From IMG/VR virus record IMGVR_UViG_3300037587_000202, positions 1 through 31,422 of that record: a DNA stretch of 31,422 bases; one strand, written 5' to 3'. This document shows, piece after piece, positions 1 to 31,422 of the stretch. How positions within the stretch are numbered: the first letter of the stretch is position 1; each line of letters begins with the position of its first letter. Source of the stretch: a virus. The notes under the pieces are model-generated. The model saw only the letters and a list, made by a program, of their open reading frames with translations. It was not told the origin of the DNA and made no database searches. A program made the translations under genes and the position numbers.

Positions 1-105
1 GAAGCCGAGTCGATTGGCGCCAAATCTGTTTATGCTGACGAGTTGATTGATATAGCAAACGAACTCCGCCAACAAGCCTCAGATCAGGAGAAGTGTGATG
101 AATAA
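1..105 (+). CDS. 3' end of a small accessory protein (partial)
   Basis: The frame is open from the first base of the window and stops at TAA 103-105, giving 34 residues that end in a charged helix-like tail (ELRQQASDQEKCDE). The start lies outside the window. Its tail resembles the C-terminal ends of the next two proteins, for example the ELRKQAERED ending of the following gene, so it may be another member of the same small family. The following gene starts inside its last codons, an 8-base overlap that suggests translational coupling. Function is unknown. Confidence 0.55.
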   Translation, partial: EAESIGAKSVYADELIDIANELRQQASDQEKCDE

Positions 106-511
106 GCTAAGGCACATACACAGCAAAATCGGGTCCGAGACAGCCTTCAGAATCCCTGTATCAGTGGAGGATGCGATAGCGGAGGCTGTGGAGGCTTATG
201 ATGCGCTGGATAAAGAACGCAGCGAGCTGACGGCTAGGGCTGCTCGATTAGAGCGGGTATCGAACTGGGTCCATAACGGATTCAATGACGAAGATGATTG
301 GGATCGATTCGTAGAATTCAACAAGAAGGTATATGCAGAGTCGCTGCCCGCATCTCTTAAGCTGCTTGAGGCTGACATCATCGAGAAGTGGGCTGACGGC
401 ATCGCTGAAGGCTACGGCAGCGGCTGCACTATGGCCGTTATGGAGGTCAAAGGCTGGCTGAAACGCTCAGCTGTTGAGCTACGAAAGCAAGCGGAGAGAG
501 AGGATGGGTAA
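98..511 (+). CDS. Small coiled-coil accessory protein, function unknown
   Basis: This is a 137-residue acidic, helical protein. I chose the ATG at 98 rather than the GTG at 95 because AGGAG at 86-90 sits 7 bases upstream of it. Residues around 35-55 (DALDKERSELTARAARLERV) read as a short coiled coil, and the C-terminus is a charged helix. The same element, E-R-x-E-L-x-A-R-x-x-R-L-E, appears in the next gene, so the two are probably diverged tandem paralogues. Small proteins of this type are common in the accessory or replication regions of phages of Gram-negative bacteria, but I do not recognise a named family and assign no function. The stop overlaps the next start by 8 bases. Confidence 0.7.
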   Translation: MNKLRHIHSKIGSETAFRIPVSVEDAIAEAVEAYDALDKERSELTARAARLERVSNWVHNGFNDEDDWDRFVEFNKKVYAESLPASLKLLEADIIEKWADGIAEGYGSGCTMAVMEVKGWLKRSAVELRKQAEREDG

Positions 512-944
512 ATTAGAGCATGTATTGAAGATGAATGCAGATGCAATGACCAGCACAGGGGTTCAATACATCAAAGATGCGATCGTTGAGCGCGACGAGC
601 TGGCGGCCAGGGTTGAGCGGCTGGAAAAACAGTTGCGCGTATTTCTCCCTGCTGAAGCCAGTGAGGATAATTTCTTCGAATACTCAGAAGGGTCGGAGCA
701 AATAGGTCTTGATGTTTGGCAGTTGTTGGACGAGCCACGCGAAGCCTCTCTCCTGCTTCATGATGCTGCGTTGTTGCGGCGGTTTGCCAACAGTAGAGAA
801 AAGGCGTTAGACAGCATATCGCTGGGCCATGAGAACAGAAGCCGAGGGGCCAGCACGTATAACTGGGAGTCTCATTTTTGTATGGAGATTGCGCGAGAGG
901 CTTCAAGAATCGAGCAAGCCGCCGCACTTGAAGGAGAGGGGTGA
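504..944 (+). CDS. Small coiled-coil accessory protein, paralogue of preceding gene
   Basis: This is a 146-residue protein. The ATG at 504 is preferred over the upstream in-frame TTG at 474, because a purine-rich site (GGAGAGAGAGG) ends directly before it and it overlaps the previous stop as ATGGGTAA. Residues about 27-45 (ERDELAARVERLEKQ) form a predicted short coiled coil matching the one in the preceding protein. The middle is acidic and the C-terminus is helical. No catalytic motif is visible. The gene is part of a tightly packed plus-strand run, with one base separating its stop from the GTG start of the DUF1367 gene. Function is unknown. Confidence 0.65.
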   Translation: MGKLEHVLKMNADAMTSTGVQYIKDAIVERDELAARVERLEKQLRVFLPAEASEDNFFEYSEGSEQIGLDVWQLLDEPREASLLLHDAALLRRFANSREKALDSISLGHENRSRGASTYNWESHFCMEIAREASRIEQAAALEGEG

Positions 945-945
945 C

Positions 946-1560
946 GTGCCGATTGAATTAACCGTCCAGAAGATGGGCGACAACCTTCACCCGGTAACCA
1001 GCGCCGACCGCGAGGCGCTAGAGGGCATCCGAAATGGCCAAGGCTTCCGCATCTCCCTAGTAAGGGTTAGCGATCGGTCGATCAAGCACCACCGGCTGTA
1101 CTGGGGCGGCCTGATCAGGCTGGTAGCTGACTACTGGGAAGGATCCGCCGGCGTTGCTTCCGAATATGATCGTCGTTTTGTCCGCGGGTACGTGAAGTGG
1201 CTTGGCAACGCCGGGTTCGATCCTGGCTCATCTGAAACAGCGCTGGGAATGTATCTCGATCACCGCAACGAGGTGGCCAAGTCGCACATACCGGAGAACG
1301 AGAAGGCCAAGACGATGCTTCAGGACATCCACGATTTTCTGAAAGAAGAGGCCGGCTATTACGACTTGGTGAAAACGCCTGCCGGCATCAAGAAGCGGCT
1401 TCACTCGATCAATTTCAATGCTCTTCCGTCAGAGGCTGAATTCATGGTGTTCTATCGCAAGGTGTTCTCAGTCGCCTGGCGCTACGTCTTCAGCCGGGCC
1501 AACTTCGCCAGCGAGTCAGAAGCCGAGCAGGTTGCTATTCAGATGAGCCAAATGGGGTAA
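946..1560 (+). CDS. DUF1367 family phage protein
   Basis: This is a 204-residue protein if the GTG at 946 is used. AAGGAGAGG at 931-939 supports that start, whereas the longer open frame back to 829 overlaps the previous gene by over 100 bases and has no ribosome site. The N-terminus (IELTVQKMGDNLHPVTSADREALEGIRNGQGFRISLVR, then a K-H-H-R-L-Y-W-G-G-L block) matches the pattern of DUF1367 phage proteins: beta strands, then P-x-T-x-x-D-x-E-x-L, then F/H-R-K/L-x-x-x-L. The family is common near recombination and replication genes of lambdoid and related phages and has no established biochemical role. Its position beside a Ref-like gene fits that setting. The family call is by pattern only. Confidence 0.7.
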   Translation: MPIELTVQKMGDNLHPVTSADREALEGIRNGQGFRISLVRVSDRSIKHHRLYWGGLIRLVADYWEGSAGVASEYDRRFVRGYVKWLGNAGFDPGSSETALGMYLDHRNEVAKSHIPENEKAKTMLQDIHDFLKEEAGYYDLVKTPAGIKKRLHSINFNALPSEAEFMVFYRKVFSVAWRYVFSRANFASESEAEQVAIQMSQMG

Positions 1561-1566
1561 GGTGAA

Positions 1567-1746
1567 ATGATGAGGGTAAGTCTTAAAGACAAAGTGACCG
1601 ATTTGAATAAAGACGCTCTCTGGCTGATTGGTCAGGTTATGAACAAGCACACCTCTGCGATTCTTGAAGAGATGATAGACCAACTGAAAATCAAAGACGC
1701 TCGGATAGCAGAGCTCGAGTCAAAACTGATGCAGCAGGATCGATAA
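1567..1746 (+). CDS. 59-residue hypothetical protein
   Basis: This short frame begins with a double ATG at 1567/1570, 6 bases after the previous stop, and ends at TAA 1744-1746, which overlaps the next ATG as TAATG. The predicted protein is helical, and its last 30 residues (EEMIDQLKIKDARIAELESK) have heptad-like spacing suggesting a short coiled coil. A possible weak ribosome site is GGGTAAGGTG just upstream. The tight fit between two supported genes, with a 1-base coupling overlap, is the main evidence that it is real. I do not recognise a family. Confidence 0.6.
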   Translation: MMRVSLKDKVTDLNKDALWLIGQVMNKHTSAILEEMIDQLKIKDARIAELESKLMQQDR

Positions 1747-2087
1747 TGAACAGAAAGCCAACAAGGCAAAGCCGTGGCCCGAACGCCGAAGAGAAGCGCT
1801 TTCACGGGTTCACCAAAGAGGCCTCATGCATCGCATGCGGAAACCCTGGCCCGAGCATCGTTCATCACTGCGAGGGATCCACGTTTAAAAATAACAAGGT
1901 TCTGGTAGGCCATTATTTTGTGCTTCCGCTTTGCGAGCTATGCGATACGGTAATCACCAACGGAAGCAAGAAGGCATTCAGGGCCGAGTTCGGCCCTCAG
2001 TCTGAGTTATGGGGAAGGCATATCGAGAGGAGCGGCTTTAAGCCTCCTGGAGAGGTTTCAGCCGCTGTTGAATCGTGGGGCCGCTAA
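1746..2087 (+). CDS. Ref-like / DUF968-like HNH-type zinc protein
   Basis: This is a 113-residue protein with two paired cysteine knuckles, C28-x2-C31 and C63-x2-C66, and an HH pair at 40-41 between them, followed by V-L-P-L-C. This is the treble-clef layout of phage Ref (recombination enhancement function) and DUF968 HNH-type proteins, which are RecA-associated nucleases in the characterised P1 case. The preceding E-E-K-R-F and the later F-G-x-Q-S-E-L-W also fit that family pattern. The histidine expected shortly after the second CxxC is missing here (CELCDT), so nuclease activity is uncertain. It is the last confident gene of the plus-strand cluster and is translationally coupled to the gene before it. 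Whether it is Ref-like or another HNH-type zinc protein cannot be settled by eye. Confidence 0.6.
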   Translation: MNRKPTRQSRGPNAEEKRFHGFTKEASCIACGNPGPSIVHHCEGSTFKNNKVLVGHYFVLPLCELCDTVITNGSKKAFRAEFGPQSELWGRHIERSGFKPPGEVSAAVESWGR

Positions 2088-2187
2088 CGGCTCCAGAGAT
2101 TGTATTCTAGCTCCAGGCCTGTCGCGTCATTTTAAGCGGCATCAGGTCTGAATCGTTGCTAAGGTCAGGAAGGATTTTGCTGAGGAG

Positions 2188-2298
2188 ATGATCGCAACAA
2201 AGAAAACCCCGGTTAAGAGGTCTTCAGTGTTTTACGATGACTTTATCAAATCAACGAAGAAAGAGATTGCCGATCACAAGAAACGGATCGGCGTATAA
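2188..2298 (+). CDS. Possible 36-residue basic protein
   Basis: A short frame from ATG 2188 to TAA 2298 would encode a basic peptide (9 Lys among 36 residues). GAGGAG lies immediately before the ATG, which is too close for a standard site. AGGAAGG at 2167-2173 is somewhat too far. The rest of 2088-2354 contains no other credible gene. I list it as possible only; it may be a non-coding convergent spacer. Confidence 0.25.
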   Translation: MIATKKTPVKRSSVFYDDFIKSTKKEIADHKKRIGV

Positions 2299-2325
2299 CC
2301 GACCTACGGCAAGACGCAGGCCGGA

Positions 2326-2341
2326 TAGTGATCAGTTACTA
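2326..2341 (+). terminator. Weak hairpin at convergent transcription junction
   Basis: TAGTGA and TTACTA can pair around a TCAG loop (one G-T wobble), followed on the plus strand by TTATTCTCCCTT. It lies between the plus-strand cluster and the end of the minus-strand late operon, where a terminator is expected. The stem is short and AT-rich, so termination is uncertain. Confidence 0.25.
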
Positions 2342-2354
2342 TTATTCTCCCTTA

Positions 2355-4511
2355 CTAAGCACTCTGAGAGATCTCATGGAAAACATTATTGATGCGGATA
2401 AAACACAACGTTGTTTCAGTAGGTACTATAAAATCAGCGCCTTTTTTCAGCTTAATGTTGGCATTATTTCTAATCGTATAATTGCCGTTTGAGAAACGTA
2501 GAGCGATGAAGTCTTTTGCTGCGTTAGTAATATCTGCTATCGATGTGGCACCTGCCGCAGACAGAGAGACTATATTGCTCCAGTTCATGTCCAACGTGAT
2601 ATCAGCTCCAACATCTCCGTTTGACTCATGTGGACCTGTGCTGATATAAGCGTCATTTGATAAATGACCTATTTGAGCCTCATCAACTTGTAATCCAGAT
2701 ACGTTGAAAACCACCCCTTTACGAACCGTCGAACTCTGCTTCATTCCATTAATGGTTAGAGTAGATACATCATCATCCTCTACATGGATGTTAGTCTGTG
2801 TCGCTAGTTGTGCCCCGACCATCTCAGCGTTTGAAATACTGACAACGCCTTTATTTATAAAAATACCGCGCACATTAGCATTGCTAAATTCAAGATGGGG
2901 AGTGAAGAAGTTAACCACAGCTCTAGTTCCGCCGAATAAACTGCCGTCAATATGGATTACATCTTGTCCTGCATCTACATCTTCCCATGCTCCGCCGTAA
3001 ACGTTCACAGTGAAATCGCCCTCTACCCTGAGAGTATTGCCGCCACACTCATCGGACCATATATTATGCAGCTCTATTGGCCCGCCATCACCTAATGCCA
3101 CGTTGTCTGGAGATGCTACAAGCCTGATGTTATGAGATGAGCACTCAGTTACGGAAATATCTCTGAAAGTAGAGTTTACAAATACCTGGTTTAGCCTAAT
3201 TCCTTCACAAGTAGCCCCGCCGCTCCGGTTGCCGTCTATCCGCATTCTGCGCAGGAACATGAATTCCTGACCGACACCTGTCTTTGTTTCGTTCTCGAAC
3301 ATTGCCCCTGAAAAGGCAGTGCCAGATTTAGCTTTGAAGAAAGTAGTAGTTGTTCCTCCCCCGTCCATGCCGCACTTTTCAGGAATTAATACACCCAGAC
3401 TTATTCTGAATCTACCTGCTCCAGCGTTAACCTCCACACCCTGCGCAAATGTTTTCATGTATCGAATCATGGACGCTAGCGCTGAATCGTTCCCCGAGGC
3501 CTCAGAGTCCTGATCCCCTCCCTTAGCACCCCACCATTTAAGGTAAGCATCGCTGAATCCTGCAACAGTACCTAACCCGGTGAATATCTGATGATCCGGG
3601 TTCGCTGTTAAGCCGTTGCTGAATGTAACTGTGATTGCGGTGTCAATAGACAGCCCACCCCCCGCAAAGAATACAGGGTTTGTAAAAGTCAACGCTGATT
3701 TTATGTTAGCGGTACCAGCAGGTAGCGTCACAGGCCCGAACGCATCTGCATTGAATAGGGCTAATCTATCATCCGTAACCCCATCCATTACAGCACCGAA
3801 CAATTTAGCGCTTATAAATGTTGGGAAGTTTTGTTCAAGCTGGTTTCCGTTCGCAAGATCAATGTAAGAGCCGCCGTCTGCTGTGCCGGTAGCTGGCCCT
3901 ACTACCCTGAAGAACATCAGGCCTGAATTGTTACCGGTGGCATAGTCATCGATAACTACAACCACTCCAACGGTGAGATCAGCGACCACACCATCAAGCG
4001 CAACAGGGCTGGCCGCTGTGGCTACTGCTACTGTAGCGAATATAGGGCTGTAGCGCTTGTCCGACATTACTTTACTAGGTTCAATGTTGAATCTATCATT
4101 TGATAAATCATAAACAGCACTAATTAAATTACCTGTCACAATGCTATTCGATAACAGGACACCCCCTGTGTCAGTTGTTAGTGATTTAACACCAAGCCCT
4201 GCGACATTTACGGTGGATGCTCCATTGTTTGTATTACCGGCAATAAATGATATTTCAAACCCGTCAGTGTATGAAGGCGCCCGCTGCTTGCTGCCAATGA
4301 CTGAAAGAACATAAGCATCCGCTGCGCCACTATCAGTATAGAAATTGCCGTTCGCAACATATCCGGCGATCGCCTTACCGAGTTGGTTAAGGTCACCACC
4401 GGATAACGTGATTCCGAGTCCTTCGATGACGCTTTGAATCTCCGACGGGACTTCATTCCACTCTGCAGCAGTAAGCGTCCCACCCGTTATTTTATCGTTC
4501 AGGTCTTGCAT
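2355..4511 (-). CDS. Tailspike / tail fibre with pectate-lyase-type beta helix
   Basis: This 718-residue protein is the last gene of the tail operon. The N-terminal ~150 residues include D-L-N-Q-L-G-K-A-I-A-G-Y-V and a repetitive beta region of the kind that anchors phage fibres to the baseplate. Around residues 233-250, K-L-F-G-A-V-M-D-G-V-T-D-D is the classic entry motif of a right-handed parallel beta helix of the pectate-lyase superfamily. A second, related motif (K-W-W-G-A-K-G-G-D...D-S-A-L) follows about 90 residues later. The helix continues with many Asn/Gly turns, and the C-terminus (F-S-N-G-N-Y-T-I-R-N-N-A-N-I-K-L-K-K-G-A) resembles a terminal beta domain of tailspikes. The expected role is host surface binding, possibly with glycan depolymerase activity; catalytic residues cannot be assigned by eye. 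AAGGGG lies about 10 bases before the ATG. No fibre-assembly chaperone follows. Confidence 0.85.
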   Translation of the reverse strand: MQDLNDKITGGTLTAAEWNEVPSEIQSVIEGLGITLSGGDLNQLGKAIAGYVANGNFYTDSGAADAYVLSVIGSKQRAPSYTDGFEISFIAGNTNNGASTVNVAGLGVKSLTTDTGGVLLSNSIVTGNLISAVYDLSNDRFNIEPSKVMSDKRYSPIFATVAVATAASPVALDGVVADLTVGVVVVIDDYATGNNSGLMFFRVVGPATGTADGGSYIDLANGNQLEQNFPTFISAKLFGAVMDGVTDDRLALFNADAFGPVTLPAGTANIKSALTFTNPVFFAGGGLSIDTAITVTFSNGLTANPDHQIFTGLGTVAGFSDAYLKWWGAKGGDQDSEASGNDSALASMIRYMKTFAQGVEVNAGAGRFRISLGVLIPEKCGMDGGGTTTTFFKAKSGTAFSGAMFENETKTGVGQEFMFLRRMRIDGNRSGGATCEGIRLNQVFVNSTFRDISVTECSSHNIRLVASPDNVALGDGGPIELHNIWSDECGGNTLRVEGDFTVNVYGGAWEDVDAGQDVIHIDGSLFGGTRAVVNFFTPHLEFSNANVRGIFINKGVVSISNAEMVGAQLATQTNIHVEDDDVSTLTINGMKQSSTVRKGVVFNVSGLQVDEAQIGHLSNDAYISTGPHESNGDVGADITLDMNWSNIVSLSAAGATSIADITNAAKDFIALRFSNGNYTIRNNANIKLKKGADFIVPTETTLCFIRINNVFHEISQSA

Positions 4512-4523
4512 GTTGTCAGCCCC

Positions 4524-5126
4524 TTACACTTGCTGAAAGATGATGTCACAGTTCGCCGGCTTTAGCTTTGTGAACAGACATTCTAGAATTGCAATTTCAC
4601 CACTACCAAAAGTAATAGGAAACACTAGCGGAAAACGGTTTGCTTCCTGGACGGCGAACCGGACGACGATAGTGAACCGGGATTCCTTCACCGTGGTGAA
4701 CATCACCACAGGGAAAGTCAGGGGGAAGGTGATCTCGTCAATCCCGGCGTTAATCGTAATAGTCACGCCGAAGATTGCAGCCAGGTCAATGAAGTCCTGG
4801 CGTGTCTGGACGCCTAGCGCGGCCAATTTCGTCAGGATGTCCCGGCGGCGATCAGTCAACGATCCGGCGCCAGTGAAACACTCATCGGGGATCCCGAGCG
4901 CTGACTCCCATTCATTTATGAATTTGGTGGTCAGGTCTGGAATTACCTGTTCACTGTATTCCTTCAGCAATCCGTTCGCGCGGAACAGTTCCCCGGCCAT
5001 CCCACGCAACAGCTTCCTGAAGTTTGAATTGGTCACGTGAGCTGATGCAAACAAACAGCCTCCAGGCAAGTAATCAGCCAGGCTGTTGGTATATTCTTCG
5101 ACGTCTCTACGAGCAAATAAAACCAT
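4524..5126 (-). CDS. Mu gp48-like baseplate protein (YmfQ / DUF2313)
   Basis: This is a 200-residue protein. The N-terminal half is helical (Y-T-N-S-L-A-D-Y-L-P-G-G, then F-R-K-L-L-R-G-M-A-G-E-L-F-R, then W-E-S-A-L-G-I-P-D-E-C) and the C-terminal half is beta-rich, ending in A-I-L-E-C-L-F-T-K-L-K-P-A-N-C-D-I. The leading Y-x-x-x-L-x-x-L-L-P-x-G, the E-x-x-L-G-I-P-D and the final L-K-P-A-x-T/C are hallmarks of DUF2313, the family of Mu gp48 and E. coli YmfQ. In contractile tails it forms a peripheral baseplate (wedge or tripod) component between the gpJ-like protein and the fibre, and the gene order here agrees. The start overlaps the upstream stop as TGATG. Confidence 0.9.
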   Translation of the reverse strand: MVLFARRDVEEYTNSLADYLPGGCLFASAHVTNSNFRKLLRGMAGELFRANGLLKEYSEQVIPDLTTKFINEWESALGIPDECFTGAGSLTDRRRDILTKLAALGVQTRQDFIDLAAIFGVTITINAGIDEITFPLTFPVVMFTTVKESRFTIVVRFAVQEANRFPLVFPITFGSGEIAILECLFTKLKPANCDIIFQQV

Positions 5127-6676
5127 CAGCTGAACACCACGTTACCCAACGTCCCTATTTCACCTATTGCTATGGCCACGTCACCGGACGGCGTACTGAG
5201 AGTGAACGACGCTACCTCTGATCCTGTTTCAGTATCTACCGTGTTGAAGATAGCCGATCTATATGCATCCTCATCGATATCGACTCCGACGGCCGTGTCT
5301 TCTTCGAAGAACGCAGCCAAACTCGCTTGTATCGCTGTCTGCATAGTCGAAGTGTTCGGGGTCAGCGCAGTAAACGTAAAGTCGACACTCACAGCGGTCG
5401 GACTTGCAACAACAACGTCAGCGTCTGCGGTATTCGCCGGGGTAATTTCAAGGATTTTATTTTTGACCGTGGTCACTTCTGATGCTGTTGGTATCGGGTT
5501 GTCGTCATTGTCCCGCATGAAGTAGGTCGTGACGGTACCAAGGGCTATAGAAAGGGATGATGTAATCGTTCCGGTCGCCGGCGTGCTGGGAGTATTGGCG
5601 ACGATATAGTGAAAAACGGTCGTACTCTCCACCAGGATTACCGCGTCCGTGACGTTGTAGTCCGTTTCGTTCGCCCCAGTGATAGTCACGGCTTGACCGC
5701 TAGAGATGTCCAGGGGTGCGGCCAGGGTTACCGTCGCTATATTACCGAGTCGAGTGATAGATGTTACAGAAACAGCACCGATGACAGTTCCCGCTTTCTG
5801 TACAAAGACCCGAGTTACCCCGGCAACCTCCTTGGCTTTAGATGTGATATCGGCTTCGTTGAAATGAGCAATCGGATTTTGAATTCGATCCAGCATTCTC
5901 AAACGTAAGGCCGCGTCCGTTTCCTGATCTGTACCCCCCCCGACTGCGCCGAAGTCGACCGTCAATGTATCGTCAACGTTTACAATGGGACTCTGCAGAG
6001 TGATCTGTTCGCCAGGATCTAGATTCGTATCTGCTCCGAAGTCAACTGACTGGACAGGAACACTGGCTGACGTGAAAGCCGCTAAAATCGTACCTGTTGC
6101 CGGTGTTGCAGGTGACCCAGCAACTTGGTATTGGAACGTGTTTAATCCTGTAACAGTGATCGCCGCTGCACTAACGTTGTATTCTGTCTCATTGGCCCCT
6201 GAGATCGTTACCGGTACATTGTTGGCTAGACCGTGATTGCTGGTTGTCGTCGCTGTAGCTGTCTGACCCGATCGGACAATCCCGGAAACGCTGATTGACT
6301 GAGCGGAGATAGTGGCGCTACTAGTTGACGTGTAGTTTCCGTCCGCTGTGGTCATGACGGTTCCGTTAGGTATCACGGCTGCCGCTGTGCCGGTTGCGAC
6401 GACGCTCCCTGTTGCCTGGGTAGCAGCAAGTCTTTGAATACCCCATATTGCCGCCCACCGCTCCAGGAATGTACCGGTTGCAGTATCCGGGAAGTTTTCC
6501 AGAATGGCCGCATTAAGCTGCAGATAGAAATCAAATATCCGGTTCGCAAACGAAGTGATCAGGGCCGAGAGCCAAGAGTTTTTTAAGAACGGATTTGACT
6601 CCGGAAGCTCACGCTGGACGTCTGTCTTGGCGCGGCTCTCAACCTCAGCTGCTGTGGATGGTATTTCAATCGGCAT
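5126..6676 (-). CDS. Baseplate wedge protein, gpJ / Mu gp47-like, with two inserted FCCH-like modules
   Basis: This is a 516-residue protein. I chose ATG 6676, which overlaps the preceding TAA as TAATG; a GTG 24 bases further upstream is possible. The N-terminus (P-S-T-A-A-E-V-E-S-R-A-K-T-D), F-L-E-R-W-A-A-I-W-G-I-Q-R, A-T-G-x-V-x-A-T-G-x-x-x-x-V-I-P-N-G-T and the later Q-E-T-D-A-A-L-R-L-R-M-L-D-R-I-Q, then A-K-E-V-A-G-V-T-R-V-F-V, are typical of the baseplate J family that forms the wedge around the tail hub. Unusually, two related ~72-residue beta modules occur at about residues 129-200 and 302-372 (S-I-T-R-x-G-x-x-A-T-V-T, then T-I-S-G-A-N-E-T-x-Y-N-V, then T-P-A-T-G-T-I). They resemble domains annotated as ubiquitin-activating E1 FCCH in other phage proteins. 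They are probably decorations on the wedge. Confidence 0.9.
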   Translation of the reverse strand: MPIEIPSTAAEVESRAKTDVQRELPESNPFLKNSWLSALITSFANRIFDFYLQLNAAILENFPDTATGTFLERWAAIWGIQRLAATQATGSVVATGTAAAVIPNGTVMTTADGNYTSTSSATISAQSISVSGIVRSGQTATATTTSNHGLANNVPVTISGANETEYNVSAAAITVTGLNTFQYQVAGSPATPATGTILAAFTSASVPVQSVDFGADTNLDPGEQITLQSPIVNVDDTLTVDFGAVGGGTDQETDAALRLRMLDRIQNPIAHFNEADITSKAKEVAGVTRVFVQKAGTVIGAVSVTSITRLGNIATVTLAAPLDISSGQAVTITGANETDYNVTDAVILVESTTVFHYIVANTPSTPATGTITSSLSIALGTVTTYFMRDNDDNPIPTASEVTTVKNKILEITPANTADADVVVASPTAVSVDFTFTALTPNTSTMQTAIQASLAAFFEEDTAVGVDIDEDAYRSAIFNTVDTETGSEVASFTLSTPSGDVAIAIGEIGTLGNVVFS

Positions 6677-7131
6677 TATCGCAACCCTGTATTCTGCCAC
6701 AGATCAAAGAACCGTCGTTCAACCTGCGACCGGCTCCGACGAATAACTATTTCTAGCGTGACTGTACCATTTTTGACTGTTGCATTCACTTCGTCAACAG
6801 CCACAGCAAACCCGTCATCGACGAGCCACTGTAAAGCTTTCCGCGCCTCGTCTTCGATTCGGTTCAGATTGGTACGAGTAACGCGCGCCTGCTCGAACAG
6901 CCACAGTTTTGAACCGTTCTCGAAGTCCTTCCCTTCGCTGCCTATCCATCCGCGGCGTAATTGCGGCTCGACGACCTCTGAAGAATCAGCACGTCGTTCT
7001 CCCAGCAGGCTATAGAGCAGTGATGTATCGAAGAAATCATCAGTCAGAATATCACCATCTGTATCGATCGTGATGTCGAACAGTTGGGTTGCTGCGTTAA
7101 CCGTCAGCACTGCATCTGTATCGCCTGCCAT
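6676..7131 (-). CDS. Mu gp46-like baseplate protein (GP46 family)
   Basis: This is a 151-residue protein. The N-terminal acidic beta segment (D-I-T-I-D-T-D-G-D-I-L-T-D), then L-L-G-E-R-R-A, R-R-G-W-I-G and the C-terminal E-A-R-K-A-L-Q-W-L-V-D-D-G with a following beta strand pair match the GP46 family. This family has a gpW/gp25-like fold and forms part of the baseplate inner ring. The length is usual for the family. It lies between the spike and the gpJ-like wedge gene, the same order as in Mu. The start overlaps the spike stop as TAATG, and the stop overlaps the next ATG in the same way. Confidence 0.88.
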   Translation of the reverse strand: MAGDTDAVLTVNAATQLFDITIDTDGDILTDDFFDTSLLYSLLGERRADSSEVVEPQLRRGWIGSEGKDFENGSKLWLFEQARVTRTNLNRIEDEARKALQWLVDDGFAVAVDEVNATVKNGTVTLEIVIRRSRSQVERRFFDLWQNTGLR

Positions 7132-7787
7132 TATGTCACTCCGCTAATTGCTGCCTGAACATCGCCCGCCGAATCGTTGCCCTGAGCATGGCCGTGGTCC
7201 TTGCCTACGTCTTTTCCTGCGTTGGTCATCGTCCCTGTGACAGCTAGGTTGCCCGTGACTGTGACATTGCCCGTCAGTGCTATTGCCGGCGCTGTCACCG
7301 TGGCTGTCGCGGTGGCTGTGACCGTTGCGTCGGCACAGTTCACATCGACCGTCGCGCTTGCGGTCAACGTCGCATCGGCACAGGTTATATTCACCGACTC
7401 AGATGCTGTGACGGTGGCATTCTTACAGGTCACATCAACGTTGCCGGTTCCTTCGTTGCCTGTGGTGATCAATAGATTGCCGTTTTCATCCCACTTGATC
7501 AACGCGCCAGTCGGCGGGTGGTAGAAGGCAACTTCACCATCTTTCAACGTTGGTCGGTCTTTGGGTAACACTCCGATTGCTACACGATTGTCCGGATTAC
7601 CCTGAACGGCACCGATCAAAGCAAGAAAATCAGCAGGAACATTGCCGTGCATCCCGTAAGGGAACAACATTGCACCGTCAGCCACCTTGCCCAGATATTC
7701 CATCTGCTGCGTTGGGAACTGTTTATCATCCGACCCGGGCGCAGTTATCCGGGCCCATCGCAACATGTTTTTTATTGACTGGTTCAT
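7131..7787 (-). CDS. Central spike / baseplate assembly protein, gpV / Mu gp45-like
   Basis: This is a 218-residue membrane-piercing spike protein. Residues 1-110 form the OB-fold-like base seen in Mu gp45 homologues (the R-W-A-R-I-T start; Q-Q-M-E-Y-L-G; F-P-Y-G-M-H-G). Residues 117-161 are three exact-length 15-residue repeats (V-D-V-T-C-x-x-A-T-V-T-A-S-x-S), each with Cys at position 5 (C121, C136, C151), and beta repeats continue to about 187. This is the expected trimeric beta-helical shaft. The tip D-H-G-H (197-200) supplies the H-x-H motif that binds an iron ion at the spike apex in P2 gpV. The last residues (Q-G-N-D-S-A-G-D-V-Q) close the tip. The ATGA overlap with the hub gene upstream shows coupling. 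Confidence 0.9.
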   Translation of the reverse strand: MNQSIKNMLRWARITAPGSDDKQFPTQQMEYLGKVADGAMLFPYGMHGNVPADFLALIGAVQGNPDNRVAIGVLPKDRPTLKDGEVAFYHPPTGALIKWDENGNLLITTGNEGTGNVDVTCKNATVTASESVNITCADATLTASATVDVNCADATVTATATATVTAPAIALTGNVTVTGNLAVTGTMTNAGKDVGKDHGHAQGNDSAGDVQAAISGVT

Positions 7788-8887
7788 ATCGTCAACACCA
7801 AATCAGCAGTCTTGCTCGTTACTGGCTTGGCCAATTCTAAGCTGTAAGCGTTCTGATCGACAAATAAAAGTGAAGTCTGCTGCCCACCATCAAGATCAAG
7901 CGTGAACGTCACGGAGTTGCAAAGCATCGGCTCAGACTTGCCAAGGTAATCATCAACGATCTGATATAGCCGGTTCGTCTGCCACAGTGCTGTCGTCGCG
8001 TCGGTTGGATCCACCCGATATCCGGGCACCGTGGCGGAATATACTAGCCCACGGGCTTTGCGGATATTTGCCTCCCACTTGGCTCTGGATACGTTCTGAT
8101 CGTCAGAATTTGGCGTTTCAGATATCAGGATCATCTGACGGCCTTTCCGGACTTCTGGGTCAAGGGTCCGCCCGCTCTGGTCCACAACGGAGTCGAGGCC
8201 AGTCTCACCGGCTAGGACCAGAGCAAGCGGGTTCAACTGTGAGGCGATTTTGTAAACGTTGAATCGCCCGGTCGTGTCGAAACTGAATGAACTCGCGATG
8301 ACGTTGTTATCAGACGCTCCGATGATGTGCTGCACGCTGCCTGCTGCCTCCACACCTGACCCGCTGGTGATCACGATATTTCCATCGCCATCAGACGTCA
8401 GCAGCACTTGGCGCTTGCGGCTGTATTTCTCGATGAAGCTGAATGCGTTGTCGCCGGGCTCTGGCGCCGCTATATCTTGGGCTGCATCAAACGGTGCTGT
8501 TGTGACTTCTTCGATCACTTTGATGCTGGCGCCAATGTTTGCGATCACTTTCTGGATGATTTCTTTCAGCGTGATCGGAGCGCGCAGGTCTGACAATTCG
8601 CTTATCGTGCTGTCCAGAAGATCCCCGGTCTTATCCCGTCCCTGCACTGTTATCACGTGGTCAGCCGCATCATAAAACACGTCAACGACCTCTATAAAAC
8701 CAGTCAGCACTGGCTCACCATCAACGATAACCCGGCATGATTCCCCGCCTTTGAACGGTAACGGCTGCCCCTCAGCTGCTATAGCCTCAAAACTGAACGT
8801 GTTGGCCAAGGCATCAAGCCTGATCTCACAACTTGCCGCCGTGAAGTTGTCATACTGGACGCCGCTGACTTCTAAGGTCATTGTCAT
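7784..8887 (-). CDS. Tail hub protein, Mu gp44-like / gpD family
   Basis: This is a 367-residue protein. Its order (beta-rich N-terminus with G-G-E-S-C-R-V-I-V-D-G-E-P-V-L-T-G-F-I, then V-Q-G-R-D-K-T-G-D-L-L-D-S-T, then F-S-F-I-E-K-Y-S-R-K-R-Q-V-L-L-T-S-D-G-D-G-N-I-V-I, then the C-terminal W-Q-T-N-R-L-Y-Q-I-V-D-D-Y-L) is that of the Mu gp44 / P2 gpD hub. This trimer connects the tail tube to the central spike. R-D-K-T-G-D-L-L-D is a strong family signature. It is adjacent to the spike gene with ATGA overlaps on both sides, as in Mu. The ATG at 8887 is used because it overlaps the upstream TGA. Confidence 0.9.
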   Translation of the reverse strand: MTMTLEVSGVQYDNFTAASCEIRLDALANTFSFEAIAAEGQPLPFKGGESCRVIVDGEPVLTGFIEVVDVFYDAADHVITVQGRDKTGDLLDSTISELSDLRAPITLKEIIQKVIANIGASIKVIEEVTTAPFDAAQDIAAPEPGDNAFSFIEKYSRKRQVLLTSDGDGNIVITSGSGVEAAGSVQHIIGASDNNVIASSFSFDTTGRFNVYKIASQLNPLALVLAGETGLDSVVDQSGRTLDPEVRKGRQMILISETPNSDDQNVSRAKWEANIRKARGLVYSATVPGYRVDPTDATTALWQTNRLYQIVDDYLGKSEPMLCNSVTFTLDLDGGQQTSLLFVDQNAYSLELAKPVTSKTADLVLTI

Positions 8888-10110
8888 GCCGTCAGAATCT
8901 CCACATCGCCGTCGACAAACGATACATCAGTGATTCCGTTGAGACCTATGATGTCGTCAGCGCTCTCTGACTCGCCGTAATACTGATAACTTAGAACCCT
9001 GGCCGGGATCGTGTTTACGTGAACCTCGGTGATCTGTTTGGCGGTTGTCTTCTGCTCATCGAAAAACTGCTGAACGATTACACGCATATCCGTGACGGCT
9101 GCAATCACTTCGTTAGATGACCCTGAAACCATAACCCGCTGGAATTGCACCTCGAGATCGTCGGCAGCTTCTTCAATCTCACGGACGTTATTAAACTGAA
9201 TCTGCGCAGTGTTCACATAGGCGAATCCAAGAGCAGACGCATTCATTGACCCGTTCAAAACAGCGCGATTTTGTTCACGCTGGATTCGCCCGGCCGTCGT
9301 TGTCTGAACGTCATCTTCATCGTTATTGCCGAACCCGAAAAACCCTTGAAATGACTTGGCTGTATTTTCAACCGTGCCAAACAACCCATCCACATTTGAA
9401 AAAAGATTGTTGATGCTTGTGGCCAATGATGCAGGAGCAACCACCAGGCTGTTCACATCGGCAGTCAGCTCACCAATGAAGCTGTTGAATTCGTTTATTT
9501 CGTCTTCTGCAGCACCAAGAAACGATGTCGAAGCAATGGCCGAATCGATTATCTCGTTGATCTTGTCGGCTGCATCACCAAAGTTGTTCTTGAACTTGGT
9601 CAAAACCTCGTAATTGTTGGTAATGTCGGCATTGACTGTGGTCGTTACCGCGGCGTTTGCCTGGGTCAGCTGTGACAGCGCGGTGAGCGTTTGCCGCGGA
9701 ATTCCGGTATCGCTGGAAATCTCGAATGTTACGAACAGCCTTGTCCGCCCAAAGTCGCTGAAATCCTCATTGATCGTGAACGTTGTCGCGACTACGTTCT
9801 CAATCCTGCCGTAGAGGGGGTGTATTAGCTCGCCAGCACCCTTGTCTTCGATAGCGGCGATCAGCGTATCTCTGTACTCGAAATAGCCCTGCTGCGTGTT
9901 TGTGACGCCACCTGCCACTGTAGTCCTGGGCGCAACCACAATCTGCAGGTTATAAACGCGCGGGCGCAAGCCAAGATCTTCAATGGTCTGCGTGTCGCGG
10001 TTCGGGAATTCCTTTTTCGATGTCTTACGGCCGCCCGCCACTGATCCAGAATCGATTCGGATTGGAATTCCTTTGAAAAATCCGTCTATGATCCGTGTTG
10101 AATCAGCCAT
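8884..10110 (-). CDS. Mu gpN-like tail protein (DNA circularisation protein family)
   Basis: This is a 408-residue protein. The N-terminal ~110 residues contain G-F-F-K-G-I-P-I-R-I-D-S, G-R-x-x-x-x-x-E-F-P-N-R-D, E-D-L-G-L-R-P-R-V-Y-N-L and L-I-H-P-L-Y-G-R-I. These are the hallmarks of the domain named DNA circularisation protein N-terminus in Mu gpN, which is a baseplate/tail protein (gp43). The middle (about 150-300) is helical with a possible coiled coil, and the C-terminus (V-H-V-N-T-I-P-A-R-V-L-S-Y-Q-Y-Y-G) is beta-rich. It follows the tape measure and precedes the hub, as in Mu. The name is historical; a structural role at the tail tip is more likely than action on DNA. Confidence 0.88.
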   Translation of the reverse strand: MADSTRIIDGFFKGIPIRIDSGSVAGGRKTSKKEFPNRDTQTIEDLGLRPRVYNLQIVVAPRTTVAGGVTNTQQGYFEYRDTLIAAIEDKGAGELIHPLYGRIENVVATTFTINEDFSDFGRTRLFVTFEISSDTGIPRQTLTALSQLTQANAAVTTTVNADITNNYEVLTKFKNNFGDAADKINEIIDSAIASTSFLGAAEDEINEFNSFIGELTADVNSLVVAPASLATSINNLFSNVDGLFGTVENTAKSFQGFFGFGNNDEDDVQTTTAGRIQREQNRAVLNGSMNASALGFAYVNTAQIQFNNVREIEEAADDLEVQFQRVMVSGSSNEVIAAVTDMRVIVQQFFDEQKTTAKQITEVHVNTIPARVLSYQYYGESESADDIIGLNGITDVSFVDGDVEILTA

Positions 10111-11579
10111 TACAGACCAGCCTCCATCATGTTGATGCCCACGTTCAGGCCAGGCACCTTTCCAGAGGTTTTTGTTTTGATAGATTCAACAGCACGCTCT
10201 GGGGCTCTGAGATTCACATTCACGTCCGTTTGAGATGTCCGGTTAATCGTCTGCTCAGATTTGATTTCTGTGTCACCGAAACCAAAAACAGATCCTGCGA
10301 ATGCACCCAATTCAGATATAGCTGCCTTGGCTTCACGAAACGGCGACAGAACGCTGTTAACTACCGCGCTGCCGAACTGAACAACGGAGTCGACCATCCT
10401 GGAAAAGAACATTGATACGTCTTCCCACAATGCTTTAGCACCACCCTTGATGCCTTCCCAGTTCTGGATGATTAGAACACCGGCAGCAATAAGAAGCCCA
10501 GCCGCCGCGACAGCGAGCAATACAGGAACAACCATGGCTGAAAACGAAATGCCAAGAGCGCCTGCTATCACCGTCAGCGCACCAAACACCACAACAGCCT
10601 GGCCAACAACAAACAATATCGGACCAAGAGCCGCTAATAGCGCCACAAAAATAGTAACCAGCTTGGTGATCGTCGGGCTTTCCTTTGCGAAGGCCTGTAT
10701 TTTACCCCTCAACTCCGTGAAAAACTCATTCAGACCGGCGATCCCATCAGTTAGACCGAAAACATCAACGATGATGTCCCCGAACACTCCGCTGGTGAGG
10801 CCTATATTATCTTTCAAGGTTGAAAAAACGCCCGCCAGTGTTTCAGATTGACGCTTCGTTTGGTTGAAGAAGATGCCGCCGGTCTTGGTCATGCCTTTCA
10901 GTGCGTCTTCCATGACAGCGAAACTGATCTTTGATTCTGAGGCGAGTTTGAAAACCTGAGCCTTCGTTATACCGAACTTGTCAGCGATCGCGTCAATGAC
11001 CGGAATACCGCGCTCGGCAAGCTGCAGCAGCTCCTCTGTCATCAGCTTGCCCTTTGCCCTGGCCTTACCGAAGATTTGAGCGATATCCGAGAGAGGAGCA
11101 TCTGTGCCGGCCGCGATATCACCCAACATCCGTAGAGTGCCGGGCATCTCATCAAGAGGAACCTTGAACGCAAGAAGAGTTTTGGTTGCCTTGGCCACGC
11201 CTTCCAGCTGGAACGGGGTCGTGGCGGTGAACTCGGTCAGCTGCTGCAGGAGTTTCTGACCCTTCTCAGCGCTGCCGGTCATTGTCTCGAATGATGTTGC
11301 AAGAGTTTCAAGCTTGGCCGATTGAACCAGAGCAACCCCGCCGAAAGCAACCAGAGGTAACGTCACCCGAGTGGTCAAAGCACTGCCCATGGATGAGATT
11401 TTTTTTCCGGCAGCCTTTGCCTGTTTTCCGACCTTTTGCAAAACCTGGCCTGCAGCTTTTGCTTTCCGGCCAAACTTGTCAAAACCATCGGATGCTGCAC
11501 GAATTACACGGCGAACCTTCTCAGCCTGGCGTGAAAACCGATCCTGCAACTGGATTATAAAACTTACTTTGTTACCCAC
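10110..11579 (-). CDS. Tail tape measure protein
   Basis: This is a 489-residue protein starting at GTG 11579, with GAGG 8 bases upstream. The N-terminus is basic and helical (F-S-R-Q-A-E-K-V-R-R-V-I-R-A). Residues 60-240 contain the conserved tape-measure/minor-tail core (T-L-P-L-V-A-F-G-G, S-F-E-T-M-T-G-S, T-P-F-Q-L-E, I-F-G-K-A-R-A-K-G-K-L-M-T-E-E-L-L-Q-L-A-E-R-G-I-P). Residues about 305-370 are strongly hydrophobic with several potential membrane segments, as in proteins released into the host envelope during infection. At roughly 0.15 nm per residue the length predicts a short contractile tail near 70 nm; that figure is inference. It follows the frameshifted chaperone pair and is coupled to the gpN-like gene by TAATG. 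Confidence 0.92.
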   Translation of the reverse strand: MGNKVSFIIQLQDRFSRQAEKVRRVIRAASDGFDKFGRKAKAAGQVLQKVGKQAKAAGKKISSMGSALTTRVTLPLVAFGGVALVQSAKLETLATSFETMTGSAEKGQKLLQQLTEFTATTPFQLEGVAKATKTLLAFKVPLDEMPGTLRMLGDIAAGTDAPLSDIAQIFGKARAKGKLMTEELLQLAERGIPVIDAIADKFGITKAQVFKLASESKISFAVMEDALKGMTKTGGIFFNQTKRQSETLAGVFSTLKDNIGLTSGVFGDIIVDVFGLTDGIAGLNEFFTELRGKIQAFAKESPTITKLVTIFVALLAALGPILFVVGQAVVVFGALTVIAGALGISFSAMVVPVLLAVAAAGLLIAAGVLIIQNWEGIKGGAKALWEDVSMFFSRMVDSVVQFGSAVVNSVLSPFREAKAAISELGAFAGSVFGFGDTEIKSEQTINRTSQTDVNVNLRAPERAVESIKTKTSGKVPGLNVGINMMEAGL

Positions 11580-11591
11580 GTCGCGACCTCT

Positions 11592-11768
11592 TCATTTCTG
11601 CACACGTTCTCGACTGATCACGTTGGCTTCCTCTTGCAATTTGAACAGTTCGGACAGCGGCATGGTTTTTATTTCATGGTAAGAAACCGCCCCCTCAAAA
11701 AACGTCATCAAGCGGACGGCCTTACCATAGAGCTCGTCTACATCGTCTCTAATGCAGACGTAAGAATA
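11592..11768 (-). CDS. C-terminal extension of tail assembly chaperone, made by -1 frameshift
   Basis: The 158 bases between the chaperone stop (11738) and the tape measure start are open in the -1 frame relative to the chaperone. This frame runs on from the candidate slip site for 58 codons (Y-S-Y-V-C-I-R-D-D-V-D-E-L-Y-G-K ... E-E-A-N-V-I-S-R-E-R-V-Q-K) to TGA 11594-11592. No credible start codon with a ribosome site lies in this frame. A long form of the short chaperone, expressed by frameshifting just before the tape measure gene, is the conserved arrangement in tailed phages (lambda G and GT; Mu gp41). The fused product would have 196 residues. The extended form is known in lambda to help recruit tube subunits to the tape measure. 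Confidence 0.75.
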   Translation of the reverse strand, partial: YSYVCIRDDVDELYGKAVRLMTFFEGAVSYHEIKTMPLSELFKLQEEANVISRERVQK

Positions 11769-12181
11769 AAAACCTTCAGGTATTCGCCGGTCATGGCCTC
11801 CAGGTCGCTCATCGACATTTTTGACATGATAGCTTTCTTGATCTGCTGTTCACCGTCGATTAAGGCTACCCCCGTATCTGAGAACACTGCCCGGGCGGTC
11901 GTCAAGTATCCAGCGTAATCGATATCAGACATCGACAGCATGGCCATGATCATATCCCCGGACAAGTCGTCAAGGCCTGCACCATCTTCATCCTTGGGCG
12001 CAGCCTCAGCCGCAGATGGTTTCTGATTTGATACCGCCTGCATAAAGCCTTGCTTTAGCCGGGCAACACAACCAATGTTTTCTACGGTCGGCGCGCTAAC
12101 AGTGATGAACGCAGCTTCACGCATATCGCCTTTGAAGGCATATTCGAAGGGATCTTTCAGCTCGTAAGTAAGTTCTTTCAT
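11738..12181 (-). CDS. Tail assembly chaperone, short form (lambda gpG / Mu gp41 analogue)
   Basis: This is a 147-residue protein located between the tail tube and tape measure genes, the invariant position of the gpG-type chaperone. The N-terminus is beta-like (E-L-T-Y-E-L-K-D-P-F-E-Y, F-I-T-V-S-A-P-T-V-E-N). A low-complexity acidic linker (about 55-75) follows, and then a helical region (L-S-G-D-M-I-M-A-M-L-S-M, then D-L-E-A-M-T-G-E-Y-L-K). The acidic linker and small size fit the family. The 3' end overlaps the -1 frame extension described separately. GCGAGG lies about 7 bases before the ATG. A UUCG-loop hairpin lies just upstream, between this gene and the tube gene, and may lower its expression relative to the tube. 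Confidence 0.8.
   Translation of the reverse strand: MKELTYELKDPFEYAFKGDMREAAFITVSAPTVENIGCVARLKQGFMQAVSNQKPSAAEAAPKDEDGAGLDDLSGDMIMAMLSMSDIDYAGYLTTARAVFSDTGVALIDGEQQIKKAIMSKMSMSDLEAMTGEYLKVFILTSALETM
11768..11774 (-). promoter_or_regulatory. Candidate -1 ribosomal slippery site
   Basis: The heptamer GGTTTTT is read as G GTT TTT in the chaperone frame. A -1 slip gives GGT TTT, re-pairing the A-site Phe codon perfectly and the P-site codon with one mismatch. It sits 10 codons before the chaperone stop, where tail frameshifts are usually found. It is not the canonical X-XXY-YYZ form, so the exact site is uncertain, although the need for a -1 shift is clear from the frames. Confidence 0.5.
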
Positions 12182-12196
12182 TTTTGGCCTCGCTGT

Positions 12197-12210
12197 GGGG
12201 CCGAAACCCC
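12197..12210 (-). terminator. UUCG-loop hairpin after tail tube gene
   Basis: On the minus strand GGGGT-TTCG-GCCCC forms a 5-bp stem (one U-G pair) with a UUCG tetraloop, 6 bases after the tube stop codon. There is no T tract, so it is more likely an mRNA 3' stabiliser or attenuator than a full terminator. It resembles the hairpins after the capsid gene and the gene that follows it. Confidence 0.5.
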
Positions 12211-12215
12211 GTTAT

Positions 12216-12608
12216 TTACTGCGCTGGATTAGCGCGGAATTCGATCTCAACAGTTCCATCGGTCGACAGGTTAACTTCAGGATTGCCCTGGATCGATGCT
12301 TGCGTGAAAATCCGGGTGAACTGCGCGCCGCCAGTGGATGACTGCAGCTCGACGACGTTATTGTTCAGGTTGTTTTTCCACTCCCGAACCAGGGCTGCGG
12401 AATCCTCAGTCGACGGCATGGAGAACTTAACCATGCTGAACTTCGTGGCCAGGTCTTCAGAGAATACCTGCTCAGTCTGGCCGCCGCCTACAACGGCATT
12501 ACGAACGTTAAATTCGCCAAAACCGTCATCGTAAGACAGCGTGTTCGCTTCATACGCGATGATATCGTTGTTGACGAAAACCGCGACGTTGTTTAATTGA
12601 TTAGCCAT
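12216..12608 (-). CDS. Tail tube protein (Mu gpM-like)
   Basis: This is a 130-residue, beta-rich protein directly downstream of the sheath gene, the position of the tube protein in contractile-tailed phages. Features that fit are the A-N-Q-L-N-N-V-A-V-F-V-N-N start, the central F-S-M-V-K-F-S-M-P-S-T strand pair, W-K-N-N-L-N-N-N-V-V-E-L (the helix-strand unit of tube subunits) and the final V-E-I-E-F-R-A-N-P strand. The length is usual for short tube proteins of Mu-type tails. AGGAG lies about 10 bases before the ATG. Only 6 bases separate it from the sheath stop. Expression should be high, and a UUCG-loop hairpin follows its stop. Confidence 0.88.
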   Translation of the reverse strand: MANQLNNVAVFVNNDIIAYEANTLSYDDGFGEFNVRNAVVGGGQTEQVFSEDLATKFSMVKFSMPSTEDSAALVREWKNNLNNNVVELQSSTGGAQFTRIFTQASIQGNPEVNLSTDGTVEIEFRANPAQ

Positions 12609-12614
12609 GATTCA

Positions 12615-14174
12615 TTATGCTCCTGTGCTGAATGCAATCTTCATGGTGGCGGCGAACTCTCGGATCTGAGTGACGATCGGGACTGTCATCTGGATGGTAA
12701 CCTTGCCCAGCGCCTTGTCGATCGTAATAACTAGATTGTCATTAAAGAAATTCAGCGCAGTCTCACCGGACTCGAGCAAAACGAAGTCTGGCCCGCTCAG
12801 GTCTTGATACAGCCGCTTCAGGAACGACCGGATCACCAACTCGTTCGCCATGTCCCGGCCCTTGATTACATCGCCTTCAGTCAATCGGGATTGAGCGAAC
12901 CTGGCCCGCAGGTTGTTAAAGAAAAACTCACGCGCTTGGCTGGCCGTATCGACAAAGTTCAAAAACGTGAACGTCACATCAGGGTTGCCCGCGACATCGG
13001 TCTTGTAAGTGGTCACAAACTCACCGCTGATCACTGTGTTGTTGGCCTTGTTGTTGCCGATCACCGTGATCCCGTCGTCTTTCAGATCTTCGATCTCGGA
13101 ATCATCGAAGCCGCGGCCGGTCTGCATCGGCACCAGTTCAGCGAATGGTGTGTTGAAATACGGCTTGGAAGCCAGCGCCGGTCCACCGAAGCTGTCGAGC
13201 GGGCCGTTTGCTGTGATTACCAGGTCGGCAACACTGAAACCATCGGTATCCAGGCGGAGGCCGCGGAATCCAGCCCATTGAGACGCAACAACCATCGGAA
13301 TCTCAACGATTGCCGGTCCAGAGTAGTTCGTCTCGGTTTCTTGCTGGTCTCCGATAATGACTAGGCTTTGGCTGTTCAGCGCAGCACCAAGCACTTTCAG
13401 ATTCGATACTGTGTCTGTCAGAGCGGTAAAACCGACGCCATCCAGAACACTTCCGTCAGCATTAAACCGCGGGTCCAGGAGCGTGCGTAGTTCTGCGGTA
13501 TCGTTTGGATAAGGCCAGACAATGGCCTGGTATCGTTTGTTACCAATAACGTCGAACACTGCCGTCAGAGTGGGATCGGTTGCGCCTGATGCCATCCCTA
13601 CCACTGCCTGGCCGGTGATGCCGCCGATTTCTCCCCGGGTTTCAAGTGCGATGCTGTTACCGTAGGTGCCCGCGTTGATAGCAGTAAAGGTCACGACACC
13701 AGCGACGTTGGCAGCATCGACAGGCACATCAAGATCAGCATTGACGGCAGCAACAATCGAAGCTGCAACGTCCGTTGCAGTGTCGGTATCTGCAACTGCT
13801 ACGCTGAACTTGTGGTTACGCTCAGAGCCGACGATGACCGTCAGTGTTCCCGCTTCAGTAGCGGTTCCGACAATCGTGATCGTGCCTGTTGCATCAACGC
13901 CTGATCCATCATCATCCAGGGCGATAGCATCAACTTGGACTTGCTGATTGCGGACCTTATTGGCCCGGATCATAGTGGCCAGCATGCCGTCACGACCAAA
14001 CAGGGCATCTTCAGCCCCGCCGTTGGCGATCGCTTCAACCAGCGCGCCGGCAGTAGCAGAGCCAGCCGATGTTTTTTGACCCACGAACAGAATGCGTTGC
14101 CCGGTATTACCTACCGTAGCCGACGCATTGACGATATTTACCGTTGTTTTCGGCTGCAGAATAGTAGTGGTCAT
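12615..14174 (-). CDS. Contractile tail sheath protein (Mu gpL-like)
   Basis: This is a 519-residue protein. The early sequence (G-N-T-G-Q-R-I-L-F-V-G-Q-K-T-S-A-G-S-A-T), the middle Y-Q-A-I-V-W-P-Y-P-N-D and the C-terminal half (R-G-L-R-L-D-T, N-T-P-F-A-E-L-V-P, D-L-K-D-D-G-I-T-V-I-G-N-N, F-L-N-F-V-D-T-A-S-Q-A-R-E-F-F-F-N-N) are those of phage tail sheath subunits of the Mu/P2 type. A beta-rich insertion at about residues 95-190 (T-G-T-I-T-I-V-G-T-A-T-E-A-G-T-L-T-V) is a surface domain. The C-terminus contains the strand that wires neighbouring subunits together. It establishes that the tail is contractile. The ATG overlaps the preceding TGA as ATGA, and the tube gene follows directly. Confidence 0.93.
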   Translation of the reverse strand: MTTTILQPKTTVNIVNASATVGNTGQRILFVGQKTSAGSATAGALVEAIANGGAEDALFGRDGMLATMIRANKVRNQQVQVDAIALDDDGSGVDATGTITIVGTATEAGTLTVIVGSERNHKFSVAVADTDTATDVAASIVAAVNADLDVPVDAANVAGVVTFTAINAGTYGNSIALETRGEIGGITGQAVVGMASGATDPTLTAVFDVIGNKRYQAIVWPYPNDTAELRTLLDPRFNADGSVLDGVGFTALTDTVSNLKVLGAALNSQSLVIIGDQQETETNYSGPAIVEIPMVVASQWAGFRGLRLDTDGFSVADLVITANGPLDSFGGPALASKPYFNTPFAELVPMQTGRGFDDSEIEDLKDDGITVIGNNKANNTVISGEFVTTYKTDVAGNPDVTFTFLNFVDTASQAREFFFNNLRARFAQSRLTEGDVIKGRDMANELVIRSFLKRLYQDLSGPDFVLLESGETALNFFNDNLVITIDKALGKVTIQMTVPIVTQIREFAATMKIAFSTGA

Positions 14175-14368
14175 TTACTTGACTCCTTTTTGGGCTTCAC
14201 GGGAGCATCTTTGACCATCTCCACGCAGTTATCGATCTTGGCATCGTTCAAACGACGGCGCCAAAACTTCTCTAATGGTACGCCGGCGCTGTCAGCCTGT
14301 ACAGACACCACGCGGCCGGCTTCATAGCCCTGCATGGGCTGGTTCAACTTCAGTTTCATGGTGTTCAT
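14171..14368 (-). CDS. Small Mu gp38-like protein (DUF2635-like)
   Basis: This is a 65-residue basic protein between the tail terminator and sheath genes. Its pattern (K-L-K-L-N-Q-P ... G-R-V-V-S-V ... G-V-P-L-E-K-F-W-R-R-R-L-N-D-A) resembles DUF2635 proteins, which occupy the same place in Mu-type tail modules: a short strand, a V/P-x-x-x-x-W/F-x-R-R-L core and a variable tail. The role is unknown. An internal ATG 3 codons in is an alternative start. The gene overlaps both neighbours by ATGA, so it is strictly co-translated with the sheath. The C-terminus is Lys- and Pro-rich. Confidence 0.6.
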   Translation of the reverse strand: MNTMKLKLNQPMQGYEAGRVVSVQADSAGVPLEKFWRRRLNDAKIDNCVEMVKDAPVKPKKESSK

Positions 14369-15453
14369 AATGGCTCATCATCCAGGTCAATGTCAGAAGT
14401 AATCACCCCGGTACCTACATCGTGGTTTTGGGTCATAGAGATATCACGGAACGCAACATCCTCGTCAGCTCCCACTGTATCATCAACGCCCATAAGAAGT
14501 GTCAGCTCGAATGTATAGCGGTGAATGTAGAATGCAGTGTCGTACCCGTGGAAACCGTGTTCGTTGAACATTAGAGCATTGTATTTACCGGCGGCCAGAA
14601 GACTGTCGAACTTGGCAAACAAGATGCTCTGGCAGATTGGCCGAAGCAATTCCTCCGCTCTGTCTCGAGCCTTCCGACCTGAAATCGTGCCAGATGTCGG
14701 GAGAAATACGAACAGGCTTACCGTCTGGCTTATGAACTGCTTGAAGTGATTTGTCCGCTGAACATTATCTGTTCCATCTATGTCCAGCGTTCTGTTCTTA
14801 TTCGCCACTCCGTCATTCACGACAACATACAACCAGGCGTCATCGGTCTTCTGTGCCGTGTAGGATGCCAGAGCTCGTACGTCTTCTGCTGCTCCTGAGA
14901 TCCGCGGCTTGATCTTGGCCGTGATCGTGCCGGCCGCCGGCGTGAACAGCGTGCTGTCTGTGATCTCGTATGTGAAGGTTGTCGTGGTCGGAACGGTGGT
15001 GACTTTCTTCAGGCCGTTATAGCTTTGGAGTGCGCTTGATCCGTTCAGCAGAAGCGGCGAACCGGTTGCGCTGGTGGGGCCGCTGTCGGCAACCTGGAAG
15101 GTGATCGTGCGGCGATTGAGGACTCGGATCAGGGTGAACGTACCGTTGAATTCTGATTCCGTGGCACCGCTGATCTCGACCGACGTGAATGCACCCTCGG
15201 TCATGTCGTGATCTGCAGCAGTCACCAGTGTCGCTACAATTCCGACCCGGTCGATACTGCTGATGGTGATCGGTGTCTGGGCGCCGACGATGTTTACCGA
15301 TTTTCCTATGGCCAGGCCGTGCGCCGTTGCGGTGGTGGCCGTAACTGTGGTCCCGCTCCGGGTCAGCGAGCTGATAGAGAACGAGGTCGTGAAATCATCG
15401 ACCAATGCAGGAAGCCTGGCAGACAGCTGCAGTATGATATCGCTGGCTCTCAC
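14365..15453 (-). CDS. Tail terminator / completion protein with FCCH-like insertion
   Basis: This is a 362-residue protein starting at GTG 15453 (AAGGAG 5 bases upstream; GTGA overlap with the preceding gene). Residues 1-22 (I-I-L-Q-L-S-A-R-L-P-A-L-V) and 184-340 (E-D-V-R-A-L-A-S-Y, W-L-Y-V-V-V-N-D, Q-F-I-S-Q-T-V-S-L-F-V-F-L, A-R-D-R-A-E-E-L-L-R-P-I, Y-H/I-H-R-Y-T-F-E-L-T) fit a tail terminator of the Mu gp37 type. This ring protein caps the tube at the head end. The core is interrupted at about 26-181 by beta modules with the pattern T-R-S-G-T-T-V-T-A-T, E-I-S-G-A-T-E-S-E-F-N-G-T and F-T-Y-E-I...P-A-A-G-T-I-T. These are the same type as in the gpJ-like protein, and one module appears nested inside the other. 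The terminator call rests on position and the split core. Confidence 0.7.
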   Translation of the reverse strand: MRASDIILQLSARLPALVDDFTTSFSISSLTRSGTTVTATTATAHGLAIGKSVNIVGAQTPITISSIDRVGIVATLVTAADHDMTEGAFTSVEISGATESEFNGTFTLIRVLNRRTITFQVADSGPTSATGSPLLLNGSSALQSYNGLKKVTTVPTTTTFTYEITDSTLFTPAAGTITAKIKPRISGAAEDVRALASYTAQKTDDAWLYVVVNDGVANKNRTLDIDGTDNVQRTNHFKQFISQTVSLFVFLPTSGTISGRKARDRAEELLRPICQSILFAKFDSLLAAGKYNALMFNEHGFHGYDTAFYIHRYTFELTLLMGVDDTVGADEDVAFRDISMTQNHDVGTGVITSDIDLDDEPL

Positions 15454-15920
15454 TTCAACTCCTTCAAAATTCCACGTTCAAAATGCTCGGTTAAATTTCC
15501 TTGCTGAGATCTTAACGCATTGCCAAGGCTCGGTCTTGCTCTCATCTTCGTGGTTCCGAACTCTACCCAGCCTGCGTAATCCGGCGCGCTCTTGCCGCTG
15601 CTGACTCCATAGCCGAATTCGATCTCTGTTGCACCGTGCAGCTGGTAACTCAACGAACGCCGAAGCATTCCTGATAGGTTGGCGTGTGTCTCGCCTGGCG
15701 CCGATGATAAGTGTCTGCGCCTACGCCCGGCTCTGTCCCGGCGAATATAAACGATACCCGTCTTGGTGCCCTTCAGGATTTCACGGCTCGCCTCTGATAT
15801 CAGTGCCTGGCCAGCCTTGAACATCCCGCGCCGCAATCCTTTCCGGGTCAGCTTCTCAAGCCCTTCTATGCGACCGAATACTCGATCGTTACCGCGGCCC
15901 GGAGTGAATCGAACTGTCAT
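15450..15920 (-). CDS. HK97 gp10-like neck / minor tail protein
   Basis: This is a 156-residue basic protein. It has the family layout: an N-terminal helix pair (E-K-L-T-R-K-G-L-R-R-G-M-F-K-A-G-Q-A-L-I-S-E-A), a basic stretch (R-R-D-R-A-G-R-R-R-R-H), S-S-A-P-G-E-T-H-A-N-L-S-G-M-L-R-R-S-L, then D-Y-A-G-W-V-E-F-G-T-T-K-M-R-A-R-P-S-L-G-N-A. The P-G-x-x-x-x-x-x-x-G-x-L-x-x-S and Y-A-x-x-V-E-F-G-T-x-K-M-x-A-R-P motifs are diagnostic of HK97-gp10/minor tail Z proteins, which act at head-tail joining. It sits between the head closure and terminator genes as expected, with ATGA/GTGA overlaps on both sides. Confidence 0.88.
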   Translation of the reverse strand: MTVRFTPGRGNDRVFGRIEGLEKLTRKGLRRGMFKAGQALISEASREILKGTKTGIVYIRRDRAGRRRRHLSSAPGETHANLSGMLRRSLSYQLHGATEIEFGYGVSSGKSAPDYAGWVEFGTTKMRARPSLGNALRSQQGNLTEHFERGILKELK

Positions 15921-16306
15921 GCTTTGCTCGCCTCCTTATCGCCGCGATCATTGCAATGCAAAAGCTGATATACAGATCGCTCATCAAGATTTTCAACTCG
16001 CAAAATGTCTAACCGTCGACCATCTTCCAGCTTAACCCATGTTTCAGCGGTGACACTGGCATCGAAGTTGATATAAATCCAGTGGGTTAAATCCTCTTCG
16101 GTGGATACGCCATCAAAGAACGTTTTACCTCGAACAGTTTCAACCAGCGCCCAAGCGGGGGGATTGGGCGCAGTAAACGTTTCATCGAAATCAACAGTAT
16201 CGAACTCCGGAGCCTCGATTGCTCTGTTCTCCAAAGTAATCCTGTCTTCCATATCCCCGATGCATGGTTGGCGGCGCTTCTTTCGGATTTGCTGGCAAAC
16301 TGGCAC
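15917..16306 (-). CDS. Head closure / head-tail adaptor protein (SPP1 gp16-like)
   Basis: This is a 129-residue protein if the GTG at 16306 is used. A strong site, GGAGGGAGGAG, lies just upstream of it and GTG overlaps the preceding stop as TAGTG. The ATG at 16324 would read through the ribosome site. The core pattern M-E-D-R-I-T-L-E-N, W-A-L-V-E-T-V-R-G-K-T, I-Y-I-N-F-D-A-S-V-T, W-V-K-L-E-D-G-R-R-L-D-I-L-R-V-E-N-L-D-E-R-S-V-Y-Q-L-L-H-C is the beta-barrel head-tail joining fold (R-I-x-L, W-x-x-V, D-G-x-x-x-x-I-x-x-x-x-N-x-D-E-R). These proteins plug the connector after packaging. A cysteine pair near the N-terminus is unusual. Confidence 0.75.
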   Translation of the reverse strand: MPVCQQIRKKRRQPCIGDMEDRITLENRAIEAPEFDTVDFDETFTAPNPPAWALVETVRGKTFFDGVSTEEDLTHWIYINFDASVTAETWVKLEDGRRLDILRVENLDERSVYQLLHCNDRGDKEASKA

Positions 16307-17868
16307 TAGAACTCCTCCCTCCATCTGAATGAAGCTGCAATATCACCGGTTACAGCGACGCCATCAAGACCTCGCGCGCCAAGTGTGAACGTCTGTCCTG
16401 GTCGTATGAAGATGCCGGTGTTACGCACGTCAGACCGCCGGTTATCTATTCTACCAAGGATTGTTCTGGGCCCCGCCTTCACGTCGTCAACGGTCCCGTT
16501 GATGCTAATATCAACCACCGAGTTTGCAGTATTAACGTCAACGAAAGCATCGTTTCCTGCAAGCGTACCGTTCAATATACCGACGAACTCGACTCCCTTG
16601 TTTCCATCGGTGACGAAGTTCACGATCGAAACTTCCAATCGAATGTGGTTGATTTTACTGGCGAAGGAAGTCTTATTCCTTATCGTGAACATGTTCTGAT
16701 AGAGGAACGGATCGGTCACGATATTGACAGAGGCCAGGTTTACCCGTGCATCCTCAACAGAAAACCACCGATCGGCGCCCGGCTCAATTCGGTCACCTCC
16801 GGCAACGCCTGCACGCCAGGAACCTGTCTCGATAGTGACGCTAGTTCCAGACCCTGAAACCCGTCTAACTTTTGCAGCAACGGGTAGGTTCGGATTTTTC
16901 AGGTGGCCTTCAGCCTGCTGATTGGTGAAGTCCAAAACATGAAACGGAACCCATCCCTTTTTCCCGGCCATTATCATGAAGTAAATGGGCGCGATAGACA
17001 AATAACCCATTGCAATCGCAAACAGGTTCCGCTTGGTCAGGTCGAGCGTAAAGCCGCTAGGGCCGGTACCGTCGAGGGGATCCACGTTAAATTGGGTCAG
17101 GTTGTCGTCTGGGTCGATCGGTGCGCCAGTGGTGTTGGGGATAAAGTTCTCGTTACCCCCTTCGGTGAACCACAGGCCGGGTGTTGTACCTTGCGACCCT
17201 ATTGCCAGGGCATCTTCGGCATTTATCAATCCGTGCTGGACATCAACTCCGTCCTGTAGCTCAGACTGGTTGTGAGTGAAGTGGCAAAGGGTTTCATGTC
17301 CTGCCCGATACCTAACCGCATCCAGCGATTCCAACAGACCCGTGCCAACACCTGCGCCGCACTCGATCAAGGCGTCTGAACCAACGGTCCCCACTGAACC
17401 TGTCCCGGTGGATAGAGTTGTTCTGAGTTGAAACGTCGACAGTCCGTAATGAAAATTAACGGAAACGTCGTCAAGCTGTTCGGCTGTTCGGATTTCCCCG
17501 AAGATCGTATTTAGCGCAACCCTTCCGGCGATGTCTGCGTGTATCGCTTCAACGGAGCTGGGAGCGATCGGCACGCCTGCCAGAGTTGCCCCATAGGTGA
17601 CGGCCAGTTTGACAGGACCGGAATTAGTGAGCGGCCGCGTCCAAAATGTGGTATCCGATTTGATTGAGAACGTGGTGTTCTCCCCAGGTTCCATCCGGTG
17701 GCCGATATCGGTGTTCGTGACTGGCTTCGTGGGACTGACCTGGAAGATGACAGTCGTGTCACTGCGGTTGGTGATCATCCCGACCGCATTGCCCGCACTG
17801 ATATCGACCCACTCGCCAGCAACCAGCGGGGAGCTGGCGATATCTATGACGATCGTTTGGTCCGACAT
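16306..17868 (-). CDS. Putative virion structural protein, beta-rich, unrecognised
   Basis: This is a 520-residue protein that I cannot place in a named family. Residues 1-95 form a beta-rich domain (W-V-D-I-S-A-G-N-A-V-G-M-I-T-N-R-S-D-T-T-V-I-F-Q-V, then G-H-R-M-E-P-G-E, then F-W-T-R-P) whose pattern recurs in the N-terminus of the next upstream protein. Residues about 120-330 include F-G-E-I-R-T-A-E-Q-L-D-D-V-S-V-N-F-H-Y-G, V-R-Y-R-A-G-H-E-T-L-C-H-F-T and a large central beta domain. The C-terminal ~150 residues are again beta-rich. There are no signal peptide or enzyme motifs. Its place between connector and head closure genes, and its size, suggest a head fibre or large decoration protein. 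GGGGA lies 4-5 bases before the ATG. Confidence 0.65.
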   Translation of the reverse strand: MSDQTIVIDIASSPLVAGEWVDISAGNAVGMITNRSDTTVIFQVSPTKPVTNTDIGHRMEPGENTTFSIKSDTTFWTRPLTNSGPVKLAVTYGATLAGVPIAPSSVEAIHADIAGRVALNTIFGEIRTAEQLDDVSVNFHYGLSTFQLRTTLSTGTGSVGTVGSDALIECGAGVGTGLLESLDAVRYRAGHETLCHFTHNQSELQDGVDVQHGLINAEDALAIGSQGTTPGLWFTEGGNENFIPNTTGAPIDPDDNLTQFNVDPLDGTGPSGFTLDLTKRNLFAIAMGYLSIAPIYFMIMAGKKGWVPFHVLDFTNQQAEGHLKNPNLPVAAKVRRVSGSGTSVTIETGSWRAGVAGGDRIEPGADRWFSVEDARVNLASVNIVTDPFLYQNMFTIRNKTSFASKINHIRLEVSIVNFVTDGNKGVEFVGILNGTLAGNDAFVDVNTANSVVDISINGTVDDVKAGPRTILGRIDNRRSDVRNTGIFIRPGQTFTLGARGLDGVAVTGDIAASFRWREEF

Positions 17869-17926
17869 TATTCCCCAACTTCAACGTCAGTAACTGCCTG
17901 AACAGAAAATAGACAGGTTGTTGCGA

Positions 17927-18562
17927 TCATACGATCAGAGCTCCAGATACAGAATAGGTAATGCTGTCGGTGTCGGCATGATTAGCGGATACCCGGTACG
18001 TGGTAGGCAGGACATCAGTTGCAGTAATGTTTGCTACAGCCGTCAGCCCCGGGTATACCGTCAGCACAGTCGTTCCTACAGCGGCAATTGCTGCGCTTGT
18101 CAACAGCCCATAATACTTGCCGCTAACAGGATCTTTCCCTTGAATCGTGAAGACCACGGATGCCAACGCGGGATCTACAGTTACGTCAATGACTACCTTG
18201 ATCCCTCTGGCATTATCGTTCGTGAAATCCGCACTATCCTCATCAGCCGTCCGGGCCTCACTGGCAAAGATTGTCTCCTCTGTATTGCCCGCCACGCCCC
18301 TGAAATTAACCCCGGGGGTAACCGTGACATTAGAATCACTATTGATGGCGCGGGCGAACACCGCTTGTCCGGCAGGTAAGTTGTAAGGCTGCGCATTACG
18401 CGGATACAGGGTATGCCCCGTGGTGACAGACGCCGCAGGCGCGGTGGCCGCTTCGAGGTACAGGATATTATTACTGCCCGAATTCGTGAACATTCCGGTG
18501 GACCCACTAGAAACCTGGGTCCAACCGGTCGTCACAATCGGTGTAAAGATTGTGTCAGCCAT
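17927..18562 (-). CDS. Putative head decoration / structural protein
   Basis: This is a 211-residue beta-rich protein of low charge. The N-terminal ~85 residues (G-W-T-Q-V-S-S-G-S-T-G-M-F-T-N-S-G-S-N-N-I-L-Y, G-H-T-L-Y-P-R, L-P-A-G-Q-A-V-F-A-R) share a pattern with the N-terminus of the following 520-residue protein, suggesting a common anchoring or trimerising domain. The second half (V-V-I-D-V-T-V-D-P-A-L-A-S-V-V-F-T-I-Q-G-K-D-P-V-S-G-K-Y-Y) matches a common phage structural pattern of an Ig-like strand pair with K-D-P-x-S-G-K-Y. AGGCG lies 9 bases before the ATG. The 58-base gap after its stop shows no clear signal beyond a weak hairpin. Confidence 0.6.
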   Translation of the reverse strand: MADTIFTPIVTTGWTQVSSGSTGMFTNSGSNNILYLEAATAPAASVTTGHTLYPRNAQPYNLPAGQAVFARAINSDSNVTVTPGVNFRGVAGNTEETIFASEARTADEDSADFTNDNARGIKVVIDVTVDPALASVVFTIQGKDPVSGKYYGLLTSAAIAAVGTTVLTVYPGLTAVANITATDVLPTTYRVSANHADTDSITYSVSGALIV

Positions 18563-18578
18563 AATGTTTCGCCTGTTA

Positions 18579-19025
18579 TTAGCTAGGCAGGATTTCGAAA
18601 GTCACAACACCGTTAGATGCGACGGTACTTAAGCCATCCTTGACTATCTCGATGGCTTCAGCCGCTGTAATTACATTCAGCGCCGAGGGAGTGGACTGAT
18701 CCACGGTGCCCGGTAGCGATCCCGAAAACGCGATAGTAATCGCCGCATCGGTAACCGCAGTTCCGCCGATCTCGAAAGTCAAACCCGCATTTGCCGTGGT
18801 GATAGTTGTATCAATCACGTTGCTGATCTTGACGATCGTGCCAGCGATGCCCGGAACGGCCCACACGCTGCCCGCAGTCGAGATATCCCCGATCGGGACG
18901 ACCACCAGCTTGGTTTTCAGGTTCTGGCCGGTGGCGGTCTCTACAGAGCCTCCGAGTACGGCCTTGTTGTCTCGGCTACCAGTGCCGGGTTGCTCAAAGA
19001 AATTGTCTACTGATTCACCAGCCAT
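18579..19025 (-). CDS. Putative structural protein, unrecognised
   Basis: This is a 148-residue, Thr/Ala/Ile-rich beta protein with no cysteine. The C-terminal half (F-E-I-G-G-T-A-V-T-D-A-A-I-T-I-A-F-S-G-S, then P-S-A-L-N-V-I-T-A-A-E-A-I-E-I-V-K-D-G-L-S, then G-V-V-T-F-E-I) has the composition of phage capsid-surface or neck proteins, but I recognise no family. It lies between the gp6-like connector and two other unknown structural proteins. It is separated from its neighbours by a few bases and ends in tandem TAA-like stops (AGC TAA TAA). GAGGG lies about 9 bases before the ATG. Confidence 0.6.
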   Translation of the reverse strand: MAGESVDNFFEQPGTGSRDNKAVLGGSVETATGQNLKTKLVVVPIGDISTAGSVWAVPGIAGTIVKISNVIDTTITTANAGLTFEIGGTAVTDAAITIAFSGSLPGTVDQSTPSALNVITAAEAIEIVKDGLSTVASNGVVTFEILPS

Positions 19026-19028
19026 GAT

Positions 19029-19607
19029 TTAAACCCTCGAAATTCGGAATTGATCGTAAATAATTGTTACGCCGGCGCCATTGATGGCTGCCTTCACGTC
19101 TGGGCAGTCGCCCCGGTTGCGGTACCAGAAAGCCACCGTGCGCTCAATCGCCTGGATAATCGAATCCTGACACTGAAAACCCTCTGTTACGAACCGGATT
19201 TCAATGACCTGTTCGCGATCGTCGCTATCGGTCGGCCATTCCTGATCCTCGTTTAGCAGGATTTCAGAGGACTGAACCAGCTTCTTGAGGTAGAAAACAG
19301 TCGACGGTACCGTTACCAGGCTACCGCTTACCAGATGCTTGACCGTGGTTACAGACGCCACAGGGTCGCGGCGCAGTTCTATTCGATCAGTAAACCGATC
19401 CAGCAACAGATCCCACGTAATCGCACGGAAATCACGCCCGGTGTATTTCTCACCCCATTCCGTAGCGGCATCGATCATCGCTTGAATGATCGCATCGTCA
19501 GCCGTTGCGGTGATCTTCAGGTAAGCCTTGATCGAAGCCAGAGAGACTGGCGACGCTACAGCTGATAACCGCTGATATACGGCTACATTACGAAGGAGGT
19601 GAGTCAC
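19029..19607 (-). CDS. Head-tail connector, HK97 gp6-like
   Basis: This is a 192-residue protein starting at GTG 19607 with GGAAGG 8 bases upstream. The N-terminus V-S-L-A-S-I-K-A-Y-L-K-I-T-A-T-A-D-D-A-I-I-Q-A-M-I-D-A-A-T-E-W-G-E-K-Y-T-G-R is the signature of the gp6-like / phiE125 gp8 connector family: S-L-x-x-V-K-x-x-L-R-I-x, D-D-x-x-I-x-x-L-I-x-x-A, then Y-T-G-R. It is followed by a beta-rich middle and a C-terminal helix (I-I-Q-A-I-E-R-T-V-A-F-W-Y-R-N-R-G-D). This protein forms the dodecameric ring below the portal. Its position downstream of the capsid gene is standard for HK97-type heads. Confidence 0.88.
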   Translation of the reverse strand: MTHLLRNVAVYQRLSAVASPVSLASIKAYLKITATADDAIIQAMIDAATEWGEKYTGRDFRAITWDLLLDRFTDRIELRRDPVASVTTVKHLVSGSLVTVPSTVFYLKKLVQSSEILLNEDQEWPTDSDDREQVIEIRFVTEGFQCQDSIIQAIERTVAFWYRNRGDCPDVKAAINGAGVTIIYDQFRISRV

Positions 19608-19609
19608 GG

Positions 19610-19867
19610 TTATGCCTTCCGCTCAGCTTTCGGCTTTGGCCCCGGCTTGTTGCGTTCGGCTTTAGGCACCGGGCCCGTTTCAGGCTCAGGCTCGGGCTCA
19701 GGCTCGGGCTTAGCGCGGACAAACTCAGCGCGGCCTGCATCGGTCGCGATCTTGGCCAGGCGCGCAGAAACTTCGCGTTCCTCGCCGGCTGCAACCTCGA
19801 AGATCGGCTTGGATGGCTCATCCATCCAGCGACCGGGCTCAAGGAATTTAATTTTGATATTCGTCAT
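19610..19867 (-). CDS. Small protein with Glu-Pro repeat
   Basis: This is an 85-residue protein. ATG 19867 is preferred because GGAG lies 7 bases upstream; the longer frame from a TTG at 19885 begins inside a hairpin. Residues 1-50 (I-K-F-L-E-P-G-R-W-M-D-E-P-S-K-P-I-F-E-V-A-A-G-E-E-R-E-V-S-A-R-L-A-K-I-A-T-D-A-G-R-A) form a compact alpha/beta unit. The remainder is a disordered charged tail with a run of Glu-Pro dipeptides followed by a Lys/Pro/Arg-rich end. Similar small proteins with charged tails occur next to capsid and connector genes in other phages, but I give no function. The repeat is encoded by a near-perfect 12-base tandem. Confidence 0.6.
   Translation of the reverse strand: MTNIKIKFLEPGRWMDEPSKPIFEVAAGEEREVSARLAKIATDAGRAEFVRAKPEPEPEPEPETGPVPKAERNKPGPKPKAERKA
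19681..19712. repeat. Tandem 6/12-base repeat encoding Glu-Pro
   Basis: The unit GGCTCAGGCTCG (plus strand) is repeated with only third-position alternation, over about 32 bases. It encodes the Pro-Glu run of the small protein. As a hexanucleotide-type repeat it could change length by slippage without changing frame. Confidence 0.75.
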
Positions 19868-19884
19868 CGGTTCACACTCCAACA

Positions 19885-19902
19885 AGAGGCCCGAAGGCCC
19901 CT
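19885..19902 (-). terminator. UUCG-loop hairpin after the gene at 19908-20318
   Basis: On the minus strand AGGGGCC-TTCG-GGCCTCT forms a 7-bp stem (one G-U pair) with a UUCG tetraloop, beginning 6 bases after the stop of the decoration-like gene. There is no T tract. It is nearly the same hairpin as the one after the capsid gene, and is a probable 3' end stabiliser or partial terminator. Confidence 0.6.
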
Positions 19903-19907
19903 ATCAG

Positions 19908-20318
19908 TTACTCAGCGGTCGGAGCGGATTTGGGGTGGCCCAAAACCGCATGCGAAGTAAAGTTGGTGCCGCCAGAAGATGTACCCGTAGACACGATCGA
20001 AAGACGCTGGAAGCGTTTCTTACCGATTGAGCCAACCCGCAGTGGCGTATCATCGTCAGCAGCAACGAAGCCTGTCAGAACACCCAGGGTTTCGTCAGCA
20101 CCTACTACGCTCGAACCGGTGAAGCCGACGACGTCAGCTTCCTCCAGCAAAAACGCATACGCACCGTCCGTGATGGTGCCGGACTGGATCATATATTCCA
20201 GTGACTCAAAGCCAAGAGTATCGATGACGTTACCGACAGTGGTGGTATTGGTGGTGATGTCCTGGACATCCAGGGCAATCAACCCTTTTACATTACTATG
20301 AAGGTCAAATTCAGCCAT
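19908..20318 (-). CDS. Putative capsid decoration protein
   Basis: This is a 136-residue acidic, beta-rich protein immediately downstream of the major capsid gene. The pattern D-L-H-S-N-V-K-G-L-I-A-L, T-T-T-V-G-N-V-I-D-T-L-G-F-E-S-L-E-Y-M-I-Q-S-G-T-I-T-D-G-A-Y-A-F-L-L-E-E, then I-G-K-K-R-F-Q-R-L-S-I-V-S, then H-A-V-L-G-H-P is one I recognise as recurring in proteins next to capsid genes of many phages. Decoration or capsid-stabilising function is inferred from position only. UUCG-loop hairpins lie on both sides of the gene, as if it and the capsid were released as separate stable messages. AGAGGA lies about 9 bases before the ATG. Confidence 0.65.
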   Translation of the reverse strand: MAEFDLHSNVKGLIALDVQDITTNTTTVGNVIDTLGFESLEYMIQSGTITDGAYAFLLEEADVVGFTGSSVVGADETLGVLTGFVAADDDTPLRVGSIGKKRFQRLSIVSTGTSSGGTNFTSHAVLGHPKSAPTAE

Positions 20319-20352
20319 GATGGCAATCCTCTATTTCAATTCAGCATCAGAA

Positions 20353-20370
20353 CAGGGCCCGAAGGCCCCG
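20353..20370 (-). terminator. UUCG-loop hairpin after major capsid gene
   Basis: On the minus strand CGGGGCC-TTCG-GGCCCTG forms a 7-bp stem (one G-U pair) with a UUCG tetraloop, about 10 bases after the capsid stop codon. It is followed by TTCTGATG rather than a T run, so read-through is expected. It probably protects the 3' end of capsid mRNA or terminates partially. Confidence 0.6.
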
Positions 20371-20379
20371 GCCGTTAGA

Positions 20380-21564
20380 TTACGCCTTCACCTGCAGCAG
20401 CTTGATGGCTTCCGGCAGAGTTACCTGGCCAGTGTTCCAGCGCTGGAGGGTGAATTCGACGATCGCCTTGCGCTTCTGAGTCACCTCGTCACGGATCACG
20501 GCCAGGCCGGTACGATCGATGATGGTGTAACCCCGAGCGAAGTCACCGAATGCGATCGGGATGGCCGCGCTGGCGATATCAGGCATGTCATTGGCGATCA
20601 GGTAAGGGAAGCCGTTGATGGTGTTCATCACGACGCCGTTCATACCTGGCTGCCACAGAGGATGACCGTCACCGCCTTTCAGGGTCCGGAGGAATGCCAG
20701 GGTGCGACGGTTAAACACATAAACCGGGTTGTAACCGGTCTTCAGGTCACCGGTCAGCAGCATCACGTCATCGAAGTTCACAGTACCGGAGGAACCCGAG
20801 ATCCGAGCGTCCGCAACGACACGGCTGTCAACGGTGAAGCCTTCCGGCTGCTTGAAACCTGTACCGGCCACGAACCCTTGACCCTCGCCCAGAGCGAAAG
20901 ATTCACCACCGTCGCCCATGATTTCGGCTTCCATATCGAAAGCGGAATCCATCAGCATATCCATGGTGATCGGGATCGTGACAGTCTGTCGGAACGCTGT
21001 CAGCGTCTCGTTCTGGTAGGTGCTGGTGTCATCGGTACCAAGTTCCGCCTCGCCTTCATACTGCGCGGTTGGAATGGTGTCGCGGACAGGAACTTCCAGG
21101 GACTTAGCGCCGATGGTTCGAACCCGGGCGATACGTCGGATGTCAGAGATTTCCGTGATCTTCTTGGTGATCGCGTTGTCCATTTCGGTCGGAACCAGGA
21201 AGCCGCCTTGGACATCACTGTCGGTGCGGAGGGCTGCTTTCTGCTCAGCGTCCAGAGAATAGACGTCACGCTTGACGAACTGTTCGAGAGCCTTGTATTC
21301 GTCGCTTTGGTGGTAGTCCTTACCCTCTCCGGCACCACCAGAACGAGCCAACTCAGTCTCAAGAACGTCCATGCGCTCTTTCAACTCGTCGGCGGATTTT
21401 TCGGCGGTCTTGGTATCAGTCAGAAGCTGCTGGTTCTTTTCTTCCTGAGTTGCCAGAACGGCTTCGATCTTGTCGATCTTTTCGAAGTTAATCGATTTCT
21501 TGTCAAACTCTTTACGCAGCTCGGATACCGCCTCGGCTACATCGTTCATAGTGGGATCGGACAT
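20380..21564 (-). CDS. Major capsid protein, HK97 fold
   Basis: This is a 394-residue protein. Residues 1-75 form a charged coiled coil (E-L-R-K-E-F-D-K-K, A-T-Q-E-E-K-N-Q-Q-L-L, A-D-E-L-K-E-R-M-D-V-L-E-T-E-L), the delta domain that serves as an internal scaffold and is removed by the protease. Then A-L-R-T-D-S-D-V-Q-G-G-F-L-V-P-T-E-M begins the mature arm. I-R-R-I-A-R-V, E-V-P-V-R-D, A-E-L-G, the E-loop region and the C-terminal F-G-D-F-A-R-G-Y-T-I-I-D-R-T-G-L-A-V-I-R-D are typical of the HK97 capsid family. AGGAGG lies 6 bases before the ATG, one of the strongest ribosome sites in the window. The 253-base structured leader upstream and the UUCG hairpin downstream suggest separate post-transcriptional control of this highly expressed protein. 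Confidence 0.95.
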   Translation of the reverse strand: MSDPTMNDVAEAVSELRKEFDKKSINFEKIDKIEAVLATQEEKNQQLLTDTKTAEKSADELKERMDVLETELARSGGAGEGKDYHQSDEYKALEQFVKRDVYSLDAEQKAALRTDSDVQGGFLVPTEMDNAITKKITEISDIRRIARVRTIGAKSLEVPVRDTIPTAQYEGEAELGTDDTSTYQNETLTAFRQTVTIPITMDMLMDSAFDMEAEIMGDGGESFALGEGQGFVAGTGFKQPEGFTVDSRVVADARISGSSGTVNFDDVMLLTGDLKTGYNPVYVFNRRTLAFLRTLKGGDGHPLWQPGMNGVVMNTINGFPYLIANDMPDIASAAIPIAFGDFARGYTIIDRTGLAVIRDEVTQKRKAIVEFTLQRWNTGQVTLPEAIKLLQVKA

Positions 21565-21596
21565 AACGTCCTCCTGCTGTCGGTTACGTATTATCT

Positions 21597-21666
21597 ATCG
21601 TTTCCGGCTTCAGGCATCCCACCTGCTGCAGCGTTTCGGCATCTCACCGACCCGCGGTTCGGGCAT
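21597..21666 (-). repeat. Three imperfect ~24-base repeats in the capsid leader
   Basis: On the minus strand units begin with ATGCCCGAAC (21666), ATGCCGAAAC (21642) and ATGCCTGAAG (21617), spaced 24 and 25 bases. The first two are in one frame and could encode an 18-residue peptide; the third opens an 8-residue frame. No ribosome site supports translation of the first. Confidence 0.5.
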
Positions 21667-21672
21667 GTTCTA

Positions 21673-21809
21673 AGGTTGTTTAATTAGAACGGTCGGTACT
21701 GATCTCCGACTTGATATCTTGTTATGAGAGCTTTCACCCTTTACCAGTGATACCCGGGATGGTCCGTCCCTGTGCATCAGTCCGCACATTCGTTCTAATT
21801 AAACAACCT
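21673..21809 (-). ncRNA. Structured RNA candidate in the leader of the capsid gene
   Basis: The gap between protease and capsid genes is 253 bases in an otherwise tightly packed operon. A perfect 19-bp inverted repeat (AGGTTGTTTAATTAGAACG on the minus strand at 21809-21791, and its complement at 21691-21673) closes a 99-base interior. The interior contains four further hairpins: 21788-21771 (TGTGC/GCACA), 21770-21756 (GGGA/TCCC), 21750-21734 (TCACT/GGTGA) and 21710-21692 (GTCGG/CCGAC). The first two loops both carry GGAC. The fourth hairpin abuts the closing stem. Only about 100 bases separate the element from the capsid ATG. It could be an mRNA processing site, a translational control element or a stable RNA. 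No T tract follows, so it is not a simple terminator. Confidence 0.6.
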
Positions 21810-21817
21810 CTTAAAAT

Positions 21818-23086
21818 CTACTTCTGTAAATCTTTCTTAAACCCTTTGAGCTCAGCCATCAGCTGCCTGAGTTCTTCGTGATCTTGATTGTCGGTTGGTT
21901 TCTGCTTGACGTCAAGTTTTCCGGCCAGGGTCTTGGCAGCTGACTTTGACATCATGCCGGTATCGCGCAGAAACTTCTCAAGGTCACGCTCTGACCAGGC
22001 TTTGACGTCATCGGCTACAAAATACTGTTTGTCGTCACTGCTGAACGGACTATCGATGCCCATCTTTGCATAATAACGCTCAATGTGGCGGATAACTGTT
22101 GGCCGATCGCCTTCAGGAATGTCGACCCCACCGCGGGCGCCAAGCAATGCCGCAGCTGCTGCAAAGATTCCCCGAGGTACCGCGGTCAAGCGCCCATCGA
22201 TCACATCAGCGATCGGCAATTTGTAGGATCCAAACTGATCTGGTGCCGTCTGGTCAAACCATACAAAGCCCTGGCGATACTTTGAAGTAGGCTGCTCAGT
22301 CGAATCGGTGAACTCACGCACCCGGGAGATAGCTGCATTGGCATCCCATGGGCGGTCTTGTGCAGCCAGCGGCAGGTCTTGGAAAGGTACTGCGGCTTTG
22401 ACTTCGGTGATCCTGGCTTCTGGGTTCATGGGCTCGTCTACGGCTGATCCTTCCCATACGATTGCCTTGCGGATGACTCGAACTCCATTTTCCATAGAAT
22501 CTTCTAATGAAGTAAACCCAATGGAAAAATCAGAAACAACGCCCTGCTTGATTAAAGCAAATAACTCTCGCCCTTGTTGAACCTCGAGATTAATCTCGCC
22601 AACAACGAATAGACCTTTCTCATCCTCTAAAGCAGTTTCAATAGGAAAGCCACCGACTGTGCGACCGTGATGATCCTTGAATCGAATAGGTCGATTGTCA
22701 CGACGGTGCTGCTCAAGAGATTCTAGGAATGCACCAGGGGCGAAACGATCAAACCCGCGATCTATGTCGAACGTCGCAATATGCCCTTTGACGATACCAA
22801 CAGGAACGCCATTGCGCTCGATCTGTTTGAACTCAGCGATATTGCCGCCGACGAATTTAATCTCGCGTGTCATGTTGTCGCCTTTGTCATCCATATTGTC
22901 TCGATCAATTGGTGGTGATGTGACTTCACCGTCCAGAGTGTGGGTGTGATCTCCACCAAGCGGCCCGTTTGACGAGGTGCGATTCCCCGTCACCGTGTGC
23001 CAGTGCAGATTTTCGTCAGCTGGATCCGGTACCGGAGGGCTGGTCTCTGTACCATCTGGCATCAAGTGAATGTGTAAATGGGCCAT
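21818..23086 (-). CDS. Prohead maturation protease (HK97 / U35 family)
   Basis: This is a 422-residue protein from ATG 23086, supported by GGAGG 8 bases upstream; an in-frame TTG at 23101 lies before that site. Residues 1-55 are an unusual His-rich leader (A-H-L-H-I-H-L and G-G-D-H-T-H-T-L-D-G-E). Residues 75-225 are the serine protease: F-A-P-G-A-F, then K-D-H-H-G-R-T-V-G (catalytic His 139 or 140), D-F-S-I-G-F (Ser 188) and W-E-G-S-A-V-D-E-P (Glu 212). Residues 250-350 form an extra domain (K-Y-R-Q-G-F-V-W-F-D, F-G-S-Y-K-L-P-I-A-D-V-I-D-G-R-L-T-A-V-P-R-G-I-F-A-A-A) also seen in other phage proteases. The C-terminus ends in a charged helix that may act as scaffold. It cleaves the capsid delta domain. 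Confidence 0.9.
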   Translation of the reverse strand: MAHLHIHLMPDGTETSPPVPDPADENLHWHTVTGNRTSSNGPLGGDHTHTLDGEVTSPPIDRDNMDDKGDNMTREIKFVGGNIAEFKQIERNGVPVGIVKGHIATFDIDRGFDRFAPGAFLESLEQHRRDNRPIRFKDHHGRTVGGFPIETALEDEKGLFVVGEINLEVQQGRELFALIKQGVVSDFSIGFTSLEDSMENGVRVIRKAIVWEGSAVDEPMNPEARITEVKAAVPFQDLPLAAQDRPWDANAAISRVREFTDSTEQPTSKYRQGFVWFDQTAPDQFGSYKLPIADVIDGRLTAVPRGIFAAAAALLGARGGVDIPEGDRPTVIRHIERYYAKMGIDSPFSSDDKQYFVADDVKAWSERDLEKFLRDTGMMSKSAAKTLAGKLDVKQKPTDNQDHEELRQLMAELKGFKKDLQK

Positions 23087-23090
23087 CGTA

Positions 23091-23975
23091 TCAGCCTCCA
23101 AGGCTTGTTAGTAGTTGCTCGCTCGCTGTTCGATCTGTTCTGGCTTCTTCGCCACGCTGCCTGCGTATTGCGAATACTGACTGCGCATCGATAACACTGC
23201 TGCATCGACAGTTTATAATATTGCCCGCCGATGCGCCAAGGCTACTGTCGCCTGGCCAGCGTAGCAGTTGACCGCCTACGCTGAACGGTTGGTTGAGTGT
23301 GACAACTTGGCTGTCAGCTAGCATGTGAGCCTGCCTGACACGTTCGTCGCCGACTGTAACCCACTCTTTTGTCACTGGCGTTTCGCGCAACGATCCGCCG
23401 GTAACGCTCGGAGGTTGGAATGTCAAAACCTGAGCCTCAGTCGCCTTGGCCGTCTCCGCCGGCGCCTGGGTTTCGAGTGACGCAATGCCCGTGACGCGAC
23501 CTCGTAGCTTGCGACTCAGTATAGCCCCAACACCCAATGCAATCTCTGTCCTGACTTGAGGCCGGCCGGCTGCCGCTTCTTCCTGGCTGACAGCAATGGC
23601 AGTGTCGATCGATGTCTGGATATCGCGCTGATTGGTACCGGTTATGATTTCAGACTGCTCTGGCGCCCGGGTGCCGAAGAATATGGCAAGTGCCGCGGCG
23701 ATGGCTTCAGTTTCGGAATCAGTAGCCTCGATATCGGCCGGCAGTATCTGCGTGATCTGGTCACTGAATTCAGGGCCAACGCGGTCGTAATGTTCTGCGA
23801 GCAACGCTGTGAGCTCTGGCTGCATGTCCGACGCCTGGAATGTCCTCCCAGTCTGAGCGTATTCCTTGACTGTGGCCCGACCTAGCCTGACGTTAAACCG
23901 GCGCATATCCTCAGCCAGCAAACGCTCAAGCTTGAGTTTCTGGGCCAGGTCGCGTCGGGCTTCGTTGGCTGCCAT
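23091..23975 (-). CDS. Mu gpF-like head morphogenesis protein (minor capsid)
   Basis: This is a 294-residue protein. The first ~190 residues are helical. The C-terminal ~90 residues contain the MuF domain: T-K-E-W-V-T-V-G-D-E-R-V-R-Q-A-H, N-Q-P-F-S-V-G-G-Q-L-L-R-W-P-G-D-S-S-L-G-A-S-A-G-N-I-I-N-C-R-C-S. The W-x-x-x-x-D-x-x-V-R-x-x-H and N-C-R-C motifs are diagnostic. MuF proteins are minor head proteins involved in early head assembly, and some carry toxin domains at the C-terminus; none is seen here, as the protein ends about 35 residues after the motif. The start overlaps the upstream stop as TGATG with GGAGGAC before it. Confidence 0.9.
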   Translation of the reverse strand: MAANEARRDLAQKLKLERLLAEDMRRFNVRLGRATVKEYAQTGRTFQASDMQPELTALLAEHYDRVGPEFSDQITQILPADIEATDSETEAIAAALAIFFGTRAPEQSEIITGTNQRDIQTSIDTAIAVSQEEAAAGRPQVRTEIALGVGAILSRKLRGRVTGIASLETQAPAETAKATEAQVLTFQPPSVTGGSLRETPVTKEWVTVGDERVRQAHMLADSQVVTLNQPFSVGGQLLRWPGDSSLGASAGNIINCRCSSVIDAQSVFAIRRQRGEEARTDRTASEQLLTSLGG

Positions 23976-24328
23976 CAGTCCTCCATGAAATTAAACGACA
24001 GGCTATTCTGACCACCCTCACCGTAGCAAATCACGCGGCCCAGCGGATGTGTAGGGTCGTATGCAACCAGAGTTGCTTTCTGCAATCCTTTAAGACCAAC
24101 CAAAGATCCGAAATCAAACACCACTGCACCGTCATTCTGCCAATAAATCTGGCTTGTAGGGCTATCGTCAGAAACATCCACGACCACAGCAGGCTCAACG
24201 AAGTCGCAAACCATGCGAGTCACACCAGACAGAGGATTGGCAACGATATTGCCATCTGGATTCTTGATCTCCACCTGGACAGTCGCCTTATTACTTCGAC
24301 CGGAATATACATTCTCTGTAATAGCCAT
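23975..24328 (-). CDS. Hypothetical beta-rich head-region protein
   Basis: This is a 117-residue protein made mainly of predicted beta strands (K-A-T-V-Q-V-E-I-K-N-P-D-G-N-I-V, T-R-M-V-C-D-F-V-E-P-A-V-V-V-D-V, A-V-V-F-D-F-G-S, K-A-T-L-V-A-Y-D-P-T-H-P-L-G-R-V-I-C-Y). The D-P-T-H-P-L-G-x-V-I/L motif recalls small phage proteins near neck genes, but I recognise no family. It lies in the portal to protease interval, starts 3 bases after the preceding stop and overlaps the MuF gene by TGATG, so it is co-translated with head genes. A structural or assembly role is inferred from context only. Confidence 0.55.
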   Translation of the reverse strand: MAITENVYSGRSNKATVQVEIKNPDGNIVANPLSGVTRMVCDFVEPAVVVDVSDDSPTSQIYWQNDGAVVFDFGSLVGLKGLQKATLVAYDPTHPLGRVICYGEGGQNSLSFNFMED

Positions 24329-24331
24329 CGG

Positions 24332-24967
24332 TTACCCTGCTGTATCGCCTTTGAAGCTTAACACCCCTGTATCATTACTCAGTGAGGCCTGTGATGAGGC
24401 AACCACCCGACGAATCCAGATCGGGAAGGTGTCGGTCGGCGTCATGGTGCCGATGGATAACCCCGTCCCTTCTGATGTCGGACTGGTGAACGATTCACCC
24501 ACCGGTGCAAAGCTCTCATCGGCAACAATCTCAGCAGTGCCGTTCAGCCCCTCACCTGCCAGCGAGATCGCCAGAGTGGTGGTGGCCTCGTTGCTTTTTA
24601 GATAGATCGAGCCGTTTTTATCCCAGTTCTGCAGCCTGAACACGTAGTAATAGCTCGACACGGTGTTATCCAGCGTGAAACTACCCATATAATGCGGTTC
24701 AAACGATCCGCTAGGCGCAGGCTCGGCGTTAGTGCCGTCGGCCTTCGGTCGCAAATGAATCTGAACGTTGTTGTTTTCGGTTGGCGTGCCGGCGGTGATC
24801 TGTAGGCGTGCGTCGAATTCGGGGTAATCCTTCTCTGTGGCGGCCATCAGTGACGCAATGGTGGCGGCCGCGTGTGCCTGTACCTGTACGCCTGCCGTCA
24901 ATGAAATACCGCTGCCAACGACGATCCAGGCGCTGGCGCCGTCCTGTTGTATTACTTCACCGGTCAT
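24332..24967 (-). CDS. Putative structural protein, beta sandwich-like
   Basis: This is a 211-residue, Thr/Ser/Ala-rich protein. The central region (F-D-A-R-L-Q-I-T-A-G-T-P-T-E-N-N-N-V-Q-I-H-L-R-P-K-A-D-G-T, then Y-M-G-S-F-T-L-D-N, then Y-V-F-R-L-Q-N-W-D-K-N-G-S-I-Y-L-K-S-N) has the alternating pattern of an eight-strand beta sandwich. The tail has P-I-W-I-R-R-V-V-A-S-S. Related patterns occur in phage virion surface proteins, but I cannot name a family. The gene lies between a helical protein and a beta-rich one in the portal to MuF interval and overlaps the upstream stop as TGATG. A decoration or neck role is inference from position. Confidence 0.55.
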   Translation of the reverse strand: MTGEVIQQDGASAWIVVGSGISLTAGVQVQAHAAATIASLMAATEKDYPEFDARLQITAGTPTENNNVQIHLRPKADGTNAEPAPSGSFEPHYMGSFTLDNTVSSYYYVFRLQNWDKNGSIYLKSNEATTTLAISLAGEGLNGTAEIVADESFAPVGESFTSPTSEGTGLSIGTMTPTDTFPIWIRRVVASSQASLSNDTGVLSFKGDTAG

Positions 24968-25383
24968 CAGATCTCATCCTTTGCGCGTTTTTCGACGGCT
25001 TTTTTTACCTGAGCGATCGTCAACCCAGGCCATACTTTAACGGGCTCGGATGCCATCGCGAACAGTGCCGTCTTGGCCGGGCCAGAGATAGCCCCAGCAG
25101 CAACTAAACCATCCAGCATCGCCACCACAGCCAGCTCAGATACATCCAGCGATGAGTCCGCACCCTGAACCAATAGCACCGCCATCTCCGCCGCGACCGA
25201 AGTGGCCGACGCAGATTTCAGCGCCAAATAGTCTACGTCGAACTGACCCGCCCACATCCGCAGCTCATTGCCGCTCAATGGCCGGGTGGCCGGTGCCGTC
25301 AGCGCAGACAACTCGGTAAACGCCGCCCGGTAGTCGGCATATCCTGTCGCTGCATCGGCCAGTGCCGGATAATCAACGCTCAT
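24967..25383 (-). CDS. Hypothetical helical head-region protein
   Basis: This is a 138-residue protein from ATG 25383, with GGTGAG 6-8 bases upstream; an ATG 12 bases earlier and a GTG at 25410 are alternatives. The sequence is Ala-rich and helical (A-D-A-A-T-G-Y-A-D-Y-R-A-A-F, A-S-A-T-S-V-A-A-E-M-A-V-L-L-V-Q-G, V-A-M-L-D-G-L-V-A-A-G) and ends in a basic helix (V-K-K-A-V-E-K-R-A-K-D-E). No motif identifies it. It directly follows the portal gene and overlaps the next start by TGATG. Function is unknown; an assembly role is possible. Confidence 0.5.
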   Translation of the reverse strand: MSVDYPALADAATGYADYRAAFTELSALTAPATRPLSGNELRMWAGQFDVDYLALKSASATSVAAEMAVLLVQGADSSLDVSELAVVAMLDGLVAAGAISGPAKTALFAMASEPVKVWPGLTIAQVKKAVEKRAKDEI

Positions 25384-25419
25384 TTCACTCACCATCAGAT
25401 ATGCCCTCACTTTGTTTTT

Positions 25420-26727
25420 TCATTTCTCTGAATCCCTCGCAAGCTCAGTATCACCCTGATCGTCGGTAAACAGATCCGTACCCACTGGAATCAACGTGGC
25501 CGGCATCATGACAGTATCGCCGCCGTCGACAGGCTCTTTGCCGATGAGCCCGCGCATTTCGTTCAGCGTTTCAAGGTTCAAATCTCGGCGCAGCTTGAGC
25601 TCTTCATTCCGACGACTGGCCAGGGCTGTGATCTGGTCCATATCATAGGTCAAACGGACCTTGCTCGGGTCCAACCCATACCGCGGCAACAGGAAATCAG
25701 ACAGGCCGCCAAAGATGCGGTCAGCAAGCGGCAACACGGCGTCGTCATACAATGCTGACTTGGCCTCTTTGTAGTTATTGAACGTGGTGGCGTCTGTGGA
25801 TAGCAACGGAAGCGGGAACTTGTACTGGAGAGCGACAGCTTCCTTGGCCATGGTTTGCAGGTTGGCGAAGTCCATGTCTTTATTATTGGTTCCGAGCTCT
25901 TCGATGCTGAGCTTGCCGCCGGATGTAACCCCGATCTGCCCAGCGTTCCCTGTACCGCCATACTGATCGAGAACCCGTTGCTTGGTAGCCTGGAAATCAT
26001 CGTCAGACAGATCAGCGTCGAAGTTGAACACCAGTGACACCCGGCCCCCATTGGTCAACAGGCTGACGTTGTGGTTGTTGCCTTCGATATGCTGGCGCGC
26101 CTCAGCCGATGCAGACAGCAAAGGCGACTGACCCCTGATCAGAGAGTTGTCTCGCGTTGAGTAGTTCCGGATCTGCTTCAGTTCTGACAGATTGCCGCGT
26201 AGATATCTGACCGACCGGCCACGCTGAACCAGGCTGTATGCTCCGGTCAGACTTTGACCAGACACGATCATCGACGTGGCCAGGCCGTCAGAGCCTTCAT
26301 TGACAGTAACGTTCTTCGGATTTATCGGCTGCAGCTCGAGCGGCGGGCGATTGATATTGCCGATCGCAATCAACTCTGCCTCACCGGTGATCAAATATGC
26401 CTTACCAAGCGCCTCAAGAAACAGGTCTTGACTGAAAAACGGACTCGGTGACTGAAGCAGCTCGAGTACCGGGTGGTCGGTGATGATCTCCGACCCTTCC
26501 TTCAGGACAGGGTTGATCGACGCGAAGGCTTCGGCGATGTAATTAATTGGTATGCTGACGGCGCTGGACTCGTTGTAAAGATTCATCGCAGCGGTAGGCG
26601 TAACGATAGTGCCTTTGGCGCCGAACTTTAGGAAGCTACCAAGCTCTTCCGACAGGCCAAGTACCTTGGTCGAAGACTTGGTCTCAATCTGTTTTTGACC
26701 CCAAGAAGAAGGATTATACCAAGTCAT
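25420..26727 (-). CDS. Portal protein (HK97 family)
   Basis: This is a 435-residue protein. The N-terminus (V-T-P-T-A-A-M-N-L-Y-N-E-S-S-A-V-S-I-P-I-N-Y-I-A-E-A-F-A), then H-P-V-L-E-L-L-Q-S-P-S-P-F-F, then Y-L-I-T-G-E-A-E-L-I-A-I-G-N and P-L-E-L-Q-P-I-N-P-K-N-V-T-V, is the portal wing. G-Q-S-P-L-L-S-A-S-A-E-A, L-L-T-N-G-G-R-V-S-L and E-A-V-A-L-Q-Y-K-F-P-L-P-L-L complete the family pattern, and the C-terminus has the stem/crown helix (L-K-L-R-R-D-L-N-L-E-T-L-N-E-M-R-G-L-I-G). It forms the dodecameric DNA gate. The ATG lies in a copy of a 16-base direct repeat shared with the start of the RyR gene upstream. Confidence 0.92.
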   Translation of the reverse strand: MTWYNPSSWGQKQIETKSSTKVLGLSEELGSFLKFGAKGTIVTPTAAMNLYNESSAVSIPINYIAEAFASINPVLKEGSEIITDHPVLELLQSPSPFFSQDLFLEALGKAYLITGEAELIAIGNINRPPLELQPINPKNVTVNEGSDGLATSMIVSGQSLTGAYSLVQRGRSVRYLRGNLSELKQIRNYSTRDNSLIRGQSPLLSASAEARQHIEGNNHNVSLLTNGGRVSLVFNFDADLSDDDFQATKQRVLDQYGGTGNAGQIGVTSGGKLSIEELGTNNKDMDFANLQTMAKEAVALQYKFPLPLLSTDATTFNNYKEAKSALYDDAVLPLADRIFGGLSDFLLPRYGLDPSKVRLTYDMDQITALASRRNEELKLRRDLNLETLNEMRGLIGKEPVDGGDTVMMPATLIPVGTDLFTDDQGDTELARDSEK

Positions 26728-26739
26728 AGGTCATTATCC
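26724..26739. repeat. Direct repeat copy at portal start
   Basis: TCATAGGTCATTATCC (plus strand) contains the portal ATG complement. It matches 15 of 16 bases with a copy at 27117-27132, 393 bases away, on the other side of the RyR-domain gene. Confidence 0.85.
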
Positions 26740-26769
26740 ATTATCGTCCGCCTAAGCGAATCTCGTTAC

Positions 26770-27120
26770 TTAAGCCATGAACGGTTTTAGGGAGTGGACG
26801 ATTCCGCGAAAAAGCGCGTCTTTAGCTTGCTGCTCCATAGGTAATTCATCAAATGGAACTAAGCAGGGGTGCGTCTTGACGTCTGGGTCTTTAATTTCAC
26901 CAAAAGTCCAACCGTCAGATATTTTATCAGCCGCCCAGTTATCATGACTTGCAGAGTCTCCTGCTTCTGAATTAGCCAGATGGAATTCAACACCAGCAAC
27001 AGCGGATTTTCTTTGCCATTCAGGTGCTTTTTCCCAATACTCTTGGGTGTCATCCCCGTGAGTTTCACATAGCGAGGCGTTTGCTTCATGACAAATTTTT
27101 GCGATATCAAAAATATTCAT
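26770..27120 (-). CDS. RyR-domain protein, probable moron gene
   Basis: This is a 116-residue protein matching the RyR repeat domain found in some phage genomes: I-A-K-I-C-H-E-A-N-A-S-L-C (6-18), Y-W-E-K-A-P-E-W-Q-R-K-S-A-V-A-G-V (28-44), S-H-D-N-W (58-62), D-G-W-T-F-G-E-I-K-D (69-78), K-T-H-P-C-L-V-P-F-D-E-L-P (82-94) and Q-Q-A-K-D-A-L-F-R-G-I-V (97-108). The phage role is unknown; the domain family is linked to ligand binding. It interrupts the usual terminase to portal adjacency, is visibly more AT-rich than its neighbours, and is bracketed by the 16-base direct repeat, all signs of insertion. It keeps a start codon supplied by the repeat itself, with GGAT rather than a strong ribosome site upstream. 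Confidence 0.8.
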   Translation of the reverse strand: MNIFDIAKICHEANASLCETHGDDTQEYWEKAPEWQRKSAVAGVEFHLANSEAGDSASHDNWAADKISDGWTFGEIKDPDVKTHPCLVPFDELPMEQQAKDALFRGIVHSLKPFMA

Positions 27121-27132
27121 AGGTCGTTATCC
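27117..27132. repeat. Direct repeat copy at terminase end / RyR start
   Basis: TCATAGGTCGTTATCC (plus strand) spans the large terminase stop (TAA at 27129-27127) and the RyR gene ATG (27120). It differs from the 26724-26739 copy by one base. Confidence 0.85.
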
Positions 27133-28710
27133 GAAGTGAATTTGGGCTTTGGCAATAGGTGCGTAACACATTATCAACGAATCAGCTAGGTTTGGCGACT
27201 TAATACCACGCTTGGCCATCTTCTTTTTTGATTCTACGATAATTCTGCCCACTTCGTCACTCTCGCGTTTGGGCCTGGACAATTCTGATACCAGTTCTGT
27301 TGCCATCGGCAGGCTGGAAGGGATGCTGATCAACCGTTCATGCGGTATGTCTTTACCTTCAACAACGGCCTTGTATGTATCGTGGAACCGCTCACGAACA
27401 GCCCACCAAGTCTGAGCCTTGACGTTCTTGAACATGTCCCTGTTTTTCTTACCCTCAACGAACTGCTTATCCGGGTTCACAACACCACCACCAGCTGAAA
27501 AACCTTCCACCTTCAGCCTGACGTCCTGGAACTGCTCGAGCTTTGACAGCTCTTTGGTCTTACCCTTGACGCCGGCTCCGACACCAACTGAATCATACAC
27601 CAATCGGTCCAGGGTGTTATCGATCGAGTAATTCCAGGCCTTCTTGGCGGTCTCACTGGTATCACCTTCGGCCCACTGATCAATGTGAGTTATCACCTGG
27701 CCATACATGGCGATCAATGCATTCTTGTCTGAACCCTCGTCGGCAACATCAAGCCCAGCGCGCTTTTCACCGATCGGCTCAAATCCTAGTTTTATATGCG
27801 CGTCGATTGCCGCCCGAACGTATTCTGCCGGGATGAATATATCCTCAACAGCCGCGGCATAATCTCGATCGACCTCCTGAGCGAATACGTGGGTCAATCC
27901 CTGCGAGTCAGCCTTTGCTTTGCGCGCGTCATACCACGCTTGGTCTTTCCCTGGGTGATCGCGCCAGTCCATGATAAACGTCTTCACAGACCCAGATAGG
28001 CGCTTCCTGTGGAACACAGTGCCCTCACCGCAGACAGACGATATATCCACCTGGACGTTCGTGTTATCTCCAAGCGATGCCTCAATGAGCTCTGGTCGTT
28101 CGTAATGCGCCGACTCATCCTTGAAATAAATCGACTTCCGGCCACCACGGCCAATATTGTCGCCGGCCTCACCTGTAATAGTTGATTCGTTCGCCGGGTT
28201 TATGCACTTCATGAAATGCATGTGTTCTTTTTCGCTGAACCCTTTCGGAACAGCGTACCAGGGCAGATGCCTGACGATCATTCGGATTTTTTCGAATATC
28301 GAGTCAGGGTCTCCCAATTTATCGACCAGTTGTTCTTTGCGCGATCCCCATCCAACAGATGACCCGGGTTTATACAGCCACAGCCAGACAGATATCCCAG
28401 CACAGATCCAAGTCGCGCCCATGTCGCGGGATTTTTCAACGAGGCCGTCGTTCTGGCCATCCATTAAATCGCCAAGGACAAACCTGATTAGATCTATCTG
28501 CTTGGGGAACGGGATGAATGGCATCTTGGCCGGCAGGCCCTTTGACGGGTTCCGGGGATCGTAGGTGACGCAGCAGTCACGAATGAAGGTTGCGCAGTCA
28601 TCGGCATAATAAGACGACGCTGTTTCTACTGGAGACGGCGTTGAGTTGATTATTTGCTGAACTTGTTTCCGCCTCTGGAGCTCAGCGCAGAAATTAGGAG
28701 GCCATTCCAT
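27127..28710 (-). CDS. Terminase large subunit
   Basis: This is a 527-residue packaging motor. The ATPase has a Walker A variant (K-S-R-D-M-G-A-T-W at about 93-101, the form common in phage terminases), a Walker B (S-I-Y-F-K-D-E at 193-199) and Q-V-D-I-S-S as a coupling-type motif near 220. The C-terminal nuclease shows A-G-L-D-V-A-D-E-G-S-D-K-N-A (acidic residues at 321-328), V-Y-D-S-V-G-V-G-A-G-V (D373) and A-D-S-L-I-M-C (the last metal-binding Asp). These three acidic positions define the RNase H-like terminase nuclease. The start overlaps the small subunit gene by 17 bases. The packaging type (cos or headful) cannot be read from this window. Confidence 0.93.
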   Translation of the reverse strand: MEWPPNFCAELQRRKQVQQIINSTPSPVETASSYYADDCATFIRDCCVTYDPRNPSKGLPAKMPFIPFPKQIDLIRFVLGDLMDGQNDGLVEKSRDMGATWICAGISVWLWLYKPGSSVGWGSRKEQLVDKLGDPDSIFEKIRMIVRHLPWYAVPKGFSEKEHMHFMKCINPANESTITGEAGDNIGRGGRKSIYFKDESAHYERPELIEASLGDNTNVQVDISSVCGEGTVFHRKRLSGSVKTFIMDWRDHPGKDQAWYDARKAKADSQGLTHVFAQEVDRDYAAAVEDIFIPAEYVRAAIDAHIKLGFEPIGEKRAGLDVADEGSDKNALIAMYGQVITHIDQWAEGDTSETAKKAWNYSIDNTLDRLVYDSVGVGAGVKGKTKELSKLEQFQDVRLKVEGFSAGGGVVNPDKQFVEGKKNRDMFKNVKAQTWWAVRERFHDTYKAVVEGKDIPHERLISIPSSLPMATELVSELSRPKRESDEVGRIIVESKKKMAKRGIKSPNLADSLIMCYAPIAKAQIHFG

Positions 28711-29344
28711 TCTTTTTCAACAGCTCTAGCGCCTGGTCTTTGGTCAGAGAGGCGTCTTCGGTTTTTATGGGTGATCCATCAGGGTCACCGCCAACAGCCA
28801 ACCTGACAGCAGCGTTGTAGCCCTCAAGATCAGCAATCTGCTTCATGCATGCTTTCTGATCATGAATCTTGAATTTTATTCCGTCCTTAGACGCAGTGAT
28901 CTCGCTGATGGCTGCCGTGCCTGCTCCTCCAATTCGAGAAGGGTCTTTCAGCGCCCAAAATGATTGCTTAATTTCCTCACCATCTGGAGTCACAACCATC
29001 ACATCTTCGTTGATATCGACCACGTCGGTGATCTCTGTCCGGGCAAAGCCAGTCAGCCGCTCAAGCATCTCCTGGCGGGTCATAATCGACGGTGCTATGA
29101 GATGAGCGTTGAAAGATTCGATGAAAGCAACCACATTAGGATTGTTTAGGAGCTCTGATGCGCTTGCTCTTTGAGAATTGTCATTCTTGGCTGTTCCTCC
29201 ACCCTGGAGATAAGCATCGATATCTGACAGCCCCTCAAGCGACTTAAGAGCAACGTTTCGCTGTAGCCTAGACCTGAGCTTGCCGAAGAGATCAATCTGC
29301 TCCTGGGTAAGCTCAACCGCTCTGTCACCGATGATTATCTTCAT
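28694..29344 (-). CDS. Terminase small subunit
   Basis: This is a 216-residue protein directly before the large subunit. The N-terminal half is a DNA-binding region of the terminase small type (E-L-T-Q-E-Q-I-D-L-F-G-K-L-R-S-R-L-Q-R-N-V-A-L, A-S-E-L-L-N-N-P-N-V-V-A-F-I-E-S-F). The middle matches the oligomerisation segment (I-M-T-R-Q-E-M-L-E-R-L-T-G-F-A-R-T-E-I-T-D-V-V, L-K-D-P-S, then K-I-H-D-Q-K-A-C-M-K-Q-I-A-D-L-E-G-Y-N). The C-terminus has a helix that may contact the large subunit. It selects phage DNA for packaging. The ribosome site (ACAGGTG, 7 bases from the ATG) lies in a 5-bp hairpin with the end of the preceding gene (29352-29368), which may couple the two. Confidence 0.85.
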   Translation of the reverse strand: MKIIIGDRAVELTQEQIDLFGKLRSRLQRNVALKSLEGLSDIDAYLQGGGTAKNDNSQRASASELLNNPNVVAFIESFNAHLIAPSIMTRQEMLERLTGFARTEITDVVDINEDVMVVTPDGEEIKQSFWALKDPSRIGGAGTAAISEITASKDGIKFKIHDQKACMKQIADLEGYNAAVRLAVGGDPDGSPIKTEDASLTKDQALELLKKNGMAS

Positions 29345-29356
29345 AATGGCACCTGT

Positions 29357-29566
29357 CTAGGCAACAGGCTTAACTGGAGGCTTTGGAGGAACCACAGGCC
29401 TAGCCGTAGTGTTGTACTGAGGCCAGCGCTCCTCTGCAACCCATGTTCTTTCATTGCAATTGACGCAACAGACGTGGTTGACGCTTTCGCCGTGCATTGG
29501 TCTGAATTCAGGCTCTCCGCCTCTACCGCTATTCGCGGACCATTTGTGAACGCATTCGCTCATCAT
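29357..29566 (-). CDS. Small zinc-ribbon-like protein
   Basis: This is a 69-residue protein from ATG 29566, supported by GAGG 8 bases upstream; the longer open frame to 29611 overlaps the previous gene. C5-V-H-K-W and then H-V-C-C-V-N-C-N-E-R-T-W-V provide Cys/His positions for a single zinc site, and the C-terminus is a Pro-rich tail (P-P-K-P-P-V-K-P). Such small zinc-binding proteins are frequent upstream of phage terminases, but I know of no defined role. It overlaps neither neighbour and ends in a hairpin shared with the small terminase ribosome site. Confidence 0.6.
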   Translation of the reverse strand: MMSECVHKWSANSGRGGEPEFRPMHGESVNHVCCVNCNERTWVAEERWPQYNTTARPVVPPKPPVKPVA

Positions 29567-29576
29567 ATCGATTACC

Positions 29577-29897
29577 TCAATCGTATTCGCTGGTGGCCTT
29601 GCCTTCAGCAAGACGCTGTTTCAGAAGATACCCCTCCAGAGCCCAGATCTTGTCCCGGGCATTTGATCGGGCGATTTTGATGCCAATGTCAACATCGAAG
29701 TTCTCCGGGCTGGCGCATGCGCTCTCACCGGTTACGGTAAAGCCGTTCTGCAGGGTTAGACAGCAAACAGTCAGGCAGCTTCCTTCGAATACATGGTATT
29801 GCTCTTTGGCAATAGCAGCATCGATCAGGGCCGGGGTGAGTCGAGGAGCGTTCAGCCCCTTTTCCTGAATTTCTTTCTCAAGGTCTTGTTCGTTCAT
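29577..29897 (-). CDS. N4 gp49 / Sf6 gp66 family protein
   Basis: This is a 106-residue protein matching the Phage_gp49_66 family: A-P-R-L-T-P-A-L-I-D-A-A-I-A-K-E-Q-Y-H-V-F, L-T-V-C-C-L-T-L-Q-N-G-F-T-V-T-G-E-S-A-C-A-S-P-E-N-F-D-V-D-I-G, A-R-S-N-A-R-D-K-I-W-A-L-E-G-Y-L-L-K-Q-R-L. The conserved N-G-F-x-V-x-G-E-S-A-C and I-W-x-L-E-G-Y motifs are present and the length is usual. The family is widespread in phages with no established function. The ATG overlaps the stop of the 42-residue gene upstream as ATGA, and AAGGAAAG lies a few bases upstream. Confidence 0.88.
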   Translation of the reverse strand: MNEQDLEKEIQEKGLNAPRLTPALIDAAIAKEQYHVFEGSCLTVCCLTLQNGFTVTGESACASPENFDVDIGIKIARSNARDKIWALEGYLLKQRLAEGKATSEYD

Positions 29898-30022
29898 CGG
29901 TCTTTCCTTCTGACTTTCAGGGTTTCAACGGATCCATCGTCATAGTGATAGATCCAGGTATGGGTTGTGTATCCATCATAGACAGGGTGCTTGATGTACT
30001 CCTGTCTGATGAGGGCCTTCAT
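29894..30022 (-). CDS. 42-residue hypothetical protein
   Basis: This short frame runs from ATG 30022 to TGA 29894-29896, which overlaps the next ATG as ATGA, and it lies 5 bases after the preceding stop. The peptide is rich in Tyr and basic residues (Q-E-Y-I-K-H-P-V-Y-D-G-Y-T-T-H-T-W-I-Y-H-Y-D-D-G-S-V-E-T-L-K-V) and looks like a small three-strand beta unit, with an aromatic cluster around W24. There is no strong ribosome site; translation may be coupled to the upstream gene. The exact filling of a 130-base gap with overlap at its end supports it as real. Confidence 0.6.
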   Translation of the reverse strand: MKALIRQEYIKHPVYDGYTTHTWIYHYDDGSVETLKVRRKDR

Positions 30023-30027
30023 AACGA

Positions 30028-30513
30028 TCAATACTTGGAATTACTGGTCGCAGGGCCGCCTGATTTCCGTTCTGATTTATCCGGCGTTTTTGTTATCTTT
30101 TTCTTACCGGTGAACGTGGTTTTTGGCTCTACTTGTTTTTCGTCAACCCACCAGCCTTGCGACTTTATTTCAGCCAATTGCTTCGACTCCACAAGCACTC
30201 TAGAACATCCATTTAGATATACCGATCTTCCAGTGACAGTGCCTTCCGTGCCTCTGACTGGGTCAAGAACGAGCTGCCCCATCTGTACTATCTGCGGCGG
30301 CTCTCCGGCCGGCTTCATTACCTGCTCTTGATTCTCTACAATTTCAAGCTGTGGCTCATCGATCATTACGCTGTCGGGGATTTTACCATCCTCTCCGACT
30401 CTCGGCTGAACGCAGTATCGATCACAACCATACATATACGTTGCTCTGTTCTCCGCAACGCCCACGAATCCAGTAACTCGATCCCTTACGATTGTTCCAA
30501 GCTCAATAGTCAT
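30028..30513 (-). CDS. Hypothetical protein with duplicated SH3-like domain
   Basis: This is a 161-residue protein with two related segments: residues ~4-58 (L-G-T-I-V-R-D-R-V-T-G-F-V-G-V-A, T-Y-M-Y-G-C-D-R-Y-C-V-Q-P) and ~78-126 (M-G-Q-L-V-L-D-P-V-R-G-T-E-G-T-V-T-G, V-Y-L-N-G-C-S-R-V-L-V-E). Each has the pattern G-x-x-V-x-D-x-V-x-G-x-x-G followed by Y-x-x-G-C-x-R-x-x-V, like a small SH3/KOW-type beta barrel common in phage hypothetical proteins. The C-terminus is a Lys/Ser-rich tail. AAGGA lies 7 bases before the ATG. Function is unknown. Confidence 0.7.
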   Translation of the reverse strand: MTIELGTIVRDRVTGFVGVAENRATYMYGCDRYCVQPRVGEDGKIPDSVMIDEPQLEIVENQEQVMKPAGEPPQIVQMGQLVLDPVRGTEGTVTGRSVYLNGCSRVLVESKQLAEIKSQGWWVDEKQVEPKTTFTGKKKITKTPDKSERKSGGPATSNSKY

Positions 30514-30550
30514 TAGTCTTTCCTTTTGGTTTTAGGTTTTCAATTACCAA

Positions 30551-30757
30551 TCACAATGAGTGGAACCGATCGATGTAAATGCTGTGAACGTTGTGCATAA
30601 CGCGAACCCTGCCGTCTTGACTTGTCCACCGGTCGCGCAGAGTCTCATAAGCGATACCTTGCTGACGGCAGAACTCAGCAGCAGACATACCAAGCTTGGC
30701 CTTTATGTAGCTTGACAGACCTCTGTCTTCGGATTGGGCGATATCTTTTTTATTCAT
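30551..30757 (-). CDS. Small HTH-type putative regulator
   Basis: This is a 68-residue basic protein. Residues ~23-45 (M-S-A-A-E-F-C-R-Q-Q-G-I-A-Y-E-T-L-R-D-R-W) fit a helix-turn-helix: a first helix with A-E-F-C, a G at the turn, and a recognition helix with Y-E-T-L-R. The rest is short and basic. It is divergent from the RuvC-like gene across a 44-base gap that holds a promoter-like element with a palindrome in its spacer. The predicted -10 ends 6 bases before the ATG with no ribosome site, so the mRNA may be leaderless, as for lambda cI from its maintenance promoter. A regulator that controls its own promoter is a reasonable inference. Confidence 0.6.
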   Translation of the reverse strand: MNKKDIAQSEDRGLSSYIKAKLGMSAAEFCRQQGIAYETLRDRWTSQDGRVRVMHNVHSIYIDRFHSL

Positions 30758-30763
30758 GCTGCT

Positions 30764-30792
30764 ATAGTAGGCGAATACTCGCCACGGAGCAA
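30764..30792 (-). promoter_or_regulatory. Promoter with operator palindrome for the small HTH gene
   Basis: On the minus strand a -35-like TTGCTC (30792-30787) and a -10-like TACTAT (30769-30764) are 17 bases apart. The spacer contains the perfect inverted repeat GGCGA-ATAC-TCGCC (30770-30783). The predicted start of transcription falls on the ATG at 30757. The matches to consensus are modest (3/6 and 4/6), so this is a candidate. Confidence 0.45.
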
Positions 30793-30801
30793 TAGGGGAA
30801 A

Positions 30802-31260
30802 ATGATGATTGTAATTGGCTGCGATCCTGACTCGGAAGCCCACGGTATAGCGATTTATCGTGACGGAAAGCTTGAACAGCTTGAGAAATGGAACATCTCT
30901 GCTCTGATCACATACCTATCTGGGCATGACGACCTGGCCGGCGTTATGTTCTCGATCGAGAATGTGATGAAGAATCAGTTCGTCTATGCCAGGAACCGTA
31001 AAAAAAGCAAAGCAGCAGAGAGTAAAGTTGCGATGAGCGTTGGTCGCTGCCAGCAGTCGCAGGTGGAACTCGAGCGTGTTCTCACTCACTTCGGTGTCAA
31101 GTTCGTTCGATTCCCGCCGCAGAGGGGTAACTGGTCAGATCTGAAGCCGCAGTTCGAGAAGGTGACTGGCTGGACCGGTCGGAGTAATTCCGATTGCAGA
31201 TCGGCAGCCTTCTTCGGATACCTGGCCCTGTCTAATCGACAGAAAGCCCTTTCTCTTTGA
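30802..31260 (+). CDS. RuvC-like Holliday junction resolvase
   Basis: This is a 152-residue RNase H-fold nuclease. I-V-I-G-C-D8-P-D-S-E-A-H-G-I-A provides the first catalytic Asp and the usual G-x-D-P strand. F-S-I-E53-N-V gives the second acidic residue. Q-Q-S-Q-V-E-L-E-R (85-92) is the helix after the second strand. D131-C-R-S-A-A-F-F gives the last Asp in the D-A-x-x-x-A-type helix. This is the layout of phage RuvC-family resolvases, which cut branched DNA before packaging. AGGGGAA lies just upstream of the double ATG at 30802/30805. The 3' end overlaps a gene on the opposite strand by 29 bases. Confidence 0.85.
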   Translation: MMIVIGCDPDSEAHGIAIYRDGKLEQLEKWNISALITYLSGHDDLAGVMFSIENVMKNQFVYARNRKKSKAAESKVAMSVGRCQQSQVELERVLTHFGVKFVRFPPQRGNWSDLKPQFEKVTGWTGRSNSDCRSAAFFGYLALSNRQKALSL

Positions 31261-31422
31261 CCTGGTCCTCGAGGAGTAGCGTTCTCAGCTTTGCCTGGCG
31301 CGTCTCCTCTATGGCCTGAGTTGCCTTTTCTTCTTCGATAACCTTTCTCTCGTCCCTGGTTTGATAGTCGCTCCAAAGCTCTGCGATATTGATCAGGATG
31401 ATGGTTATAGGGACCAGAGCAC
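31232..31422 (-). CDS. C-terminal part of a membrane-anchored coiled-coil protein (partial)
   Basis: A minus-strand frame enters from the right edge and ends at TAG 31234-31232. The visible part begins with a hydrophobic segment (A-L-V-P-I-T-I-I-L-I-N-I-A-E-L-W) and continues as a charged helix (R-D-E-R-K-V-I-E-E-E-K-A-T-Q-A-I-E-E-T-R-Q-A-K-L-R-T-L-L-L-E-D-Q-V-K-E-K-G). This is the profile of a small inner-membrane protein with a coiled coil, as in spanin- or holin-associated proteins. The start is not in the window, so the length and family are unknown. The gene is convergent with and overlaps the RuvC-like gene. Confidence 0.6.
   Translation of the reverse strand, partial: ALVPITIILINIAELWSDYQTRDERKVIEEEKATQAIEETRQAKLRTLLLEDQVKEKGLSVD

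Follow-up and report, generated by a model that had tools for sequence, protein, structure and literature searches.

The window, that is, the whole stretch of 31,422 nucleotides that was analysed, is the 31-kb virus record IMGVR_UViG_3300037587_000202, and its sheath and baseplate genes show that it belongs to a contractile-tailed phage. A prohead protease gene is followed by the gene of an HK97-family major capsid protein (MCP), both on the minus strand (Table 1), and the end of the former is separated from the beginning of the latter by 253 bases (21565-21817), which are non-coding, as the initial annotation had held. This gap contains an inverted repeat (IR), the ribosome-binding site of the MCP gene and, placed between the two, a tandem element of two 15-nt hairpins (21609-21652, minus strand), which stops about 45 nt before the MCP AUG and had been overlooked in the initial annotation. 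Elsewhere in the window, a 718-aa protein encoded beside the baseplate genes (2355-4511, minus strand) matches nothing in Pfam or PHROG; its position suggests a possible role as tail fibre or in host recognition.

Table 1. Features at the junction between the protease and MCP genes (window coordinates).
Feature	Position	Strand	Evidence or remark
Prohead protease gene, 5' of the leader	21818-23101	-	PF04586 3.4e-14; phrog_80
IR, left (5') arm, perfect 19 bp	21791-21809	-	Unconserved, missing in relatives
IR interior, 99 nt, four predicted hairpins	21692-21790	-	z -0.94, 35/200 shuffles as good
IR, right (3') arm, perfect 19 bp	21673-21691	-	Inverted-repeat search
Hairpin 1, UCGGU-GAGAU-GCCGA, 5-bp stem, GNGAN pentaloop	21636-21650	-	Model R1 match; covariation
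Hairpin 2, CAGGU-GGGAU-GCCUG, 5-bp stem, GNGAN pentaloop, loop 25 nt downstream of loop 1	21611-21625	-	Model R1 match; covariation
AGGAGG ribosome-binding site, MCP gene	21570-21575	-	Sequence; context ACCGACAACAGGAG conserved in close relatives
MCP gene, HK97 family, N-terminal scaffold-like region	20380-21564	-	PF05065 4.9e-54; phrog_10; presumed target of the hairpins

The IR was correctly described at the outset as a perfect 19-bp repeat with arms 99 bases apart, and its end, initially placed about 100 bases before the ribosome site, lies some 108 nt before the MCP start. On the minus strand, the 253-nt gap folds with z = -4.8 and the 139-nt IR element with z = -5.5, and 0/200 shuffles match either of them; the 99-nt interior alone stays at the shuffle level, so the fold signal is that of the 19-bp IR itself. 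Thus, the four hairpins that had been annotated inside the repeat are indeed predicted, two of them with GGAC loops (GGACUGAU and CGGACCA), but they fold no better than chance. The loops of the first and last interior hairpins, GGACUGAU and AGAUCAGUA, contain a 6-nt complement (ACUGAU/AUCAGU), and a 6-bp kissing contact between them is possible in the one sequence known. Several other readings of the IR were rejected. It does not resemble an intrinsic terminator, as its arms are AU-rich and no U run follows it on either strand, and neither a terminator nor a promoter at this place exceeds chance; no tRNA was found; and a 39-aa ORF within the element has the length expected by chance and lacks a ribosome site at the usual distance.

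No homologue of the IR was found in the IMG/VR, phage or plasmid collections, blastn with the IR returned nothing in phages or plasmids, and the IR is missing from every MCP relative examined. A 17-mer taken from the arm and a 16-mer taken from the interior each gave a single, isolated exact match in IMG/VR, likely by chance. In two relatives whose MCPs are 78-81% identical (L093 and L015), the conserved leader follows the protease stop directly, the whole gap measuring 100-108 nt, and two others, L014 and L016, carry unrelated inserts at about the same protease/leader junction as the IR of the window, the distance between protease and MCP being 545 nt in L014 and 2.3 kb in L016, in which this stretch contains ORFs on the opposite strand. 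Taking into account that relatives hold different inserts at this junction, the site after the protease stop accepts insertions, the IR element among them. The IR is best read, on the basis of sequence comparison, as an insertion private to this phage and separate from the conserved element. By coordinate, the occupants of the junction are the IR element at 21672-21815 of the window and the inserts at 1109-1560 of L014 and 170-2420 of L016. A tRNA-Trp gene is found at the same junction in the Arthrobacter phages Hestia and Isolde (L400 735-806; L404 733-804).

The conserved element is the tandem pair, and all close relatives keep both hairpins between the protease/leader junction and the ribosome site. 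The loop bases G1, G3 and A4 are conserved, position 2 is variable (with GAGAU, GCGAU and GUGAU as common loops), and the stems vary freely; the GNGAN pentaloop probably folds in a GNRA-like manner, its fifth base being looped out. The AUG triplets present in window-class loops were considered as starts of leader peptides, a reading that was discarded because the short ORFs vary in length and sequence among close relatives and the loops of several relatives contain no AUG.

Enrichment of the motif was determined in 91 MCP loci, which came from profile searching of IMG/VR and from scanning bacterial genomes. The 56 distinct leaders contain 61 hairpins of the form Y-GNGAN-R, compared with a mean of 0.72 (maximum 4) in shuffles. 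When GNGAN hairpins with 5-nt loops and stems of at least 5 bp are counted, their density is 5.67 per kb in leaders and 0.20 elsewhere, a 28-fold difference, whereas all other 5-nt loops show no leader enrichment (8.0 vs 9.2 per kb). Among the MCP relatives, 19 kb of leader contain 46 tandem pairs 20-32 nt apart; 441 kb of other sequence contain 3 such pairs, and 460 kb of antisense sequence contain 1. Their spacing peaks at 22-26 nt. In some relatives the protease abuts the MCP gene with no gap, and the hairpins persist within the protease ORF. In one locus (L125), two near-identical hairpins are translated in different frames, as GGMP and RWDA, which points to selection on the RNA and not on the protein.

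Conservation at the level of structure is also evident from covariation. In alignment A4, 99.1% of the cells are paired, a percentage that is partly due to construction since its sequences were picked for forming stems, a choice of which the leader counts and the held-out test are free. Both-side changes occur in 9/10 pairs, and the covariation score is 0.905, compared with 0.42 in shuffled alignments and at most 0.21 when the partners are slid; a larger alignment agrees. The initial annotation had proposed that a functional stem should show compensatory changes in homologous phages, and the tandem hairpins show them. The covariance model R1 matches the window at 21652-21609 (minus strand) with 47.5 bits, the next best match having 9.7, the window being among its training rows. 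In loci outside the training set, the best matches of R1 are in sense orientation and precede MCP, scaffold or terminase genes, a result that is independent only for the loci found through their MCP (L019 to L104), because the others had been found with a pattern of the same motif. One strong copy is present in each of ten viral contigs. In Rfam 15, no family reaches its gathering score in the window, none has E<=5 in the interval, and none is found in ten motif loci.

The motif extends beyond this capsid family. A scan of IMG/VR with a DNA pattern, unseeded by MCP, again placed it before MCP genes (some of their products being 25-30% identical), scaffold genes and terminase genes. Among the matches listed from a second scan, many of which are chance matches in GC-rich coding sequence, a start-codon class was recognised, consisting of a hairpin, a ribosome site and a hairpin with the AUG of the scaffold gene in its loop; it has to be noted that the scan pattern contains ATG, which favours start codons generally and not scaffold-gene starts in particular. 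Among these matches, the class includes L120, L121, L127, L275, L277, L279, L282, L294, L298, L299, L340 and L341, with an MCP detected downstream in several loci. The window class and the start-codon class may be homologous or convergent.

Cultured phages also carry it. Three hairpins of this kind are located at -59, -34 and -3 relative to the annotated scaffold gene in the Mycobacterium phages Milly and Mufasa, that at -3 covering the start codon; R1, which fits the window class, misses the Milly leader. In Arthrobacter phage Seahorse a pair is present with a spacing of 25 nt, and six other Arthrobacter phages have the start-codon hairpin only. The tandem pair was not found in TM4, P22, ST64B, D3 or phiC31; as ST64B has a related MCP and TM4 stands next to Milly, the pair is not needed for such capsids. 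The idea that it is a general feature of HK97-family capsids was likewise abandoned, since 60 Pseudomonadota prophage MCP leaders (with starts chosen by a simple rule) show weak enrichment at most, and the motif is rare among them. HK97 itself has two GNGAN hairpins (L142 3871 and 3940) at the end of gene 4, with stems of 8 bp and 6 bp and 69 nt apart, within 160 nt upstream of capsid gene 5; they are the sole GNGAN hairpins with stems of at least 5 bp in the first 8 kb, and possibly represent a relic of the motif or a chance occurrence. In GC-rich phages, tandem GNGAN hairpins precede small-terminase-like genes (L108 1391-1435, L122 6330-6373 and L327), and in L108 and L327 they lie over a possible start codon, the terminase-like genes constituting a second kind of target.

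The existence of the motif, its conservation as a structure and its location are thus matters of observation; its role has to be deduced from them. Its position before the capsid or scaffold gene, the placing of the AUG inside a hairpin in the start-codon class, the combination of conserved loops with free stems, and the near-constant spacing suggest a two-site, protein-binding translational operator. The hairpins lie at or near the start codon or the ribosome site, with the AUG in the loop in the scaffold class and a distance of 38-90 nt to the AUG, which lies downstream, in the window class. We propose, with a probability of about 0.5, that the tandem hairpins are a cis-acting operator tuning capsid or scaffold synthesis at the level of translation, in which protein binding, the direction of the effect and the ligand are all inferred. 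The operator would sit on the late mRNA and act in cis; a protein, probably a dimer, would bind both loops, and its binding would alter initiation, most likely lowering it, at the capsid gene or at a separate scaffold gene, so that capsid and scaffold synthesis would be matched to assembly. The most economical ligand would be the capsid or scaffold protein itself, perhaps through autogenous control, although the presence of the motif before terminase genes (L108 and L122) makes such a protein ill-suited as the only ligand. In the window, where some 45 nt lie between the last hairpin and the AUG, a direct block of the ribosome is not obvious and repression would need an indirect route, for example a bound protein that spreads along the RNA or the obstruction of a standby site, which is the weakest step of the proposal. 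A wider claim is advanced only tentatively, namely that tandem GNGAN hairpins form a widespread, undescribed operator family in tailed phages of Proteobacteria and Actinobacteria, in which an assembly protein would read the RNA and couple synthesis to assembly.

The initial annotation had itself suggested a structured leader RNA that is bound by a protein and sets capsid expression. This general idea is well supported, with binding being putative, for the tandem hairpins in the same interval and not for the IR, of which no homologue was found. That the functional RNA is the IR itself, together with its four hairpins, as an RNase III substrate, a protein-binding RNA or a stable RNA, would agree with its perfect 19-bp stem and strong fold, and with the 6 bp that GGACUGAU and AGAUCAGUA could form by kissing; yet it is confined to one contig and absent from all relatives, its interior folds at chance level, and L014 and L016 hold unrelated inserts at the same junction, all of which makes this explanation improbable. 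The tandem hairpins could instead be boxB-like sites, recognised by a phage antitermination or elongation peptide that carries RNA polymerase through the late operon. Their size and shape, a 5-bp stem and a predicted GNRA-like pentaloop, agree with this; however, they adjoin a translation start, and cover the start codon in one class, they are located mid-operon and not at a promoter, and their doubling at a fixed spacing of 22-26 nt is unlike nut. A conserved unpaired boxA-like block was not found near the hairpins either, there being none upstream of hairpin 1 in the close relatives of alignment A5, and we hold this role to be hardly probable.

A host RNA-binding or processing factor, or a direct effect on the ribosome, could also act on the stability, processing or initiation of the mRNA, without autogenous control. 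Phages with the motif differ in the downstream gene (MCP, scaffold or terminase) and probably in host phylum, for which a conserved factor would be a simple explanation. Against it, no copy above noise was found, under stricter filters, in 398 Pseudomonadota genomes, so that a host regulon with such a target is not seen; the specificity of the loop and the short 5-bp stems are ill-suited to RNase III; and the motif is nearly always present as a single copy before capsid-assembly genes. A host factor is regarded as rather unlikely, and the translational operator is retained as the preferred reading. We classify the tandem hairpins as a new RNA motif that belongs to a known kind, the phage cis-acting mRNA operator, with a putative operator function. 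The open literature searched describes no such motif, although coverage was incomplete and an earlier description is possible.

Among known systems, the closest in kind are the coat-protein operators of RNA phages (MS2/PP7 type), in which a small hairpin with a sequence-specific loop lies at the start of a phage gene. The start-codon class likewise has the AUG in a hairpin; here, however, the pentaloops are tandem GNGAN loops with no bulged A, the phages are tailed DNA phages, and in the window 45 nt separate the hairpins from the AUG downstream. ANTAR RNAs consist of two adjacent hexaloop hairpins, with conserved A1 and G4, bound by a dimer. The presence of two adjacent hairpins with conserved loop bases is common to both, but those described here have pentaloops with G1, G3 and A4 and no terminator overlap, and an assignment to ANTAR RNA was rejected on loop size and loop bases. 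A CsrA/RsmA site was rejected as well, because position 2 of the loop is any base and a loop GGA is thus not conserved.

The boxB hairpins of lambda and P22 have GNRA-like pentaloops (GAAGA, GACAA) bound by phage N peptides (PMC12550061), a precedent for a phage protein that reads loops of this shape. They share with the present hairpins a 5-bp stem and a 5-nt loop, the GNRA-like fold being here predicted from the sequence alone, and differ from them in that GNGAN has a free fifth base and occurs twice, with a fixed distance between the copies, where capsid translation begins. The Start Associated Sequences of Cluster K mycobacteriophages, 13-bp GGGATAGGAGCCC elements at 11-19 genes per genome (PMC3203893), are also conserved at translation starts, in a phage group that includes Milly and TM4. 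The tandem hairpins have a different sequence and precede a scaffold or capsid gene, and GGGATAGGAGCCC was not found in the scaffold leaders of Milly and Mufasa or in the window leader.

The balance between capsid or scaffold synthesis and assembly is an old question in tailed phages, for which there has been no general RNA target so far. A covarying motif before capsid and scaffold genes of distant phages, including cultured phages of Mycobacterium smegmatis and Arthrobacter, makes the question testable and, if the proposal is true, would provide a compact new RNA-protein recognition module. The scaffolding gene of P22 is autoregulated, according to the account of Wyckoff and Casjens (1985) cited in PMC5744158, which gives a precedent for an assembly protein as the putative ligand. 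The start region of P22 gene 8 is without such a hairpin, and the P22 RNA target is not the tandem GNGAN motif; what both systems would share is the proposed logic, by which the level of scaffold feeds back on its own gene.
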